Below are positions 1 through 64,000 of a DNA stretch of 64,000 nt, one piece after another. Every line of letters begins with the position of its first letter. Within the stretch, counting starts at the first letter, position 1. The stretch spans positions 372,001-436,000 of the forward strand of contig NZ_QULN01000002.1 of NCBI RefSeq assembly GCF_003481705.1, in the 5' to 3' direction. A program made the translations under genes and the position numbers. The notes below the pieces were generated by a model. That model was not told the DNA's origin, made no database searches, and worked only from the letters and a program-made list of their open reading frames with translations. This stretch comes from Butyricicoccus sp. OM04-18BH (GTDB taxonomy: Bacteria > Bacillota > Clostridia > Oscillospirales > Butyricicoccaceae).

Positions 1-526
1 CCTCGGAAACATGGATTGCTTCCTCGTACAGACCGAGGCAGCGCGGCATATACTTGTTGACCTCGACGATAACAACATCGGAAGCCTCGCAGACTGCCTT
101 GAGGTGGGACGCCTGCGGACCGAAGCTGAACCAGCCCTGCGCATCCATCGGAGCGACCTGGATCATGGTAACGTTGATGCGGCCGACGTTCTCGCGGTAC
201 CAGCGCGGCAGCTCGGAGTAGCGCAGCGCGGAATAGAAGCCGAAGCCCTCCGTGCAGGCCTTGCGCTCGATGCCCGACAGATGCCAGGAGTTCCAGGTCA
301 GCTTGTCTGCAACATCCGGCACATCGAAAATCGCCGGCCGACGCATGAGCACGCCGCCGCGGAAGTTTACGTTCTCCAGCTCGTCCATGCGTGCGGCGAG
401 CGCCTTGTCGAGCGCGTTCGGCGTGCCGGTGCACCAGCCGTAATCGACCCAGTCTCCGCTCTTGACGACCTTGACGGCCTCCTCGGGCGTCGTCAGCTTG
501 CTTTTATAAAGTGCTGCGAAATCCAT
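1..526 (-). CDS. butyryl-CoA/4-hydroxybutyrate:acetate CoA-transferase, N-terminal part
   Basis: The gene runs off the left edge; 175 residues of its N terminus are visible. It starts at ATG 526 behind a strong AGGAGG site (533-540). The residues read like the start of butyryl-CoA:acetate CoA-transferase (But) and the closely related 4-hydroxybutyrate CoA-transferase: an early SGDWVDYGW motif, then WNSWHLSGIERK, then VAPMDAQGWFSFGP. In this family the enzyme moves CoA between acetate and a C4 acid, the last step of butyrate formation or the activation of 4-hydroxybutyrate. Its position beside 4-hydroxybutyrate genes fits either substrate. The catalytic Glu region lies outside the window, so the substrate cannot be decided here. 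Confidence 0.85.
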   Translation of the reverse strand, partial: MDFAALYKSKLTTPEEAVKVVKSGDWVDYGWCTGTPNALDKALAARMDELENVNFRGGVLMRRPAIFDVPDVADKLTWNSWHLSGIERKACTEGFGFYSALRYSELPRWYRENVGRINVTMIQVAPMDAQGWFSFGPQASHLKAVCEASDVVIVEVNKYMPRCLGLYEEAIHVSE

Positions 527-596
527 TGATATGACCTCCTGATGCGGAGCGTGTTTTCGTTTCGCGCTCCTTGTTTATTCTTTAACAATCGCATAC

Positions 597-625
597 ATTA
601 TACTATATTCCTCTGTTTCGGTCAA
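597..625 (-). promoter_or_regulatory. promoter of the left CoA-transferase gene
   Basis: Read on the minus strand there is TTGACC, 17 bases, then TATAAT, about 70 bases upstream of the CoA-transferase start. This is a near-consensus sigma-A promoter. Confidence 0.6.
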
Positions 626-756
626 GCAATCCCGGGCAATATACCCATCATTTTACCAGAACAGTCCTGTTTTGCCACCGTATCGGTTAAAATATGCACA
701 TCACTCCTCCCCTGACGTTTTTTCTGCGCCGTAAAAAAATTTTTTAATTTTCCCTC

Positions 757-784
757 TTGATTTATCACAGTAAAGTATTATAAT
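757..784 (+). promoter_or_regulatory. promoter of the amino-acid ABC operon
   Basis: TTGATT, a 16-base spacer and TATAAT lie 40 bases before the solute-binding protein gene. Together with the divergent promoter at 597-625 they split the intergenic region. Confidence 0.6.
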
Positions 785-824
785 AGTAAACAAGTTAACC
801 ACTGAATTTTAGGAGGATATCCCT

Positions 825-1688
825 ATGAAAACCAAGAGACTGCTCGCGCTGCTCTCCGCAGGCGCACTGAGTGTATCCATGCTCGCCGGCTGCGGCTCCA
901 CCGCGAAGACCGACGACACCGCTTCTGACAGCGCTGCCTCTGATACGTCCGCTTCCGCAGACAGCGATCTGGAATACGTCAAGAGCCAGGGCAAGCTGGT
1001 CGTCGGCATCACCGATTTCGCACCGATGGATTATAAGGAAGACGGCTCGGACGAGTGGATCGGCTTTGACGCCGACATGGCAAAGGCTTTCGCCGAGAGC
1101 ATCGGCGTAGAGGCTGAGTTTCTTGAGATCAACTGGAACAACAAGATCATGGAGCTTGACGGCAAGGGCGTTGACGCTGTATGGAACGGCATGACGCTGA
1201 CCGACGAGGTCAAGACCTCCATGAACTGCTCCAACCCGTATGCGACCAACGCACAGGTCGTTGTCGTTCCGTCCGATAAGGCGGACGCTGCCAAGGATCT
1301 GGACGGCGTTAAGGAGTTGTCCTTCGCAGTTGAGGCTGGTTCCGCAGGCGCTGCTGCCGCTGATGCGCTCGGTCTGACCGCTACCGAGGTACAGTCTCAG
1401 GCAGATGCCCTGATGGAAGTTGCCGCCGGCACCTCTGATGCCTGCGTCATCGACCTGCTGATGGCCGGCGCGATGATCGGCGAGGGCACCAGCTACCCGA
1501 ACCTCGTTTACACGCTCGACCTCAACGAGGCAAACGGCGACGAGCCGGAAAACTACGTTGTCGGCTTCCGCAAGGATTCCGATCTGACCGCTGCATTCAA
1601 TGATTTCTACAAGTCCGCTTACGAGGACGGCACCGTTGAAAAGCTCGCAGAGAAGTACGGCGTACAGGAAGCTATCGTCGCTCCGTAA
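825..1688 (+). CDS. amino-acid ABC transporter solute-binding lipoprotein
   Basis: 287 aa. The N terminus is a lipoprotein signal: basic start, hydrophobic stretch and an LAGC lipobox with the modified Cys at residue 23, followed by a Ser/Thr/Asp-rich tether. The rest matches the family 3 extracellular solute-binding fold (LVVGITDFAPMDY near residue 55, then an FDADMAKAFAE segment), which binds polar amino acids outside the membrane. An AGGAGG site precedes the ATG by 8 bases. It is followed by a permease and an ATPase in the same direction, so it is the first gene of a three-gene import operon. The exact amino acid is unknown; proximity to C4-acid genes suggests, but does not show, a fermentable amino acid. 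Confidence 0.9.
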   Translation: MKTKRLLALLSAGALSVSMLAGCGSTAKTDDTASDSAASDTSASADSDLEYVKSQGKLVVGITDFAPMDYKEDGSDEWIGFDADMAKAFAESIGVEAEFLEINWNNKIMELDGKGVDAVWNGMTLTDEVKTSMNCSNPYATNAQVVVVPSDKADAAKDLDGVKELSFAVEAGSAGAAAADALGLTATEVQSQADALMEVAAGTSDACVIDLLMAGAMIGEGTSYPNLVYTLDLNEANGDEPENYVVGFRKDSDLTAAFNDFYKSAYEDGTVEKLAEKYGVQEAIVAP

Positions 1689-1780
1689 TCCTGCAACTAA
1701 ACAAAAAATCAGCGCAAGGCAGAGGGCATCAATTCGTCTTCTGCCTTTGCATTCAGAGAGGATAAAGAGAGGAACCAACC

Positions 1781-2419
1781 ATGTTTGCTAACGTAACCCT
1801 AAGCCTGATGGGCGGCTTCGTTACCACGATACAGCTTTTCTGTCTGACGCTCGTGTTCGCGCTGCCGCTCGGACTCATCATCAGCTTCGGCTCGATGAGC
1901 CGCTTCACGCCGCTGCGCGCTCTCGTCAAGACCGTCGTCTGGGCGGTACGCGGCACGCCGCTCATGCTCCAGATCATCGTCATCTTTTACGGCCCCGCGC
2001 TGCTGTGGGGCATGCAGGCGCCGCGCTTCGGCGCCGCCCTGCTGTCGTTCGTCATCAACTACGCCTGCTATTTCTCCGAGATCTTCCGCGGCGGCATTCA
2101 GGCCATCCCGAACGGTCAGTATGAGGCCGGTCAGGTGCTCGGCATGACCAAGACGCAGATCTTCTTCAAGATCACGCTGCTTCAGGTCATCAAGCGCATC
2201 ATCCCGCCGATGGGCAACGAGTTTATCAACCTCGTCAAGGATACCGCGCTCGCGCGCACCATCGCGGTCTACGAGGTGCTGTGGATGGGCGAAAAGTTCA
2301 TCAAGAGCAAGGGCATCATCTGGCCGCTGTTCTATACCGCGGTCTTTTACCTCGTATTCAACGGCCTTCTCACCCTGCTGTTCGGCTGGATCGAGAAGAA
2401 AATGGACTATTTTAAGTAA
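1781..2419 (+). CDS. amino-acid ABC transporter permease
   Basis: 212 aa membrane protein of the HisM/GlnP type. It opens with hydrophobic segments and carries the coupling region of polar amino-acid permeases: RGTPLMLQ near residue 60, then an EIFRGGIQAIPNGQYEAGQVLGM stretch (the EAA loop that contacts the ATPase). It lies 92 bases after the binding-protein gene and 12 bases before the ATPase gene, so it is part of the same operon. The ATG follows a GAGAGGAACC-type ribosome site. Length and motifs are normal for the family; such permeases usually act as homodimers or paired with a second permease, which is not present here. Confidence 0.92.
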   Translation: MFANVTLSLMGGFVTTIQLFCLTLVFALPLGLIISFGSMSRFTPLRALVKTVVWAVRGTPLMLQIIVIFYGPALLWGMQAPRFGAALLSFVINYACYFSEIFRGGIQAIPNGQYEAGQVLGMTKTQIFFKITLLQVIKRIIPPMGNEFINLVKDTALARTIAVYEVLWMGEKFIKSKGIIWPLFYTAVFYLVFNGLLTLLFGWIEKKMDYFK

Positions 2420-2431
2420 GGAGGCGCCGAA

Positions 2432-3220
2432 ATGCCTATTCTTGAGGTCAAGAACCTGTATAAAAACTTTGGCTCGACCAAGGTTCTGAAGGATATCAGT
2501 TTTTCGCTCGAGCGCGGCAAGGCGCTCGCCATCATCGGCTCGTCCGGTTCGGGCAAAACGACGCTTCTGCGCTGTCTGAACTTTCTCGAAACGCCGAACG
2601 AGGGCCAGATCATCGTAAACGGCGAGCCGCTGTTCGACGCCGCCGACCACGCGGCCAAAAGCGACGCCGAGATCCGCCGCAACCGTCTGCACTTCGGCAT
2701 GGTTTTCCAGTCCTTCAACCTGTTTCCGCAGTACACCGCACTCGAAAACGTCATGCTCGCTCCCCTGCTGCTCGCAAAGGAGCAGCCCGACTATAAGAAG
2801 AACAAGCGCGAGATCCACGAACAGATCGAGCACCGTGCGATCGACCTGCTCACCCGGATGAGCCTCGAGGGCCGTATGAGCCACTATCCGCACCAGCTCT
2901 CCGGCGGCCAGCAGCAGCGCGTCGCCATCGCGCGTGCGCTCGCCATGACGCCCGACATCCTGTGCTTTGACGAGCCGACCTCGGCGCTCGACCCTGAGCT
3001 GACCGGCGAGGTCCTGCGTGTCATCCGCTCGCTCGCCGACCAGCACACCACCATGATCATCGTTACTCATGAAATGGAGTTCGCGCGCGACGTCGCTGAT
3101 CACGTTATCTTCATGGACGGCGGCACGATCGCTGAGGAAGGCACCCCTCAGGATGTGTTCGAAAACCCGAAAAACGAACGAACCCGCGCCTTTCTGTCGC
3201 GTTATTCTGCCAATTCATAA
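2432..3220 (+). CDS. amino-acid ABC transporter ATP-binding protein
   Basis: 262 aa cytoplasmic ATPase of the GlnQ type, which powers the permease encoded just upstream. Visible motifs in order: Walker A GSSGSGKT near residue 35, Q-loop FQSFNLFPQ, signature LSGGQQQR near residue 155, Walker [13 protein letters not shown], and the switch His in IVTHEM. The ribosome site AAGGAGG sits 9 bases before the ATG. The C terminus keeps the usual [10 protein letters not shown] and ending of polar amino-acid importers. It closes the three-gene operon; a run of T residues follows the stop codon. Confidence 0.95.
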
Positions 3221-3389
3221 AAATTATTACATTTTTTCGCTCCGCTCTTTTTCTGAAAAACATTCCCATGTGAACGCGCACGCACAGTAAAATGCAGCGA
3301 ATTCACCAAAGAAACGGAAATACTTGCAAAAACTTTTCGGTAATATTCACTATTACCCCATTTACAAATGCGAAAAAATACGATAAAAT

Positions 3390-3414
3390 AGTCCCGTACT
3401 AATAATACGGGACT
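3390..3414 (+). terminator. hairpin between ABC operon and 4-hydroxybutyrate genes
   Basis: A perfect 9-bp stem (AGTCCCGTA against TACGGGACT) with a 7-base loop, followed a few bases later by a T-rich stretch. It lies 170 bases after the ABC operon, so it could be a distal terminator or an upstream control element of the next gene. The bases between 3221 and 3389 show no gene. Confidence 0.5.
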
Positions 3415-3477
3415 TTGCCTTGCTTTTTTGTACAAGTTGGCGTGGTTAAATTTTGATGATTTTTTTGTGTGTTTGTG

Positions 3478-3506
3478 TTGAAGTTCTGGCGCAAATTTGC
3501 TACAAT
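3478..3506 (+). promoter_or_regulatory. promoter of the 4-hydroxybutyrate dehydrogenase gene
   Basis: TTGAAG, exactly 17 bases, then TACAAT. It predicts a transcript start near 3513 and a leader of roughly 115 bases before the ribosome site. Confidence 0.6.
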
Positions 3507-3512
3507 AAGACT

Positions 3513-3628
3513 GTACAGGAGCATGGCTCCCGATACGGCGAGGCACAGAGCAGTATATGCCCCGCATTGACTTATGATAAAAAGCCCGCATGGCCTTTTA
3601 TAAAATTTTTGATTGGAGATGTTCAACT
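3513..3628 (+). other. structured 5' leader of 4-hydroxybutyrate dehydrogenase mRNA
   Basis: The leader contains a small GGAGC/GCTCC hairpin (about 3519-3533) and, near the end, an AAAAG-C-C / G-G-CTTTT hairpin (3583-3600) followed by A/T-rich DNA and five T residues. The second one looks like a weak terminator placed just before the ribosome site, so an attenuation role is possible. No known riboswitch was recognised. Confidence 0.3.
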
Positions 3629-4810
3629 ATGGCTATGGATGCTTTCAGCGCGTCCCTGATGAAGGACAAGAGAGAGATCGTCATCGCCCCGACTATTTAC
3701 AAGTTTGATACTTTCGATGCATTTGCAGAGGAGTTCCAGCTTGGCGAGCGCGACGTCGTTCTGACCAACGAGTTCATTTACAAGCCGTTCATGGAGAAGC
3801 TCGGTCTGAAGAGCAACTTCGTATTCCAGGAGAAGTTCGGCGCAGGCGAGCCGTCTGAGGCTATGATCGAGACCATGTACGAAGCAATTCCGTACGACTC
3901 CTACGACCGCGTAATCGCAGTAGGCGGCGGCGCAATCATGGACCTTTGCAAGCTGCTCGGCTGCAAGCGCCCGTCCTCCGTACATGAGCTGTACTTCAAG
4001 CGCGAGCCTGTTGTACACGAGAAGGAAGTTATCGCTATCCCGACCACCTGCGGCACCGGTTCCGAGGTCACCAACATTTCCGTTGCTATCGTCAAGGACG
4101 AGAAGGACGGCAAGCTGACCGGCGGCGACACCAAGCTGGGTCTGGTTTCCGACGACATCATCCCGAACAAGGTTTGCCTGGTTCCGGATCTGCTCAAGAC
4201 TCTGCCGTACAAGCCGTTCGCAGCATCCGCTATCGATGCTCTGATCCACGCTACCGAGTCTTTCCTCTCTCCGCATCGTAAGACCGTTACCTCCGAGATG
4301 TTCTCCGTAAAGGCTATGGAGATGATCCTCGAGGGCTTCCGCCGCATCGCTCTGGAAGGCCCGGACGCTCGCATCGATTACCTCGGCGAGTTCGTTCACG
4401 CTTCCCTGTTCGCAGGCATCGCCTTCCTGAAGGCCGGCTGCGCTACCGTACACGGCATGTCCTTCCCGCTCGGCGGCACCTATCACGTTCCGCACGGCGA
4501 GTCCAACTACGCTCTGTTCGGCAAGATCCTCGAGATGTACGACGAGTACGAGCCGGCCGGCGAGCTGGGCAAGTTCAAGGAGATCGTTGCTCGCTGCCTG
4601 GGCTGCTCCAAGGACGACGCTCTGCGCACCCTGAACGTAACCCTCGAGAAGGTTCTGCCGCTCAAGCCTCTGCATGAGTACGGCTTCAAGGAAGAGGATG
4701 TCAAGGCATTCGCTCTGTCCGTTGATGCTAACCAGCAGCGTCTGATCACCAACTCCTACCGTCCGTGGAGCATCGAGCTCAGCGAGCGCGTTTACAAGGA
4801 GTGCTTCTAA
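3629..4810 (+). CDS. 4hbD: 4-hydroxybutyrate dehydrogenase (iron-type alcohol dehydrogenase)
   Basis: 393 aa from ATG 3629, chosen because GGAGA lies 9 bases upstream; an in-frame ATG at 3590 has no ribosome site. The protein is a group III metal-dependent alcohol dehydrogenase: GGGAIMD nucleotide-binding segment, PTTCGTGSEVTN motif, then ALIHATE and HVPHGESNY with the metal-binding His residues. Blocks such as YKFDT, FQEKFGAGEPS and DALIHATESFLSP follow the characterised Clostridium kluyveri 4-hydroxybutyrate dehydrogenase closely. It interconverts succinate semialdehyde and 4-hydroxybutyrate with NAD(P)H in the cytoplasm. The next gene encodes the dehydratase acting on the CoA ester of its product, which strongly supports the assignment. 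Confidence 0.93.
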   Translation: MAMDAFSASLMKDKREIVIAPTIYKFDTFDAFAEEFQLGERDVVLTNEFIYKPFMEKLGLKSNFVFQEKFGAGEPSEAMIETMYEAIPYDSYDRVIAVGGGAIMDLCKLLGCKRPSSVHELYFKREPVVHEKEVIAIPTTCGTGSEVTNISVAIVKDEKDGKLTGGDTKLGLVSDDIIPNKVCLVPDLLKTLPYKPFAASAIDALIHATESFLSPHRKTVTSEMFSVKAMEMILEGFRRIALEGPDARIDYLGEFVHASLFAGIAFLKAGCATVHGMSFPLGGTYHVPHGESNYALFGKILEMYDEYEPAGELGKFKEIVARCLGCSKDDALRTLNVTLEKVLPLKPLHEYGFKEEDVKAFALSVDANQQRLITNSYRPWSIELSERVYKECF

Positions 4811-4975
4811 GCGAAAGCTTAAAGGCGTAATAAGCGAACTAAACGTCTGATAGGGCGGGGAGCCCCGCCTCCCTGCCCTATTTTCGTTTTTTCCGGCCTG
4901 TTTTCACAGGCTGCGTTCCTGTCCGGTGCGTCCATAGCGGCTGCACCGAAAACCAAAAAAGAAAGGATACCAAAC
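4809..4975 (+). other. hairpin-rich spacer between 4hbD and abfD
   Basis: Several short inverted repeats follow one another: TAAGC/GCTTA directly at the stop codon, a GGCGGGG/CCCCGCC stem near 4855-4870 inside a wider TAGGGC/GCCCTA pair and followed by a T-rich run, CCTGT/ACAGG near 4897, and GGTGC/GCACC near 4924-4947. The strong GC stem plus T run could end part of the 4hbD transcript; no clear new promoter is seen, so abfD may depend on read-through. Confidence 0.45.
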
Positions 4976-4978
4976 GCT

Positions 4979-6424
4979 ATGATGACCAAAGAGCAGTATA
5001 TTGAGTCTCTTCGCAAGCTGCATCTGAACCTTTACATGTTCGGCAAGAAGATTGAGAACCCGGTTGATGACCCGGTGATCCGTCCGTCGCTGAATTCCTT
5101 CGCCGCTACCTACGAGCTGGCTGAGGATCCGCAGTATGAAGATCTGATGACCGCTACTTCCCACATCTCCGGCAAGAAGATCAACCGCTTCACCCACATG
5201 CATCAGTCCACCGATGACCTGATCAAGAAGGTCAAGATGCAGCGTCTGCTCGGCCAGAAGACCGCAGCATGCTTCCAGCGCTGCGTAGGTATGGACGCTA
5301 TGAACGCTGTATTCTCCTCCACCTATGAGATCGACGAGGCATGCGGCACCAAGTACCACGAAAACTTCCTCAAGTTCCTGACCCGCGTTCAGGACGAGGA
5401 CCTCGCAGTTGACGGCGCTATGACCGACGTCAAGGGCGACCGCTCCCTGGCTCCGTCCAAGCAGGCTGACCCGGATCTGTTCCTGCACGTTGTTGAGCGC
5501 ACCCCGGACGGCGTTTACGTCACCGGCGCTAAGGCTCATCAGACCGGCTTCGTAAACTCTCACGAGGTTCTGGTCATGCCGACCATCTCCATGCGCGAGG
5601 GCGACGAGGACTACGCGATCTCCTTCGCAGTTCCGACCGATGCTGAGGGCATCACCCTGATCTACGGCCGTCAGTCCTGCGACACCCGCAAGCTCGAGGA
5701 GTACAACGACATCGACGTCGGCAACAAGGTATACGGCGGCCACGAAGTTCTCGTTATCTTCGACCGCGTATTCGTTCCGAACGACCGCATCTTCCTCAAC
5801 GGCGAGGTTAAGTTCGCCGGCATGATCGTAGAGCGCTTCGCAGGCTATCACCGTCAGTCTTACGGCGGCTGCAAGGTCGGCGTAGGCGACGTCCTGATCG
5901 GCGCTACCGCACTGGCTGGCGATATGGCAGGCTCTGCAAAGGCTTCCCACGTCAAGGACAAGCTCATCGAGATGACTCACCTCAACGAGACCCTGTACTG
6001 CTGCGGCATTGCATGTTCTTCTCAGGGCACCAAGACCAAGGCAGGCAACTATCTGATCGATCTGCTGCTCGCAAACGTCTGCAAGCAGAACGTTACCCGC
6101 TTCCCGTACGAGATCGCTCGTCTGGCACAGGATCTGGCAGGCGGCCTGATGGTTACCCAGCCGTCCGAGGCTGACTACCGCAACCCGGCTCTCAAGCCCT
6201 ACATCGAGAAGTACCTCAAGGGCGTTGCATCCGTTCCGACCGAGGACCGTATGCGTCTGCTGCGTCTGATCGAGAACATGACCATGGGTACCGCAGCTGT
6301 CGGCTATCTGCCCGAGTCCATGCATGGCGCAGGCTCTCCGCAGGCTCAGCGTATCATGATTGCCCGTCAGTCCAACCTCGAAATGAAGAAGGAACTGGCT
6401 AAGAAGATCGCTCGCATCCAGTAA
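4979..6424 (+). CDS. abfD: 4-hydroxybutyryl-CoA dehydratase / vinylacetyl-CoA isomerase
   Basis: 481 aa, full length. It dehydrates 4-hydroxybutyryl-CoA to crotonyl-CoA by a radical mechanism using a [4Fe-4S] cluster and FAD. The residues known as cluster ligands in the Clostridium aminobutyricum enzyme are all present: two Cys in ACFQRC (about 98 and 102), the His in AGYHRQSYGG and the Cys in GGCKVG that follows. Further diagnostic blocks are MHQSTDDL, GAKAHQTG, YGRQSCDTRK and HMNETLYCCGIA-like (here THLNETLYCCGIA). The start has a GAAAGGA site; a second ATG follows at once. It is oxygen-sensitive in known cases, which implies a strict anaerobe. It links the 4-hydroxybutyrate branch to the butyrate pathway encoded next. 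Confidence 0.96.
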   Translation: MMTKEQYIESLRKLHLNLYMFGKKIENPVDDPVIRPSLNSFAATYELAEDPQYEDLMTATSHISGKKINRFTHMHQSTDDLIKKVKMQRLLGQKTAACFQRCVGMDAMNAVFSSTYEIDEACGTKYHENFLKFLTRVQDEDLAVDGAMTDVKGDRSLAPSKQADPDLFLHVVERTPDGVYVTGAKAHQTGFVNSHEVLVMPTISMREGDEDYAISFAVPTDAEGITLIYGRQSCDTRKLEEYNDIDVGNKVYGGHEVLVIFDRVFVPNDRIFLNGEVKFAGMIVERFAGYHRQSYGGCKVGVGDVLIGATALAGDMAGSAKASHVKDKLIEMTHLNETLYCCGIACSSQGTKTKAGNYLIDLLLANVCKQNVTRFPYEIARLAQDLAGGLMVTQPSEADYRNPALKPYIEKYLKGVASVPTEDRMRLLRLIENMTMGTAAVGYLPESMHGAGSPQAQRIMIARQSNLEMKKELAKKIARIQ

Positions 6425-6439
6425 TCCAGAGCAATTCAC

Positions 6440-6471
6440 AGGCACTCATGGACCATAAACCGTGAGTGCCT
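6440..6471 (+). terminator. hairpin after abfD
   Basis: GGCACTCA pairs with TGAGTGCC around a 14-base loop directly after abfD. Few T residues follow, so it may be a partial terminator or an RNA-end stabiliser. Confidence 0.45.
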
Positions 6472-6508
6472 GTATTTGCGATACAGTATGAAGGGGGATA
6501 ACATACAC

Positions 6509-6790
6509 ATGCTGCACTGCACCGTGAAGTTCTGCGGCGGCTGCAATCCGCGCCACGATCGCGGCGAATGCTACGGCACTGTGCGTTCCGCCCTTTCGGA
6601 CGCCGCCTCATTCTCCCTCCCGGAGGAGGGCGCGCATTACGACGTGCTGCTTATCATCCGCGGGTGCACCGGCTGCCCCTACCTCTATGAGGAGATCGAA
6701 GCCGACCGCCGCGTTGTCATCACATCGAGGGACGATATGCAGAGCGCAATCGACGAGATCCGCGCTGCCGCGTCGCATTCCGCCGGATAA
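6509..6790 (+). CDS. small Cys-rich protein with KFCGGCNPR motif
   Basis: 93 aa from ATG 6509, chosen because AGGGGG lies about 11 bases upstream; an earlier ATG at 6488 is less well placed. The protein begins MLHCTVKFCGGCNPRHDRG and later has a second Cys pair in RGCTGCPYLYEE, so four or more Cys could bind a metal or FeS cluster. I do not recognise a characterised family; CGGC-type motifs occur in small anaerobe proteins of unknown role. It lies between abfD and a CoA-transferase in the same direction with short gaps, so it is co-transcribed with the 4-hydroxybutyrate pathway and might assist its oxygen-sensitive enzyme. That role is inference only. Confidence 0.75.
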   Translation: MLHCTVKFCGGCNPRHDRGECYGTVRSALSDAASFSLPEEGAHYDVLLIIRGCTGCPYLYEEIEADRRVVITSRDDMQSAIDEIRAAASHSAG

Positions 6791-6871
6791 ACGGCGGAAA
6801 CATTGGCCGCAGGAGGTTTTCCTTCCCCCTGCCCCGGCCAGGATTGCATTAACATTTAGGAGGAGATCAAC

Positions 6872-8440
6872 ATGAAGAAAGTAAGCATTATCTCCGCAGA
6901 GGAGGCCGCTCTCAAGGTTCAGGACGGCGACACCATCGCTACCGGCGGTTTCGTATCCTGCGCATGCCCGGAGACCCTGTCCAAGGCTCTTGAGAAGCGT
7001 TTTCTGGAGACCGGTCATCCGAAGGATCTGACCCTGTTCTTCGCAGCAGGTCAGGGCCACCGCGACGGTACCGGCGGCGACCACTACGGTCACGAAGGCA
7101 TGGTCAAGCGCGTTATCGGCGGCCACTGGGACCGTGCTCCCCGTCTGGGCGAGCTGGCTCTGAACAACAAGATCGAGGCTTACAACCTGCCGCAGGGCGT
7201 CATTTCTCATATGTACCGTGATATTGCCGCTCACAACATCGGCACCATCACCCACGTCGGCCTGAAGACCTTTGCTGACCCGCGCAACGGCGGCGGCAAG
7301 CTCAACGACGTTACCAAGGAAGACCTCGTAAAGGTTGTCAACATCGAAGGCCAGGAGCGCCTGCTCTACAAGGGCTTCCCGATCAACGTTGTATTCCTGC
7401 GCGCTTCCTACTGCGACGAGTACGGCAACTGCACCGTACATCGCGAGATCGGTCCTCTGGACGTAACCGCAATGGCTCAGGCCTGCAAGAACTCCGGCGG
7501 CAAGGTAATCGTTCAGGTCGAGAAGATCGTTCAGGGCGGCTCTCTGGATCCGAAGCTCGTTGCTATCCCGGGCATCTACGTTGACTCTGTCGTCGTAGGT
7601 ACCGAAGAGGAGAACATGCAGTGCCTCGGCATGCCGTATGACGGCGCTCTGACCGGCGAGTTCCGCATTCCGGTTGACGCTATCCCGCCGATCCCGATGG
7701 ACGCAAAGAAGATCATCGCCCGCCGTGCTGCTATGGAGCTGCCGAAGGACGCTATCGTCAACCTCGGCACCGGCGCACCGGAGAAGATCGCTAACGTTGC
7801 AGCTGAGGAAGGCATTTCCGACAACATGACCCTGACCGTTGAGGCAGGTTCTATCGCAGGCGTTCCCTACGGCGGCACCCAGTTCGGCGCTGCTGCAAAC
7901 GCAATGTGCATCATCCCGCACAACGTACAGTTCGACTTCTATCAGGGCGGCGGCCTTGACGTTGCATTCCTCGGCCTGGCTGAGACTGCTCCGAACGGCG
8001 ACCTGAACGTTTCCAAGTTTGGCACCCGTCTGGCTGGTGCAGGCGGCTTCATCGACATCACCCAGAACGCAAAGAAGGTCGTATACTGCGGCACCTTTAC
8101 CGCAAAGGGCCTCAAGACCGAGTGCAAGGACGGCAAGCTCGTCATCACGCAGGAGGGCGCGAAGAAGAAGTTCGTAAAGCAGGTTGAGCACATCACCTTC
8201 TCCGGCGACTACGCGAACGAGGTTCATCAGCCGGTTCTGTACATCACCGAGCGCTGCGTATTCGAGCTGCGTCCGGAAGGCATCACCCTGATCGAGATCG
8301 CTCCGGGCATCGACCTCCAGACCCAGATCCTCGACCAGATGGAGTTCGAGCCGAAGATCGCTTATCAGGCAGACGGCACCATCAAGCTGATGGACGAGCG
8401 CATTTTCCACGAAGAGCTGATGGGTCTGACCATCGAATAA
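6872..8440 (+). CDS. propionate/acetate-type CoA-transferase (YdiF/Pct family)
   Basis: 522 aa, a fused alpha-beta class I CoA-transferase. The N-terminal half has the GDTIATGGFVSCACPE oxyanion region; the C-terminal half has LTVEAGSIAGVP with the catalytic Glu at residue 324, the thioester-forming residue of this family. Class I enzymes move CoA between short acyl-CoAs and acetate. In this setting it may activate 4-hydroxybutyrate with acetyl-CoA or butyryl-CoA, or handle acetoacetate, propionate or lactate; the sequence alone does not settle this. AGGAGGAG sits 8 bases before ATG. A GC-rich hairpin (about 6804-6842) lies in the gap upstream. A second, different CoA-transferase is at the left edge of the window. 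Confidence 0.9.
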   Translation: MKKVSIISAEEAALKVQDGDTIATGGFVSCACPETLSKALEKRFLETGHPKDLTLFFAAGQGHRDGTGGDHYGHEGMVKRVIGGHWDRAPRLGELALNNKIEAYNLPQGVISHMYRDIAAHNIGTITHVGLKTFADPRNGGGKLNDVTKEDLVKVVNIEGQERLLYKGFPINVVFLRASYCDEYGNCTVHREIGPLDVTAMAQACKNSGGKVIVQVEKIVQGGSLDPKLVAIPGIYVDSVVVGTEEENMQCLGMPYDGALTGEFRIPVDAIPPIPMDAKKIIARRAAMELPKDAIVNLGTGAPEKIANVAAEEGISDNMTLTVEAGSIAGVPYGGTQFGAAANAMCIIPHNVQFDFYQGGGLDVAFLGLAETAPNGDLNVSKFGTRLAGAGGFIDITQNAKKVVYCGTFTAKGLKTECKDGKLVITQEGAKKKFVKQVEHITFSGDYANEVHQPVLYITERCVFELRPEGITLIEIAPGIDLQTQILDQMEFEPKIAYQADGTIKLMDERIFHEELMGLTIE

Positions 8441-8515
8441 CGGCTATATTTTGTGCATGATATGCAAGCGGCATTTATTATTTTCATGCGAATTATATGA
8501 ATTTAATATTTGCCC

Positions 8516-8544
8516 TTGCATTCTGTTCAAGAGTTTGATAAAAT
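8516..8544 (+). promoter_or_regulatory. promoter of the thiolase gene
   Basis: TTGCAT, 17 bases, TAAAAT, about 90 bases before thiolase. The leader then contains a TGCGGCG/CGCCGCA hairpin at 8583-8608 just before the ribosome site. Confidence 0.55.
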
Positions 8545-8633
8545 ATTAACGAACTCAGAAATCAATCGAGTTTTCATCACCGTGCGGCGGCATAGTTTTT
8601 TCGCCGCATCAGTAGAAAAGGAGAAACAGCTAA

Positions 8634-9824
8634 ATGAACGTTTACATCTGTTCCGCTGCCCGTACCGCAATCGGCACTTACGGCGGCACCCTCCGCGATG
8701 TACACTCCTCCGAGCTTGGCACCGCTGCTGCAAAGGCAGCTATCGAGCGTGCAGGCGTTGACAAGGAAGCAATCGACGAGGTTCTGTTCGGTCAGGTACT
8801 GCAGGGCGGCGTAGGCCAGAACGTAGCACGTCAGGTTTGCCTGAAGTCCGGTCTGCCGATCACCACCCCGGCTATGACCCTGAACAAGGTTTGCGCTTCC
8901 TCCATGCGTGCCATCTCCCTCGGCACCCAGATCATCCGTTCCGGCGAGAACAAGATGATGCTGGTAGGCGGCTGCGAGTCTATGTCCGGTGCTCCGTACA
9001 TCTCCCGCGATACCCGCTGGGGTGCTCGCATGGGCGACAAGAAGCTGGTCGATATGATGGTATACGACGGCGTATTTGATGTATTCAACCAGTATCACAT
9101 GGGCATCACCGCTGAAAACGTAGCTGAAAAGTACGGCATCACCCGCGAGATGCAGGACGAGATCGCTCTCGCTTCCCAGCAGAAGGCTGCTGCCGCTATC
9201 GCTAACGGCCGCTTCAAGGACGAGATCGTTCCGATCGAAGTCAAGAAGAAGAAGGAAACCGTTATCTTTGATACCGATGAGCACGTAAAGCCGAACACCA
9301 CTCTCGAGATCCTCGGCAAGCTGCGCCCGGCATTCAAGAAGGACGGCGGCACCGTAACCGCAGGCAACGCTTCCGGCATCAACGATGCAGGCGCTGCTAT
9401 GATCATCGCTTCCGAGGAGTTCGTCAAGGCAAACGGCCTCAAGCCGCTGGCTAAGGTTCGTGCCTGGGGTTCTGTCGGCTGCGATCCGTCCATCATGGGC
9501 GTAGGTCCGATCGAGTCCACCCGTCAGGCTCTGTCCCGTGCAGGTCTGACCGTTGCTGACCTCGACCTGATCGAGTCCAACGAGGCATTTGCTGCACAGG
9601 CTGCTGCTGTTAACCGTGAGCTTGGCTTCGACATGGACAAGGTTAACGTAAACGGCGGCGCAATCGCTCTGGGCCACCCGATCGGTGCAGCAGGCTGCCG
9701 CATCACCACCACCCTGATCTACGAAATGATCAAGCGCGACCTGACCATCGGTCTGGCTACCATGTGCATCGGCGGCGGTATGGGCGAAGCTATCATCGTC
9801 GAGCGCGACGAACTCTGCAAGTAA
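8634..9824 (+). CDS. thl: acetyl-CoA acetyltransferase (thiolase)
   Basis: 396 aa. It condenses two acetyl-CoA to acetoacetyl-CoA, the entry step of the acetyl-CoA route to butyrate. The nucleophilic Cys is at residue 87 (NKVCASSM), the second-site His at 348 (GHPIGAAG) and the general-base Cys at 378 (CIGGGMG), matching the canonical biosynthetic thiolases in both spacing and length. AAAGGAGAAA precedes the ATG. It is followed by an unusually structured 263-base gap and then crotonase and hydroxybutyryl-CoA dehydrogenase, so the genes form a central butyrate cluster with its own promoter. Confidence 0.96.
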   Translation: MNVYICSAARTAIGTYGGTLRDVHSSELGTAAAKAAIERAGVDKEAIDEVLFGQVLQGGVGQNVARQVCLKSGLPITTPAMTLNKVCASSMRAISLGTQIIRSGENKMMLVGGCESMSGAPYISRDTRWGARMGDKKLVDMMVYDGVFDVFNQYHMGITAENVAEKYGITREMQDEIALASQQKAAAAIANGRFKDEIVPIEVKKKKETVIFDTDEHVKPNTTLEILGKLRPAFKKDGGTVTAGNASGINDAGAAMIIASEEFVKANGLKPLAKVRAWGSVGCDPSIMGVGPIESTRQALSRAGLTVADLDLIESNEAFAAQAAAVNRELGFDMDKVNVNGGAIALGHPIGAAGCRITTTLIYEMIKRDLTIGLATMCIGGGMGEAIIVERDELCK

Positions 9825-9831
9825 CGCTTGC

Positions 9832-10060
9832 TATAGGGGGCTTCAAAAGTCCCCTATATACCAAAATCAGTTCCGTAGAAACTGATTTTGGATACCCGAA
9901 CGACGCCGCCCACGGCGGCTGGGTCGGGGTGTAAAAACCCACGCGCATGTCGCGGGTTTTTACGAACAGAAGCTCGCTTCTGTTCTATTTTGACTGCAAA
10001 CATCCTTTGGATGTTTGTCCGTCTCCGCATGGGGACGATCTCCGAGGGTCAGCCTTGGAG
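9832..10060 (+). other. tract of eight consecutive hairpins between thiolase and crotonase
   Basis: The gap is almost entirely made of back-to-back perfect or near-perfect inverted repeats: 9832-9858 (8 bp), 9861-9891 (12 bp), 9895-9928 (5 + 6 bp), 9931-9963 (10 bp), 9964-9985 (9-10 bp), 9997-10017 (9 bp), 10021-10036 (6 bp with a G-T pair) and 10040-10060 (8 bp with a G-T pair). The arms differ from one hairpin to the next. Only the fourth resembles a terminator in having long A/T arms. No reading frame of note is present. The tract may fix mRNA ends or stability between cistrons, or be a mobile repeat. Confidence 0.8.
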
Positions 10061-10087
10061 AACATATACTGAAAGGAAGTCTTAAAA

Positions 10088-10906
10088 ATGACTGACGTAG
10101 TAATCGAAAAAAAGGGCCATGTTGCCATCGTTAAGATCGAGCATATGAAGGCCATGAACGCTCTGTCCACCGACATGTACGCTCAGCTCGAGGAAGCTTT
10201 CGACGAGCTGGCTAAGGATCTGGACAACGTTTACGCTGTCGTTCTGACCGGTTCCTCCACCGTCAACAAGAAGGGCAAGACCGTCAACTCCTTCGTTGCA
10301 GGCGCAGACATCTCCGAGATGGCTACCAAGACCTGTGAGGAAGGCAAGCTGTTCGGCAACGAGTCCAACCGCGTCTGCTGGAAGATCGAGAACTTCAAGC
10401 GCCCGGTCATCGCTGCAATCAACGGTTTCTGCCTCGGCGGCGGCTGCGAGCTGGCCATGTCCTGCGACATCCGTCTCGCTTCCGAGAACGCAACCTTCGG
10501 TCAGCCGGAAGTTGGTCTGGGCATCACCCCGGGCTGCGGCGGCACCCAGCGTCTGGCTCGCCTCGTAGGCGCAGGCAAGGCGAAGGAAATGCTCTACACT
10601 GCACGCGGCAACTACTCCGCTCAGGACGCTCTGGACATGGGTCTGGTTAACTACGTATATCCGCTCGAGAACCTGCTCGACGAGGCTGTAAAGCTCGCTG
10701 AGGAGATCGCTGCTCAGGCTCCGATCGCTGTTTCTCTGGTCAAGGAAGCTGTCAACGTTGGTCAGCAGACCGACCTGAACTCTGCTCTGAAGTTCGAGGG
10801 CAATGTCTTTGCACAGTGCTTCGCTACCGAGGATCAGAAGTACGGCATGGCTTACTTCCTCGACAAGAACCGCGACAAGCCGGCCAAGGAATTCAAGAAC
10901 AAGTAA
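10088..10906 (+). CDS. crt: crotonase / 3-hydroxybutyryl-CoA dehydratase
   Basis: 272 aa enoyl-CoA hydratase. It interconverts 3-hydroxybutyryl-CoA and crotonyl-CoA. The oxyanion-hole segments are visible as SFVAGADISEM and NGFCLGGGCELAM, and the two catalytic Glu residues fall in the GGGCELAMSCD and FGQPEVGLGITPG stretches typical of bacterial crotonases. AAAGGAAG precedes the ATG after the hairpin tract. Its product is also the product of the AbfD branch, so both routes meet here. The protein is slightly longer than the usual 260 aa because of a KKGKTV insertion after the first beta strands. Confidence 0.95.
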   Translation: MTDVVIEKKGHVAIVKIEHMKAMNALSTDMYAQLEEAFDELAKDLDNVYAVVLTGSSTVNKKGKTVNSFVAGADISEMATKTCEEGKLFGNESNRVCWKIENFKRPVIAAINGFCLGGGCELAMSCDIRLASENATFGQPEVGLGITPGCGGTQRLARLVGAGKAKEMLYTARGNYSAQDALDMGLVNYVYPLENLLDEAVKLAEEIAAQAPIAVSLVKEAVNVGQQTDLNSALKFEGNVFAQCFATEDQKYGMAYFLDKNRDKPAKEFKNK

Positions 10907-10929
10907 TTTCCCCTGTGTACATCCGCATG

Positions 10930-10976
10930 AGGGGGAGCTTCACCGCTCCCCTTCTGCATTGATTTCCGAGAAATCA
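10930..10976 (+). other. two hairpins in the crt-hbd gap
   Basis: GGGGAGC/GCTCCCC (10930-10953) is followed by TGATTTC/GAAATCA (10960-10976). They continue the habit of structured spacers in this cluster and leave room for the GAGAGAGG ribosome site of hbd. Confidence 0.5.
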
Positions 10977-11019
10977 CAATCAAAGAACCGATGAGTGAGT
11001 AAGAGAGAGGTTTTATAAC

Positions 11020-11892
11020 ATGAAAGTATGTGTATTCGGCGCAGGCAATATGGGCGCACGCATTACGGAAGTTTTCCTGAACGCTGGCCATGACGTCACC
11101 ATGATCGACATTAAGCCGGAGTTCACCGAGCGCGGCAAGACCGTCATCGCTCATGACTACGACTTCCTCGTAAAGAAGGGCAAGATGACCGAGGAGCACA
11201 AGGATGAGCTTCTTGCTGCCCTCAAGACCACGGTAGACCGCAACGCCGCTGCCGACGCTGACTTCGTCATGGAAGTTATTCTGGAGCGCATGGATCTGAA
11301 GAAGGATCTGCTTGAGGATCTGGACAAGATCTGCCCGGAGCACACCATCTTCGCTTCCAACACCTCCGCCCTGTCCGTAACCGAAATGGCTGCATGCATT
11401 CCGCACCGTTCGGACAAGTTCATCGGCTGCCACTTCTTCAACCCGGCTCAGATCATGAAGCTGGTTGAGGTTACCCGCGCACTTCAGACCTCGGATGAGA
11501 CCTTCCAGACCGCGTTCGATCTGATGGCTTCTCTGGGCAAGACTCCGATTGCCGTTCACGAGGGTCCGGGTTTTGTTGTTAACCGCATCCTGATTCCGAT
11601 GATGAACGAGGCTATGGGTATCGTTGCTGACGGTATCGCTTCCCCGGCTGACGTTGATGTTGCTATGCAGCTCGGCGCCGGCATGAAGTCCGGTCCGCTT
11701 CACACTGCTGACCTGGTTGGCCACGACGTTAACCTCGCTATCATGGAGACCCTGTACCACGAGACCGGCGACCCGAAGTACCGTCCGCATCCGCTGATGC
11801 GCAAGATGGTTCGCGCAGGCTGGCTCGGCGTTAAGACCGGCAAGGGCTTCTTCGAATACGACGGCCCGTTCGGCAAGGAGATCGTCAAGTAA
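11020..11892 (+). CDS. hbd: 3-hydroxybutyryl-CoA dehydrogenase
   Basis: 290 aa NAD(P)-dependent enzyme reducing acetoacetyl-CoA to 3-hydroxybutyryl-CoA. The Rossmann motif GAGNMGARI is at residues 6-14. The C-terminal helical domain carries the SNTSALSVTEMA and HFFNPAQIMKLVEV blocks with the catalytic His, and the ending GWLGVKTGKGFFEY of short-chain dehydrogenases. It is the last gene of the cluster and is followed by a strong terminator. Butyryl-CoA dehydrogenase and electron-transfer flavoprotein genes, often adjacent in clostridia, are not found in this window. Confidence 0.96.
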   Translation: MKVCVFGAGNMGARITEVFLNAGHDVTMIDIKPEFTERGKTVIAHDYDFLVKKGKMTEEHKDELLAALKTTVDRNAAADADFVMEVILERMDLKKDLLEDLDKICPEHTIFASNTSALSVTEMAACIPHRSDKFIGCHFFNPAQIMKLVEVTRALQTSDETFQTAFDLMASLGKTPIAVHEGPGFVVNRILIPMMNEAMGIVADGIASPADVDVAMQLGAGMKSGPLHTADLVGHDVNLAIMETLYHETGDPKYRPHPLMRKMVRAGWLGVKTGKGFFEYDGPFGKEIVK

Positions 11893-11923
11893 ATACAGTA
11901 TTTTACTGAAATTTACATAACAA

Positions 11924-11960
11924 AAAAAGACTACTTTGCACAATGCACAGTAGTCTTTTT
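11924..11960 (+). terminator. terminator of the butyrate cluster
   Basis: A perfect 12-bp stem (arms 11924-11935 and 11949-11960) with A-tract on the left and five T residues on the right works in both directions. It ends the hbd transcript and could also stop the minus-strand spmB transcript. Confidence 0.85.
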
Positions 11961-12084
11961 CATTTGTGATAATATTTTCTCGTGCGCTTTTATCTACTTT
12001 GCACAACTAACCTCATATATCTTTGTTGTAAACGACAAAGTTGCTGAAATCATATGGTTTTTCGACTTTAAATGCGTTATAATA

Positions 12085-12612
12085 TTAACAAATTGGGAAT
12101 AATTTATCAGCAAGCGCTGCGGACATCATAAAAGCTGCCAAATCTGCGCATAATGCTGCCGGAATTGCGTAACGAGTCCTCTTGAGCCCGAGATGTCCGG
12201 CATATAGGCCTATGGTATAAATGCTTGTTTCCGACGATCCGAGCATGACTGCTGCGACGCGGCCGACATAGCTGTCCGGTCCCGCAGTACGGATGAGTTC
12301 GCTCCCGAGCGCAAGTCCTCCTCCTCCGCTGATTGGTTTGAGCAGCGCGAGAGGAACACACTCCTGCGGGATGCCGAGCAGATGGAACAGCGGCGCCAGC
12401 CACGCTGACGCAAGATCGATCGCGCCGGAAGCGCGCAGCATATATACTGCCGTCAGCATGCCGATCATCGTCGGCAGAATGCCGACAGCTGTCTGCATTC
12501 CCTTTTTAGCCCCTTCTATGAAAACCGGAAATACTGCCGTTCCTCTGTATACAGCGTACATTGCCGTAAAGGCAAGCAGGAACGGTACGACCGCCGCCTG
12601 TATGGTTTGCAA
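12085..12612 (-). CDS. spmB: spore maturation protein B
   Basis: 175 aa from TTG 12612; AAGGAAAGAAGG lies 7 bases upstream, while upstream in-frame codons have no ribosome site and would overlap spmA. It is a membrane protein with about five hydrophobic segments and the SpmB-type blocks ALLKPISGGGGLALGSELI and VMLGSSETSIYTIGLYAG. SpmB acts with SpmA in core dehydration and heat resistance of the developing spore, probably as a nucleoside-transporter-like membrane pair. The length equals that of the Bacillus protein. It follows spmA by 34 bases on the same strand, so the two form an operon. Confidence 0.92.
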   Translation of the reverse strand: MQTIQAAVVPFLLAFTAMYAVYRGTAVFPVFIEGAKKGMQTAVGILPTMIGMLTAVYMLRASGAIDLASAWLAPLFHLLGIPQECVPLALLKPISGGGGLALGSELIRTAGPDSYVGRVAAVMLGSSETSIYTIGLYAGHLGLKRTRYAIPAALCADLAAFMMSAALADKLFPIC

Positions 12613-12646
12613 GGCATAACCTTCTTTCCTTAAACCGCAGGCAGCA

Positions 12647-13246
12647 CTATTTTTGATACGCAGCCTTCTCAGACGGAAAAACTGCACGGCCTGCTCTGCA
12701 CAGCAGGAGCGCTGTCGCAACCGATACGATGGAGGCACCCCATACCGGCAGCATAATGTCAAACGGTTCCTGCGCCCCGCAGGCTGCCCGCACTGCGGCA
12801 ACTGTGGACGGCACGAGCTGAATGGAAGCCGAATTGAGCACGATCAGTGTCAATACAGCGTCCGAAGCCGTATCGCTGCCGGACAATTTATGCAGTCGCG
12901 ACGCGGCACGCAGACCAAGCGGAGTGGCGGCGTTCGATAGGCCCAGCAGATTTGCCGTGACATTCGCGCTCACCGCCTGCATCGCTTCGCTGTCCTCAGA
13001 GGCTTTTCCGAACAGCGGACGCAGCACCGGCATCAAGAACCGCGCGATAATATGGGTCAATCCGCTCTGCTGCATCAGTTCCATAATGCCGCTCCAGAAG
13101 CACATCAGTCCGGCGATGCCGATCGCAAGCGTTACTGCGCCTGCGGCTCCTTCTGTGAGCGCGGCGGATACCTCAGACAGCCGCCCCGTCACTGCTCCGC
13201 AGACAAACGCGAGGGTGAGAAATGCGGCCCACAGCACGTTCAGCAT
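12647..13246 (-). CDS. spmA: spore maturation protein A
   Basis: 199 aa, first gene of the spmA-spmB pair. It starts MLNVLWAAFLTLAFVCG and carries the SpmA hallmark GLSNAATPLGLRAA and LIVLNSASIQLVPSTVAA segments with several membrane helices. Known SpmA proteins are made in the mother cell and needed for full dehydration of the spore core. A GGGGGGACAG stretch upstream can serve as ribosome site. The promoter region is shared with the divergent AbrB-like gene, which starts 93 bases away; no clear sigma-E consensus could be assigned. Confidence 0.93.
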   Translation of the reverse strand: MLNVLWAAFLTLAFVCGAVTGRLSEVSAALTEGAAGAVTLAIGIAGLMCFWSGIMELMQQSGLTHIIARFLMPVLRPLFGKASEDSEAMQAVSANVTANLLGLSNAATPLGLRAASRLHKLSGSDTASDAVLTLIVLNSASIQLVPSTVAAVRAACGAQEPFDIMLPVWGASIVSVATALLLCRAGRAVFPSEKAAYQK

Positions 13247-13338
13247 ACCATGCTGTCCCCCCTTTCGACGCGAAATCCTTTGACGGATCGTGTATAGATG
13301 AAATGGAAAAAGAAATGAAATTGAAGGAGTGTTTTAAC

Positions 13339-13581
13339 ATGAAATCCACCGGTATTGTCCGTAAGGTTGATGAACTCGGCCGTATCGTTCTTCCGATCGA
13401 GCTGCGCCGCACCATGGGAATCGACGTCAAGGACGCACTCGAAATCTACGTTGAGGGCGACACCATCATGCTCAGAAAATACGAGCCGTCCTGCGTATTC
13501 TGCGGCAACGCAAAGGATATTATCCACTTTAAGGGTAAGAATGTTTGCAGCACCTGCGCTCGCGAGCTTGGAATGCTCTGA
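13339..13581 (+). CDS. AbrB/SpoVT-type transition-state regulator
   Basis: 80 aa from ATG 13339 behind AAGGAG; the longer frame starting at 13222 would begin inside spmA control DNA and lacks a good site. Residues 1-50 form the swapped-hairpin DNA-binding domain (MKSTGIVRKVDELGRIVLPIELRRTMG-type start). The end has two Cys pairs, CVFCGN and CSTCARE, which look like a small zinc-binding tail common in clostridial AbrB paralogues. Such proteins repress post-exponential genes during growth and act as homotetramers. It sits among sporulation genes and diverges from spmA-spmB, which it could control. Confidence 0.88.
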   Translation: MKSTGIVRKVDELGRIVLPIELRRTMGIDVKDALEIYVEGDTIMLRKYEPSCVFCGNAKDIIHFKGKNVCSTCARELGML

Positions 13582-13599
13582 TACACATACCTATTCCGT

Positions 13600-13977
13600 T
13601 TATATGGGATTATTTCGCTGCGCGGAGTTGCCCCTTTTCAAATCTGCGGAACCGGCTTCCCTTCTGGGCGGCCGGTTTTGTTTTGCGTGCGCGATGCACG
13701 CGAAGCAGCTGCCCCCCCTTTTGCGCGCTTCCTCGCGGTATTTATCCCTCGTTGCATTGCCGCCGCGGATATGCCGCTCGCTTTTGTTACGCAGCAGCAC
13801 CGCCTGCACCTCGGCGTACAGCACGGCGTTCTGCCGCTTGAGGCGCGTGGTAATATCCTTATGTACCGTCGATTTCGATACGCCGAATCGCGCAGCGGCC
13901 TGACGCACCGTCGCGCCGCTGTCGACCATATAATGCGCGAGTGCTATCGTTCTTTCCTCGGGTAAGCCTTTCACCAT
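13600..13977 (-). CDS. spoIIID: sporulation transcription regulator SpoIIID, C-terminally extended
   Basis: 125 aa. Residues 1-80 match SpoIIID: ERTIALAHYMVDSGATVRQAAARFGVSKSTVHKD is the helix-turn-helix and TRLKRQNAVLYAEV the basic tail. SpoIIID switches mother-cell gene expression between the sigma-E and sigma-K stages. Normal SpoIIID is about 80-95 aa; here the frame continues about 35-40 residues past the usual GGNATRDKYRE end into Cys- and Arg-rich sequence and stops only 19 bases from the convergent AbrB-like gene, so the tail may be translated read-through of former spacer. ATG 13977 is preceded by GGGGGG. Confidence 0.9.
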   Translation of the reverse strand: MVKGLPEERTIALAHYMVDSGATVRQAAARFGVSKSTVHKDITTRLKRQNAVLYAEVQAVLLRNKSERHIRGGNATRDKYREEARKRGGSCFACIAHAKQNRPPRREAGSADLKRGNSAQRNNPI

Positions 13978-14043
13978 CGTCCCCCCTCATCACTGCCACT
14001 TTATGAGGCGGTGACGCCGGTTAGAACTCCCCTGCGCATAGAA

Positions 14044-14086
14044 AAAACCGGAGTACAGGCCGTTTTCGTGCCCGTATTCCGGTTTT
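14044..14086. terminator. bidirectional-looking hairpin beside tetR
   Basis: AAAACCGGA and TCCGGTTTT arms with an extended GTAC/GTA stem, A-tract on one side and T-tract on the other. It can end the minus-strand tetR transcript and isolate spoIIID. Confidence 0.75.
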
Positions 14087-14089
14087 CTG

Positions 14090-14677
14090 TTACTCGACGC
14101 GAAGCGCATGTATCCCCTTTGTGTGATAATCGAGCAGGCGGTTCATGCACACGCGCACCTCACGCGGTCTTACGCGATTTTTAAGGATCTGGATGATGCC
14201 TCCCACGAGATTATCTGCCATGATCTGCGCGAGCAGCAGCGCGTTCTCCTCGTCCGCAAGCAGCGGTTCGATCTGTTGCGCGATAAGCGCGACCATCGTC
14301 GGACGCAGATGCTCGTAGCGTGTGCCCTTGCCCTGCTCCATGATGAGCAGCAGACCGTATTTTTCGGCGAGCAGGAGACTAAGGATCTCCTCCTGCAGCA
14401 GGAGTTGGAACTCGCGCGAGTCCGCGATATTGGAAAAGCGGCCGCTGCGCGAGCGCAGGATCAAATTTTTCAGTCCTTCCGCTGCACTGTCCGTCAGCTC
14501 GTAGAACAGCTCCTCCTTGTTTTTGAAGTAGTGGTACAGGTTTCCCTTGCTGATATTCACCTTGTCCGCGATCATCTGCATCGAGGTGCGGTCATAGCCG
14601 CGCTGCAAAAACAGATGCTCGGACTCAAGGAGAATCCTGTGCCGCAGCTCATCCTTCAGTACCTGCATGTTCTTCAC
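14090..14677 (-). CDS. TetR-family transcriptional regulator
   Basis: 195 aa. Residues 10-55 form a classic TetR DNA-binding domain: RILLESEHLFLQRGYDRTSMQMIADKVNISKGNLYHYFKNKEELF. The rest is a helical ligand-binding domain without recognisable specificity. TetR proteins are dimeric repressors that release DNA on binding a small molecule. The gene stands alone between two terminators, so it probably controls itself or a distant target. A weak AGAACATG-type context precedes the start; an alternative Met is at residue 4. Confidence 0.88.
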   Translation of the reverse strand: MKNMQVLKDELRHRILLESEHLFLQRGYDRTSMQMIADKVNISKGNLYHYFKNKEELFYELTDSAAEGLKNLILRSRSGRFSNIADSREFQLLLQEEILSLLLAEKYGLLLIMEQGKGTRYEHLRPTMVALIAQQIEPLLADEENALLLAQIMADNLVGGIIQILKNRVRPREVRVCMNRLLDYHTKGIHALRVE

Positions 14678-14704
14678 CCGTTCATTCTGAAAATTCAGCC
14701 GAAA

Positions 14705-14737
14705 AAGGAACGGTCTCTCATGCTGAAACCGTTCCTT
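14705..14737 (-). terminator. terminator of the TSCPD gene
   Basis: On the minus strand a 10-bp stem (AAGGAACGGT/ACCGTTCCTT) is followed by TTTTT. It ends the three-gene minus-strand block that starts at 16308. Confidence 0.8.
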
Positions 14738-14752
14738 CGCTCGTTTTACGGC

Positions 14753-15010
14753 TTATTTTGCGCTCTCAAGCGCCTGTCGAACGCCCTGCGCGAGCTGATC
14801 CGAGCAGCTCGTACCGCGTCCGTTGCAGGAAATACCGCGGAAATAGCCCTCGATCTGATCGACCGTCATGCCCTCGACAACGCGGCTGATGGCCTGAAGA
14901 TTGCCGTTGCAGCCGCCCGTAAAGCTGACGTTGTGCACGGTATCACCCTCCAGATCGAACGAAATTCGCATCGGGCAAACCCCATGCGGCTTGTAATCAA
15001 AATGCTGCAT
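14753..15010 (-). CDS. TSCPD-domain protein (TIGR03905 type)
   Basis: 85 aa. The sequence MQHFDYKPHGVCPMRISFDL, then VSFTGGCNGNLQAISRVVEGM and CNGRGTSCSDQLAQGV matches the small stand-alone TSCPD family, named for a motif also found at the C terminus of some ribonucleotide reductases, where Cys residues bind metal. The cellular role of the stand-alone form is not established. It starts 20 bases after the stop of the HAD gene on the same strand behind AGGAGGACAGG, so they are co-transcribed. Confidence 0.85.
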   Translation of the reverse strand: MQHFDYKPHGVCPMRISFDLEGDTVHNVSFTGGCNGNLQAISRVVEGMTVDQIEGYFRGISCNGRGTSCSDQLAQGVRQALESAK

Positions 15011-15030
15011 CCTGTTCCTGTCCTCCTAAG

Positions 15031-15738
15031 TTAAAAAAGCGTGCGGATATGGTCCGCGGCCTCAAGGAAATCGTGCGCCTCGAAGCAGCCTACCTCGCTC
15101 TCGGGGCGTTCCTTGTGCGTCCAGTTGAGCCAGATACCGGAAATACCGGCCCCATGTGCGCCGCAAACATCATGTGTGAAGTTGTCGCCCACCATGAGCG
15201 CTTCGTCCGACTGCACGCCGCATTTGCGCATAGCGAGATCAAAGATCGTGCGGTGCGGCTTGTCAATGCCGGCCTCCTCGCTCGTTACAAGATAGTCAAT
15301 GCGCTCGGAAAGGCCGAGGCGCATGAGCTTTTCCATCTGAATATCCGCAAGCATATTGGTGACGACGGCAATCCTGATGCCTCGCGCGTGAAGCTCGTCC
15401 ATAAACTCGGGAGCGCCCGGACGCACAGTCATTTTCGCGAACACGGCATCCCAGTAGACGGCAGCCGCTTTTCGGGCATACGGAACGGCATTCAGACCCA
15501 TGTTTTCCAGCGCACGCTGCGCAAACAGCACGCGGTCGTGGATCGGCGGCATATCCGGCTGCTCGGCGGCGAGCTGCTTTCTTGCGCTCAGAAACGCGGC
15601 GTCGAAGCCGTGTCCGGCCTCGCCAAAGGTCTCCTGTGCCCACTTTTCCATGCACTCATAGGCGTAACGGTCACCAGCCTGGAAGCTCGTATAGAGCGTA
15701 TCGTCCAGATCAAAAAATACTGCTTTCAGCTTGCTCAC
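15031..15738 (-). CDS. HAD-family phosphatase
   Basis: 235 aa, GTG start with GAGGTGCG upstream. Haloacid dehalogenase fold: motif I DLDDTLYTS with the nucleophilic Asp near residue 11, motif II VVTNM, motif III Lys region DKPHRTIFD and motif IV MVGDNFTHDV. The cap domain sits between motifs I and II as in YjjG/pyrophosphatase-like members, which remove phosphate from nucleotides or sugars. The substrate cannot be inferred. It is the middle gene of a minus-strand group with the YwlG-like gene 9 bases upstream and the TSCPD gene downstream. Confidence 0.88.
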   Translation of the reverse strand: MSKLKAVFFDLDDTLYTSFQAGDRYAYECMEKWAQETFGEAGHGFDAAFLSARKQLAAEQPDMPPIHDRVLFAQRALENMGLNAVPYARKAAAVYWDAVFAKMTVRPGAPEFMDELHARGIRIAVVTNMLADIQMEKLMRLGLSERIDYLVTSEEAGIDKPHRTIFDLAMRKCGVQSDEALMVGDNFTHDVCGAHGAGISGIWLNWTHKERPESEVGCFEAHDFLEAADHIRTLF

Positions 15739-15747
15739 ACACGCACC

Positions 15748-16308
15748 TCACTTGAGCTCGTCGTTATAGACAGCACGGCTGCCGCCGACGAACTTGGGTC
15801 TGCGGCGTGCGCAGACGAGCGGCGCTTCTCCGATCTTCTTCGTCTCGATGCGCAGCGGTACAACGACCGGCTTGATGTGCATGCCGATCAGCGTATTGCC
15901 GACATCCATGCCTGCGGATGCGGACTGTCTGACGCTCTCGACGGCCACCGGTTCCTCAAAGCGCTTGTATGCGGTCGTGCCGAACGAGCCGCCCGCCTTG
16001 GGCTGCGGGATGACATTGACCTCATCAAGACCGAACTTCTCTGCCGCTGCGCGCTCAACGATGAGCGCACGGTTCAGGTGCTCGCAGCACTGCGCCGCGA
16101 GGAACAGACCGTGCTTCTCGATCACGCTGTAAATGCCCTCAAACACAGCCTCAGCGACCTCAACGCTCGAATGCGTGCCGATCTTTTCGCCGCAGACCTC
16201 GCTCGACGAGCAGCCGACAACGAACAGATCACCTACGCGCAGCTTTGCCGCCGCGCAAACCTCCTCAGCTGCTCTGGCAGCCTGTTCTCTGATCTCAGAA
16301 AGTTCCAT
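15748..16308 (-). CDS. YwlG/UPF0340 family protein (TIGR01440)
   Basis: 186 aa, full length for this family. It begins with a helix rich in Ala/Glu and carries VGCSSSEVCGEKIGTHSS, QCCEHLNRALIVE and GMDVGNTLIGMHIKPV, blocks conserved in the uncharacterised YwlG proteins of Firmicutes. The function is unknown; homologues often lie near glycine hydroxymethyltransferase or upp genes, which is not the case here. AGGAGAATAACT precedes the ATG. It heads a three-gene minus-strand transcript. Confidence 0.88.
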   Translation of the reverse strand: MELSEIREQAARAAEEVCAAAKLRVGDLFVVGCSSSEVCGEKIGTHSSVEVAEAVFEGIYSVIEKHGLFLAAQCCEHLNRALIVERAAAEKFGLDEVNVIPQPKAGGSFGTTAYKRFEEPVAVESVRQSASAGMDVGNTLIGMHIKPVVVPLRIETKKIGEAPLVCARRRPKFVGGSRAVYNDELK

Positions 16309-16552
16309 AGTTATTCTCCTTTACCGGCGGAATACCGCCGTGAGTTCTATTTGCGGCCGGGAGCACGCTTTCTGTGACCGGCCGCCGCCTGTTTATCCTA
16401 TTATACTACATTTTCCGCGTCTTGTTAAGCACCCTGCGGTTTTTTCATAAATTCTCTCCATTCTCCCTTGCAAAACCGCGCGGCGCGGCCTATAATCTTT
16501 TTTAAGAGAACAGTTCTGCGGCAGCGAGCCGCATGGAAAGGAAGAAAACGTT

Positions 16553-17050
16553 ATGCATGACGATCTGACGGCGCAGGATATTGCGATGATGCAGAAGGAG
16601 CTTGACCACCGCAAGCTGGAGCTGATGCCCGAGCTGATCGAAGAGGTCAAGCGAACCCGTGCGTTCGGTGATCTGAGCGAAAATTTTGAATACAAGGCCG
16701 CAAAGCAGGCACAGAACCGCAACCGCAGCCGTATCCGCTATCTGGAGCGCATGATCAAGTCGGCGCATGTGATCGAGGATAAGGCCGGTGCGGACGAGGT
16801 CGGTCTGTTCGACAAGGTCGAGCTGCTGTTCGAGGACGACGAGGACACCGAGACCGTGCAGGTCGTTACAACTGTGCGGTGCGATCCGCTGAGCGGCCGC
16901 ATCAGCTGCAAGGCGCCGCTCGGCAAGGCGCTGCTCGGCCGCAAGGCCGGCGATGAGGTAAGCGTCACCACCGAGGAGGGCGGCAGCTACACGGTCAGGA
17001 TCAAATCGATCACCAAGGAAGAGGACAACGGCGACGGTCCGATTTTGTAA
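16553..17050 (+). CDS. GreA/GreB-type transcription elongation factor
   Basis: 165 aa. The N-terminal coiled coil contains ELDHRKLELMPELIEEVKRTRAFGDLSENFEYKAAK, in which the DLSENFEY tip carries the acidic residues that enter the polymerase channel and trigger cleavage of backtracked RNA. The C-terminal half (FDKVELLFEDDEDTETVQVV onward) is the FKBP-like domain that docks on RNA polymerase. It is slightly divergent from the canonical GreA (no GPMTpeG start), so it may be a paralogue. GAAAGGAAG precedes ATG. It is a single gene ending at a strong terminator. Confidence 0.9.
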   Translation: MHDDLTAQDIAMMQKELDHRKLELMPELIEEVKRTRAFGDLSENFEYKAAKQAQNRNRSRIRYLERMIKSAHVIEDKAGADEVGLFDKVELLFEDDEDTETVQVVTTVRCDPLSGRISCKAPLGKALLGRKAGDEVSVTTEEGGSYTVRIKSITKEEDNGDGPIL

Positions 17051-17074
17051 GCAGTCTGCCGGTTTTTCGTGAAA

Positions 17075-17115
17075 AAGAGGGGATAAGATGCCAGTGGCGT
17101 GTCTTATCCCCTCTT
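17075..17115. terminator. bidirectional terminator between converging genes
   Basis: A 14-bp stem (AAGAGGGGATAAGA against TCTTATCCCCTCTT) with A residues before and T residues after separates the GreA gene and the converging 614-aa gene. Confidence 0.9.
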
Positions 17116-17131
17116 CCCTTTTTCTTTCGCC

Positions 17132-18976
17132 CTATCGAATGCTGACCGCCTTCAGATGCCGCGGCAGCGAACCGACCACGACAAGCCTGTTCTCCTCGTC
17201 GAGAACGAAATAAATGCGCAGCAGATTTTCCGGATCGTTTCCGACCTTCAAATGCTGATCAAGCGCCGTTTCGCGCTTTTTGCCCTGCGCGTTGGTAAAA
17301 TACTTGATCTTGTACTGCGCCGGCGTGAACTGAATGGTCATATCGCCGATCGAGGAGACCTCGAACGGACGGCCGTACTTGCGCGAGCAGTTGTCGAGCA
17401 CCGCGTTCCACGGCAGACGCTCAAAGCGGCTCGACCAGTAGTCCGTCGCGAGAAAATCCAGAGCGTCGCAGATAAGCGGAAGACTGATCTCCCGTGCGCT
17501 CTTTTCCTCGAGCATCGCGGCCGCTTTGGGTACAAGAACCACACGTCCGGCAAACTGCCGCTGCACCCAGTCGGCGATCTTCGCGTGCTCGCTCGGACGA
17601 TCCATACAGCGCCGCAGATAGGCGACCTCCTCCCGGTCCTGAATGGTCTTATGGCGCAGTTTTTCATCTGCCTCCACGACTCTGCGCATCAGCTCATCCT
17701 TTTCATTTTCCAGCCGCAGGCGGTACTGTTTTGCGCGGTCAAGCTGCTCTGTCAGGCGTATTTTCTCGTCCTCCAGTGCAGAAATCCTGCTTTTATATGC
17801 GGCTGCATCCTGTTCGAGCCTGTGTCGGAATCTCTCTTCCGCCGCCTCGCTGAGCCGCAGCGCATTCTGTGCCGCTGCCCGCTCGCGTGCTTTTGCCTGC
17901 ACGACAAACAGGCAGGGAGAAAGCGCAATATCACGGCCGCGGGCGTGATTTTTTCCACGTTCCATGAGCGCGGCAAGCAGCTTTTCGCGCGAAGACGTAC
18001 CCGGCGGATATGGGAAACGCTCGCTCGAGCCGCCAAGGCTCTCGCTCTCCCAGTAAAGCGTTTCGCCTGCCTCAAGCGTCTTGTCCGTGACAGACGGAAG
18101 GCGTCTGCGTATCTCGTCCGTCAGCAGAAACGTCCGGTAATACGCCAGTCCGCTTCTCGCAAACGAGGCAAGATCAAACGCCGGGTCGACCGGCTGCTTC
18201 AGCTCGGAGAGCGTCATGCGTTTCGGCAGGTCAGGCAGCTTGACCGAGAAAGGACTGATGCCGATGCGCAGGTCGGGCGGAACATCGCGCGGCGCGATGT
18301 CGAGCGGCGTGATCTCCCGTTCCTCGAGCGTCTGCGTGAACAGGATGAGCGGCATATGGCTTGCCGGATTTTTCTGCAGCGATACAAGCTGACGCAGCTG
18401 CTCCATGGTCTCGACGCGCGTAACCGATGGAGTGAGCGGCGCGATCTGGCGCAGACCAAAGCGCGGATTGTCCGCGAGCAGGCGGATAAACGCCGGACGA
18501 TAGACCTCGCACAGCTCTTCTGTGTCCTCGGGATCGGAGATCATCGTGCGGAAGCCGCAGTGCAGCTCTCCGTTTGAAATGGTAAACGCAATATTGCTTT
18601 CAATAACGCGGCCGGGCACAGCCTGACGGCGCTGCTCCGGGTTGCCGGGGTCCGAGCCGAGGTCAGGCTCGACGATCTGCATCGTCCATGCTCCCTGCTC
18701 CGGCAGCGAAACAATGTCGATGACATAGCCTTGATTTATGTATAATGAGCGCAGATTTTCCCACGAAAAGTCTGCATACTGCTCGGGCTGCGGCGCTGTG
18801 AGCGTCTCGGGAGCATCCGGACCGAGTCGGTGCCGCAGCCAGTCGAGTATAGTCAGCACACCAATTTTGAGGCCATCCTCCGGCGTCGTTTTGCGCGCCG
18901 CCATAACGGCATGCAGCTGATAAGTCGGGTACAGCCGGTTTTTCATCAAGCGCACCGTGCGGTAGTCGGCTGGCAT
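17132..18976 (-). CDS. orphan 614-aa protein with central coiled coil
   Basis: The start is ATG 18976, because AAGGAGG lies 8 bases upstream; an earlier frame start at 19042 lacks a site. I do not recognise the family. Residues about 1-330 form a mixed globular region (MPADYRTVRLMKNRLYPTYQ at the start). Residues about 370-470 are a strongly charged coiled coil (repeated EEK/RLE/DRAK heptads). The C-terminal 150 residues form another globular domain ending FVLDEENRLVVVGSLPRHLKAVSIR. No membrane segment or signal is seen, so it is probably cytosolic. It stands alone, convergent with the GreA gene. Codon use is like its neighbours, so it seems native to the genome. Confidence 0.8.
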   Translation of the reverse strand: MPADYRTVRLMKNRLYPTYQLHAVMAARKTTPEDGLKIGVLTILDWLRHRLGPDAPETLTAPQPEQYADFSWENLRSLYINQGYVIDIVSLPEQGAWTMQIVEPDLGSDPGNPEQRRQAVPGRVIESNIAFTISNGELHCGFRTMISDPEDTEELCEVYRPAFIRLLADNPRFGLRQIAPLTPSVTRVETMEQLRQLVSLQKNPASHMPLILFTQTLEEREITPLDIAPRDVPPDLRIGISPFSVKLPDLPKRMTLSELKQPVDPAFDLASFARSGLAYYRTFLLTDEIRRRLPSVTDKTLEAGETLYWESESLGGSSERFPYPPGTSSREKLLAALMERGKNHARGRDIALSPCLFVVQAKARERAAAQNALRLSEAAEERFRHRLEQDAAAYKSRISALEDEKIRLTEQLDRAKQYRLRLENEKDELMRRVVEADEKLRHKTIQDREEVAYLRRCMDRPSEHAKIADWVQRQFAGRVVLVPKAAAMLEEKSAREISLPLICDALDFLATDYWSSRFERLPWNAVLDNCSRKYGRPFEVSSIGDMTIQFTPAQYKIKYFTNAQGKKRETALDQHLKVGNDPENLLRIYFVLDEENRLVVVGSLPRHLKAVSIR

Positions 18977-19124
18977 AGGCTCGTCCTCCTTCATTCCTGC
19001 ATGGAATCTGTGATGGTTACAGTATACACCAAAAATGCGCACAACGCAAACGATATTCTGCCGTTTTGAGCGCCTTCATCGAGCTTTTTCGACAAAATTC
19101 GGCAGTTTTATTTGTGACAAATAC

Positions 19125-19574
19125 TCATCCCAGTTCATCGAGCAGCGCACGGCAGCCCTCCTCGATATCGCGCCATGTGGCTTCAAATTCTCCGGTGTAC
19201 CACGGGTCGGCTACATCTCCCGGCCGGCATGTGTGGTCAAGCAGACGCGACATTTTGCCGTCCGGGTCGCCGCCGCAAATGCGACACATTCGCGTAATGT
19301 TGGAGCGATCCATGCCGATCAGCAGATCGTATTTTTCGTAATCCTGCGCGGTCATCTGCCGTGCCGCGTGCCCCTCGCATCGGATGCCGTGTGCAGCCAG
19401 AATCCGGCGCGCCGGCGGATAGACCGGATTGCCAAGTTCCTCCCTGCTCACTGCCGCCGATGAAACGGCAATCTCCCCTTCTTTGCCCGTCCGCTCGAGC
19501 ATGTCTCGCAGAATGAACTCCGCCATAGGACTGCGGCAGATATTGCCGTGGCAGATAAACAGTATTTTTATCAT
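19125..19574 (-). CDS. low-molecular-weight protein tyrosine phosphatase
   Basis: 149 aa from ATG 19574 (an upstream frame start at 19613 adds a tail with no family match). The P-loop ICHGNICRS has the nucleophilic Cys at residue 8 and the phosphate-binding Arg at residue 14; the general-acid Asp is in VADPWYTG near residue 123. Such enzymes dephosphorylate tyrosine or, in some bacteria, arginine on proteins (YwlE is a neighbour of YwlG in Bacillus, and a YwlG homologue lies 3 kb away here). Whether the substrate is phospho-Tyr or phospho-Arg cannot be read from the sequence. Confidence 0.9.
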   Translation of the reverse strand: MIKILFICHGNICRSPMAEFILRDMLERTGKEGEIAVSSAAVSREELGNPVYPPARRILAAHGIRCEGHAARQMTAQDYEKYDLLIGMDRSNITRMCRICGGDPDGKMSRLLDHTCRPGDVADPWYTGEFEATWRDIEEGCRALLDELG

Positions 19575-19617
19575 CGTCTTATATCTCCATCGAAGTATCG
19601 TATTTCTTCTCAAATGC

Positions 19618-19717
19618 CCAATATTGCAGGTTTTTTCGGTATTTTCCTGTTTCTGTATTTCCGGGGTATCTTCTCAAATCTTCCCGTATTTTCTCGTGCT
19701 TTTCCCTGCAATATTGG
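19618..19717. repeat. 13-bp perfect inverted repeat at the edge of the mobile debris
   Basis: Arms 19618-19630 and 19705-19717 (CCAATATTGCAGG and its complement) enclose 74 A/T-rich bases. It lies between the phosphatase gene and the broken integrase, where an attachment site of an integrated element would be expected. Confidence 0.6.
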
Positions 19718-19755
19718 TAAATTCGTTGGTAAATAAATGCTCTGCACCAACGGGG

Positions 19756-20090
19756 TTAGGCTTCTGCTACTCGAAGCAGCTCTGCCTGTGCGTCATCAAA
19801 CTGCACATGGGTGTAAACATTCAGCCGCTTTCTGTCTTGGGTTCCTGAATCACATACTGCATCTGCGATGTCCGCTGAAGCTGATGGTCTACCTTGATAC
19901 GCTTCTGGTCGAACTCAAGATCGGAAAAGGTCAGCCCACAGAACTCCGAGATACGCAATCCTGTATTGAAAAGAATATAGATCGCATCATAGTATCGGCA
20001 GAAATGCTTATCTTCCTTGAGAAATTTCAGAAGCTCACGCTCCTGCTTACGGGTAATTGCCGCCACGGGTAACGATATTGAAATCTCTCC
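19756..20090 (-). pseudogene. Tn916-type tyrosine integrase remnant
   Basis: On the minus strand the reading frame ITRKQERELLKFLKEDKHFCRYYDAIYILFNTGLRISEFCGLTFSDLEF matches the start of the catalytic domain of Tn916-family integrases, with the first catalytic Arg in TGLRISE. It stops after EPKTESG; a second frame then encodes YTHVQFDDAQAELLRVAEA, the usual C-terminal end. The middle part with the HxxR box and the active Tyr is deleted, and the N-terminal arm domain is absent. It is a dead relic of an integrated element. Confidence 0.85.
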
Positions 20091-20199
20091 TTTCAGAATA
20101 AGGAGAGCCAGACTTGCTGGTCTTATTCTATCACAAATCCGACTCTCCGTATAGCCATGCCATAAGATTTCGGCAATTCTGTTTTCCATAAAATATTGC

Positions 20200-20310
20200 T
20201 TATACAGCCGTTGCCTGATCGAGATAACGTTCAAATTTCTCACGCTTAATCAAAGCTCTATTGCCATTTATCACATAGAAATCTCCATTCGGGTGTTCAT
20301 CAATGAGCAT
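20200..20310 (-). pseudogene. excisionase-like C-terminal fragment
   Basis: A 36-codon frame, MLIDEHPNGDFYVINGN then RALIKREKFERYLDQATAV. It resembles the tail of the small DNA-binding proteins encoded beside Tn916-type integrases (name of a fixed Lys/Arg-rich wing followed by KFERYLD). It overlaps the end of the truncated VapE frame by four bases, so it was probably joined to it by a deletion. Confidence 0.5.
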
Positions 20311-21043
20311 AGGTTTCCTTGGCTCTGCTGATAAAGGACTTAATATCCTCAATGCCTTTGACATTGGCGGTGGCAATCATCTCGGACATTTCGATAATCC
20401 AATGCCCCTGCATCTTGCGGTAAACATTGTCATCGTCAATCCGTTTCAGGTCATCGGAAAACCATTCGTCCCTGACCGCCAGCAGCCGGAAGAAGGTGGA
20501 CTTTCCTGCACCTTGTCCTCCGACCAGACAAAGCATGGTTTCAAACTTGCTTCCCGGCTTGAATACCCGGCTGATTGCACCCAGCATGAACAGCCGCAGA
20601 CATTCATAGGTGAACTCGCTTTCCTCCGCTCCGAGAAAATGGGGCAGGGCGCAGCGGATGCGCTCGGTGCCGTCCCATTCCAGACCATTCAGATAGTCAC
20701 GGATGGGATGGTACTTGTTGCAGTCGGCGACAATGGAGATTGCTTTCTGGATTTTCTTTTCGCTGGTCAGTGTGTACTGATCTTCCAGATAAAGCATCAG
20801 ATAACTCAAATCCGTATCGTTCAAGGTCGTTGTCGGCTTACTCCACCAGAGCGGCTTCACAATATCAATGCGCTCCGTCAGGATGTTGTAGCGGATCGCT
20901 CCTTCCAGCTTCGGGTCATTCTGAAATACAGTCAGACAGTTTCGGATGCTGTTTTTGACAGCGCCGTTATCGGTCGAGTCCAGACTTCCTCTGACTTCCT
21001 CCACGGTCATGCTCGTCTGGGCGTTCTGCAAATCGTTGCTCAA
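20300..21043 (-). pseudogene. VapE-type primase/helicase, C-terminally truncated
   Basis: 247 aa of a virulence-associated protein E family ATPase of phages and integrated elements. The Walker A motif is GGQGAGKSTFF near residue 175, preceded by HPIRDYLNGLEWDGTERI and followed by QGHWIIEMSEM. Complete members continue past SFISRAKETY with the KVPYE/Arg-finger region; here the frame ends five residues after that point and runs into an excisionase-like fragment. It is therefore a truncated, probably inactive copy belonging to the same debris as the integrase relic. Confidence 0.8.
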
Positions 21044-21245
21044 GATTCATTACCTCTTTTCTTTGCTCGGCAACCAGAGCCTTCTTTTCCTCGGCTGTGC
21101 CGTACAGAAGAACATCCAGCAGATATTCGATATGGCTTTCTCTTTGCAGGGCTTCCACAAAAAGCGGATGCCATTCATCCTCCGGCTGCTTTGGTGCGTA
21201 TTGCTGCTTCCATGTCCTGAGATGATGGAAGTAATCAGACAGCAC
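20967..21245 (-). CDS. hypothetical small protein of the decayed element
   Basis: 92 aa, mostly helical and charged (LSDYFHHLRTWKQQYAPKQPEDEWHPLFVEALQ, then HIEYLLDVLLYGTAEEKKALVAEQRKEV). I do not recognise the family. Its last 26 codons overlap the start of the VapE frame in another phase, and just upstream a fragment reading EWDMPPAKYRHDCEKHERTNGEK ends in a stop. It looks like an accessory gene of the same relic; it may be intact or itself a fragment. Confidence 0.5.
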   Translation of the reverse strand: MLSDYFHHLRTWKQQYAPKQPEDEWHPLFVEALQRESHIEYLLDVLLYGTAEEKKALVAEQRKEVMNLEQRFAERPDEHDRGGSQRKSGLDR

Positions 21246-21468
21246 CTTGTAGCATCTTCTCCCCGTTGGTACGCTCGTGCTTTTCGCAGTCGTGGCGATA
21301 CTTCGCCGGGGGCATATCCCATTCGGACGGTCATTCAGTTTTCAAGGTGCATCGGTGACTTGCAAGCACAATTTAGCGAAAAAAGACGCCCTTTCCCGTA
21401 TATCCAAAAGGTTGGAAAAGTGCGTAAAAACGCGTGGATTTCCACGCTTATAGAAATGGAGATGGAAT

Positions 21469-21997
21469 ATGCAACCGAAGCTCACTGTTCAGGAAAGATT
21501 GAAAGATCTGCGTGTCGTGGATTTTAAGTTAACGCTGAAAGAATTGGCGGGGCGCACCGGCCTGTCCCGTGCCGCACTTGGAAAATATGAAGCCGACGAA
21601 ACAGCAAAAGACATAGCCCCTTTGCGATTCTGACACTCGCCAAGTTCTATGGTGTGTCTACGGACTACCTGCTGGGTCTGACAGAAAATAAAAATCACCC
21701 AAACACAGAGCTGAACGCTCTGCATTTGAGTGATGATGCAATTACTGTATTAACTTCAACCACTGGTTGCTTTCTGAAATGATCTGCCACAAAGACTTTC
21801 ATCGCATGATGCTAGATGCAGAAATTTATGTTGACCGCATTGCGGATATGCGGACCACCAACATGAATGCCGCTATGGAAGCTGTCCGGCAATCTGTGAT
21901 TAAGAAAAAAGGAAACGAAAGTAATATTACGCTAATAATAAAACTGCATCTTCCATCTTGTACTGGGATGAAAATTGCAGCGGATTTTTGGGCTTGA
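21469..21997 (+). pseudogene. XRE-family regulator with two frameshifts
   Basis: ATG 21469 follows GGAGATGGA and opens QPKLTVQERLKDLRVVDFKLTLKELAGRTGLSRAALGKYEADET, a helix-turn-helix of XRE type. The frame is lost near 21620, resumes as PFAILTLAKFYGVSTDYLLGLTENK, and is lost again near 21760 before LSEMICHKDFHRMMLDAEIYVDRIADM. Three in-order segments of one protein in three frames show a decayed repressor. A CGTGG/CCACG palindrome near 21432-21447 lies just upstream and may have been its operator. Confidence 0.8.
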
Positions 21998-22129
21998 CTA
22001 TTATCAAGAACAGAAAGTAATGATAGCGTATAATTAAGTTCGCAAAAGCAAACAGGAAATAGGCAAGCCATCAGGACTCCTGTAAAATGATAGTTGTCGA
22101 AAAAATCATGATGCAAAGGAGAGACCCTA

Positions 22130-22237
22130 ATGGCTTACAAAAAGAATACCACAAATCTGACAGAATTGCTACTGCAATGTGTGACGCAGCCGGATTCGAT
22201 GCTGAGTATGCTGGAATGGCTGTGCACAGAGCTGATG
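22130..22237 (+). pseudogene. IS256-family transposase, N-terminal stub
   Basis: ATG 22130 follows AAAGGAGAG. The first 36 codons, with LTELLLQCVTQPDSMLSMLEWLCTELM, match the start of IS256-type transposases. The reading then passes abruptly into antisense ParA sequence, so only the first tenth of the transposase remains. Confidence 0.75.
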
Positions 22238-22492
22238 CGCGGGTCAAAGCTAAAAATGCTGGTGCCTCTGGCACTCATTTCTACGGCCTTGATACCGCGC
22301 GGTATCTCTGTGTCATACACTCGTATCGCCTTGCCGTAGGTATCCCGCACAAACCGGCTGATCTCCTTAGAGAAGTTCGTCCGGCTGCTGCCAGCCGAGC
22401 ATCTCGGTCAGGTTCGCCTGGCTGTCTGCGTCAATGAGCAGGACACGTTTGCCCTGCCGCGTAAGTCCCGCACCCAGATGGTGTTTTCTCCT
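22238..22492 (-). pseudogene. ParA-family ATPase remnant with internal deletion
   Basis: On the minus strand one frame gives GAGLTRQGKRVLLIDADSQANLTEMLGWQQPDELL (start of a ParA after Walker A). A second frame, directly after, gives FSKEISRFVRDTYGKAIRVYDTEIPRGIKAVEMSARGTSIFSFDPR (near its C terminus). About 500 bases in the middle are missing. The intact element ParA at 35.8 kb has the same SxRAEEISAEGTSIFKHDP ending, showing the relic came from a related element. Confidence 0.75.
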
Positions 22493-22579
22493 TAAAATTA
22501 TAGATTTTCAGAACTTTTAATGGAACTAAAAAAATCCGGAAATGGCCTGTCCCATCAGGTTTTGTCATGCGGATTGTTT

Positions 22580-23002
22580 TTAGATGGTCGTACCATCTGC
22601 GGCCATATCTTCGAACAAATCGGTGATGGGGTCGCCCTTGGACTGGAAGGTTGCAGCCGACCACGGGATACCAGCGGCAGACTGCGGATAAATACCGGTT
22701 GTATGATCGACAAAGTAGGCATCGAAACCGCCTTCGCGGATTTGTTCCGGCGTAAGATTACGAGTAAGCTGATAAAGAATGCTAGAAATCATCTCCATGT
22801 GTGCAAGTTCTTCGGTACCAATATCGGTAAGGATTCCCTTGCATTCCTTATATGGCATGGCGTAGCGCTGGTTGAGGTAGCGCATCGAGGCGCCGAGCTC
22901 ACCGTCCGGCCCGCCAAGCTGCGAAATGACGATTTTTGCGAGCTGAGGATTAGGATTTTTGATTTTTACCGGGAATTGCAGGCGTTTATCGTATGACCAC
23001 AT
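22580..23002 (-). pseudogene. cotJC: cotJC 5' part (spore-coat manganese catalase), interrupted
   Basis: ATG 23002 overlaps the cotJB stop (TGATG). Codons 1-135 encode the N-terminal two thirds of CotJC, a manganese-catalase-like coat protein: MWSYDKRLQFPVKI start, QLGGPDGELGASMRYLNQRYAMP, and the metal-ligand region TDIGTEELAHMEMI. After FEDMAA the frame leaves the family, adds DGTTI and stops. The family continues EQKARATYE, and exactly that continuation (EQKARSTYDN) is found on the plus strand from 25940. As it stands the product lacks the C-terminal metal ligands. Rejoining by inversion of 22597-25941 gives a 225-codon gene. Confidence 0.9.
22587..22600 (-). repeat. left hybrid recombination site of the cotJ segment
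   Basis: Read on the minus strand: cotJC sequence ends GCAGA and is followed by TGGTACGAC. The GA (22597-22596) is the proposed crossover core. The half after the core is the complement of the half before the core at 25931-25941. Confidence 0.7.
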
Positions 23003-23259
23003 CAGTTATCCGCTCCTTCCCACGGCCACGGATCATCGATCCAGTTCCAATGACCGCCGCGCACATCGACCTCACGCGCGGTCAGCGGACCGAAAGCATC
23101 CTCGTATTCACTGGATGCCTTGTCGAAGGCGGCGCGCATTTCACGGTAGTATTTCAGAGCGGCTTCATTGTGCGGATGACAGTCGAGATATTCGATGACC
23201 TCGACAAGAGCAAAGTCATACATCCGTACACGGCCGAGCAGTTTTTCTCGTTCACTCAC
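23002..23259 (-). CDS. cotJB: spore coat protein CotJB
   Basis: 85 aa, GTG start at 23259 overlapping the cotJA stop (GTGA). The sequence KLLGRVRMYDFALVEVIEYLDCHPHNEAALKYYREMR and the ending GGHWNWIDDPWPWEG are typical of CotJB, a small inner-coat component encoded between cotJA and cotJC. In Bacillus the cotJ operon is transcribed by mother-cell sigma-E. The coding sequence is intact. It lies inside the segment proposed to invert, so it would move together with cotJA and the 5' part of cotJC. Confidence 0.93.
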   Translation of the reverse strand: MSEREKLLGRVRMYDFALVEVIEYLDCHPHNEAALKYYREMRAAFDKASSEYEDAFGPLTAREVDVRGGHWNWIDDPWPWEGADN

Positions 23260-23435
23260 TGTACGGCCTCCTCTCCGACGAAGGGGAGGTCGAGAGCGGG
23301 GAAAATCGTTCCCCGGTTGAGGGCAAGCGCCGGTTCATAAGGCGTTCCGAACGGCTGCTCAGGAACGAACGCCATCGCCGGGGCAAGCAGACGGATCGGT
23401 ATTTCGAGTACCGCCTGCGGTTGGTTCTGGTCCAT
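23256..23435 (-). CDS. cotJA: spore coat associated protein CotJA
   Basis: 59 aa from ATG 23435 behind GAGGAGAAAT; the longer frame to 23504 has no ribosome site. The Pro-rich sequence PIRLLAPAMAFVPEQPFGTPYEPALALNRGTIFPALDLPF matches the short CotJA family. It is the first gene of cotJA-cotJB-cotJC, with start and stop codons overlapping downstream. The protein is a coat component of the outer prespore surface in known cases. Promoter elements for sigma-E could not be fixed in the 90 bases upstream. Confidence 0.92.
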   Translation of the reverse strand: MDQNQPQAVLEIPIRLLAPAMAFVPEQPFGTPYEPALALNRGTIFPALDLPFVGEEAVQ

Positions 23436-23691
23436 GATTTCTCCTCGTTTCGGTTGATTTGGAAGAAAAAACGACGGTACCGCCGCTCTTTGCTTCCAGT
23501 GCATTCTATGCCGAGGGCCGAGGATGGTGTGTCGTCAAAACACCATCAAGTCTGGACACATTTCTAAAACAACCTCTATTTGACGGAAAGACTTTTGGGG
23601 AAGCCTGGCAAGACACGGAATGGGTAAACGAATGATGAAAGACTGACATATTGTTTCCTACATTTGCGTATTTCGAACAAATTTCATATAC

Positions 23692-23739
23692 AACAACAGC
23701 CATTCACCTATAAAGCATTACAGGTGGGTGGCTGTTGTT
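23692..23739 (+). terminator. strong terminator upstream of the recombinase unit
   Basis: AACAACAGCCA pairs with TGGCTGTTGTT, with an inner ACCT/AGGT stem, followed by seven T residues. No plus-strand gene precedes it in the present order, which suggests it was separated from its gene by rearrangement. Confidence 0.8.
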
Positions 23740-23806
23740 TTTTTACTTTTTTTCTTCCTTCTTGGGGAAGGGGCCGCCTTTCCTCTTTGGCTGAATACAT
23801 TTCTCA

Positions 23807-23930
23807 AATCTGGAGATTTTCGGCATACTCGTGCAAAGTGTAATAGTCCGTCAGTTTCTGAAGGTTAAAGGGGCTGATGTCAGTACAATCTTCTGATTCA
23901 TATCTTCCAAGCAGCGTAGAAAAATGACGA
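23807..23930 (-). pseudogene. XRE-type regulator fragment
   Basis: The minus-strand frame ends LGRYESEDCTDISPFNLQKLTDYYTLHEYAENLQI. It aligns by eye with LGKYEADETAKDI-PFAILTLAKFYGVSTDYLLG of the frameshifted regulator at 21.5 kb, that is the last helices of an XRE domain. The N-terminal part of the domain is not present. Confidence 0.45.
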
Positions 23931-24134
23931 TTTTGATGGGTCAAAACCACCTGCCCCGGTTTTGGGGTGAAAGCGAAAAAGCAAAGGCGCGAGCGTGCCC
24001 TGTGCTGCAATACGGCGTGTCGTCACGACAGGCGGCTTGTCAGAAACGCAGCGCGGGAGGAACGGCAAAATTTGATACAATTATACTATATATAAGCAAA
24101 TAAACATAGACTGACGCCAAGGAGGGTACGTGCC

Positions 24135-24281
24135 ATGAACGAACAGCAAAGCAAGCCGTCTGTCTGCCGCAACATCTTCAAGACCGGCAGCAGTACCACC
24201 TCGGCCGCAGTTACGCGCAAGTGGATAGAACTCATCAACACAGTTGAGAAAGACAACGCAAACAAACCTTTTCGGACATAA
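24135..24281 (+). CDS. 48-aa small protein preceding the serine recombinase
   Basis: ATG 24135 lies 8 bases after AAGGAGGG. The product, MNEQQSKPSVCRNIFKTGSS followed by a TTSAAVTRKWIELINTVEKDN segment, has one Cys and a likely helix at the end. I do not recognise a characterised family. It is the gene directly before the recombinase, separated by 75 bases that contain the recombinase promoter. Small proteins in this position in serine-recombinase elements can be directionality factors, which is a guess here. Confidence 0.65.
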   Translation: MNEQQSKPSVCRNIFKTGSSTTSAAVTRKWIELINTVEKDNANKPFRT

Positions 24282-24282
24282 A

Positions 24283-24322
24283 ATGACAGGCCGTTTCCGC
24301 TATGGTATAATGATAGCGGAAA
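24283..24322 (+). promoter_or_regulatory. recombinase promoter overlapped by a 10-bp palindrome
   Basis: ATGACA (24283), 17 bases, TATAAT (24306-24311). A perfect inverted repeat, arms TTTCCGCTAT (24294-24303) and its complement (24313-24322), encloses the -10 box in its 9-base centre. A protein bound to this palindrome would shut off the recombinase. Confidence 0.75.
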
Positions 24323-24356
24323 TGGCTTGTTCTATCTCTTGAAAGGAGATACGAGC

Positions 24357-25910
24357 ATGAAAGCAGCTATTTACTGCCGCCTGTCCGAGGAGGACAGAAA
24401 TAAGCAATGCGAAACCGATGACTCCGGCAGCATCCGGAACCAGAAGGCGATGCTGATGCAGTACGCCGCCGGGCAGGGCTGGGAGATCTATCATATATAC
24501 AGCGACGATGACTATACCGGCTCCGACCGCCGCCGTCCGGAATTCAACCGCCTTCTGGCGGATGCCAAGGCGCATAAATTCGACATCGTGCTGTGCAAGA
24601 CGCAGTCCCGCTTTACCCGCGAGCTTGAGCTGGTCGAAAAGTACATACACGGCCTGTTCCCCATCTGGGGCATCCGATTTGTCAGCATCGTAGACAATGC
24701 CGATACCGCCAACAAGGGCAACAAGAAGTCCCGTCAGATCAACGGTCTTGTCAACGAGTGGTACCTCGAGGATATGTCGGACAACATCCGCAGCGTGCTC
24801 ACGAGCCGCCGCAGAAACGGGTATCATATCGGCGCGTTCGCCCTCTACGGCTATCAGAAGGACCCCGACCAAAAGGGACACCTGATTATAGATGAGGAGG
24901 CTGCCGCCGTTGTCCGCGAGGTCTTTACCCTGTTCGCACAGGGCTGCGGCAAGACGGCTATCGCCCGTATGCTCAACGACCGAGGTATCCCGAACCCTAC
25001 GGAGTACAAGCGTCAGCATGGCTTGCGATATAAGCAGCCGAAAACCAAAAACAGCACCTTATGGAAATATTTCGCGATTGCAGATATGCTCGAAAACGAA
25101 ATCTACATCGGCAACATGGTGCAGGGCAAGTACGGCAGCGTGTCGTACAAGACCAAGCAGAGCAAGCCGCGCCCGAAAAGCGAGTGGTACCGTGTCGAGA
25201 ACACGCATGAGCCGATCATCGACCGCGCGTTATGGAACAGAGTACAGGCGCTTCTCGCCCAGAAGGCGAAGCCTTTTGCCGCCGGCACGATCGGCCTGTT
25301 CGCCCGCAAGGCCCGCTGCGCGAGCTGCGGTTACACCCTGCGCTCCTCCGTGACGAACGGCCGCCGCTATCTGCAATGCCCGAACCGTCATGTCGCAAAA
25401 GACGCTTGCACGGGCGCTTTTATCTCGGTCGATAAATTGGAGGGGCTTGTCATTGACGAACTGAACCGTTTGGCGGCCGAGTATCTTGACAAGGACGAAC
25501 TCGAACGCAGCGTCGAGTTTTGCGACGGTTTGTCCGCGCAGAGGTCCCGTCTGCTTTCCGATATTGCGGCCTACGAAAAGAAAGCCGCAGAATACGCCAA
25601 GGGGCTCCGCGAGCTTTATCTGGATAAGGTCAGGGGACTTCTGTCCGAGGGCGACTACATCGAGCTGTCGCACGACTTCACCGCCGAGCGCGACCGTCTG
25701 GAGCAGATGATTGCAGACGCACAGAGGCAGCTCAATGAAATCGAGGAAAGGCAGGCCGCCGGCGACAACCGCCGCGAGCTGATCGAGCAGTATACCCATC
25801 TGACGCACCTCACCCGCCCGATCGTCGAAACGCTCATCGACTACATCTCGGTCGGCCGCCGCATTCCGGGCACAAAGGACGTTCCGATCGAAATTCACTG
25901 GAGCTTTTAA
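24357..25910 (+). CDS. large serine recombinase
   Basis: 517 aa from ATG 24357 behind AAAGGAGA. The N-terminal resolvase domain has the nucleophilic Ser at residue 10 (YCRLSEED) and the KTQSRFTRE active-site helix. A recombinase domain (YGYQKDPDQKGHLIIDEEAAAVVREVF) follows, then a zinc ribbon with CASCGY and CPNRHVAKDAC, then a coiled coil at about residues 390-460 (DELERSVEFC to ERQAAGDNRRE). Such enzymes recombine attP with attB and need a directionality factor to reverse. The gene ends 20 bases before the right recombination site, the usual arrangement. All visible motifs are intact, so it may be active. Confidence 0.93.
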   Translation: MKAAIYCRLSEEDRNKQCETDDSGSIRNQKAMLMQYAAGQGWEIYHIYSDDDYTGSDRRRPEFNRLLADAKAHKFDIVLCKTQSRFTRELELVEKYIHGLFPIWGIRFVSIVDNADTANKGNKKSRQINGLVNEWYLEDMSDNIRSVLTSRRRNGYHIGAFALYGYQKDPDQKGHLIIDEEAAAVVREVFTLFAQGCGKTAIARMLNDRGIPNPTEYKRQHGLRYKQPKTKNSTLWKYFAIADMLENEIYIGNMVQGKYGSVSYKTKQSKPRPKSEWYRVENTHEPIIDRALWNRVQALLAQKAKPFAAGTIGLFARKARCASCGYTLRSSVTNGRRYLQCPNRHVAKDACTGAFISVDKLEGLVIDELNRLAAEYLDKDELERSVEFCDGLSAQRSRLLSDIAAYEKKAAEYAKGLRELYLDKVRGLLSEGDYIELSHDFTAERDRLEQMIADAQRQLNEIEERQAAGDNRRELIEQYTHLTHLTRPIVETLIDYISVGRRIPGTKDVPIEIHWSF

Positions 25911-25930
25911 GCAGAAGTTGTTCCTGCGCA

Positions 25931-25943
25931 GTCGTACCAGAAC
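25931..25943 (+). repeat. right hybrid recombination site of the cotJ segment
   Basis: GTCGTACCA (25931-25939), then the GA core (25940-25941), then cotJC sequence ACAAAAGG. Together with the site at 22587-22600 the GA cores point in opposite directions, which predicts inversion of the DNA between them. Confidence 0.7.
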
Positions 25944-26212
25944 AAAAGGCGCGTTCGACCTACGACAACCTGCTTCGTCTAATCGACGACCCGGATGTGC
26001 GCGAACCGCTCAAGTTCCTGCGCGAACGCGAGGTCGTGCATTTTCAGCGCTTCGGCGACGCGCTTTCCGTCGTTCAGTCCAACCTTGACGCGAAAAACTA
26101 CTACGCCTGGAATCCGGCGTTCGATGTGCGGCCGCGCGAACGAAGCGCTCCCGCTCCCTCCCGTCCGTACCCCATGCAGAACCGCAGCGACGTAACTGCG
26201 CCGCACGAATAA
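25940..26212 (+). pseudogene. cotJC: cotJC 3' part on the opposite strand
   Basis: 90 codons plus stop: EQKARSTYDNLLRLIDDPDVREPLKFLREREVVHFQRFGDAL and onwards. This is the C-terminal end of CotJC, including the EREVVHFQRFG segment with the remaining metal ligands, followed by an NP-rich tail ending TAPHE. It has no start codon or ribosome site and directly follows the recombinase site. It is the exact missing continuation of the minus-strand cotJC at 22580-23002. A terminator follows, as expected for the end of the cotJ operon. Confidence 0.92.
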
Positions 26213-26219
26213 GCCGCTT

Positions 26220-26269
26220 CTCCCCGATCCGGTGCAGCCTTGCCTGCTGCCGGCCCGGGGAGTTTTTTT
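26220..26269 (+). terminator. terminator of the cotJ operon 3' end
   Basis: CTCCCCG pairs with CGGGGAG around an inner GCAG/CTGC stem, followed by seven T residues, 8 bases after the cotJC stop. Confidence 0.9.
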
Positions 26270-26388
26270 GCCGGTTTCCGGGAGGATTTTCCGTCTGATA
26301 CCGTTTATATTCCGTAAATTTTATATACTTCTCTGTCTCTCCTGCTTGTTTTTGCACATTTTTTGCACAATTTGACGAGCAATGTCTC

Positions 26389-26417
26389 TTTTCTTTTCAA
26401 GCGTTTTCTGGTATAAT
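26389..26417 (+). promoter_or_regulatory. probable promoter of the ketoacyl synthase gene
   Basis: A clear TATAAT (26412-26417) has only a weak TTTTCT at the -35 position. The DNA just upstream holds two TTTTTGCACA copies (about 26352 and 26362). The rest of the 350-base gap shows no gene. Confidence 0.4.
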
Positions 26418-26563
26418 TAGTTCATATGAGCATGGGCATATTTCCCGTGTGCACATATTCCGCCGCCGAAAAATACGGTGCGCGGCCACAGTATATATTC
26501 CGCCGTGCGTGGAGAAGCTTAGAGAATACGGCGGCGCATTACGATAATAAATGGGGAACAGTC

Positions 26564-27796
26564 ATGAAAGAGAACAATTTGGTCATCACCGGCATGGGCG
26601 CCGTGACACCGGTCGGCATCGGCGTCAGCGAATACTGGAACGCGCTCAAGGAAGGAACGTGCGGTGTGGGCAAAATCACGCGCTTTGACGCAGCGGAAAT
26701 GCCCGTGCAGATCGCGGCGGAACTCAAGGATTTTGATCCGACCGCCTATATGCCTAAGACGCTCGCGCGCACGATGGACCCGTTCATGCAGTTCGCCTTC
26801 ATCGCCGCCGAGCAGGCAATCGCGGACAGCGGTCTGTGCATCGAGAGCGAGTCCGACCGCGTCGGCATCGTCATGGGTACCGCGATGGACGGCGTTACCA
26901 CCGTTGCGCAGACGCAGGCTGCCTTCGATGAGGGAAAGCGCGTCGGTCCGCGCTTCGTCCCGATGACCATCGGCAACATCGCTGCCGCCCAGATCGCTAT
27001 CGCGCACGGCATTCACGGTCCCAGTCTGACGCTCAACACGGCCTGCTCGGCAGGCGGTGACGCGATCATGACCGCGACCATGCTGCTGCATTCCGGCGAG
27101 GCGGATGCTGTGCTCGCCGTTGGCGGCGAGAGCATCCTCTGCCCTATCGTTGTGTCCGGTCTCGCGCAGGCCAAGGCGCTTTCGCGCCGCAACGACGATC
27201 CCGAGCACGCCTGCCGTCCGTTCGATGCGGACCGCGACGGCTTTGTCATCGGTGAGGGCGGCGGCGCACTCCTGATTGAAACCGAGGAGCACGCGGTAAA
27301 GCGCGGCGCGACCATCTACGCCCGCCTTGCAGGCTGGGCGAACACCTCGGACGCACACCACGTCACCGCTCCCTGCCCGGACGGCGAGGGCGCTGCGCGC
27401 TGCATGAAGCTCGCGCTTGCGCGCGCCGGAATGCAGCCCTCTGACATCGGCTACATCAATGCGCACGGCACTTCGACGCCGCTCGGCGACAAAGCGGAAA
27501 CGTTTGCCGTCAAGTCTGTGTTCGGCGGCCGCGAATGTGCGCCTCCGATGTCCTCGACCAAGTCCGCAACCGGTCATCTTATGGGCGCGGGCGGTCTGAC
27601 TGAGGTCATCGCGTGCATCATGGCAGTCCGCGAGGGCGTTCTTCCGCCGACGCTTCATCTTGACACCCCCGACCCGGACTGTGATCTTGACTATGTGCCG
27701 AATGCCGCTCGAAAGGCAGATATTTCCGCGGCAATGAGTAATTCTCTCGGCTTTGGCGGCCAGAATTCCAGTATTATCGTAGCAAAATACGAATGA
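26564..27796 (+). CDS. beta-ketoacyl-ACP synthase II-type enzyme
   Basis: 410 aa from ATG 26564 (the frame extends upstream to 26426 without a family match). It is a FabF-like thiolase-fold condensing enzyme: catalytic Cys161 in NTACSAGG, His301 in NAHGTSTPLGD and His338 in KSATGHLMGAGG. FabF adds two carbons from malonyl-ACP to an acyl chain. The gene is not inside a fatty-acid operon; it stands between the cotJ terminator and an acyl-CoA ligase, so it may be a specialised paralogue. The ribosome site is weak (GGGGAACAG). Confidence 0.92.
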   Translation: MKENNLVITGMGAVTPVGIGVSEYWNALKEGTCGVGKITRFDAAEMPVQIAAELKDFDPTAYMPKTLARTMDPFMQFAFIAAEQAIADSGLCIESESDRVGIVMGTAMDGVTTVAQTQAAFDEGKRVGPRFVPMTIGNIAAAQIAIAHGIHGPSLTLNTACSAGGDAIMTATMLLHSGEADAVLAVGGESILCPIVVSGLAQAKALSRRNDDPEHACRPFDADRDGFVIGEGGGALLIETEEHAVKRGATIYARLAGWANTSDAHHVTAPCPDGEGAARCMKLALARAGMQPSDIGYINAHGTSTPLGDKAETFAVKSVFGGRECAPPMSSTKSATGHLMGAGGLTEVIACIMAVREGVLPPTLHLDTPDPDCDLDYVPNAARKADISAAMSNSLGFGGQNSSIIVAKYE

Positions 27797-27940
27797 TAAC
27801 CGAACGGGCGGCCGAATTTTTTTCGCGCCGCCTGTTGCATTTTGCCGAAAATGTGTTATTATATTCACATGATATAGTTTCGTACTCTATATCACGCATT
27901 TAAATTTACGAGTTATCTTTATGAAATGAGGCGACCCCAT

Positions 27941-29572
27941 TTGAGCTATACCTATGACGTTACCATGTTCCGCGAAACATTCGAAAGCCGTTTTACCTAT
28001 CTGAACGGTTTTCTGCGTAATGTTTCGCGTTTCGGAGACCGTCCCGCCGTATTTGATCCGCATTCTGACCGCCGCTGGACCTACCGCGAGCTGAACTGCG
28101 AGGTCAACCGTCTTGCTCACGCGCTCCGCGCGGACGGCGTTGGCAAAAACGACGTAGTCATGTTTGCTCTGCTCAACTCTCCCGAGTTTGTCTTTTTTTA
28201 CCTTGCCGCACACAAAATCGGCGCGATCGCCTGTCCGGTGAATTACCGTCAGGGCTCGGGTGAAATTGCGCTCGTCATCGACGACAGCACGCCGAAGGTG
28301 TTTGTATACGACGCAGAATTCGGCGAGCTTTCGAGCCGGGCACTCGAGATGTGTGAGAACAGGCCTGCCGTTGAGCTGGTTGTCGGCGCAGAGGAGGATG
28401 CCGTCCTCCCCGCCGGTTACAGGCGCTACGAGGACTATGTTTTCGAGCAGCCGGAGACCGATCCTCCGATCGATTTCGCGCCGCATATCTACGATGAAAC
28501 GACCCGTCTGTATACCTCCGGCACGACCAACCGTCCCAAGGGCGTGCCGATCAACAACATCAACGAGGTGCTGTCCGCACACGATGTCATGATGCACTTC
28601 CCGCTCAGCCCGGTCGACCGCACGATGAACATGACCCCGTGGTTCCATCGCGGCGGCATTCACTCCGGCGGCCCCTGCCCGACGCTGTATGCCGGCGGCG
28701 AGGTCGTCATCCTGCGTGATTTTGCGCCGCGCACCTGTCTGGAATATGCAGAAAAATACGCGATCTCCTTCCTGATCGGTGTGCCGACCATTATTGCGAT
28801 GCTTGCGCGCACGCAGGAGCGCTCCCCGGCCGATCTGTCTGCTCTGCACGGCATCGTCACCATGGGTGCGCCGTTCGAGAAAAGCGCGTGCGAGAAATAT
28901 ATGAAGCTGCTGACGCCCAACATTTTCAACGGCTACGGCACGACCGAGACGTTCTGGAACACCTTCCTGCGTCCCTTTGACCTGCCCGACAACGCAGGCT
29001 CCGCCGGACGCTCGTGCACGGATGATGAGGTTCGTCTGGTTGCCCTGCGGCCGAACGGGGAGCGCTCCGAGCCGGATGAGACGGTGCCGCGCGACAGCGA
29101 AACCCCGGGCGAGATCATCATCTCCTCCCCTGCCAAGAGCGCTTTCTGCTATTTCAACAACGAGGAAATGACCGAAAAGAAGTTCTACAAGGGCTGGCTC
29201 TATACCGGCGACGTCGGCACATGGGACGAGAACGAGTTCGTGACTGTCTCCGGCCGCCGCGACGACATGATCGTTTCGGCAGGCGAAAACATTTATCCGG
29301 CGCAGATCGAGGCCGTGCTCAACGAGCATCCCAAGGTTGCGGAAAGCGCCGTCATCGGCATACCGGACAAGCTGCGCGGCGAGGTCGTCGCGGCATATGT
29401 CGTGGCAAAGGAGCCGTCGCTCACGGTCGAGGAGCTCAAGGATTACTGCACGCACAGCCCGATGCTCTCCTCGTACAAGTGGCCGCGCGCCTATCATATC
29501 GTGGACGAGCTGCCGCATACGGCAACCGGCAAGCTGATGCACTATAAGCTGAGAAGCTACGCGAAAAATTAA
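27941..29572 (+). CDS. acyl-CoA synthetase / AMP-binding ligase
   Basis: 543 aa from TTG 27941, preceded by ATGAGG at 8 bases; an ATG at 27926 is the alternative. It is an adenylate-forming enzyme: P-loop LYTSGTTNRPKGVP near residue 190, GYGTTET, the YTGDVGTWDEN hinge, and the C-terminal Lys in PHTATGKLMHYKLR. It would activate a carboxylic acid as acyl-AMP and then acyl-CoA. The acid is not evident from sequence. It follows the ketoacyl synthase by 144 bases in the same direction, so the two could act on one acyl chain. It is followed by a hairpin tract and a converging operon. Confidence 0.9.
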   Translation: MSYTYDVTMFRETFESRFTYLNGFLRNVSRFGDRPAVFDPHSDRRWTYRELNCEVNRLAHALRADGVGKNDVVMFALLNSPEFVFFYLAAHKIGAIACPVNYRQGSGEIALVIDDSTPKVFVYDAEFGELSSRALEMCENRPAVELVVGAEEDAVLPAGYRRYEDYVFEQPETDPPIDFAPHIYDETTRLYTSGTTNRPKGVPINNINEVLSAHDVMMHFPLSPVDRTMNMTPWFHRGGIHSGGPCPTLYAGGEVVILRDFAPRTCLEYAEKYAISFLIGVPTIIAMLARTQERSPADLSALHGIVTMGAPFEKSACEKYMKLLTPNIFNGYGTTETFWNTFLRPFDLPDNAGSAGRSCTDDEVRLVALRPNGERSEPDETVPRDSETPGEIIISSPAKSAFCYFNNEEMTEKKFYKGWLYTGDVGTWDENEFVTVSGRRDDMIVSAGENIYPAQIEAVLNEHPKVAESAVIGIPDKLRGEVVAAYVVAKEPSLTVEELKDYCTHSPMLSSYKWPRAYHIVDELPHTATGKLMHYKLRSYAKN

Positions 29573-29574
29573 AA

Positions 29575-29899
29575 GCGCCCCTCTCGAAGGCGCGTCAGCC
29601 CTGAAATACGGGCAAAAAGAGGCAGGGTCACCGAAGTGACCCTGCCTCTGAGACTGTCGAAAAACTTCGTTTTTCCGACAATCTGTGTTTTGACTTCGCA
29701 AAACACGGACGTCCAAAAGTTCCCATGCGGAAACTTTTTCCCTCTCAAAGTATCAAAACCGAGGTACACGCCCCCGGTTTTGATATATTTGCTTTGCAAA
29801 TATTATTTCATGCGCGCTGCCGCGCGTCTGCCGTTCCTGCATGAAAATAAACTTTATCAACAGACTGAGAGGCAGGGCCACCGAAGTGGCCCTGCCTCT
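29575..29899. other. tract of about ten consecutive hairpins between acyl-CoA ligase and oadB
   Basis: Inverted repeats follow each other almost without gap: 29575-29593, 29598-29613, 29618-29649 (14 bp, loop CGAA), 29655-29680 (11 bp with one bulge), 29684-29707 (8 bp), 29715-29738 (9 bp with one bulge), 29751-29785 (11 bp), 29785-29803 (8 bp), 29806-29846 (8 bp plus inner 4 bp) and 29868-29899 (14 bp, loop CGAA, then T-rich). The third and last are the same hairpin, differing by a T-A to C-G pair change that keeps the stem. No gene is present. It can end both converging transcripts but is far longer than a terminator needs to be. Confidence 0.8.
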
Positions 29900-29922
29900 T
29901 TCGTTTTGCCTTAGGCTGCATT

Positions 29923-31074
29923 TTACGCGCCGAACACCTTGAGCATAAAGCCTGCGGCTACCGCAGAGCCGATGACGCCTGCGACATTCGGGCCCATGGC
30001 GTGCATGAGCAGGAAGTTTACCGGATTGGCCTTCTGACCCTCGACCTGCGAAACGCGCGCCGCCATCGGGACAGCGGAGACGCCTGCCGAGCCGATCAGC
30101 GGATTGACCTTGCCGCCGGTGAGCTTGCACATGATCTTTCCGAAAACCAGACCGCCTACCGTCGAGAAAATGAACGCGAGAAGACCGAGAATGATGATCT
30201 TAATGGTATCCCAGGTCAGGAAGGTCGAAGCGATCGCCTTGCAGCCGACCGACAGGCCGAGGAAAATGGTAACGATGTTGCACAGCGCGTTCTGTGCGGT
30301 ATCGGACAGGCGGTCGGTCAGACCGCATTCGCGCAGCAGATTGCCGAGCATGAGCATGCCGATCAGCGGCGCAGTATCCGGGATAAGCAGGATGACGACA
30401 GTCGCGACCGCGATCGGGAAGATGATCTTCTCGGTCTTGGAGACCGGACGAAGCTGCTCCATCTTGATCTCGCGCTCCTTCCGGGTCGTCAGCAGACGCA
30501 TGATCGGCGGCTGGATGAGCGGAATAAGCGCCATATAGGAATACGCCGCAATGGCGATCGCCGGAAGATAATCCGCCGCAAGACGGGATGCGACAAGGAT
30601 AGAGGTCGGGCCGTCTGCGCCGCCGATGATGGCGATGGCTGCGGCTACTGCGGCCGGAAAACCGAGCGCCAGCGCGAGCAGGAACGCCGAGAAAATGCCG
30701 AGCTGCGCCGCTGCACCGAGCAGCAGCGAGGACGGACGGGCGATCAGCGGACCGAAATCAGTCATTGCGCCGATGCCGAGAAAGATGATGGACGGATAGA
30801 TCGCGTGCTGTACACCCTGATAGAAGACCCAGAGCATGCCGGGGCTCGAGCCGTCGACCGGCGCGTTCAGCAGACCGGTGAGCGGAAAGTTGGCGAGCAG
30901 CATGCCGAATGCGATCGGAATGAGCAGCAGCGGCTCAAATCTTTTGCCGATGCCCATGTAGAGCAGCACGAACGAAATCAGGATCATGATCAGGCTGCGC
31001 GGATCTTCGAGAAACGACGCGAAGCCGGAATCTGCCAGAATGCTGCCGAGCGCACTGAAAAACGAAAATTGCAT
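29923..31074 (-). CDS. oadB: Na+-pumping decarboxylase beta subunit
   Basis: 383 aa integral membrane protein, last gene of the decarboxylase operon, ATG 31074 behind GGGAGG. It has about nine hydrophobic segments and the family blocks [40 protein letters not shown] and [16 protein letters not shown]. The beta subunit removes CO2 from carboxybiotin and couples it to Na+ export. The same family serves oxaloacetate, methylmalonyl-CoA and glutaconyl-CoA decarboxylases; the substrate is set by the carboxyltransferase subunit. Confidence 0.94.
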
Positions 31075-31089
31075 ATCGAGCGCCTCCCG

Positions 31090-31467
31090 TTACATCGTGC
31101 AGAGCGGTGCGCCGGTAGCGACGCTTGCGCCCTTCTGCACGCAGATCGAGCCGATCGTGCCGGCACGGGGCGCGCAGATCTCGTTCTCCATTTTCATCGC
31201 CTCGAGGATGAACAGGACGTCGCCTGCGTTTACCTGCTGGCCGACGGAGCAGCGGATGTCGAGGATAGTACCCGGCATCGGAGCCGCGACCGTCTCACCG
31301 CCTGCCGGAGCTGCGGCCGGGGCCGGTGCCGGTGCCGGTGCGGCGGCCGGAGCCGGGGCTGCCTTAGGCGCGGGAGCAGGCGCTGCGCCGACCGGCGTGC
31401 CCGTGACCGTGCCGCGTTCTACGATGACTTCATATTGCTTGCCGTTGAGCGATACCATATATTTCAT
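31090..31467 (-). CDS. biotin carboxyl carrier protein of the decarboxylase
   Basis: 125 aa, ATG 31467 with AAGGGGG upstream. A short N-terminal part (MKYMVSLNGKQYEVIVERG) is followed by an Ala/Pro-rich flexible linker at about residues 27-58 and a biotinyl domain. The biotinylated Lys is residue 92 in EAMKMEN. It carries the carboxyl group from the carboxyltransferase in the cytoplasm to the membrane beta subunit. In many oxaloacetate decarboxylases this domain is fused to the alpha subunit; here it is a separate gene lying between oadG and oadB. Confidence 0.93.
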   Translation of the reverse strand: MKYMVSLNGKQYEVIVERGTVTGTPVGAAPAPAPKAAPAPAAAPAPAPAPAAAPAGGETVAAPMPGTILDIRCSVGQQVNAGDVLFILEAMKMENEICAPRAGTIGSICVQKGASVATGAPLCTM

Positions 31468-31481
31468 TGTCGTTTTCCCCC

Positions 31482-31802
31482 TTAAACTGCCTTGATAGAC
31501 TTAAATACAAGCTCGTCGAGCGGAATGCCGGTCTCGTGGCTGACGATAGCCATGACGCAGGCGGCCTGTGTCTCGTCGATACCCTCGAGGACAACGGCGG
31601 CCGGTGCGGCCGGAACAGGCGCCGGTGCCGGTGCAGCCGCCGGAGCCGAGGCCGCTTCACTGCCCTTCCCCGCGATCGCGCCGACCGCACGGGAAACAAT
31701 GACGATGATGCCCCAGAGCACCGCGAGCATGAGAAAAACGATAAAGAAGCCAGAAACCGCGATCATGAGCGCGTCTAAAATTCCGAGAGGATCGTGTACC
31801 AT
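31482..31802 (-). CDS. oadG: decarboxylase gamma subunit (OadG family)
   Basis: 106 aa. One membrane helix at about residues 10-38 (MIAVSGFFIVFLMLAVLWGIIVIVS region) is followed by an Ala/Pro-rich linker and a short C-terminal domain (DETQAACVMAIVSHETGIPLDELVFKSIKAV). In known enzymes the gamma subunit anchors and assembles the complex and binds Zn2+. It lies between the alpha subunit (3 bases apart) and the biotin carrier. The longer C-terminal domain with HETG differs from short enterobacterial OadG and is common in Clostridia. Confidence 0.88.
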   Translation of the reverse strand: MVHDPLGILDALMIAVSGFFIVFLMLAVLWGIIVIVSRAVGAIAGKGSEAASAPAAAPAPAPVPAAPAAVVLEGIDETQAACVMAIVSHETGIPLDELVFKSIKAV

Positions 31803-31805
31803 GGA

Positions 31806-33182
31806 TCAGTTTACCTCCTTAAAGGAATAGCTTGCCGTAAAGGTCTGCTCGCGGCGCGCGAAGAACTGCTCGCTCTGCTGCGGGAAAGCGATATAGGAGA
31901 GAACGTCCTCCTCGTTTCTCGCGCGCTCGCCAAGGTGCTCGCGCGCCGCCGGGAACTCCGGCTCGAGCGAATCGGCGTAGCGTCCGGTAATCGGCTTGTC
32001 GTCACCGAGCACCTTCGCCGCAAGCTCTTCGTTCACCTTGCCGGGTGCGCGGCCGTACTCGCCGTGGATATAGCTCTTGATCTCCTTGCCGATCGACTTG
32101 TACCGTCCGCCCAGCAGAACGTTCACGGTCGCCTGTACGCCGACCATCTGCGACAGCGGCGTAACGAGCGGCGGGTAGCCAAGGTCTGCACGCACGCGCG
32201 GCGTTTCCTCGAGCACCTGATCGAGCTTGTCGATGGCGTTCTGTGCCTTGAGCTGCGCGACAAGGTTGGAGAGCATGCCGCCCGGGATCTGATAAACGAG
32301 CGCATCGGTCTTGGTCGAGAGCACGTAGGGGTCGAACAGACCGTTTTCGGTGAATTTATTCTTGATCGGAACGAAATAATCGTTGATCTTCTTGAGCTCC
32401 TTCGTATCCACGCCGCAGTCGTAGCCCATCTGCGTGAGCGCATACACGAGCGACTCGGTCGCAGGCTGACTCGTACCGCCCGAGAAGGTCGAGGTCGCGC
32501 AGTCAATGCCTGCGGCGCCGGCCTCCGCCGCCTTGAGGTAGGTCATATAGCCAAGTCCGGTCGTCGCGTGTGTGTGAACGTAGATCGGAATGCTGATATT
32601 CTCCTTGAGAGCGGTGACGAGGTCGAAGCACTCCTTCGGACTCATAATACCGGCCATATCCTTGATGCAGAGCGAGTGACAGCCCATCTGCTCGATCTGT
32701 TTGCCAAGGGAGACAAACATCTCGAGGTTATGGATCGGACTGAGCGTATAGCAGATACAGCCCTGCGCATGACCGCCGGACTTGATGCACTCGTCCACCG
32801 CAGTCTCGATGTTGCGCAGGTCGTTGAGCGCGTCGAAGATACGGATGATATCCATGCCGTTCTCGATGCTCTTGCGCACGAAGCGGCGCACGGTATCATC
32901 CGAATAATGATGGTAGCCGAGCAGATTCTGACCGCGCAGCAGCATTTGCAGCTTGGTATTTTTCATGTGCGATTTGATGTTGCGAAGCCGCTCCCACGGG
33001 TCCTCGTTCAAATATCGCAGACAACTGTCAAATGTCGCACCGCCCCAGCATTCAACGGAGTGGTAGCCTGCCTTATCCATGTCATCAAGAATACCCTGAA
33101 AGTCGGAAAACGGCATACGGGTCGCGATCAGCGACTGCTGCGCATCGCGCAACACGGTCTCGGTGATGTGTATTTGTTTCAC
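31806..33182 (-). CDS. oadA: oxaloacetate decarboxylase alpha (carboxyltransferase) subunit
   Basis: 458 aa, GTG 33182 behind AGGAGGGG. It is a DRE-TIM metallolyase-like carboxyltransferase of the OadA/pyruvate carboxylase type: ITETVLRDAQQSLIATRM with the metal-binding Asp, WGGATFDSCLRYLNEDPWERLR, LCIKDMAGIMSP with the Lys/Asp pair, and HTHATTGLGYMTYLKA with metal-ligand His residues. It moves CO2 from oxaloacetate to biotin. The C-terminal biotin domain is missing and supplied by the separate carrier gene. First gene of the operon; together with the others it forms a Na+ pump that conserves energy during fermentation. Confidence 0.94.
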   Translation of the reverse strand: MKQIHITETVLRDAQQSLIATRMPFSDFQGILDDMDKAGYHSVECWGGATFDSCLRYLNEDPWERLRNIKSHMKNTKLQMLLRGQNLLGYHHYSDDTVRRFVRKSIENGMDIIRIFDALNDLRNIETAVDECIKSGGHAQGCICYTLSPIHNLEMFVSLGKQIEQMGCHSLCIKDMAGIMSPKECFDLVTALKENISIPIYVHTHATTGLGYMTYLKAAEAGAAGIDCATSTFSGGTSQPATESLVYALTQMGYDCGVDTKELKKINDYFVPIKNKFTENGLFDPYVLSTKTDALVYQIPGGMLSNLVAQLKAQNAIDKLDQVLEETPRVRADLGYPPLVTPLSQMVGVQATVNVLLGGRYKSIGKEIKSYIHGEYGRAPGKVNEELAAKVLGDDKPITGRYADSLEPEFPAAREHLGERARNEEDVLSYIAFPQQSEQFFARREQTFTASYSFKEVN

Positions 33183-33260
33183 ATTTTGCCCCTCCTTTGG
33201 CAGCAGAGCAGGCCGGGCTCAATAAATGCGCTCCCTGTTCCCACTTTTCTGCATAAATGT

Positions 33261-33289
33261 ATCATATCACGTTCGGAGAGCGCGTGCAA
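33261..33289 (-). promoter_or_regulatory. promoter of the oad operon
   Basis: On the minus strand TTGCAC, 17 bases, TATGAT, about 80 bases before the oadA start. Confidence 0.55.
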
Positions 33290-33379
33290 TGCTTTTTCAC
33301 GCTGAAGTGCGTTCTGTTTTTCAAAATCATGCGAAATCTTCAAAATTACATTTCTTTGTGTAAAACTGTGGTTTTTTGA

Positions 33380-33408
33380 TTGACTTTCTGTTTTATATAT
33401 TGTATATT
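33380..33408 (+). promoter_or_regulatory. promoter in front of the tRNA-Arg scar array
   Basis: TTGACT, 17 bases, TATATT in a strongly A/T-rich stretch. It may be the old promoter of tRNA-Arg, now separated from the intact gene by about 600 bases of inserted scars. Confidence 0.5.
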
Positions 33409-33572
33409 ATATATGTTGTCTGAATTTTTAAGAGTCCAGATTCGTGTATCGCTTTGCCTCCGGGCTGCGGGAACATCGCGCCTCCCCCAAAAAGAATACC
33501 GCGCGCCATTTGATTTTTAACAATAGCTTTCAAAGGCCGAAAATCCATTCGCAAAAAGGCCATTTAATACCT

Positions 33573-33618
33573 GTCTCAGTAGCTCAGTTGGATAGAGCAC
33601 ACGCCTCCTAAGCATGTG
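33573..33618 (+). pseudogene. tRNA-Arg(CCU) 5' half, scar copy 1
   Basis: Acceptor 5' strand, D-arm (AGCTCAGTTGGATAGAGC) and anticodon loop CTCCTAA are present; sequence diverges right after the loop and no T-arm follows. It is not a functional tRNA. Confidence 0.8.
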
Positions 33619-33785
33619 TTTTATCACAGAGAATTTTCTCTTGTCGCGGACCGTTGTTAGATCAAGATACGGATGGATTTTGGAGTTTACTCGTTCTGGA
33701 GCGCGAAAAAACGTGAAATATGACGCGCAACAAAATTGTCCTTTAAACACTGCATTTCACGCAAATCACACTATTTTTAATACCC

Positions 33786-33831
33786 GTCTCAGTAGCTCAG
33801 TTGGATAGAGCACATGCCTCCTAAGAATATG
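33786..33831 (+). pseudogene. tRNA-Arg(CCU) 5' half, scar copy 2
   Basis: Nearly the same 5' half as copy 1 (two changes), again losing the tRNA sequence directly after CCTCCTAAG. The 170 bases between copy 1 and copy 2 show no gene. Confidence 0.8.
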
Positions 33832-33908
33832 TTATAACGACCGCCTTTCGGGCAAAGGCGATTGACATTGAGTAAGTTTAAGACTAAAATTGAATAGATT
33901 TTAAAGAT

Positions 33909-33954
33909 GTTTCCGTAGCTCAGCTGGATAGAGCGACCGCCTCCTAAGGTTGCG
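33909..33954 (+). pseudogene. tRNA-Arg(CCU) 5' half, scar copy 3
   Basis: A third 5' half with AGCTCAGCTGGATAGAGC and CCTCCTAAG, followed by unrelated sequence. Its D-arm matches the intact gene better than copies 1 and 2 do. Confidence 0.8.
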
Positions 33955-34033
33955 TTACAACGGCCACCTCAAAAAAAACTAAATAAGGGATTGCAGTTCG
34001 ACTTTGATCGGGCTATAATCATATATCAGACAC

Positions 34034-34107
34034 GTCCATATAGCTCAGCTGGATAGAGCACACGCCTCCTAAGCGTGGGGTCGGAGGTTCAAATCCTCTT
34101 ATGGACG
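34034..34107 (+). tRNA. tRNA-Arg, anticodon CCU
   Basis: Complete cloverleaf: acceptor GTCCATA/TATGGAC, D-arm, anticodon stem CACGC/GCGTG with loop CTCCTAA (anticodon CCT), T-arm with GGTTCAAATC, discriminator G and an encoded CCA (34108-34110). It reads AGG codons. It sits at the junction between chromosome and the conjugative element. Confidence 0.95.
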
Positions 34108-34119
34108 CCAGTGAACAAC

Positions 34120-34158
34120 GCCGAAAGCCTTTGTTTTCAAGGGTTTTCGGCTTTTCTT
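34120..34158 (+). terminator. terminator after tRNA-Arg
   Basis: GCCGAAA pairs with TTTCGGC, with inner pairs, followed by TTTTCTT. Confidence 0.8.
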
Positions 34159-34522
34159 ATATAAAAAGCTACGAAAAAGCTCTTTCACTGTATGAGATAA
34201 AATTCTACTCCAAAATTTGATTTTTGACAACCCCTCCAGAATCGAACGGTTGTTATAAGACAAAATCGCCAGCTAATTTTTAGCAGAAAACGGGCTGTTC
34301 TTGCTAATGAAAATGCCCTTCCTGCTAATCAGCCCCAAAATCGTGCCAAAAATCCAGCTAATCAAAAAAGGCGGATGTTTTGAATACCATGCAGTTATAG
34401 CAGATAAAATTAAATATCGTTATGTACATAGAGCGTCTATTTGCCCCGCATTGGGGATGGATAGGCGCTCTTTTTTTATGCCCAAACCCATGGGCAAATA
34501 CAAGAGATTGGAGGTGTTTTAT
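34159..34522. other. left-end region of the element with GCTAAT repeats
   Basis: No gene is visible between the tRNA terminator and the first element gene, although an open frame from 34301 runs into it without a start signal. GCTAAT occurs at 34272, 34303, 34324 and 34357 in the same direction. These could be arm sites for the integrase/excisionase or iterons for RepA. Confidence 0.45.
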
Positions 34523-34747
34523 TTGAGCAAGCCTGTTTATACCGCAGACAAGCCGAGCGACTGTCATTACTGCTACTTCTGGACGAATGGCAGAAAGGGC
34601 TGCCGTCTGGGTAGAAATAATTGCTACTACTTAATCTCTTTGCCGCCGAAACCCAAGTCGGAATGTGATGGCTGTCCCTATGGGCGAGATCACCCGTGCA
34701 TTGGTTGGTGTACGAAGAAGGTTATGCGTGAAGTGGGGCTTCGTTGA
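34523..34747 (+). CDS. small Cys-rich element protein
   Basis: 74 aa from TTG 34523 with GGAGGT 7 bases upstream; the longer frame to 34301 has no signal. It contains SDCHYCYFW, a CRLGRNNCYY segment, CDGCPYGRDHPC and WCTKK, so eight or more Cys that could hold zinc. Similar short Cys-rich proteins are found as first genes in CTn-type elements; their role is not known to me. It is followed 1 base later by another small gene and then by repA, forming the start of the element's leading operon. Confidence 0.65.
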   Translation: MSKPVYTADKPSDCHYCYFWTNGRKGCRLGRNNCYYLISLPPKPKSECDGCPYGRDHPCIGWCTKKVMREVGLR

Positions 34748-34748
34748 T

Positions 34749-34883
34749 ATGGATGTGTATGAACAGGAATACCGCTTCTACTATTTTGCCCGATGTCCTT
34801 ACGAAAAGACGGATACGACTTTCCGCAGCATTCCGCTGACAACAGAAAGTTTTCCGCAGAAAGAAGGTGGTGAAGCCGTGTGA
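34749..34883 (+). CDS. 44-aa element protein upstream of repA
   Basis: ATG 34749, product begins MDVYEQEYRFYYFARCPYEK and ends EGGEAV. No family is recognised. Its stop codon overlaps the repA GTG start (GTGTGAG), which points to translational coupling. The short gap to the preceding gene means it has little room for its own ribosome site, so expression may rely on coupling. It could also be only a leader peptide for repA. Confidence 0.5.
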   Translation: MDVYEQEYRFYYFARCPYEKTDTTFRSIPLTTESFPQKEGGEAV

Positions 34884-35809
34884 GTTTTGATTATTTTTAC
34901 GGTCAGCAATCCGATCTATTCACATTCTATCGAGTTCCGAAGGTGTTGTTCACGAACGAGAGGTTCTGGAATATTTCTGCCGATGCCAAGATGCTGTATG
35001 GCATTTTGCTTGACCGCATGAGCCTGTCTGCCAAGAATGGTTGGATAGATAAAAACGGTAGAGTGTATATCATTTTTACAATCGACGAAGCGAAGATGGC
35101 TCTGAACTGTGCTGAACAAAAGGCTATCAAGCTGCTCAGTGAACTTGAGAAGAAAGCAGGATTGATTGAACGTAAGCGCCAGGGTTTGGGAAAGCCCAAC
35201 CTGATCTATGTGAAGAACTTTATCTCTGCTGTGGATTCACAACTCTTGAATTGTGAAAATCACAATTCTGGAACAATGGAAATCACAACTCAAGAACTTC
35301 CGAAATCACAATGTAATAATACTGATATTAAAAATACTGAATTTAGTGATACTGATTCTATCTTTCCTTCCGGAAATGGTGGAATGATGGACGAGAATGA
35401 CCGGTATCAAGAATACTTTGATTATTTCTCGGATCAGCTCAGTATGGATTTGTTGAAGAAGGATTACCCTTACGATTCCGAAATGCTGGATAACATTCTG
35501 GAGTTGATCGTTGAAACAGTTTGCACGAAGCGACCGTTGATTCGCATTGGTGCAGAGGAGCGTCCGGCAGAAATTGTCCGCAGTCGGTTTATGAAACTGA
35601 ATGCCGAACACATTCGATATGTTATGGACTGCTTCAAGGAGAACACCACAAAGATTAGAAATATCCGTCAGTATATGCTGACTACGATATACAATGCGCC
35701 GACGACAATAGACACCTACTACGATGCTCTTGTTCGGCACGATATGTCACACGGATATTTGGAAGGAGGATTTAAGAAATTGAAAATGAAGCGAGAGGAA
35801 GGAGAGTGA
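34880..35809 (+). CDS. repA: replication initiator RepA, N-terminal domain type
   Basis: 309 aa, GTG start with GAAGGTGGTG upstream. Residues 15-110 match the RepA_N winged-helix domain of Gram-positive plasmids and CTn elements: FYRVPKVLFTNERFWNISADAKMLYGILLDRMSLSAKNGWIDKNGRVYI, then KLLSELEKKAGLIERKRQGLGKPN. After a polar linker a DnaD-like C-terminal region follows (about residues 185-290). It should start replication of the excised circle. It is followed after 6 bases by parA and parB, giving the element a plasmid-like maintenance module. Confidence 0.88.
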   Translation: MSFDYFYGQQSDLFTFYRVPKVLFTNERFWNISADAKMLYGILLDRMSLSAKNGWIDKNGRVYIIFTIDEAKMALNCAEQKAIKLLSELEKKAGLIERKRQGLGKPNLIYVKNFISAVDSQLLNCENHNSGTMEITTQELPKSQCNNTDIKNTEFSDTDSIFPSGNGGMMDENDRYQEYFDYFSDQLSMDLLKKDYPYDSEMLDNILELIVETVCTKRPLIRIGAEERPAEIVRSRFMKLNAEHIRYVMDCFKENTTKIRNIRQYMLTTIYNAPTTIDTYYDALVRHDMSHGYLEGGFKKLKMKREEGE

Positions 35810-35815
35810 CGATAA

Positions 35816-36643
35816 ATGTCGAAAAAAGCAACCATCATTGCGGTGGTCAATCAGAAAGGAGGCACTGGAAAGACCACCACCACCGAGAATCTGGGCGTTG
35901 GCTTGGCTCTTGAAGGAAAAAAGGTGCTTCTGGTAGACACCGATCCCCAGGCTTCCCTGACGGTCAGTTTGGGCAATCCCTGCCCGGATGATCTGTCTCC
36001 GACACTTTCCGATCTGATGGGAAAGATTATGATGGAAAACCCTATTACTCCCGATGAAGGGATTCTTCATCATCCGGAGGGCGTTGATTTGGTGCCGTCC
36101 AACATCGAACTCTCAGGTATGGAGGTAGCACTGGTCAATGCCATGAGCCGGGAAACCATTCTCCGGCAATACCTGGATACAGTCAAACAGAATTATGATT
36201 ACATTCTTCTTGACTGTATGCCGTCTTTGGGTATGCTGACCGTCAATGCGTTGGCAGCTGCCGACAATGTGCTGATACCGGTTCAGGCAGCATACCTTCC
36301 TGCAAAGGGTCTGGAACAGCTGCTTGGAACCATCAACAAGGTCAAGAGGCAAATCAACCCGAAACTGAGGATTGAAGGGATTCTTCTGACGATGGTGGAC
36401 AGCCGCACCAACTACTCCAAAGACATCAGCAATCTGATTCGGGAGAGCTACGGCGGAAAGCTGAAGGTTTACAAGACCGACATTCCCCGCTCTGTCCGTG
36501 CAGAGGAAATCAGCGCAGAGGGAACCAGTATCTTCAAGCATGATCCCAAAGGCAAAGTTGCCGAAGCCTATAAAATTCTGACGAAGGAGGTGTTAAACAA
36601 TGCAGAAAAAAGGCGCAAACATCAGCTTGAAGGGGTACGATGA
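35816..36643 (+). CDS. parA: ParA-family partition ATPase
   Basis: 275 aa. Deviant Walker A NQKGGTGKTTT at about residues 13-23, Walker A' VLLVDTDPQASLT, Walker B YILLDCMPSLG, and the C-terminal SVRAEEISAEGTSIFKHDPKGKVAEAY typical of element-borne ParA (Soj) proteins. With ParB it distributes or stabilises the circular form. The end overlaps parB by 44 bases in another frame, indicating coupled translation. A decayed relative is found at 22.2-22.5 kb, showing that this element type visited the genome before. Confidence 0.94.
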   Translation: MSKKATIIAVVNQKGGTGKTTTTENLGVGLALEGKKVLLVDTDPQASLTVSLGNPCPDDLSPTLSDLMGKIMMENPITPDEGILHHPEGVDLVPSNIELSGMEVALVNAMSRETILRQYLDTVKQNYDYILLDCMPSLGMLTVNALAAADNVLIPVQAAYLPAKGLEQLLGTINKVKRQINPKLRIEGILLTMVDSRTNYSKDISNLIRESYGGKLKVYKTDIPRSVRAEEISAEGTSIFKHDPKGKVAEAYKILTKEVLNNAEKRRKHQLEGVR

Positions 36644-37526
36644 TATTTTCTCCACCGATCAATCCAGAGCTGAAGCCCAGCAGGAGCGTGTGCAGGAAAT
36701 TCCGCTTTCTGAGCTACACCCCTTTGAGGGACACCCCTTCCGTGTGGTTGATGATGAAGAAATGATGAAAACGGCAGAGAGCGTCCGAGATTTCGGAGTT
36801 CTCACTCCTGCGATTGTCCGTCCTGACCCCGACGGTGGTTATGAAATCGTTTCTGGTCACAGGCGGCACCGGGCATCGGAGCTTGCGGGTAAGGAAACCA
36901 TGCCTGCGATTGTTCGTGACCTGGACGATGATGCAGCCATTATTTTGATGGTTGATGCGAATTTGCAGAGGGAGAGTATCCTGCCGAGTGAAAGAGCATT
37001 TGCTTATAAGATGAAGCTGGATGCGATTAAACATCAAGGTCAACGCACCGATTTAACTTCATCCCAAGTTGGGATGAAGTTGCAGGCAATGGATATAGTC
37101 GGTCAGGAGGCAGGAGAAAGCAGAAATCAGGTACACCGTTATATCCGTCTGACCGAACTGATTCCGGAACTGCTGGATATGGTAGATACGGGTCAGATCA
37201 AATTCAATCCTGCGGTGGAGCTTTCCTATCTGGCAAGTGAAGAACAGAAGGATTTTCTTTCTGCAATGGATTATGCTCAAGCAGCTCCTTCCCTTTCGCA
37301 AGCACAGCGAATTAAAAAGCTCGCACAGGAGGGCGAGTGTACGCTGGATGCGATGTGCGAGATTATGAATGAAATCAAGAAGGGAGAGCTGGACAGAGTA
37401 ACCTTCAAAACGGATTCGTTGCGAAAATACTTCCCGAAGTCCTATACCAACAAGCAGATGGAGGATAAAATCATTCAGCTTTTGGAGCAATGGCAGAAAA
37501 AAAGAGAAAAATCAATGGAAAGGTAA
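36600..37526 (+). CDS. parB: ParB/Spo0J-type partition protein
   Basis: 308 aa, ATG 36600 inside the end of parA with AAGGAGG 8 bases upstream. The ParB nuclease-like domain contains PLSELHPFEGHPFRVVDDEEM, then GVLTPAIVRPDPDGGYEIVSGHRRHRASEL, with the CTP-binding GHRR box. A helix-turn-helix follows (SQVGMKLQAMDIVGQEAGESRNQVHRYIRL). It binds centromere-like sites on the element and activates ParA; no parS copies could be assigned in the window. Confidence 0.93.
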   Translation: MQKKGANISLKGYDDIFSTDQSRAEAQQERVQEIPLSELHPFEGHPFRVVDDEEMMKTAESVRDFGVLTPAIVRPDPDGGYEIVSGHRRHRASELAGKETMPAIVRDLDDDAAIILMVDANLQRESILPSERAFAYKMKLDAIKHQGQRTDLTSSQVGMKLQAMDIVGQEAGESRNQVHRYIRLTELIPELLDMVDTGQIKFNPAVELSYLASEEQKDFLSAMDYAQAAPSLSQAQRIKKLAQEGECTLDAMCEIMNEIKKGELDRVTFKTDSLRKYFPKSYTNKQMEDKIIQLLEQWQKKREKSMER

Positions 37527-37534
37527 GGTAAAAA

Positions 37535-38062
37535 ATGTTTACACCCAAAAACATTCAGGGCGCTTTGGAAGAACTCTACGACCTTTGCGATCCTGATTAT
37601 ATGGTAGATATGCTCGTAAACTACAGTGAGGAGTTCGATGATATTTCTCCTGCGCTTCTGGCAAAGTCGTTTCAGAAAAATGCCGAGATGATTAGCGAGT
37701 ATCGAGTATTGTCCTCTGCTGGTGAGGGTATCGACTATCAGGGAAAGGTACTTCTGAACAGCAGAGCCGTGCGGCTTCTGTCCTATGTAGAAGATATGAG
37801 CGGCGATGAAAAAGTTCGCACGATTCAGAGCAAGGAGCTGTGGTTAGCAGAAGATATGACATTCTATGTGGTGTCCTGTATGTCTACGATCACGATGGAC
37901 AAGGAAGAAGCCATTTGTCTTAACGAACACCGCAGCGTGGTTACTACGGTGGAATGCGAGGACGATATTTTCTTCGACATGGGTTCCCTGATTTGCGAAC
38001 TGGACGATATTTGCTTGTTCGAGCTTTTAGCCGATGTGGATGCGACTATTTATGAACTGTAA
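37535..38062 (+). CDS. element protein of unknown function
   Basis: 175 aa, starting 8 bases after parB behind AAGGTAAGG-like sequence. The protein is acidic and mixed alpha/beta, MFTPKNIQGALEELYDLCDPDYM at the start and CELDDICLFELLADVD near the end. I do not recognise a domain. No signal peptide or membrane segment. It is in line with the replication/partition genes and conserved position suggests an accessory role in element biology, but no more can be said. Confidence 0.7.
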   Translation: MFTPKNIQGALEELYDLCDPDYMVDMLVNYSEEFDDISPALLAKSFQKNAEMISEYRVLSSAGEGIDYQGKVLLNSRAVRLLSYVEDMSGDEKVRTIQSKELWLAEDMTFYVVSCMSTITMDKEEAICLNEHRSVVTTVECEDDIFFDMGSLICELDDICLFELLADVDATIYEL

Positions 38063-38116
38063 CAGGTTCATGGATGGTCGCTTTTCTTATTTCCAAAGAA
38101 ACGGAGGTATCGAAAC

Positions 38117-38758
38117 TTGAAAGAATACGATGTGAAGATCACCGAAACCTTGGAGAAAACGGTTACGGTGCAAGCAGAATCTCACGATGCGGCAGAGGAA
38201 CAGGTTAGAGCCGCTTATTACAATTCGGAGTACATTCTGGACTCCGAAAACTTTACCGGTGTTGCGTTCGGCACGACCGAGGAACGGGAGGTTCAGAAAG
38301 AACAGGCAGATACCATGAATGTGTTGCTGGTAAAGCCGTTCATGTATCCGCAGGCTGTGCAGATCGGCTGTGAGCTGGAGGATTTGCAGAAAGCCGTAGG
38401 TGGCGATATTGAGGCAACTTATCCGTTCAATGAGCCGGTTGCACTGGTGATGCACGACGAAGGTAAACTCGTAGGCAAAGAACTGAACCGTGCGCTGCGT
38501 GATGATGACGGCGATATTTATGACATTATCGCCGGTGATTTTCTGGTTGTGGGATTGGGCGAGGATGATTTTTGTTCTCTGTCCCCGGAACTGATGAAGC
38601 AGTTTGAGGAACACTTTCATCAGCCTGAGACTTTTGTACGCATGGGGCGCAGCATTATGGCGCTTCCCCTGCCGGATGACATGGTGAAGAAAGAAGATGC
38701 ACCTGTCAAAGCTGATTCGGTTCCCCACAAAAGTAACCCTGACCGAGATGTTCTGTAA
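38117..38758 (+). CDS. PcfM/DpnD-like protein with DUF3846-type domain
   Basis: 213 aa, TTG 38117 with ACGGAGG upstream. Residues 1-55 (KEYDVKITETLEKTVTVQAESHDAAEEQV) look like the small DpnD/PcfM fold. From about residue 65 (MNVLLVKPFMYPQAVQIGCELEDLQKAVGGDIEATYPF) it matches the DUF3846 domain of phages and conjugative elements, and the end is a charged tail (NPDRDVL). The fusion of two small domains is common in CTn accessory genes. Function unknown, cytoplasmic. Confidence 0.75.
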   Translation: MKEYDVKITETLEKTVTVQAESHDAAEEQVRAAYYNSEYILDSENFTGVAFGTTEEREVQKEQADTMNVLLVKPFMYPQAVQIGCELEDLQKAVGGDIEATYPFNEPVALVMHDEGKLVGKELNRALRDDDGDIYDIIAGDFLVVGLGEDDFCSLSPELMKQFEEHFHQPETFVRMGRSIMALPLPDDMVKKEDAPVKADSVPHKSNPDRDVL

Positions 38759-38768
38759 GGAGGTTCTT

Positions 38769-39080
38769 ATGCAAAGAAATTCGACGATTGGAGAGCTGAT
38801 GGAGCGAAAGCGGATTCAGGATGGTGCCAAGGAGTACCAGGGACATACCTATATGGACTTGGCACGATTTGATGACGCCACCAAGCACATGATTATTTTC
38901 GATGTGCTGACCGATGAATCGCCTGTCGGTTGGAAAGGCGAAAGAAATCGCCTGTATTTGAGCGATGTGGGTTATCAGAAGGCTCTGGATAACCAGAAAG
39001 CTGGCAATATCAAGATTATCAGCCATGCCGCAGTTGCCAAGGGCAATCTGTATTACGACCACAGAGATATGGCACGATAA
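38769..39080 (+). CDS. element protein of unknown function
   Basis: 103 aa from ATG 38769 with AAGGAGG 6 bases upstream; the frame open to 38697 would overlap the preceding gene. The protein is basic and compact: GELMERKRIQDGAKEYQGHTYMDLARFDDATKHMIIFDVLTDESPVGWKGERNRLYLSD. No family recognised. It lies in the operon between the DUF3846 gene and pcfB and is probably co-expressed with conjugation accessory genes. Confidence 0.65.
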   Translation: MQRNSTIGELMERKRIQDGAKEYQGHTYMDLARFDDATKHMIIFDVLTDESPVGWKGERNRLYLSDVGYQKALDNQKAGNIKIISHAAVAKGNLYYDHRDMAR

Positions 39081-39116
39081 TCTGTTCACTCTACTGCTTG
39101 CAGGAGGTGATGAATC

Positions 39117-39599
39117 ATGCAGGAAGAAGTTGAAAACAGAACAGTAAACCTGGCGATCAGCACAACCAAGCTGACGGGGCGCACTATCATTGCCGGTATC
39201 CGCAAGTATTTGCAGCACCGGGAAAAAGTGAAGATGAAAAAGGCACGAGACCCTGCCGTTCATGGAAAGCAATCCGTGAAACAGCTTTTGGGACAGAATC
39301 AGGGTGCTACGAATGTTGAGATCGACAAAGAGAGTATCCGTGATTTTGAAAAGCTCGCCAAGAAGTATGGCGTGGACTTTGCCGTAAGAAAAGATAAGTC
39401 CGTTGATCCTCCCCGGTTTCTTGTTTTTGTCCGTTCTAAAGATGCAGATGCTTTGGATGCAATCTGCAAGGAACATCAGGCAAGGGCATTAACCAAGAAT
39501 GAAAAGCCGAGCGTTCTGGCGCAGCTGAAGAAGTTCAAGGAAATTGTCGCAGCGATTCCGAAGAAGGTTCGAGAGAAGAAACAGGAGCGTGATCTGTGA
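39117..39599 (+). CDS. PcfB-family conjugation accessory protein
   Basis: 160 aa, ATG 39117 preceded by AGGAGGTGATGA. It matches the PcfB family of Gram-positive conjugative elements: EVENRTVNLAISTTKLTGRTIIAGIRKYL at the start, HGKQSVKQLLGQNQGATNVEI and the closing KKFKEIVAAIPKKVREKK. PcfB proteins are encoded just before the VirD4-type coupling protein and may assist substrate recruitment. The stop codon overlaps the start of the coupling protein gene, so translation is coupled. Confidence 0.85.
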   Translation: MQEEVENRTVNLAISTTKLTGRTIIAGIRKYLQHREKVKMKKARDPAVHGKQSVKQLLGQNQGATNVEIDKESIRDFEKLAKKYGVDFAVRKDKSVDPPRFLVFVRSKDADALDAICKEHQARALTKNEKPSVLAQLKKFKEIVAAIPKKVREKKQERDL

Positions 39600-41350
39600 T
39601 GGATAAGAGAAAAATGAAAAAGCTCCTGATTCTGAATTTACCGTATTTTCTGGTAGGGTTGTTCGCTACGAATTTAGGAGAAGCATGGAGATTGGCTGAG
39701 GGGGCAGATTCATCTGCGAAAATCCTCAGCTTTTTTCATGCCCTTCCGATAGCCCTGAACAATCCGTTTCCCAGCTTTCACCCGTTGGATTTGCTGATTG
39801 GTATTCTCTGCGGCGCAGGACTTCGGCTGGCTGTCTATCTAAAAGGCAAAAACGCAAAGAAGTACCGACACAATGTTGAGTACGGTTCTGCTCGTTGGGG
39901 AACGGCAAAAGATATTGAGCCGTTTATTGCACCAAAGTTCGAGGACAATGTGATCCTGACGAAAACGGAGCGGCTGATGATGAGCAATCGCCCGAAGAAT
40001 CCTGCCAATGCCCGAAATAAGAATGTTCTGATTATCGGCGGTTCGGGTTCCGGTAAAACTCGCTTTTGGTTGAAGCCAAACCTTCTCCAGATGCACAGTT
40101 CCTATGTGGTCACTGACCCGAAAGGCAGCATCGTGATTGAGTGCGGCAACGCCCTTTTGAAGCATGGCTACACCATCAAGATTTTCAACACCATCAACTT
40201 TCAGAAGTCGATGCACTATAACCCATTTGCCTATATCCATTCAGAAAAAGACATTCTGAAACTGGTGACAACGCTGATTGCCAACACAAAGGGTGATGGA
40301 AAAGCCGGTGATGAGTTCTGGACGAAGGCGGAAACGCTGCTCTACTGTGCCTTGATCGGATATATCCACTATGAAGCTCCGGTTGAGGAACAGAATTTCT
40401 CCACCCTGATTGAGTTCCTGAACGCAATGGAGGTGCGGGAAGATGATGAGGAGTTCCAGAACCCGGTGGATCTGATGTTTGAAGCCCTGGAAAAGAAAAA
40501 GCCGAATCACTTTGCAGTCCGTCAGTATAAAAAATACAAGCTGGCTGCCGGCAAGACCGCTAAGTCGATTTTGATTTCCTGCGGCGCTCGTCTGGCTCCT
40601 TTTGATATTCAGGAGGTCAGAGATGTGACTGCCTATGACGAGTTGCAGTTGGATACTCTCGGAGATAAGAAAACGGCGCTCTTTCTGATTATGTCAGATA
40701 CGGATGCGACGTTTAATTTTTTGATCTCCATGATTTACACACAGCTGTTCAACTTGTTGTGCGAGAAAGCAGATGATGTGTACGGCGGCAGACTGCCGGT
40801 TCATGTGCGCTGCTTGATTGATGAGATGGCAAACATCGGTCAGATTCCCAATCTGGAAAAACTGGTAGCGACAATCCGAAGCCGTGAAATATCGGCTTGC
40901 CTTGTTCTCCAGGCACAATCACAGCTGAAAGCCATTTATAAAGACAATGCCGATACCATCATCGGCAACATGGATTCCCGAATTTTCCTGGGTGGTTCTG
41001 AGCCAACCACGCTCAAAGAACTGAATCAGGCATTGGGAAAAGAAACTATCGACACCTACAACACCTCCAACACCAGAGGTAACAGCCCGTCTTACGGCTT
41101 GAATTATCAGAAGTTAGGCAAAGACCTTGCGAGCGTAGATGAGCTTGCGGTTCTGGATGGCAGCAAGTGTATTTTGCAGTTGCGTGGTGTCAGACCGTTT
41201 CTTTCTGACAAGTACGATCTGACGCAGCACCCCAATTATAAGTACACATCAGACTTTGATAAGAGAAATGAGTTCAACATTGAGCAGTTTCTGAGTCGAA
41301 GGTTGAAGCTCAAGGCAGGTGATGAGTTTGTGGTAGTCGATGCGGATTAA
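39596..41350 (+). CDS. VirD4/TraG-type coupling protein
   Basis: 584 aa from GTG 39596 (ATG 39599 is an equal alternative). Two N-terminal membrane segments (about residues 8-25 and 60-80) are followed by a cytoplasmic ATPase: Walker A GGSGSGKT near residue 150, VVTDPKGSI, and Walker B region VRCLIDEMANIGQIPNLEKLVATIRSR. This is the type IV coupling protein that brings the relaxase-DNA complex to the secretion channel. Length and order after pcfB are those of Tn1549-type elements. Confidence 0.94.
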   Translation: MMDKRKMKKLLILNLPYFLVGLFATNLGEAWRLAEGADSSAKILSFFHALPIALNNPFPSFHPLDLLIGILCGAGLRLAVYLKGKNAKKYRHNVEYGSARWGTAKDIEPFIAPKFEDNVILTKTERLMMSNRPKNPANARNKNVLIIGGSGSGKTRFWLKPNLLQMHSSYVVTDPKGSIVIECGNALLKHGYTIKIFNTINFQKSMHYNPFAYIHSEKDILKLVTTLIANTKGDGKAGDEFWTKAETLLYCALIGYIHYEAPVEEQNFSTLIEFLNAMEVREDDEEFQNPVDLMFEALEKKKPNHFAVRQYKKYKLAAGKTAKSILISCGARLAPFDIQEVRDVTAYDELQLDTLGDKKTALFLIMSDTDATFNFLISMIYTQLFNLLCEKADDVYGGRLPVHVRCLIDEMANIGQIPNLEKLVATIRSREISACLVLQAQSQLKAIYKDNADTIIGNMDSRIFLGGSEPTTLKELNQALGKETIDTYNTSNTRGNSPSYGLNYQKLGKDLASVDELAVLDGSKCILQLRGVRPFLSDKYDLTQHPNYKYTSDFDKRNEFNIEQFLSRRLKLKAGDEFVVVDAD

Positions 41351-41362
41351 GGAGGTTTCTGT

Positions 41363-41683
41363 TTGGAAAATCTGAAAACGGTATCTGCCCTGGTTAAGAA
41401 CATCTTGGAACACGACCACAAGGCAAGAAATACCGACAATCATTTGTACCTGATGGTACTGGAACACTATTCCGGTCTGCGTGGCATCGACATTCATGCC
41501 ATGACGGTTCCTGTGTTTTTGAAGGAACTGGATAGACGCAGCTTTCCGGGGTTTGAAACTGTCCGCAGAAGCAGACAGAAAGTGCAGGCAACCTACCCTG
41601 ACCTTGCTCCCAGTGAAGCCGTAGGCAAGCGCAGAGCAAAAAATGAGGTTGTATATCGAGAATTTGCAGAAAGCGAGGTGTAA
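41363..41683 (+). CDS. element protein of unknown function
   Basis: 106 aa, TTG 41363 with AAGGAGG 7 bases upstream. All-helical and charged: NLKTVSALVKNILEHDHKARNTDNHLYLMVLEHYS, then ELDRRSFPGFETVRRSRQKVQATYPDLAPSEAV and RRAKNEVVYREFA. This looks like the small transposon-encoded protein often found behind TraG in these elements, without known function. It is followed by a helix-turn-helix gene after 5 bases. Confidence 0.7.
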   Translation: MENLKTVSALVKNILEHDHKARNTDNHLYLMVLEHYSGLRGIDIHAMTVPVFLKELDRRSFPGFETVRRSRQKVQATYPDLAPSEAVGKRRAKNEVVYREFAESEV

Positions 41684-41688
41684 AAAAA

Positions 41689-42081
41689 ATGACTTGGTGG
41701 ATCACGGATACCTCTATTGGGCAGCGATTGAAGTTCGTTAGACGATTTCGCCGCCTTACCCAGAAAGAGCTTGGACTCCTGATGGGGTATTCCGAGAAAA
41801 CAGCGGATGTCCGTATTGCTCAGTATGAGAAAAACGCTCGAACCCCTAATGCAGAAACCACAGCGAAACTCGCAGAGGTTCTGAAGGTTTCACCTGTCGT
41901 TTTTTCACCGACAATCTGTGCTTCTCGTGAAGATTTGTTGCAGTCAATGTATTGGCTGTTTCTTATGAAAGGTGGTGGTGATATATATGATTGTGAAACT
42001 GAATATGCAAGAAGCAGAATGGAACAGAAACTTGGCGTGATAACCGTCGAGGAGTTCCTTGAAAAGATTCTCGTAAACTAA
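41689..42081 (+). CDS. XRE-family transcriptional regulator
   Basis: 130 aa. Residues 10-70 form an XRE helix-turn-helix (IGQRLKFVRRFRRLTQKELGLLMGYSEKTADVRIAQYEKNARTPNAETTAKLAEVLKV). The C-terminal 60 residues contain a segment YWLFLMKGGGDIYD typical of such regulators in CTn elements. It ends at a terminator placed before the membrane-channel genes, so it probably controls the transfer operon. ATG 41689 follows a short A-rich spacer with GAGGTG. Confidence 0.85.
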   Translation: MTWWITDTSIGQRLKFVRRFRRLTQKELGLLMGYSEKTADVRIAQYEKNARTPNAETTAKLAEVLKVSPVVFSPTICASREDLLQSMYWLFLMKGGGDIYDCETEYARSRMEQKLGVITVEEFLEKILVN

Positions 42082-42127
42082 GCCTTCCGTCCGGTTTTGA
42101 TGCCGGTAGTACGGAGGGCTTTTTCTA
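42081..42127 (+). terminator. terminator between regulator and channel operon
   Basis: AGCCTTCCGT pairs with ACGGAGGGCT (one G-T), with an inner CCGG/CCGG stem, then TTTTTCT. Confidence 0.85.
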
Positions 42128-42164
42128 TTCTCAAAACAATTTCAAATTTTAGGAGGAAAATATT

Positions 42165-42380
42165 ATGGCATTTTTCAATAGCGCAGTAACCGTTCTTCAG
42201 ACTCTCGTTATCGCTCTGGGCGCAGGTCTTGGCATCTGGGGTGCAATCAATCTGCTTGAGGGCTACGGCAACGATAACCCCGGCGCAAAGTCCCAGGGCA
42301 TGAAGCAGCTCATGGCTGGCGGCGGTGTTGCCCTCATCGGCACCACCCTTGTACCTCTGCTCTCCGGACTGTTCGGTTAA
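42165..42380 (+). CDS. Maff2-family membrane protein (pilin-like)
   Basis: 71 aa with AGGAGG upstream. Two hydrophobic segments (residues about 8-30 and 48-68) separated by a polar loop EGYGNDNPGAKSQG. It matches the Maff2 family of conjugative elements, small VirB2-like subunits of the mating channel. It is the first gene of the channel operon and is followed by VirB6-, PrgI- and VirB4-type genes. A short frame rich in Gly and Ala at strong codon bias suggests high expression. Confidence 0.85.
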   Translation: MAFFNSAVTVLQTLVIALGAGLGIWGAINLLEGYGNDNPGAKSQGMKQLMAGGGVALIGTTLVPLLSGLFG

Positions 42381-42405
42381 TCACAAAACAAGGAGGTAAT
42401 CGCCT

Positions 42406-43272
42406 TTGGACAGCATACTCCAACAGATCACAGACTGGCTGAAAGAAATGCTCGTTTCAGCTATTATGGGAAATCTGTCGGGGATGTTTGAGTCCGTCAA
42501 CAACCAGGTTGGCGAGATAGCAACCTCCGTTGGCATGACCCCGGCGAATTTTTCGCCGGGTGTCTTTGCCATGGTACGAAACATCTCCGAGTCAGTGATT
42601 ATCCCAATCGCAGGCTTGATTCTGACCTTCATTGCCTGTTATGAGCTAATTCAGATGATTATTGACCACAACAATCTGGCAAATTTTGAAACCTGGATCT
42701 TCTTCAAATGGGTGTTCAAGACTTTTGTTGCGGTCATGTTAATCACAAACACATTCAATATCACGATGGCTGTGTTTGATGTGACACAGCACGTTATAAA
42801 CGCAAGCGCCGGTATCATATCCGGAAATACTGCCATAGATGCTTCGGCATTGGAAACAATGGAAGAAACGCTGATGGCAATGGATTTGGGTCCTTTGCTC
42901 GGCTTGTTCCTGCAATCCTTTATCGTGCAGGTCACGATGTCCGCTTTGGCAATCATCATCTTTGTGATCGTCTACGGTCGAATGATTGAAATTTATCTGA
43001 TGGTCAGCCTTGCCCCGATTCCGCTTTCCACTTTTGGAAACAGAGAACAGAGCAATATCGGACAGAATTATCTGCGTTCGCTGTTTGCAATCGGATTCCA
43101 GGGATTCCTGATTATGATCTGCGTGGGCATTTATGCGGTGCTGATTCAGTCTATCGCATTCAGTGATGACATCATCGGTTCTATCTGGGGTGTTATGGGC
43201 TACACCGTCCTTTTGTGCTTCACCCTGTTTAAGACTGGTTCGCTTGCGAAGGGTGTATTCAGCGCTCACTAA
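42406..43272 (+). CDS. VirB6/TrbL-like channel membrane protein
   Basis: 288 aa, TTG 42406 with AAGGAGG upstream. The N-terminal 50 residues are amphipathic; about six membrane segments follow (from VIIPIAGLILTFIACYELIQ at residue 65 to the last near residue 275). The central loop and MIEIYLMVSLAPIPLSTF block are usual for the VirB6/TrbL-like proteins of Gram-positive elements. It forms part of the inner membrane channel of the type IV secretion machine. Spacing to neighbours is about 20 bases on either side. Confidence 0.87.
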   Translation: MDSILQQITDWLKEMLVSAIMGNLSGMFESVNNQVGEIATSVGMTPANFSPGVFAMVRNISESVIIPIAGLILTFIACYELIQMIIDHNNLANFETWIFFKWVFKTFVAVMLITNTFNITMAVFDVTQHVINASAGIISGNTAIDASALETMEETLMAMDLGPLLGLFLQSFIVQVTMSALAIIIFVIVYGRMIEIYLMVSLAPIPLSTFGNREQSNIGQNYLRSLFAIGFQGFLIMICVGIYAVLIQSIAFSDDIIGSIWGVMGYTVLLCFTLFKTGSLAKGVFSAH

Positions 43273-43289
43273 GGGAAGGAGGAAATTGT

Positions 43290-43724
43290 TTGGCAGCGTA
43301 TATTCCCGTACCTCGTGACCTGACGAGGGTAAAAACAAAAGTGTTCTTCAATCTGACGAAACGGCAGTTACTTTGCTTTGGTGCGGCGGCGCTCATCGGA
43401 GTGCCGATTTTCTTTCTGGTCAAAGCAACCGGAAATGTGAGCCTTGCAGCACTGTCCATGATGATCGTCATGTTACCGTTGTTCTTTCTGGCAATGTATG
43501 AAAAGGATAGTCAGCCGTTGGAAGTGGTTGTAGAACACTTCATTCAGACCAAATTCGTTCGTCCCAAGGTTCGCCCTTATCAGACGGACAACTATTATGA
43601 CGCTTTGATGCGTCAGTACAAACTGGAAAAGGAGGTTGAACGAATTGTTTTTCAAAAAGAAGCCACAGGCAAGAAACATCAAAATGCCTGCAAATCTGAA
43701 TCGGAAGCAGCAGCGAGAAATTAA
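43290..43724 (+). CDS. PrgI-family membrane protein
   Basis: 144 aa, TTG start with GGAAGGAGG upstream. MAAYIPVPRDLTRVKTKVFFNLTKRQLLCFGAAALIG is the signature start of PrgI proteins, with two membrane helices at about residues 30-75. PrgI (VirB3-like) proteins pair with the VirB4 ATPase. The 3' end overlaps the virB4 start by about 80 bases, the usual arrangement. Confidence 0.9.
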   Translation: MAAYIPVPRDLTRVKTKVFFNLTKRQLLCFGAAALIGVPIFFLVKATGNVSLAALSMMIVMLPLFFLAMYEKDSQPLEVVVEHFIQTKFVRPKVRPYQTDNYYDALMRQYKLEKEVERIVFQKEATGKKHQNACKSESEAAARN

Positions 43725-46071
43725 AGCTGTTGTGGAACGGGCAAAGAAGGACAACGGTATTCCGCAGACTGCACAGCAGTCCATTCCCTTTCAGAGAATG
43801 TTCCCGGATGGCATCTGCCGTGTCACTGACAGTTATTACACCAAGACCATTCAGTTTCAGGACATCAACTATCAGCTGGCACAGCAGGAAGATAAGACTG
43901 CCATCTTCGATGAGTGGTGCAGTTTCCTGAATTTCTTTGACAGCTCCATTCACTTTGAGCTTTCCTTTATGAACCTGAGTACCGATGCTGAAAGCTTTGA
44001 AAAGAGTATCCGTATCCCGTTCAAGAAGGACAGCTTCAATCCCGTCCGTGCCGAGTATAGCCAGATGCTGAAAAAGCAGTTGGCGCAGGGCAACAACGGC
44101 TTGACCAAAACCAAGTACCTGACATTCGGCATTGAAGCCGAATCCATGCGGCAGGCAAAGCCGAGACTCAACCATATCGAAAACGATCTGCTCAATAACT
44201 TTCGGCGTTTGGGTGTCATTGCCACTACCATGAACGGCAAAGAGCGGCTGCATCTGATGCACTCTATGTTCCACATGGGTGATAATGATAAGTTCTTCTT
44301 CGATTGGAAGTATCTTGTGGAATCCGGGCTGTCCGTAAAGGACTTCATTGCTCCGACGGCGTTTGCCTTTAAGACCAACCGCACCTTCCAGATGGGCAGT
44401 ATCTTCGGTTCGATGTCTTATCTGGCAATTACGGCATCAGACCTGTCTGATCGTATGCTGGCGGATTTTCTGGATATGGAATCCACGCAGATCGTGACCA
44501 TGCACATCCAGTCGGTTGACCAGACTGCGGCGATTAAGACCATCAAGAGAATCATCACCGAGCTTGACCGTTCCAAAATCGAGGAACAGAAAAAGGCTGT
44601 GCGTTCTGGCTATGACATGGACATTATCCCATCTGACCTTGCTACCTATGGTAAAGATGCGAAGTCACTTCTGAAAGAATTGCAGAGCCAGAATGAGCGA
44701 ATGTTCATGGTGACATTTCTGGTGCTGAACACCGGGCGCACCGAGCAGGAACTGGAGAACAATGTGTTCCAGGCACAGAGCATCGCCCAGAAGCATAACT
44801 GCAATCTGCGTCGTTTGGATTTTCAGCAGGAATCCGGACTGATGAGCAGCCTGCCTTTGGCACAAAACCTGATTGAGATTCGTCGTGGCCTGACTACCAG
44901 TTCCACGGCTATTTTTGTGCCTTTCACCACGCAGGAGCTGTTCCAGAATGGTGGAGAAACGCTCTATTACGGGCTGAATGCTCTGTCGAACAACCTTATC
45001 ATGGTGGACAGAAAGAAGCTCAAGAACCCCAACGGACTGATTCTGGGTACTCCCGGTTCCGGTAAATCCTTTTCCGCAAAGCGTGAAATCACCAATGCGT
45101 TCCTGGTTACGGATGACGATATTATCATCTGCGACCCCGAAGCGGAATATGCGGCTCTGGTTCACAAGTTCAATGGTCAGGTGGTAAAAATCAGCTCCTC
45201 CAGTACCAACTATATCAACCCTATGGACATCAACCTGAACTACTCTGAGGATGACAACCCGGTAGCACTGAAAGCTGATTTTATCCTGTCCCTCTGTGAG
45301 TTGATTATGGGCAGTAAGGATGGCTTGCAGCCTATCGAAAAGACGGTTATCGACCGTTGTGTGCATCAGATTTACCAGAGATATTTCGACAATCCTGCCC
45401 CTGAGAATATGCCGATCCTTGAGGATTTGTATGATGCCCTTCTGAAACAGGACGAAAAGGAAGCCCACCATGTAGCGACCGCCTTGGAAATCTATGTTAA
45501 GGGTTCTCTGAAACTGTTTAACAACAGAACCAATGTGGATATTCAGAATCGTCTGGTGTGCTTCGACATTAAGGAGCTGGGCAATCAGCTGAAAAAAATC
45601 GGTATGCTGATCGTTCAGGATCAGGTCTGGGGGCGTGTAACTGCCAACCGTTCTGCCGGTAAATCGACCAGATATTATATTGACGAGTTCCATCTGCTTC
45701 TGAAGGAAGAACAGACGGCAACCTATTCCGTAGAAATCTGGAAGCGATTCCGTAAATGGGGCGGCTTGCCGACCGGTATTACTCAGAATGTCAAAGACCT
45801 GCTTCGTTCCCCGGAGATTGCCAACATCCTCGAAAACTCTGATTTCATCTATATGCTGAATCAGGCAAGCGATGACCGAAGTATTCTGGCACAGCGGTTG
45901 AACATTTCGCCGCATCAGCTGTCCTATGTAACCAACTCCGGTGAGGGCGAAGGACTTCTGTTCTATGGCAATGTGATTCTGCCGTTCATTGACCGATTCC
46001 CGACAGATCTGGAACTGTATCGCATTATGACCACGAAGTTAAACGAGGTGGCACAGGAAAAGGAGGCGTAA
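43645..46071 (+). CDS. virB4: VirB4/TraE-type conjugation ATPase
   Basis: 808 aa from TTG 43645, which has AAGGAGG at 9 bases; another TTG at 43636 lies too close to that site. N-terminal VirB4 domain (residues about 40-400), then a RecA-like ATPase with Walker A GTPGSGKS near residue 468, Walker B IICDPEAEY, and TRYYIDEFHLLLKEEQT, GLPTGITQNVKDLL. It energises assembly and DNA transfer at the membrane. Full length and collinear with homologues in CTn elements. Confidence 0.94.
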   Translation: MFFKKKPQARNIKMPANLNRKQQREIKAVVERAKKDNGIPQTAQQSIPFQRMFPDGICRVTDSYYTKTIQFQDINYQLAQQEDKTAIFDEWCSFLNFFDSSIHFELSFMNLSTDAESFEKSIRIPFKKDSFNPVRAEYSQMLKKQLAQGNNGLTKTKYLTFGIEAESMRQAKPRLNHIENDLLNNFRRLGVIATTMNGKERLHLMHSMFHMGDNDKFFFDWKYLVESGLSVKDFIAPTAFAFKTNRTFQMGSIFGSMSYLAITASDLSDRMLADFLDMESTQIVTMHIQSVDQTAAIKTIKRIITELDRSKIEEQKKAVRSGYDMDIIPSDLATYGKDAKSLLKELQSQNERMFMVTFLVLNTGRTEQELENNVFQAQSIAQKHNCNLRRLDFQQESGLMSSLPLAQNLIEIRRGLTTSSTAIFVPFTTQELFQNGGETLYYGLNALSNNLIMVDRKKLKNPNGLILGTPGSGKSFSAKREITNAFLVTDDDIIICDPEAEYAALVHKFNGQVVKISSSSTNYINPMDINLNYSEDDNPVALKADFILSLCELIMGSKDGLQPIEKTVIDRCVHQIYQRYFDNPAPENMPILEDLYDALLKQDEKEAHHVATALEIYVKGSLKLFNNRTNVDIQNRLVCFDIKELGNQLKKIGMLIVQDQVWGRVTANRSAGKSTRYYIDEFHLLLKEEQTATYSVEIWKRFRKWGGLPTGITQNVKDLLRSPEIANILENSDFIYMLNQASDDRSILAQRLNISPHQLSYVTNSGEGEGLLFYGNVILPFIDRFPTDLELYRIMTTKLNEVAQEKEA

Positions 46072-46074
46072 TGT

Positions 46075-47811
46075 ATGGCGAAAAGACCTACACGACTCCG
46101 TTTTACCGAAGATGACCTTGCAGATTCTCATGTGAAGAAAGCTGCCGACCGTGCAGATAAGGCGGTTGATAGGGCTGAAAAAGCGGCAGACAAATTGGCT
46201 TCTAAAAAGGCAAAGCCGAAGCTAAAGCTGGAAACAGATGCAGCCGGTTCCCGTAAAGCAAAGCTCCGTTTTGAAAAAGCGGAGTTTACGGAAATCGAGC
46301 GCCCATCTGTGGCAAAGCACATGGCAAGCCGTGGTGCCGCAGTCACGCTCACATCCAAAGCACATCGGGCGGTGTCAGAATATGAGGATGATAATATCGG
46401 CGTTCAGGCTGTGCAGGAAACGACCAAGGCTGTTGAATCCACTGTCTATACCGTCGATCATGCCGTTTACAGTCACAAGCTGAAAGCCTACGACAAGGCG
46501 GAAAAGCTGGTTGAGAAGTCAGATAAAGCAAATGTAAATGCCCTGTATGAGAAGTTCAAAAAGGACAACCCCGATGCCGGTTCCAATCCCTTTTCCCGTT
46601 GGCAACAGAAAAGGGCAATCAAGAAAGAATATGCTGCCGCCAAAGCCGGTAAGAATACCGCTTCGACAACGGCTTCTGCATCTAAGGGTGCAGGCAAGGC
46701 AACGGGCAAAGCAGCTCAGGGAGCCAAGAACATCACAGAAAGAGTAACGGAGTTCTGCACCACACACTCTAAAACGATTCTGTTTGTTTTGATTGCCGGA
46801 CTGCTTTTTATGATACTCTCAGGGATGTTCTCGTCTTGTTCGGCTATGTTCCAAGGCGGCACACAGATCATTCTGGGAACTTCTTTTACTGCAAAAGAGG
46901 AAGATATTATTGGTGCGGACAATGATTACAAGGCTTTGGAAGCTGCGCTCCGCAATAAAATCAATAATATCGAGCGTACTCATAGCGGATATGACGAGTA
47001 CCGGTATGACCTTGATGAAATCAACCACAATCCTTATGAGCTGGCGGCGTATTTGACGGTGAAGTTTGAGGATTACACCAGAGATGAGGTGCAGGCTACC
47101 CTGCAATGGCTATTTGAGCAACAATATGAGCTGACCCTGACGGAAGTAGTAGAGATTCGTACACGAACAACATCTTCTACTGATCCCGAAACGGGAGAGA
47201 CAACAACAGAGGAAGAAGATTACGAATATTATATTCTGAATGTGAAGCTCAGAAATAAGGGCTTGAACAGTGTGATTTCAAATTCCGGCTTGTCGGAAGA
47301 TGATATGGAGCGATATAGAATTTTGCTTCAGACAAGGGGCAACAGACCGGATATTTTCGGAAATGACATTTACGCCACCCCTGGCGGCGAGTACACCGAT
47401 TATGATATTCCGGGCGAAGCGCTGACAGACACAAGATTTGCCAATATGATTCGGGAAGCTGAAAAATATCTGGGATACCCGTATGTGTGGGGCGGCAGCA
47501 GCCCGTCTACCTCCTTTGACTGCTCCGGATTTGTTTCCTATGTAATCAATCACTGCGGAAACGGTTGGAGTGTTGGTCGTTTGACCGCAAACGGTTTGAT
47601 GGGCGTATGCGACATTATCCCGAAAAGCTCTGCCAAACCGGGAGATTTGATTTTCTTCCAAGGCACTTATGATACCTCCGGTGCATCACACGTTGGTATC
47701 TATGTTGGCAATGGTATGATGATCCACTGCGGAAACCCCATTTCCTACGCTTCTATCGAATCGAATTACTGGCAACAGCATTTTTACTGCTTCGGCAGAA
47801 TCAGAAACTAA
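46075..47811 (+). CDS. conjugation-associated NlpC/P60 cell-wall hydrolase
   Basis: 578 aa. A long basic, Lys/Ala-rich cytoplasmic N terminus (residues 1-230) contains repeats such as ADRADKAVDRAEKAAD. One membrane helix lies at about 236-256 (TILFVLIAGLLFMILSGMF). The extracellular part ends in an NlpC/P60 domain with catalytic Cys483 (FDCSGF) and His539 (SHVGIYVG). It opens the peptidoglycan for the mating channel, the VirB1-like role. It starts 3 bases after virB4. Homologues are annotated as CD1108-type mobile element proteins. Confidence 0.92.
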   Translation: MAKRPTRLRFTEDDLADSHVKKAADRADKAVDRAEKAADKLASKKAKPKLKLETDAAGSRKAKLRFEKAEFTEIERPSVAKHMASRGAAVTLTSKAHRAVSEYEDDNIGVQAVQETTKAVESTVYTVDHAVYSHKLKAYDKAEKLVEKSDKANVNALYEKFKKDNPDAGSNPFSRWQQKRAIKKEYAAAKAGKNTASTTASASKGAGKATGKAAQGAKNITERVTEFCTTHSKTILFVLIAGLLFMILSGMFSSCSAMFQGGTQIILGTSFTAKEEDIIGADNDYKALEAALRNKINNIERTHSGYDEYRYDLDEINHNPYELAAYLTVKFEDYTRDEVQATLQWLFEQQYELTLTEVVEIRTRTTSSTDPETGETTTEEEDYEYYILNVKLRNKGLNSVISNSGLSEDDMERYRILLQTRGNRPDIFGNDIYATPGGEYTDYDIPGEALTDTRFANMIREAEKYLGYPYVWGGSSPSTSFDCSGFVSYVINHCGNGWSVGRLTANGLMGVCDIIPKSSAKPGDLIFFQGTYDTSGASHVGIYVGNGMMIHCGNPISYASIESNYWQQHFYCFGRIRN

Positions 47812-47825
47812 AGGAGGGATGGCGA

Positions 47826-48083
47826 TTGAGTGCCAAGTTAGACAGAATAGGTGCAGACCTTGAAAAAGCCCGTAAGAAACGGGCAGAATGGGATGCTAAG
47901 GTGAAAGACCTGGAACGCAGATACCGTGAGGAGGAAAATTCCGAAATCCATGAGATGGTTCATGCTGCGAACCTGAATCCCGAACAGCTTTCCGAGCTGC
48001 TCCGTATGTTTGCTGCGGATATGGCTCCGAAGCCTGATACGATCAATACTATGAATGAGGAGGAAACGCAGAATGAGATTTAA
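47826..48083 (+). CDS. DUF4315-family small coiled-coil protein
   Basis: 85 aa, TTG 47826 with AAGGAGGG upstream. The N-terminal half is a heptad helix (KLDRIGADLEKARKKRAEWDAKVKDLERRYREEEN), followed by LNPEQLSELLRMFA, as in the DUF4315 family found between the NlpC/P60 and DUF4366 genes of these elements. Function unknown. The end overlaps the next gene by 11 bases. Confidence 0.85.
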   Translation: MSAKLDRIGADLEKARKKRAEWDAKVKDLERRYREEENSEIHEMVHAANLNPEQLSELLRMFAADMAPKPDTINTMNEEETQNEI

Positions 48084-48756
48084 GAAAATTGGAGCCGCAT
48101 TGCTGGCGTGTGCAATGTGTTTTGGCGTGTTTTCTACAACGGCATTTGCCTATGTAGATGAAAGCGTAGCGACTGAAGAACCTGCGGTCGAAGAAAAAGT
48201 TCCCGAAACAGAGCCGGAGGAGCCGATGCTACCGCTTACTCCCGACGGCAATCTGACTTTGGTTGATGACGCTGGCTCGCCTACGAAAAGCGGAAAGCAG
48301 TTCATTACCGCTGTAACCAAAAACGGAAACTACTTCTATATCATCATTGACCGTGATGATAAGGGCGAGGAAACCGTGCATTTTCTGAATCAGGTGGATG
48401 AAGCCGACCTGCTCAAGCTGATGGACGAGGAAGAAGTTGCAGAGTTCACCAAGCCGGTTGAGGAAACAAAGCCGGAAGTAGTTGAAACAGTTCCTGAAAT
48501 TACAGAACCGACACCGGAGGAAAAGCCGAAATCCACAAATATGCTCCCGGCGATTCTTACTCTGATTGTGCTTGCCTGTGGTGGTGGATTCTTCGTATTT
48601 AAGAAAGTCCAGGAAAAGAAGAAGGCACAGGAAGCGGCAAAGCCTGACCCAGATGCTGATTATGTGGACGATGACGAGGACTATGGGTACGATCCGGAGT
48701 TTGAGGACGACGATGAAGATAGCTCCGTCGATGAAGATGATAATGAACCTGTGTAA
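48073..48756 (+). CDS. DUF4366-type surface protein
   Basis: 227 aa from ATG 48073, with GAGGAGG 10 bases upstream. A signal peptide (KKIGAALLACAMCFGVFSTTAFA) is followed by an extracellular acidic region rich in Glu and Pro, a short beta-rich domain (GKQFITAVTKNGNYFYIIIDRDDKGEETVHFLNQVDE), a membrane helix near residues 160-180 (AILTLIVLACGGGFFVF) and a very acidic cytoplasmic tail (DDDEDYGYDPEFEDDDEDSS). The family (CD1107 type) is universal in Tn1549-like elements and probably part of the mating machine. Confidence 0.87.
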   Translation: MRFKKIGAALLACAMCFGVFSTTAFAYVDESVATEEPAVEEKVPETEPEEPMLPLTPDGNLTLVDDAGSPTKSGKQFITAVTKNGNYFYIIIDRDDKGEETVHFLNQVDEADLLKLMDEEEVAEFTKPVEETKPEVVETVPEITEPTPEEKPKSTNMLPAILTLIVLACGGGFFVFKKVQEKKKAQEAAKPDPDADYVDDDEDYGYDPEFEDDDEDSSVDEDDNEPV

Positions 48757-48811
48757 ACAGGATAGGCTTGATGCCTGGGGCAGCCTTCGGGTTGCCTTTA
48801 CATAGTTTCCG

Positions 48812-48932
48812 CTTTCAAAAAATAAAAAAATTTGCGTTTTTGAAAGTGACATCTTGCATATACTATTAGCAGACAGTATAATAAGTACAGCGAAGCGGTT
48901 TCGAGAAATGAAAAAACTTCAATTTTTGAAAG
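48812..48932 (+). promoter_or_regulatory. promoter and TTTTTGAAAG repeats in front of the AAA ATPase gene
   Basis: TTGCAT (48854), 17 bases, TATAAT (48877-48882). The 10-base word TTTTTGAAAG occurs at 48837-48846 and 48923-48932, and its complement at 48812-48821. The first two form an inverted pair just before the promoter, the third lies at the gene start, suggesting a bound regulator. Confidence 0.6.
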
Positions 48933-48943
48933 CGGGTGACTAT

Positions 48944-50140
48944 ATGAAAACAATCACGAGAGCAAAATATCTCGATAGAATCATTGAACTGAATGGTACT
49001 CCTGACATCAAGATCATCACGGGCATTCGTCGATCTGGTAAGTCCAAATTGATGCAGGCGTATATTGCGTATCTGAAAAGCAATTTTGAAAACATCAATA
49101 TTATCTTCATCGACTTCATGGATTTGGCGTATGAAGAAATCAAGGAATACCATGCCTTACACGCCTATGTGGAAGAACATTATCAGGAAGGAAAAACGAA
49201 CTACCTGTTTGTAGACGAGGTTCAGATGTGTCCCAAGTTTGAGTTGGCAATCAATAGCCTGTACTCTAAGGGAAAATACGACATCTATGTAACAGGCTCT
49301 AATGCTTTCCTGTTGAGTGCAGATCTGGCAACTCTGTTTACCGGACGCTATATTGAAATTCATGTGTTTCCTTTCAGCTTCCAGGAATATTGCCAGTATT
49401 ATGATGATATTAGTGACAAAGATAAGCTCTTTGATGAGTACGCTATCAAGGGCGGTTTAGCAGGTTCCTATGCTTATAGAACCGAAAAAGACAGAACAAA
49501 CTATATCAAAGAGGTCTACGAAACGATTGTTACAAGGGATTTGGTACAGAAATATACTCTCCCGGACACTTTGGTTTTACAACGTCTGAGCGAGTTCCTT
49601 ATGGATAATATCAGCAACCTGACTTCTCCGAATAAGGTCAGTCAGCTACTGACAGCAAATGAGACTCCAACCAATCATGTAACCGTCGGCAAGTACATTA
49701 AGTATTTGTGCAATGCTTTTGTATTTTATGATATTAAGAGATATGACATCCGAGGTAAGAAATACCTTGAAAGCTCTGAAAAGTTCTATTTGTGTGACAG
49801 CGGTATTCGATATGCAATACTGGGAAGCAGAAATATAGACTATGGCAGAGTATATGAAAACGTTGTTTGTATCGAGCTTCTTCGCCGTGGATATGATGTC
49901 TATGTCGGCAAGCTCTATCAAAAGGAAATCGACTTTGTTGCTCAGAGAGGTAGCGAAAAGATTTATATTCAGGTCAGCGACAACATTTCCGGGCAGGAAA
50001 CATTTGAGAGAGAATGCTCTCCTCTGCTTCAGATTCGAGACGCTTATCCGAAAATGATTATTGCCAGAACCAAACATCCCCAATATAGCTATGAAGGAAT
50101 CGAAATTCACGATATAGCCGATTGGTTGCTACAAGAATAA
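48944..50140 (+). CDS. AAA ATPase with DUF4143-type C terminus (cargo)
   Basis: 398 aa from ATG 48944; the frame to 48854 lies in promoter DNA. Walker A GIRRSGKSKLM is near residue 25, Walker B NYLFVDEVQMC near 90, then YVTGSNAFLLSADLATLFTGRYIEIHVFPFSFQEY (sensor region). The C terminus ends in a nuclease-like REVDFVAQ-type motif (YQKEIDFVAQRGSEKIYIQV). This is the widespread AAA_14/DUF4143 family, cytoplasmic and of uncertain role. It interrupts the usual element order between DUF4366 and topB, has its own promoter and terminator and different codon use, so it is probably cargo. Confidence 0.87.
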   Translation: MKTITRAKYLDRIIELNGTPDIKIITGIRRSGKSKLMQAYIAYLKSNFENINIIFIDFMDLAYEEIKEYHALHAYVEEHYQEGKTNYLFVDEVQMCPKFELAINSLYSKGKYDIYVTGSNAFLLSADLATLFTGRYIEIHVFPFSFQEYCQYYDDISDKDKLFDEYAIKGGLAGSYAYRTEKDRTNYIKEVYETIVTRDLVQKYTLPDTLVLQRLSEFLMDNISNLTSPNKVSQLLTANETPTNHVTVGKYIKYLCNAFVFYDIKRYDIRGKKYLESSEKFYLCDSGIRYAILGSRNIDYGRVYENVVCIELLRRGYDVYVGKLYQKEIDFVAQRGSEKIYIQVSDNISGQETFERECSPLLQIRDAYPKMIIARTKHPQYSYEGIEIHDIADWLLQE

Positions 50141-50150
50141 GCAAGGTGAA

Positions 50151-50190
50151 ATATCTCCGTCATTCTCTTTTGAAATGATGGAGATATTTT
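50151..50190 (+). terminator. terminator of the ATPase gene
   Basis: ATATCTCC(G)TCATT pairs with AATGA(T)GGAGATAT, followed by T-rich DNA, 10 bases after the stop. Confidence 0.85.
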
Positions 50191-50259
50191 TATTATGACG
50201 GAGATTGTAGAACAGAAAATTGTATCAGGTTGCAAAAATCCTTTCCGAACTTTTTACAT

Positions 50260-50298
50260 AGCAGTCATGCACTACGGTGTGTGGCTGCTTATTTTTTT
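50260..50298 (+). terminator. second terminator-like hairpin before topB
   Basis: AGCAGTCA pairs with TGGCTGCT (one G-T), then seven T residues, directly ahead of the topB ribosome site. It would act as a leader attenuator unless topB has a promoter inside. Confidence 0.7.
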
Positions 50299-50317
50299 GT
50301 GAAAGGAGCAGATGCAA

Positions 50318-52393
50318 ATGAAATTAGTTTTGGCTGAAAAGCCTTCGGTTGCACAGAGTATTGCCAAAGTGTTAGGTGCTGCCAAGCGTGAGGATGGCTA
50401 CTTAGAGGGAAACGGATATGTGGTCAGCTGGTGTGTAGGGCATTTGGTGGAGCTGGCACAGCCGGAAGTCTATGATGCGAAGTACAGCAAATGGGCTTAT
50501 GCAGACCTTCCTATCTTCCCGATGGACTGGCAGTATGAGGTTTCTGCCGGTACGAAAAAACAGTTTGGGATTCTGAAAAAGCTCATGGCCAGAGAAGATG
50601 TTGCGAGTCTTGTGTGTGCAACAGATGCCGGTCGTGAGGGCGAGCTGATCTTTCGGTTGGTGTACCACAAAGCCGGGTGCAGAAAGCCGTTTGAGCGGCT
50701 TTGGATTTCCTCGATGGAAGATGTAGCAATCAAGGAGGGCTTTGAAAATCTCAGGTCTGGAACGGAATATGATGCTTTGTATGAAGCAGCACTGTGTCGA
50801 GAACGAGCCGACTGGATTGTTGGTATTAACGCTACTCGACTTTTTTCGACCCTTTACGGGCAGACCCTGAATGTTGGTCGTGTTATGACCCCTACCCTTG
50901 CTATGGCTGTTATGCGAGAAGCTGCCATTTCCGCATTCAAGCCTGAACTGTTCTACACAGTTCAGATTGGATTGGATGGTTTTACGGCTGCAAGCGAACG
51001 CTTCAAAACCAAGGCAGCAGCCGAAGCTGTCAAACAAAGCTGTTCGGTGGCAATCGTTCAGAAAGCTGAATGTAAGGAGAAAACAGAAAAGCCGCCTGCG
51101 CTCTATGACCTGACCAGTTTACAGAGAGAAGCCAACCGTGTGCTTGGCTACACGGCACAGCAGACCTTGGACTACACGCAGAACCTCTATGAAAAGAAAC
51201 TGGTCACTTATCCCCGTACCGACAGCAGGTTTCTGACGGAAGATATGGCACATAGCCTGACCGACCTCGTAAAGCTGGCTTTCCACACATTCCCCGTGGA
51301 GGATGTGGATAACATACCAGTTCATGCAGAGCAGGTTGTGAATAACAAAAAGGTCACAGATCACCATGCCATCATTCCGACCAGAGAATTGCAGAAATGC
51401 AATCTGAGCGAACTTCCCAAGGGTGAACTTGCAATTTTGCAACTGATCTCGAATCGGTTGTGCGTAGCTGTTGGCGATCCGCACCGATACGCAGAGACAG
51501 TTATTGAGCTGGACTGTGGCGGTACCGTGTTTTCCACCAAAGGCAAAACTGTTGTGCAGGATGGATGGAAAGCTCTGGTTCAGAAAAATGATTCGACAAA
51601 ATCCGACGAAAACGTGCAGACACTCCCTTCTGTTTCCGTTGGTGACGAAATGACCGTCAGCGGCACGGAAATCAAGGAAGGGAAAACATCTCCCCCTAAA
51701 CACTTTACCGAGGATACTCTGCTTTCTGCTATGGAAACTGCCGGTGCGGACGAAATGCCTGATGAGGTGGAGCGCAAAGGTTTGGGAACGCCTGCGACCC
51801 GTGCCGGTATCATTGAGAAGCTGGTTCGCATCGGTTTTCTGGAGCGTAAGGGTGATAAGAAAACCAAACACCTGATTCCGACCCACAAGGGTACGGCTCT
51901 GGTAACAGTCATGCCGGAACAGATTCAGTCCCCATCCATGACGGCGGATTGGGAAGAAAAATTGTTGCTCATTGAGAAAGGCGAATATGCCAGCGAGGAC
52001 TTTATGGACGAGATCAAAGATGTGATTGCCGGTCTGATTCAGAACTATGAAGTAATCCGTGATTCCGAGGTTATGATGTCGAAAGAAGCCAATTCTATCG
52101 GCAAATGCCCGCTCTGCGGCAGTGCTGTAGAGGACAAAGCCAAGGCATTTTTCTGTTCCAACAGAGCTTGCAAATTTGCCCTCTGGAAAAACAATCGCTA
52201 CTTTGCGAGCATCGGCAAGAGCATGACTTCTGCCACGGCGCAGAAATTGCTTGGTTCCGGCAAGGTAAAGCTCAAGAATTGCAAGTCCGAAAGAACGGGC
52301 AACACCTTTGATGCCACCGTCTTTATGGAGGTATCAGATGATGGCAAAACGAAGTTCAGTATGGAATTTGAAAATGGAGGAAAGCGCAAATGA
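50318..52393 (+). CDS. topB: DNA topoisomerase III
   Basis: 691 aa from ATG 50318, with GGAG 9 bases upstream; ATG 50312 is too close. TOPRIM domain MKLVLAEKPSVAQSIAKVLG with the acidic DAGREGEL box near residue 105; active-site Tyr298 in VTYPRTDS; C-terminal zinc-finger-like CPLCG and a second Cys region (CSNRACKFALWK). Type IA topoisomerases of conjugative elements resolve single-stranded intermediates during transfer. Full length for element-borne TopB. The end overlaps the next gene by 4 bases (ATGA). Confidence 0.95.
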   Translation: MKLVLAEKPSVAQSIAKVLGAAKREDGYLEGNGYVVSWCVGHLVELAQPEVYDAKYSKWAYADLPIFPMDWQYEVSAGTKKQFGILKKLMAREDVASLVCATDAGREGELIFRLVYHKAGCRKPFERLWISSMEDVAIKEGFENLRSGTEYDALYEAALCRERADWIVGINATRLFSTLYGQTLNVGRVMTPTLAMAVMREAAISAFKPELFYTVQIGLDGFTAASERFKTKAAAEAVKQSCSVAIVQKAECKEKTEKPPALYDLTSLQREANRVLGYTAQQTLDYTQNLYEKKLVTYPRTDSRFLTEDMAHSLTDLVKLAFHTFPVEDVDNIPVHAEQVVNNKKVTDHHAIIPTRELQKCNLSELPKGELAILQLISNRLCVAVGDPHRYAETVIELDCGGTVFSTKGKTVVQDGWKALVQKNDSTKSDENVQTLPSVSVGDEMTVSGTEIKEGKTSPPKHFTEDTLLSAMETAGADEMPDEVERKGLGTPATRAGIIEKLVRIGFLERKGDKKTKHLIPTHKGTALVTVMPEQIQSPSMTADWEEKLLLIEKGEYASEDFMDEIKDVIAGLIQNYEVIRDSEVMMSKEANSIGKCPLCGSAVEDKAKAFFCSNRACKFALWKNNRYFASIGKSMTSATAQKLLGSGKVKLKNCKSERTGNTFDATVFMEVSDDGKTKFSMEFENGGKRK

Positions 52394-53235
52394 CAAATGA
52401 GTACAACCCGGATGGTAAGGAAATCCGATTTATCGACAGCCATTATAAGGATTTGTTTCATATCCCCGATGGCAGCTGTGTGCAGATTCACTACCCGGAT
52501 GAAATGGTTGTGAAGCCCTGCACCTTCATTGACGAGTATCATACGCAGATCGGATACAATGTGTTTCATATCTGCCAGTTTGCAGAAATTATGGAGCGCA
52601 ACGGCGCAAGCTATATGCCGGAGCCTGAGATTATGGGCGATGAAGCCGCATGGAAGGTCGGAAAGGATAGAATCCTTGCGGTGCAGACCTGCGAAGATGG
52701 TTACGACTACACCCTGTTGGATGAAAACTACAACGAGATTGATGGCGGTCAGGTTGATAACCCTGAACTGTCCATGCTCGAAGTCCGCCGGGATATTCTG
52801 GAATCCTTCGGGCTGGAGCGCCGGGAACTGCGGGCAATGTTCTATGAGGATGTCATGGAGCAGGCTTTTGAAGTCGGCAGACAGGCGGTGGTGGTCAATG
52901 ACCCTATCGCTGAGCTTGCTTTTAAGCTCGACCGTTTTGCAGAGAACTTCGACCCCTATGAATATATGGATCAGGTCGATGATGTGCAGGCGCATATCCA
53001 AGAAATCAAGGCAGATCTTGCCGCTGGTAATACGGCTCCGTATCGTGAGTTCCTGAATACAGCCATTGAAGAAGCCCGTGAGGAAACTGCGGTTGAGGTT
53101 GCCAAAGTGCTGAAAAGTCAGCTGGATAAGCTCGACTCTCCGAAGCGTGAGTCGGTCATGGAAAAACTGGCACAGGCCGCAGAAAAAGCTGCGCCTGCCA
53201 GTCCCTCTCCCAAACGCAAAGAGCCTGAACGATAA
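52390..53235 (+). CDS. element protein of unknown function (antirestriction/LPD-like context)
   Basis: 281 aa, ATG 52390 overlapping the topB stop. The first half has a beta-rich domain (PDGKEIRFIDSHYKDLFHIPDGSCVQIHY, then FHICQFAEIMERNG). Residues 100-160 are a second small domain (ILAVQTCEDGYDYTLLDENYNEIDGGQ) like the YodL-type modules that also occur in the giant helicase downstream. The C terminus is a charged helix. It is conserved in position behind topB in CTn elements; function is unknown. Confidence 0.75.
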   Translation: MTNEYNPDGKEIRFIDSHYKDLFHIPDGSCVQIHYPDEMVVKPCTFIDEYHTQIGYNVFHICQFAEIMERNGASYMPEPEIMGDEAAWKVGKDRILAVQTCEDGYDYTLLDENYNEIDGGQVDNPELSMLEVRRDILESFGLERRELRAMFYEDVMEQAFEVGRQAVVVNDPIAELAFKLDRFAENFDPYEYMDQVDDVQAHIQEIKADLAAGNTAPYREFLNTAIEEAREETAVEVAKVLKSQLDKLDSPKRESVMEKLAQAAEKAAPASPSPKRKEPER

Positions 53236-53248
53236 GGAGGACACGGAT

Positions 53249-53845
53249 ATGAAAAACGAAAAATGGGATGATGTTCACGGAAATACCACCCCGGATGACA
53301 GAATGGTTGCTTTTCTGGAAAGCCCCACGGATTCCTATGCGATTCTTCAGCTGCGGGAAGATGTAGACGATAATATCCCGCTCATGTTTGCAAATTACAG
53401 CTACCTTCAGAAGAAAGAAATGGAGCCTGAGATTGACCGTTACGAGGTGGTCTATCATGGCTCCATTTCTATGTCCGAGGATGTGAATCGGCAGCTGGAA
53501 GATTTGTATGTAAAGTTCAATATTGACCACCCGGATGATTTCCGTGGTCACAGTATGTCGGTCAGCGACATCGTAGCCTTAAAGGTAGTCGGTGAGGTAT
53601 CCTTTCACTATGTAGATTCTGTTGGGTTTCAGAAGCTGGAAAACTTTATGAAGTCCGAAAACTACCTGAAAAACGCAGAGATGGCAATGGAAGATGATTA
53701 TGGGATGATTGACGGTATCATCAATAACGGAAAAGCGTCCGGATTAGAGGAACGTCCTTCGGTGTTGGAGCAGTTAAAGGAAAAGCCCGTGCCGGATGTT
53801 TCCCATAAGCCGCCCAAGAGCCACCCGGAAAGGGAGATTGAATGA
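53249..53845 (+). CDS. YodL/DUF4316-type element protein
   Basis: 198 aa from ATG 53249, AAGGAGG upstream; the frame open to 53147 runs through the preceding gene. A YodL-like domain (DSYAILQLREDVDDNIPLMFANYSYLQKKEMEPEIDRYEVVY) is followed by DUF4316-like YLKNAEMAMEDDYGMIDGIINNG. The C-terminal ERPSVLEQLKEKPVPDV tail with Ser-Val-Leu motif recurs at the end of several proteins of this element (39.1 kb, 62.3 kb), perhaps a shared recruitment motif. Function unknown. Confidence 0.8.
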   Translation: MKNEKWDDVHGNTTPDDRMVAFLESPTDSYAILQLREDVDDNIPLMFANYSYLQKKEMEPEIDRYEVVYHGSISMSEDVNRQLEDLYVKFNIDHPDDFRGHSMSVSDIVALKVVGEVSFHYVDSVGFQKLENFMKSENYLKNAEMAMEDDYGMIDGIINNGKASGLEERPSVLEQLKEKPVPDVSHKPPKSHPEREIE

Positions 53846-54048
53846 TGGATTTCACACAGGATGAGCGGAACATGATGATGCTTTACAGCCCTGGCACAAG
53901 GTCAGGGCTGTGTGAAGCACTGACACTGATGAAGGAACAGCTTTCGGAGGACGAGTCAGAGCTTTTTGCTTTGGCAGACTCGGTTCTCCGTAAAGTTTCA
54001 GCCATGGACGATGCCGCCTTTGAGAAGCTGAACCTTTATCCGGATTGA
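53842..54048 (+). CDS. transposon-transfer assisting family protein
   Basis: 68 aa, ATG overlapping the preceding stop (ATGATG), GGAGATTG upstream. FTQDERNMMMLYSPGTRSGLCEALTLMKEQL, then ELFALADSVLRKVSAMDDAAFEKLNLYPD matches the short helical protein family annotated as transposon-transfer assisting in CTn elements. No enzymatic motif is present. It precedes the giant methylase-helicase gene by 18 bases. Confidence 0.8.
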   Translation: MMDFTQDERNMMMLYSPGTRSGLCEALTLMKEQLSEDESELFALADSVLRKVSAMDDAAFEKLNLYPD

Positions 54049-54066
54049 TAGGATTGGAGGGATACA

Positions 54067-57000
54067 ATGAACGCAAAAGAGCGATTTTATTCCGGATTAG
54101 CAAAAGAAACGATTGGGAAAATCACCTCGAACACAGATAACTGGACTTCGTTTTTGAGAACGATGTCCCGCAACTATGAGTTCACCTATCCGGAACAGGT
54201 GATGATTTATGCTCAGCGCCCCAATGCGACCTTTTGCAAGCCCTATGAGGACTGGAACGCTGAAAATTACCGCAGATATGTAAAGCGTGGCTCTACCGGC
54301 ATTGCTCTGTTTGTGATGAACAGGGATAAACCGTATCTGCGCTATGTGTTTGATGTGGCGGATACCGGCGTTCGCCGTTCTTCCCCGGAACTGAAACCGT
54401 GGGAGGTGACGCCTGAAAACCGCTCCTATGTCATGGAAGCGATGGAGCGTACCTTCGGTGTTGCCGCTGACGGGGTACTGGAAGCACAGCTTGAAGATAT
54501 TGCATCCGCACTGGCGGCTGAGTATTGGGACGATTACAAAAAGCAGTTCCTCGACATCGTTGCCAACAGCTTCCTTGAGGAGTATGATGAACTCAACATC
54601 GAAGTAGCTTTCAAAAATGCGGTGGCAAACAGCGTATCCTATACGATGTATTGCCGGTTCGTGGAAAGTCCCGACAACTACTTCGAGCATGAGGATTTCC
54701 AGAAGGTGTTTGATTTTAACACCAGACAGACGGTAAATGCCCTTGGTACTGCGGTGAATGCCATCAGCACAAGGATGTTTCAGGAAATCGAAAAAGCGAT
54801 TGGAGAACATGAGCAGATTAAAGCTACCGAAAGGAGTACAGATTATGAGCGAGATGACTTACAGACAGGCCGGAGATTATCAGATTCCGAACCTTCAGTT
54901 GGAGAACGAGGGAGAGAAACCTCTGGGCAAGTACGGCAGGATGCGTCGAGCATTTTTGGAACAGAACAATCCGATGCTCCTGAACGACATGATTCTGACG
55001 GAGAGCCTGTTCCCGCACCTGTGGGAGATCGAGGAAACAGCGAAAGCCAGAGTGGAGTTTCTGATGGAGCAGTACCTGAAGGACAGCCCCGCACCGGACA
55101 AGGAAACGCAGCAGATGGCGTGGGTGCAGCACATGAACAGCCTGAAAGCACAGGCGGAGGAAGTCGTGATGACGGAGCTTATCAACAGCTGAGTCTGAAC
55201 CTTTTCCTCTCCGAAAATGAACAAATCAGTTTTATCGACCGAGCAGAGAGCTTTACGCCCTCTGCTTTTTCTTTTGCCCAGGAAGAAATCGACCACTTCC
55301 TTCTGCTTGGTAGCAATACCGATGAAGCCCGAAAAGTCGTAGCGCTGGAATATATGAAGCAGAAGCCGTTGGAAGAAATCGTTCAGACCTTAAAGCAGGT
55401 CTATCACGGCGGCTATGGTCTGAAAGAAGATAGCGGGAATATCTGTGCGTGGTATGCCGAGGACGGTATCCACCTTGCCAAAGGTTCCTCTGCCATTGAC
55501 AGCCCCAGAGCGCAGATCGTTTCTTGGGAAACGGTTGCCGAGCGCATTGGAGAACTGCTTGAAAATGGTCGGTTCGCAACTAATGTGGAACTGGTAGAAG
55601 CATCCGGATATGAGCGTCAGAAGTTGGCAGAATCCCTGTGGCATCTTTATCACGATTTGAGTGAAGAAGCCCGTTCCAGCAACTATCTGGCAATTCTTCA
55701 TCAGGAACCGTTTCGTGGTTTCCCTGACGAAACCGCAGACTTGGCTGAAAAGTTGGATGACCCTCGTTTCCACGCAACCTTGGTACAGCAGTATTCGGAA
55801 TTTAGAAAAACCCTTGCGGAAAATCCCGATCTGCTTCGTTTTCACTATCACAAGCTGAATCTCATTCAGAAACAGCTGTATGAGTTGAATATGCCTTTGC
55901 GTGAGTATCAGACCGATATGATGCAGATGCCCCTTGTCCGCCAGTTCATTACGGATGATGAAGTCAATGCAGACTTGACCCGTGGAAGCGGCTTTTCCGG
56001 TGGTAAAGCCCGTATTTATAACTACTGGCAGGAGAATCATTCTGCCAAGGAAAAGATGGACTTCCTGAAGCATGAATACGGAACCGGTGGTCATTCCCAT
56101 GCCTGCTCTGGTGCAACGCACAGCGGTCAGGATCACGATGCCAAGGGTGTTGCTTACACCAAGAGCGGTTGCGATAAATTGCAGATGTCCTGGGCGCAGG
56201 TGGTGCAGAGAATCGACGGTCTGATACGAAAGGGACGCTACCTCAGCCCGGAGGAAGAAGCGGAACGACAGGCTATCGAAGAAGCTAAAACTGATCCGTT
56301 GGAAGATGTTTATGACCGTTTCGCAGTGATTGATACCGAGGATGGCGAGTATGCGATCTGGGATAATCAGACCGATGACTACTATGTAGACCCGGAAGGC
56401 GTTACGGAATACTTCACGGACGAATGGCTTGCCAATGACTATTTGGAGGAAGTTCGTCAGTCCGTAGCTGCGATGGAGTCGGTTCAGCCAGAAGCGCCTG
56501 TGGCAGAGCCTGCCGAAGTTGTGGAAGCATCTGCTTCCGAGGAACCGAAATGGAATTATCAGGTCGGTGACACGGTATATCTGGACGATACAGCTTTCCG
56601 TGTGGAGCAGATCACGGACAGAGAAGTTCAGCTGCGTGACCCTACGCTTGCTTATCCCATCTTCCGTGCCGAGAATCGTGAGAATTTCGAGCGTATGCTC
56701 TCTCAGGACGAAAGAAACCATGCGGTAAGGGTTGATGCCCAAACCGAAGAAAAGCCCGTTACAGAGGATTTTCTGGGCAAAACCGAACCGAGGGACTACA
56801 CCCCTGAGTATCAGCTGTTAGACCGTCTGCGTATGGACTGCGAATACTTCCTTGGTGCAGGACAGCACAGCGAAAAGCATCTGTGGGCAGGCAACCGCCA
56901 TGCACAGATTGCCAAGATGCGTGAGCTGTATGAAATGATTCCCGACAAACCAGAATGGCTGACACCTGAGATGATTAACAGCTACGAGGAGCGCATGGCT

Positions 57001-60000
57001 CCCCGCTATCTGGTTGCCGCCTACCATCACTTTGAAAACGGCTTCGATGATAAACTGGACTACTACACTCTGGAAGAAGCGGAAAAAGCTGCCCAGGGCT
57101 ATGTGGACGGAACCATGGAGGATGACGGATTCAAGTACGATGGTGCTGCCGTTTACGATCAGCAGGAGCATAAGTGCATCCGTATCTATGGGGACTACCC
57201 TGACGAAAAGGCACACGCACAGGTCAGAGCCAGTGCGGAACCCGAACAGCAGGAACCGGAACACTTCATCGATCATTTTTATGTTGCCGAGGACATTCAG
57301 AAGCGGGGTGCGCTGGACATCAAGGAATACAGTTCCTTTGATGATGCCCTGCGAGCCTACTATGCACTTCCTGACACGCAGAGAAAAGCCCTGGGTGCAA
57401 TGAATACCAGAGATCTGCCGGGTAGTCTGGACTTCGTACAGTGCGTAGATGGAAAGGACACCATCATTCAGGATTATGCCCAGGTGGACGGATGGCAGAA
57501 TGCCGAAGTCATGGACATTATCGCTCAGCTTGAGCAGTCCATCACCACCAGAGAAATCCCACCTGTTCCTGCGGTGAACTTCCACATCACGGATGACAAC
57601 ATCGGTGAAGGTGGACCGAAGCAGAAATTCGCAAGAAACATCGCAGCCATTGAAACTCTGTTCAAACTGGAAAGCGAGAACAGGAACGCCACTACCGAAG
57701 AACAGGAGATTTTGTCGAATTATGTCGGTTGGGGCGGTCTGGCAGATGCCTTTGACCCGGACAAGGGAAATTGGGCGAAGGAGTATCAGACACTGAAAAA
57801 CCTGCTTTCCGAAGATGAATATGCTGCGGCAAGAGCTTCCACCCTGAACGCACATTACACCAGCCCTACGGTCATTCGCTCCATCTACGATGCGGTCGGA
57901 CAGATGGGCTTTGAAACAGGAAATATTCTGGAGCCTGCTATGGGTATCGGCAACTTCTTTGGTATGCTCCCTCCTGAAATGCAGAGCAGCCGTTTGTATG
58001 GTGTGGAACTGGATTCCATCACCGGCAGAATTGCTCAGAAGCTCTATCCCAACGCAGAAATCAAAGTAGCCGGTTTTGAAACGACAGACCGCCGAGACTT
58101 TTACGATCTGGCTGTGGGTAATGTCCCTTTCGGCAACTACAAAGTGTCCGACAAGCCGTATGACAATCTGGGATTCTCCATTCACAACTATTTCTTTGCC
58201 AAGGCTTTGGATCAGGTTCGTCCCGGTGGTGTGGTCGCTTTTGTGACAAGCCGTTACACCATGGATTCCAAGAACTCTGACGCAAGGCGATATATGGCGC
58301 AGAGGGCGGAACTGCTTGGTGCAATCCGTCTGCCAAACGATGCCTTTAAGAAAAACGCAGGCACGGAAGTCGTGTCCGACATCCTGTTCCTGCAAAAGCG
58401 TGACCATCCGATTGACATTGTACCGGAATGGGTAAACCTTGACCGCACCGAAGAAGGACACACCATGAACAGCTACTTTGTCGCTCATCCTGAAATGGTT
58501 CTGGGCGATACGGTGGAAGAAAGTACCGCCTACGGCATGGACATTACAGTGCGTCCCATTGAGGGCATGGAACTGTCCGAACTTCTGAAAGAAGCAGTTT
58601 CCCACATCCAAGGAACCTATCAGGCTGTGGAGCTTCCCGAAGCTGACAAGGGTAAGGAAATCGAAACCATTCCTGCAACCCCGGATGTAAAGAATTTCTC
58701 TTATACCGTGGTGGATGGCAATGTGTACTTCCGTGAAAACTCCCTGATGCGCCGTGTAGACCTGAATGAGAAAGCAAAAGACCGTGTGATGGGCATGGTG
58801 GAACTTCGTGGTATCGTCAACGAGCTGATCGAATATCAGCTTGAGGATTACCCGGATGAAATGATTACTCAGAAACAGGCAGAACTGAATGATGCCTACG
58901 ATGCGTTTGCCGCAAAGAACGGGCTTATCAATAATCGAGCCAATGGTCAGGCATTTGCTGACGATTCCTCCTACTATCTCCTGTGTTCTCTGGAAAATGT
59001 GGATGAGGACGGCAATCTGAAAAGCAAGGCGGATATGTTCACCAAGCGAACCATCAAGCCGGAACGCAGAGTGACGAGCGTGGATACGCCGTCCGAAGCT
59101 CTGGCAATCTCTATCGGTGAGCGTGGCAAGGTGGATTTGCCGTTTATGGCACAGCTGCTTGGAACACCTGGAGAATACGATGCGATTCAGGCAGAGCTTC
59201 GAGGGGTGATCTTCAAAGACCCGATGGCTCCCGATGCTGTGGAAGTTGGATGGCAGACTGCCGATGATTACCTTTCCGGTGATGTAAGAAGCAAGCTGCG
59301 TGTCGCACAGATGGCGGCAGACAGGGATTCTTCCTTCCACATCAATGTGGAAGCCTTGCAGAAAGCACAGCCGAAGGACTTGGATGCGTCCGAGATTGAT
59401 GTGCGTTTGGGTGCAACATGGATTGATGCCGATTATATTCAGCAGTTCATGGAGGAAACCTTTGAAACGCCGTATTACTTGCGCCGTTCCATTGAGGTCA
59501 AGTTCTCCGAGCTGACCGCAGAGTGGCGCATCAACGGTAAGAGTTCTCCCAACTACAACGATGTGGCGGCGTATGTCACCTACGGTACAGAGCGAGCCAA
59601 CGCATATCGGATTCTGGAGGAAACGCTGAATCTGAAGGATATTCGTATCTATGATACGATTGAAGATGCAGATGGTAAGCAGAAGCGTGTCCTCAATAAA
59701 AAAGAAACTACCCTGGCACAGCAGAAACAGCAGGCAATCAAGGATGCGTTCCGAGATTGGATTTGGAGAGATCCGCACAGACGAGAAACCCTTTCCACCA
59801 AGTACAACGAACTTTTTAACTCCACCAGACCTCGTGAGTATGATGGCTCTCATATCCGTTTCGGCGGCATGAACCCGGATATTACCCTCCGTGAACACCA
59901 GAGAAATGCTATCGCTCATGTGCTATATGGTGGAAATACGCTGCTTGCACACGAAGTTGGTGCGGGCAAGACCTTCGAGATGGCTGCATCGGCTATGGAG

Positions 60001-62397
60001 AGTAAACGGCTTGGATTGAGCCAGAAATCCCTGTTCGTTGTGCCGAATCACTTGACCTTACAGTGGGCAAACGAGTTCCTGCACCTCTATCCGAGTGCCA
60101 AGCTCCTTGTTGCCACCAAGAAGGATTTTGAAACAGCAAACCGTAAGAAGTTCTGCGCTCGTATCGCAACGGGTGACTATGATGCAGTCATCATCGGTCA
60201 CAGCCAGTTTGAAAAAATCCCGCTTTCTGCCGAACGACAGGAACGGCAGCTGCGGGAGCAGATTGATGAGATCGAGGGTGCGATTGCGGAGCTGAAATGG
60301 CAGCGTGGCGAAAACTTCACGATCAAGCAGATGGAGAAAACACGAAAATCATTGGAAGCCAGACTGGACAAGCTCCTTGCCGCTGACAAGAAAGATGATG
60401 TCATTACCTTTGAGCAGTTGGGTGTAGACCGGCTGTTTGTGGACGAAAGCCATGCGTTCAAGAATTTGTTCCTCTACACAAAAATGCGAAATGTGGCAGG
60501 TCTGTCCACCTCCGAAGCCCAGAAATCTTCGGATATGTTTATGAAGTGCCGCTATATGGATGAGCTGACCGGCGGGCGTGGTGTGATCTTTGCAACCGGT
60601 ACTCCAGTAAGTAACTCGATGACCGAGCTTTATACGGTCATGCGCTATCTCCAGTACAGTACGCTCCAGCAAAAGAACCTGACCCATTTTGATTCCTGGG
60701 CATCGACCTTCGGAGAAACAACAACTGCGATTGAGCTTGCACCGGAGGGAACCGGCTATCGTGCCAGAACCCGATTTGCGAAGTTCTTCAACCTGCCTGA
60801 ACTGATGAATATGTTCAAGGAGGTTGCCGACATCAAGACCTCTGACCAGTTGCATCTCCCTGTTCCCGAAGCAAAGTTTGAAACGGTTGTGGTTCAGCCC
60901 TCTGAGTACCAGAAGGATATGGTGGCTTCCCTTTCAGAGAGAGCAGCAGATGTTCATGCCGGTATTGTAGACCCGTCCGTCGATAATATGCTCAAGATTA
61001 CCAGCGACGGACGAAAATTGGGACTGGATCAGCGGCTAATGAACACCCTGTTACCCGATGACCCTGACAGCAAGCTCAATGCCTGCGTGGGAAATATCCT
61101 GCGTATCTGGCAGGACGGTCAGGCTGACAAATTGACCCAGTTGGTGTTCTGCGACCTTAGCACACCGAAAAATGATGGAACCTTCAATGTCTATGATGAT
61201 GTCAAAACCAAGCTGATTGCAAACGGTGTGCCTGCGGAAGAAGTTGCCTTTATCCATGATGCAGATACCGAGGCAAAGAAAAAAGACCTCTTTGCCAAGG
61301 TTCGTACCGGGCAGGTGCGAGTGCTTCTTGGCAGTACGCAAAAGATGGGTGCAGGAACCAACGTCCAGGACAAATTGGTGGCAGTTCACCACTTGGATGT
61401 GGGTTGGCGTCCGTCTGATATGACCCAGAGAAACGGTCGTATCATCCGTCAGGGCAACCGGAACAAAGAGGTTCAGGTGTATCAGTATGTGACCGAGGGA
61501 ACCTTCGATGCCTACCTGTATCAGACCTTGGAAAACAAGCAGAAGTTTATTTCTCAGATTATGACCTCCAAATCACCGGTTCGCTCCTGTGACGATGTGG
61601 ATGAGCAGGCGCTGTCCTATGCGGAGATCAAGGCGCTGTGTGCCGGCAATCCGCTTATCAAGGAAAAGATGGACTTGGACATTGATGTGGCAAGGCTGAA
61701 GGTGCTGAAAGCTGACCACCAGAGCCAGCAGTACCGTATGGAAGATAAGCTTCTGAAATACTTCCCGGCTGAGATTGAAAAGCAGACAGGCTATATTCAT
61801 GGCTTTGAAGCTGATATTAAAACCGTGGAAGCACACCCGCAGATTGCCGATGGCTTTTGCGGCATGGAAATCATGGGCAAAGCCTACACCGAAAAGGCAG
61901 ATGCCGGTGAAATCCTCCTTGCGGCTTGTAAGGACACGAAAAGTGCCGATCCGGTTCCTCTTGGCAGTTACCGTGGCTTTCAGATGGAGCTTTCGTTTGA
62001 CAGTTTCCGGAACGAGTTCGATGTGACCCTGAAGGGCGCTGTGAGCCACAGAGTAGCCCTTGGAACGGACGCACGAGGAAATATCACCCGACTGGACAAT
62101 GCCCTTGCAGGCATCCTTGAGCGCTTAGAACGAGCCAATGAGCAGTTGAATAATCTCTACAATCAGCAGGAAGCAGCCAAGGCGGAGGTTGGAAAACCGT
62201 TCCCGCAGGAAGCAGAGCTGACAGCCAAAAGTCAGCGACTGGCAGAACTGGATGCAGCCCTGAATATGGAGGACTCTGTGGAAAATCGTGACGAAAGAAG
62301 CGAGTCAGAGCGTCCTTCTGTGTTGGCTGATCTGAAATCCAAAGCGGAGCATATCCCGCCTGCAAAATACTCTGAAACCCGTGAGGAGGTGTTGTAA
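54067..62397 (+). CDS. 2776-aa N6-methyltransferase / SNF2 helicase fusion of the conjugative element
   Basis: Starts with an ArdC-like N-terminal region (residues 1-130: NWTSFLRTMSRNYEFTYPEQVMIYAQRPNAT, RRYVKRGSTGIALF). A Gly/Ser/Glu-rich linker at about 259-375 overlaps tnpV. YodL/LPD-type modules follow (to about 1150). A DNA N6-adenine methyltransferase domain lies around 1210-1500 with NAHYTSPTVIRSIY, ILEPAMGIGNF and the catalytic GNVPFG near 1351. The SNF2 helicase has HEVGAGKT near 1962, DESHAFKN near 2125 and the last motifs GAGTNVQDK to RNGRIIRQG at about 2427-2460. It probably modifies the entering DNA and protects it from restriction. The ERPSVLADLKSK tail motif is present at the end. 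Confidence 0.92.
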   Translation: MNAKERFYSGLAKETIGKITSNTDNWTSFLRTMSRNYEFTYPEQVMIYAQRPNATFCKPYEDWNAENYRRYVKRGSTGIALFVMNRDKPYLRYVFDVADTGVRRSSPELKPWEVTPENRSYVMEAMERTFGVAADGVLEAQLEDIASALAAEYWDDYKKQFLDIVANSFLEEYDELNIEVAFKNAVANSVSYTMYCRFVESPDNYFEHEDFQKVFDFNTRQTVNALGTAVNAISTRMFQEIEKAIGEHEQIKATERSTDYERDDLQTGRRLSDSEPSVGERGRETSGQVRQDASSIFGTEQSDAPERHDSDGEPVPAPVGDRGNSESQSGVSDGAVPEGQPRTGQGNAADGVGAAHEQPESTGGGSRDDGAYQQLSLNLFLSENEQISFIDRAESFTPSAFSFAQEEIDHFLLLGSNTDEARKVVALEYMKQKPLEEIVQTLKQVYHGGYGLKEDSGNICAWYAEDGIHLAKGSSAIDSPRAQIVSWETVAERIGELLENGRFATNVELVEASGYERQKLAESLWHLYHDLSEEARSSNYLAILHQEPFRGFPDETADLAEKLDDPRFHATLVQQYSEFRKTLAENPDLLRFHYHKLNLIQKQLYELNMPLREYQTDMMQMPLVRQFITDDEVNADLTRGSGFSGGKARIYNYWQENHSAKEKMDFLKHEYGTGGHSHACSGATHSGQDHDAKGVAYTKSGCDKLQMSWAQVVQRIDGLIRKGRYLSPEEEAERQAIEEAKTDPLEDVYDRFAVIDTEDGEYAIWDNQTDDYYVDPEGVTEYFTDEWLANDYLEEVRQSVAAMESVQPEAPVAEPAEVVEASASEEPKWNYQVGDTVYLDDTAFRVEQITDREVQLRDPTLAYPIFRAENRENFERMLSQDERNHAVRVDAQTEEKPVTEDFLGKTEPRDYTPEYQLLDRLRMDCEYFLGAGQHSEKHLWAGNRHAQIAKMRELYEMIPDKPEWLTPEMINSYEERMAPRYLVAAYHHFENGFDDKLDYYTLEEAEKAAQGYVDGTMEDDGFKYDGAAVYDQQEHKCIRIYGDYPDEKAHAQVRASAEPEQQEPEHFIDHFYVAEDIQKRGALDIKEYSSFDDALRAYYALPDTQRKALGAMNTRDLPGSLDFVQCVDGKDTIIQDYAQVDGWQNAEVMDIIAQLEQSITTREIPPVPAVNFHITDDNIGEGGPKQKFARNIAAIETLFKLESENRNATTEEQEILSNYVGWGGLADAFDPDKGNWAKEYQTLKNLLSEDEYAAARASTLNAHYTSPTVIRSIYDAVGQMGFETGNILEPAMGIGNFFGMLPPEMQSSRLYGVELDSITGRIAQKLYPNAEIKVAGFETTDRRDFYDLAVGNVPFGNYKVSDKPYDNLGFSIHNYFFAKALDQVRPGGVVAFVTSRYTMDSKNSDARRYMAQRAELLGAIRLPNDAFKKNAGTEVVSDILFLQKRDHPIDIVPEWVNLDRTEEGHTMNSYFVAHPEMVLGDTVEESTAYGMDITVRPIEGMELSELLKEAVSHIQGTYQAVELPEADKGKEIETIPATPDVKNFSYTVVDGNVYFRENSLMRRVDLNEKAKDRVMGMVELRGIVNELIEYQLEDYPDEMITQKQAELNDAYDAFAAKNGLINNRANGQAFADDSSYYLLCSLENVDEDGNLKSKADMFTKRTIKPERRVTSVDTPSEALAISIGERGKVDLPFMAQLLGTPGEYDAIQAELRGVIFKDPMAPDAVEVGWQTADDYLSGDVRSKLRVAQMAADRDSSFHINVEALQKAQPKDLDASEIDVRLGATWIDADYIQQFMEETFETPYYLRRSIEVKFSELTAEWRINGKSSPNYNDVAAYVTYGTERANAYRILEETLNLKDIRIYDTIEDADGKQKRVLNKKETTLAQQKQQAIKDAFRDWIWRDPHRRETLSTKYNELFNSTRPREYDGSHIRFGGMNPDITLREHQRNAIAHVLYGGNTLLAHEVGAGKTFEMAASAMESKRLGLSQKSLFVVPNHLTLQWANEFLHLYPSAKLLVATKKDFETANRKKFCARIATGDYDAVIIGHSQFEKIPLSAERQERQLREQIDEIEGAIAELKWQRGENFTIKQMEKTRKSLEARLDKLLAADKKDDVITFEQLGVDRLFVDESHAFKNLFLYTKMRNVAGLSTSEAQKSSDMFMKCRYMDELTGGRGVIFATGTPVSNSMTELYTVMRYLQYSTLQQKNLTHFDSWASTFGETTTAIELAPEGTGYRARTRFAKFFNLPELMNMFKEVADIKTSDQLHLPVPEAKFETVVVQPSEYQKDMVASLSERAADVHAGIVDPSVDNMLKITSDGRKLGLDQRLMNTLLPDDPDSKLNACVGNILRIWQDGQADKLTQLVFCDLSTPKNDGTFNVYDDVKTKLIANGVPAEEVAFIHDADTEAKKKDLFAKVRTGQVRVLLGSTQKMGAGTNVQDKLVAVHHLDVGWRPSDMTQRNGRIIRQGNRNKEVQVYQYVTEGTFDAYLYQTLENKQKFISQIMTSKSPVRSCDDVDEQALSYAEIKALCAGNPLIKEKMDLDIDVARLKVLKADHQSQQYRMEDKLLKYFPAEIEKQTGYIHGFEADIKTVEAHPQIADGFCGMEIMGKAYTEKADAGEILLAACKDTKSADPVPLGSYRGFQMELSFDSFRNEFDVTLKGAVSHRVALGTDARGNITRLDNALAGILERLERANEQLNNLYNQQEAAKAEVGKPFPQEAELTAKSQRLAELDAALNMEDSVENRDERSESERPSVLADLKSKAEHIPPAKYSETREEVL
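54845..55192 (+). CDS. tnpV: TnpV protein nested in another frame of the giant helicase gene
   Basis: 115 aa, ATG 54845 with AAAGGAG 9 bases upstream. MSEMTYRQAGDYQIPNLQL, then GKYGRMRRAFLEQNNPMLLNDMIL, LWEIEETAKARVEFLMEQYL, and the end QHMNSLKAQAEEVVMTELINS match the TnpV family of clostridial transposons. The whole gene lies inside the 2776-aa reading frame, shifted by one base, where the large protein encodes only a low-complexity linker. Family match plus ribosome site make it a true overlapping gene. Function of TnpV is not established. Confidence 0.85.
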   Translation: MSEMTYRQAGDYQIPNLQLENEGEKPLGKYGRMRRAFLEQNNPMLLNDMILTESLFPHLWEIEETAKARVEFLMEQYLKDSPAPDKETQQMAWVQHMNSLKAQAEEVVMTELINS

Positions 62398-62729
62398 TGG
62401 CAAAGCGAGATCAGGATGTTCATTTCCTTGCATCCAAGGAGGAGGTCGAGCGAATCCATGAGAAGATGGACGAGCTTGGCATCCGCAGCATGGGAGCCTA
62501 TCTGCGGAAAATGGCTCTGGATGGTTACTGTATCAGACTGGATTTGCAGGATGTGAAAGCCCTGGTTTCGCTCCTGCGAATCTGCTCCAACAACCTGAAC
62601 CAGTACGCAAAGCGAGCGAACGAAACAGGCAGCATCTATCGTGCTGACATTGAGGATTTGCAAAAACGGCTGGAGGAGATCTGGACGGACATGAGAGAAG
62701 TTCTTGTTCGCCTGTCCTCAATCCAGTAA
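62397..62729 (+). CDS. mobC: MobC-type relaxosome protein
   Basis: 110 aa, start overlapping the stop of the giant gene (TAATG). It has a ribbon-helix-helix-like N terminus (VHFLASKEEVERIHEKMDELGIRSMGAYLRKMALDG) and the NNLNQYAKRANETGSIY block of MobC. MobC opens DNA at oriT for the relaxase. GTGAGGAGGT provides the ribosome site. The relaxase gene follows after a small membrane-protein gene. Confidence 0.9.
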   Translation: MAKRDQDVHFLASKEEVERIHEKMDELGIRSMGAYLRKMALDGYCIRLDLQDVKALVSLLRICSNNLNQYAKRANETGSIYRADIEDLQKRLEEIWTDMREVLVRLSSIQ

Positions 62730-62745
62730 TCCGACACCTTGTTGG

Positions 62746-62775
62746 GAAGTCGCAGTTTCGGCTGCGGCTTTTACA
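62746..62775 (+). terminator. hairpin after mobC
   Basis: AAGTCGCAG pairs with CTGCGGCTT (one G-T) with a TTTCGG loop, then TTTT. It may end the transcript, or be part of oriT, which is expected near mobC and the relaxase gene. Confidence 0.65.
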
Positions 62776-62781
62776 TAAGGG

Positions 62782-62824
62782 TTGACATCATTGCGTTATG
62801 GCAGATACCCTTGTACAATATAAT
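62782..62824 (+). promoter_or_regulatory. promoter region ahead of the relaxase unit
   Basis: TTGCGT (62791), 17 bases, TACAAT (62814-62819); a TTGACA at 62782 and an overlapping TATAAT at 62819 offer further combinations. Confidence 0.5.
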
Positions 62825-62845
62825 TAAAAGAAAGGGGTTGAGCCT

Positions 62846-63130
62846 ATGAAGCTGGTATTGAAGATATTGGCACTGCCGGTGCTGTTCGTTGTAAAAGTGA
62901 TTTGCATTCTTGGAAATCTGCTTACAAATGTTGTGTCCTATGTAATTGGTTTATTGCTCTTGGTCATTGGCGGATCTGCGATTTACTGCATTGTAAAGGC
63001 TTTGTGGCAGTCCCTGCTTATTCTTGTGGTTCTTGGAATTGCGACAATAGCAGCGGTGTTCTTGCTCGTCTGGGCTGTTATGAAAGTCGAGAATATTGGA
63101 GAAAGTCTGGGAGCATTTATCAGGTCATAA
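62846..63130 (+). CDS. small membrane protein upstream of the relaxase
   Basis: 94 aa with AAAGGGG upstream. Nearly entirely hydrophobic: three membrane segments (residues about 5-25, 28-50 and 52-75) with basic residues at the start and a short tail VENIGESLGAFIRS. It resembles the CD1845-type membrane proteins seen before relaxase genes in CTn elements. Function unknown; possibly entry exclusion or anchoring. Confidence 0.7.
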   Translation: MKLVLKILALPVLFVVKVICILGNLLTNVVSYVIGLLLLVIGGSAIYCIVKALWQSLLILVVLGIATIAAVFLLVWAVMKVENIGESLGAFIRS

Positions 63131-63141
63131 GATAATATCAG

Positions 63142-63170
63142 AGAAAAGTCACCGACCGGTGGCTTTTTCT
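63142..63170 (+). terminator. terminator-like hairpin before the relaxase gene
   Basis: AGAAAAGTCACCG pairs with CGGTGGCTTTTTCT (one G-T) followed by more T residues. It would separate the small membrane gene from the relaxase, or attenuate the latter. Confidence 0.65.
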
Positions 63171-63192
63171 TTTTGGGAAGGAAGTGATGGGA

Positions 63193-64000
63193 ATGGCAGC
63201 GACAAGATTGATTGCACTCCATGTGAATAAGGGAAAGACGGTCGCTCAATGTTTGGCAGACAGAACCGACTACTCACAAAATGCCGCAAAAACCAATGAT
63301 GGCGAATTTATCAGTTCCTATGAGTGTGATCCAAAGACAGCAGATGAGGAATTTCTGCTTTCCAAACGGCAGTATCAGCATATTACCGGCAGACAGCAGA
63401 AGAACAATATCATCGCATACCAGATACGCCAGTCCTTTAAGCCGGGAGAAATCACCCCGGAAGAAGCGAACCAAGTCGGCTATGAAACAGCGATGCGATG
63501 GACAAAGGGAAAACACGCTTTCATCGTTGCGACCCACATCGACAAATCCCACATTCACAATCATATCATTTATAATTCGACCTCGCTGGATGCCACACGG
63601 AAATTCAAAAACTTCTTTCTTTCCGGTCTGGCGGTGCAAAGACTCAGTGATATGGTTTGCCTGGAACACGGGCTGTCCATTATTACACCGAAGCCGTATC
63701 GGGAGCGCCAGAAAAGAACTGTTTATCCCAAGAAGCGTACCCAGCGTGACGAATTATGTGATGCGATTGATGCGGTGCTGAAGCAGAAACCAAAGAGCTT
63801 TGATGGCTTTGTTCAGGCTCTGGCTGACATGGGATTTGAGTTCAAGGATGGAAAGCAGCCTGCGTTCAAGGGCGAGAATCAGAAGCGTTTCATTCGGCTG
63901 CGTTCCCTGGGCGAAGGATATAGCAAAGAGGAAATTCAAGCGGTTATCTCCGGCAAGAACCTGCACAAATCAAAAGGCGGCTCTGCCAAGGCTCCTGCCC
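63193..64000 (+). CDS. relaxase (MobA/VirD2-type), N-terminal part
   Basis: 269 residues visible from ATG 63193 (GGAAGG at about 10 bases); the gene runs off the right edge. The start MAATRLIALHVNKGKTVAQCLADRTDYSQNA with the conserved Tyr, and the metal-binding HIDKSHIHNHIIYN histidines (about residue 115) mark a MOBP-type relaxase. It nicks oriT, stays bound to the 5' end and leads the strand through the type IV channel. The later part (KSFDGFVQALADMGFEFKDGKQPAFKG) is the usual downstream region of CTn relaxases. Confidence 0.94.
   Translation, partial: MAATRLIALHVNKGKTVAQCLADRTDYSQNAAKTNDGEFISSYECDPKTADEEFLLSKRQYQHITGRQQKNNIIAYQIRQSFKPGEITPEEANQVGYETAMRWTKGKHAFIVATHIDKSHIHNHIIYNSTSLDATRKFKNFFLSGLAVQRLSDMVCLEHGLSIITPKPYRERQKRTVYPKKRTQRDELCDAIDAVLKQKPKSFDGFVQALADMGFEFKDGKQPAFKGENQKRFIRLRSLGEGYSKEEIQAVISGKNLHKSKGGSAKAPA

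Follow-up and report, generated by a model that had tools for sequence, protein, structure and literature searches.

A large serine recombinase element divides the coat catalase gene cotJC in Butyricicoccus sp. OM04-18BH, with attachment sites head-to-head

Results

The split cotJC locus

In this study, we examined a stretch of 64,000 nucleotides (the window; contig NZ_QULN01000002.1, positions 372,001 to 436,000) in which an element divides the sporulation gene cotJC into in-frame complementary parts. The features of the locus, in window coordinates, are:

19650..22573, no strand: decayed element DNA left of attL, with a tyrosine-integrase fragment containing a gap, VapE/VirE-like and XRE-like fragments, and transposase-like and ParA-like scraps (the XRE-like, transposase-like and ParA-like names are our reading)
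22574..22595, plus: left P-type arm of attL, 17/22 to the family consensus arm
22596..22597, plus: attL crossover dinucleotide, TC on the plus and GA on the minus strand
22598..23002, minus: cotJC codons 1-135, the B arm of attL (Mn_catalase, E 9.2e-39; 96% to the kin genome G809)
22598..25939, no strand: segment of 3,342 bp (computed) whose inversion would give intact cotJABC on the plus strand and attP at the left
23002..23259, minus: cotJB (CotJB, E 1.8e-25)
23256..23435, minus: cotJA (CotJA, E 2.5e-14; the start codon is our choice, and the longest open frame extends to 23504)
23511..23540, minus: putative mother-cell promoter of the cotJ operon, GGCATAGAATG (kin GGCATACACTG), aligned with 12 kin upstream regions
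24105..24112, plus: sigma-E-like -10 box CATAGACT ahead of the small ORF, by motif, with no clear -35
24135..24281, plus: conserved 48-aa small ORF, candidate recombination directionality factor
24357..25910, plus: intact large serine recombinase, 517 aa, by Pfam domains and uninterrupted frame
25918..25939, plus: right P arm of attR, 13/22 to the family consensus arm
25940..25941, plus: attR crossover dinucleotide GA, the first two bases of codon 136
25940..26212, plus: cotJC codons 136-225 and stop, the B arm of attR (Mn_catalase, E 2.7e-9)

The Pfam domains Mn_catalase, CotJB and CotJA match the 5′ part of cotJC, cotJB and cotJA, respectively, and both of the latter genes are intact. Codon 136 begins 29 nt past the stop codon of the recombinase. 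The original prediction, made from the letters of the sequence, had placed codons 1-135 of cotJC on the minus strand and codons 136-225 on the plus strand, directly behind a serine recombinase gene, and the Pfam matches and a frame check bear this out to the base. It had also held the two parts to be exactly complementary; joined, they indeed give an in-frame gene, which aligns over its full length with the intact CotJC encoded at kin locus L170 and reads EDMAAEQKAR across the join. Stops are absent from cotJA, cotJB, either half of cotJC, the small ORF and the 517-codon recombinase frame. The element DNA is decayed, in contrast to the recombinase, small ORF, attachment sites and cotJ genes, which are whole.

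Recombinase, small ORF and putative promoters

The element encodes its own site-specific recombinase, which adjoins an attachment site. It is a large serine recombinase of the DUF4368 type, with Resolvase, Recombinase, Zn_ribbon_recom and DUF4368 domains all above the Pfam gathering scores, and the structures of YokA match it in sequence. An unnamed protein of approximately 50 residues, encoded immediately ahead of the recombinase, is common to 88 of the 89 recombinase loci that have at least 250 nt upstream; in the window, this small ORF has no match in Pfam or NCBIfam, and we regard it as a candidate directionality factor.

Upstream of the small ORF, the -10 box CATANANT is found in 46 of 85 distinct sequences (mean 4.0 in shuffles) and the -35 plus -10 combination in 31 of 85 (0.46 in shuffles), in a comparison based on 200 rounds of single-letter shuffling and on a promoter pattern chosen after the sequences had been viewed. 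The exact -10 pattern is absent from the remaining 39 of the 85 relatives. Such promoter resemblance suggests that the small ORF may be under sigma-E control and timed to the mother cell.

Attachment sites and geometry

A complete attL/attR pair of the large serine recombinase, which the original prediction had not recognized as such, takes its host arms from the two halves of cotJC: the codons flanking GA form these arms, and the element contributes nearly palindromic P arms of about 22 nt each, which share 15/22 identities by our count. The left P arm is the best match to the family consensus arm within the 64 kb, and the right one is a weaker match. Many other genomes have half-sites of this design at the same cotJC codon, so the arrangement is not due to chance.

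With the core TC at 22596 and the core GA at 25940, and 3,342 bp between the cores, the window sites lie in inverted orientation round the segment, as in an inverton. The direct orientation through which intervening elements excise is missing from the window and present in all 15 testable relatives. Serine integrases are described as inverting DNA between head-to-head att sites (PMC4111918), and since attL and attR of the window stand head-to-head, recombination between them would flip a stretch of 3,342 bp and leave cotJC in frame. This geometry agrees with the earlier proposal that inversion, and not excision, would restore the gene, carrying cotJA and cotJB along.

cotJC as attachment gene in gut Clostridia

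Among the best 80 recombinase loci, 57 have cotJC codon 136 within 400 bp and a further 14 have codon 135, identifying cotJC as the attachment gene of an intervening-element family in gut Clostridia; L027, one of the remaining nine, also enters cotJC, in a stretch too brief for counting. Both halves lie on one contig in 11 loci, all direct and 3.2-10.1 kb apart, and four further genomes (G809, G819, G808 and G038) have direct halves about 13 to 53 kb apart. Thus the orientation is direct in all 15 loci with both halves placed on one contig, an excision geometry shared with skin, SPbeta and gin, and the window alone is inverted. The family therefore looks built for excision, and the inversion in the window looks secondary. 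Cultured carriers include Anaerotignum lactatifermentans DSM 14214, Roseburia faecis M72, Parablautia intestinalis D8-82 and Flintibacter muris DSM 110149. In kin, the order HAD-DUF436, cotJABC is undisturbed, followed by fabF in L170 and L176.

A second insertion point in cotJC, near codon 64, is used by other elements. Genome G876 (L004) carries an attP-like junction adjoining the recombinase and a cotJC cut near codon 64. Frame length was tried as an indicator of splitting and dropped, as some attL sites lack an early stop; the split cotJC of L041/G884 has a frame of 232 residues. A scan of IMG/VR returned 12 loci, of which three have the 5′ part of cotJC beside the recombinase, three the 3′ part and none both. 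The plasmid and phage collections yielded no close relative, the literature searched contained no report of elements in cotJC, and none of the genomes examined showed a product of excision or inversion.

Sequence constraint on the halves

The halves of split cotJC genes are under constraint. Among pairs kept at a protein identity of 0.60-0.995 and pS of 0.05-0.70 (distant and near-identical pairs were dropped), the median dN/dS of 5′ halves was 0.12 for split versus 0.14 for intact genes and that of 3′ halves 0.16 versus 0.09, in a set that includes duplicate loci and has synonymous sites near saturation. The 3′ half in the window differs from kin with a pN of 0.065-0.118, compared to a median of 0.043 among seven intact kin. 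By this window-to-kin pN and by the whole-set dN/dS, the 3′ half evolves at approximately twice the expected rate. A stop within 60 codons occurs in 3/76 split and 6/57 intact 3′ halves. For 5′ stretches, the corresponding counts of genes with a stop are 7/52 and 3/58, and six of those seven split genes are also cut near codon 64. The window's own 5′ half is 96% identical to that of G809, at saturated synonymous sites.

Surrounding DNA and breakpoints

The decayed stretch left of attL has a GC content of about 47-49%, and no more than about 150 bp separate the end of its tyrosine-integrase scrap from a phosphatase gene that sits elsewhere in the kin compared (G808 and G809). At the outer breakpoints, inverted matches to the 19.4-19.9 kb side reach at most 9 bp and direct matches at most 11 bp (19671 and 23801), with no repeat of at least 12 bases in the stretches compared. 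A gene scrap at 23528-23632 was absent from the 87 family genomes searched, and a 636-aa neighbour protein from all 25 genus genomes. The kin intergenic comparison, the breakpoint repeats and the search for this scrap favor no particular order of rearrangements. Family f79 is 85% identical to the window in FabF and 96% in the 5′ half of cotJC. Genome G001, nearest by shared words, was rejected as kin on the genes examined, its cotJC being only 62% identical; the shared words probably stem from a mobile-element-like stretch at 33-64 kb.

Discussion

We favor, as the probable account, a cotJC-intervening element whose locus was later rearranged, with the result that DNA would now be flipped, not cut out, by the same reaction. 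The large serine recombinase of a small mobile cassette would integrate at codons 135/136 of cotJC, and a directionality factor made in the mother cell, for which we propose the small ORF that precedes the recombinase gene, would let the gene rejoin; in relatives with direct halves, rejoining would amount to excision. A further rearrangement in the window, with breakpoints near 23.54 kb upstream of cotJA and in element DNA, may have turned the block of cotJA, cotJB and the 5′ part of cotJC round, bringing attL and attR head-to-head. Recombination of attL with attR would then produce an intact cotJABC operon facing fabF and regenerate attP at the left, and the window copy presumably still recombines. 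The window locus has no twin that would date the rearrangement or mark it as secondary. Further points against this explanation are the 13/22 match of the right P arm, the small-ORF promoter without a clear -35, the 39 of 85 relatives lacking the exact -10 pattern, the faster evolution of the 3′ half, and the lack of any excision or inversion product among the genomes examined.

The locus had originally been proposed to be an invertible switch. The head-to-head sites agree with inversion, whereas a switch evolved as such fits poorly with the direct orientation of the 15 other loci. In that reading, a recombinase and attP cassette upstream of cotJA would turn cotJABC off by attP × attB and on by attL × attR with the directionality factor. 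Insertion of an element upstream of cotJA and a subsequent attP × attB inversion would leave the same junctions; the present geometry permits exactly this cycle and nothing else, the needed parts are all intact, and the tyrosine-integrase scrap lies near the phosphatase gene as if that integrase had put the element upstream of cotJA. Nevertheless, a cotJC-specific recombinase is unlikely to land by chance just beside cotJ, none of the 15 loci is inverted, and the presumed element ends lack an inverted repeat beyond about 9 bp, which leaves an evolved switch distinctly unlikely. Somewhat easier to entertain, and still unlikely, is a dead relic in which rearrangement locked the parts of cotJC asunder and the pieces are decaying. 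Cargo made up wholly of scraps, the raised pN of the 3′ half and the weak rightmost arm would suit such decay; it is at odds with a recombinase of 517 codons, a small ORF, cotJA, cotJB and two cotJC halves all free of stops, and with the close identity of the 5′ half to G809.

An ordinary direct insertion, misassembled or chimeric between strains, could also yield the observed order, and this reading draws on the fact that the relatives are mostly metagenome bins, several with the halves on different contigs. We judge it very unlikely, as the only repeats at the att junctions are the short, imperfectly matching P arms, and the outer junctions share nothing longer than 11 bases in the stretches compared. 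For the window, we also tentatively entertain, as a less likely reading, that the inversion is developmental: a sigma-E-driven factor and the recombinase would flip the block of cotJA, cotJB and the 5′ part of cotJC in the mother cell, making a catalase operon, and the flip would be reversible. If true, sporulation would here involve a reversible gene rearrangement, in which inversion, unlike excision, loses no DNA and keeps attP on the chromosome, and in which the flip could be undone through attP × attB by the recombinase acting without the factor.

Sporulation genes split by recombinases are known for a few targets, namely sigK, spsM, gerE and yabG. To these we add the coat catalase gene cotJC, which serves a recombinase family across many gut Clostridia as attachment gene. 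The missing directionality factor has an obvious candidate in the common small ORF, and the named cultured carriers make cotJC elements testable. The window itself presents a natural change of geometry from cut to flip, and asks whether regulated gene assembly tolerates both outcomes.

Among known systems, skin in sigK of C. difficile likewise combines a large serine recombinase (CD1231) with a small factor (CD1234) in an element that splits a mother-cell gene; CD1234 is under sigma-E and SpoIIID and has 72 aa, compared to 48 aa for the window candidate, and the skin recombinase has been assayed in E. coli with an inverted attP site (PMC5025042). The window differs from skin in its target cotJC, its small cassette, its head-to-head sites and the candidate status of its factor. 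Non-phage like the window element, gin in gerE of Bacillus cereus ATCC10987 relies on the 58-kDa recombinase GirC and the 6.5-kDa factor GirX; in contrast, it measures 28.6 kb and has three recombinases, a 9-bp shared sequence and direct orientation (PMC5595907). SPbeta in spsM of B. subtilis also pairs a serine recombinase (SprA/YokA) with a small factor (SprB/YotN) in a spore-envelope gene, which it reassembles under regulation, and differs as a large prophage that excises (PMC4191935). The sporulation-gene element yin, in yabG of C. botulinum, is prophage-like and has another target (PMC10747680). The phi027 prophage of C. difficile is, as in the window, a mobile element integrated beside a CotJC-like gene; those accounts, as far as they describe the site, speak of adjacency to a cotJC homologue and make no claim of a split and regulated gene (PMC11222575, PMC12122855). 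Finally, one survey places DUF4368 mostly in multi-targeting recombinases (PMC10083194); contrary to that trend, the cotJC recombinase family has DUF4368 and yet mostly uses one gene.

Results

On re-reading the window sequence, the coordinates of the original prediction for a cotJC (spore-coat Mn-catalase gene) split after codon 135 hold, as does its claim that the halves are complementary in frame: the joined protein aligns over its full length with the intact CotJC of a relative (locus L170). The split is confirmed as real, in-frame and with complete sites.

Layout of the split cotJC locus
ends 22573: decayed element DNA, left of the P-type arm
22574-22595, plus-strand reading: P-type arm, 22 nt, then core TC
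directly after TC, all minus: cotJC codons 135 to 1, then cotJB, cotJA
between cotJA and small ORF: gap of ~0.8 kb
24135-24281: small ORF, before the recombinase
24357-25910: large serine recombinase
25918-25939: P arm, then core GA
directly after GA: cotJC codons 136-225
beyond these codons: FabF gene, then acyl-CoA ligase gene

The two P arms point the same way on the plus strand; the sole difference is in the core, TC versus GA, so that by core polarity the sites lie head-to-head. By computation, recombination would flip a 3,342-bp segment, producing an in-frame GCCGCA-GA-ACAAAAG join and leaving TTGTTTTTAGATGGTCGTACCA-TC-TGGTACGACTGCGCAGGAACAA as the left junction. Each part of the element also carries an XRE-like gene end (21577-21637 and 23853-23911), the two being diverged inverted copies.

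A GTDB genome scan gave 435 loci with recombinase relatives; the analysis kept the best 80, at 76-84% identity. Within these best 80 of 435, the recombinase end lies at most 400 bp from cotJC codon 136 in 57, from codon 135 in 14 and from neither in 9; among the last, L027 does enter cotJC over a stretch too short for scoring, in L078 the 5′ half flanks the recombinase on its opposite side, in L057 the 3′ half is 3.7 kb off, and L077 stops at a contig edge. Read by eye from site alignments, the family attP is nearly palindromic (TTGTTCTTATATGATTGCACCA-GA-TGGTGCAATCATATAAGAACAA), and the host sequence around codons 135/136 is conserved. Seven elements that we read (3.2-6.3 kb) comprise the recombinase and one or few further open frames. 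One cotJC (L011, 6231-14418) contains a tandem pair of related recombinases, the first followed by an attP-like junction; side-by-side insertion of two elements is the probable cause. In L004 (1580-1612) an intact attP-like sequence, not cotJC, follows the recombinase, a form that is excised, circular or placed otherwise.

For 11 of the 80, the retrieved locus spans both halves, which are direct in every case and 3.2-10.1 kb apart. Four further genomes have them on one contig and strand (~29.6 kb apart in G809, ~13.2 kb in G819, ~52.5 kb in G808, ~29 kb in G038). Uninformative on orientation were G818, G821, G674, G836, G817 and G826 of family f79, with halves on different contigs, and G841, where the 3′ match was not found. 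The window is the sole inverted case seen.

Judged by sequence likeness, the window's host seems to belong to f79: its FabF is 83-85% identical to the best members, and its cotJC 5′ part 96% identical to that of G809. A cotJC match is present in 70 of 87 f79 genomes; codon 135 is the split point in at least 11, the junction-level check having covered part of the 70, and 14 by hand count from the table have two pieces parting near codons 64-74, where other elements use a second site. Loci cut at codon ~64 are L181, L182, L183, L058, L008, L013 and L047, and in the first four the gap holds a different serine recombinase (27-29% identical to the window's). As L058 and G808 (L181) carry both insertions, their cotJC is in three pieces.

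Median dN/dS is low in both split halves (5′, 0.122 split and 0.140 intact; 3′, 0.161 split and 0.093 intact), and both are therefore constrained, the split 3′ half less so than the intact one. The window's 3′ half behaves likewise (pN to kin 0.065-0.118 versus 0.043 among intact kin). Because the 3′ half in a split gene lacks its own start, the fact that it is preserved argues for reassembly. No date for the rearrangement in the window follows from this.

Of 89 loci with at least 250 nt of upstream DNA (duplicates included), 88 have a small ORF of ~50 residues ahead of the recombinase (exception L072); the end of the ORF is usually 67-78 nt from the recombinase. Searches of Pfam and NCBIfam returned no match; we consider it a candidate directionality factor. 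Upstream, GAATAGTGGACTTGCCGCTATTCATATAGT is common to many loci. Among 85 distinct upstream sequences, the CATANANT box occurs in 46 (200 shuffles: mean 4.0, maximum 9) and 31 show a -35 combined with a -10 (200 shuffles: mean 0.46, maximum 3). These motifs are similar to the sigma-E promoter consensus. The window retains the -10 (CATAGACT), without a clear -35.

Discussion

How the window's arrangement arose can be weighed against the gene order of its kin, in which HAD-DUF436 (minus) is followed by cotJA-cotJB-cotJC (plus); only L170 and L176 have FabF directly beyond. What follows DUF436 in the window, at ~16.3 kb, is greA, then a 636-aa gene, a phosphatase gene, decayed element DNA and the turned cotJ block. 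We prefer a direct insertion into cotJC and a later inversion with one breakpoint upstream of cotJA and the other within the element; this would account for the presence of a cotJC-specific recombinase and fits the family. Insertion upstream of cotJA, with the element's attP then recombining with cotJC, needs site-specific events only, and we find it less persuasive than direct insertion and inversion. An evolved switch is possible. An 11-bp direct repeat (TTCTCAAATCT; 19671-19681 and 23801-23811) lies near both outer breakpoints, possibly by chance.

A tyrosine-integrase remnant in the window (19755-20243), its N-terminal and C-terminal parts joined across an internal gap, ends ~150 bp from the phosphatase gene. 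From ~33 kb a long stretch of lower GC (33000-64000) has frames that by reading we name partition, type IV coupling, VirB4-like, topoisomerase and very large helicase/methylase-like, and is likely a conjugative element.

New here are a family of intervening elements targeting cotJC, its probable directionality factor and a single member whose sites lie head-to-head. Our literature search, with subscription journals mostly outside its coverage, did not turn up any account of intervening elements in cotJC; closest among published cases is phi027 beside a cotJC homologue (PMC11222575, PMC12122855). Among known elements that split sporulation genes, skin (sigK, C. difficile) has a factor, CD1234, controlled by sigma-E and SpoIIID (PMC5025042), and gin (gerE, Bacillus cereus ATCC10987) a 58-kDa recombinase directed by a 6.5-kDa factor (PMC5595907).
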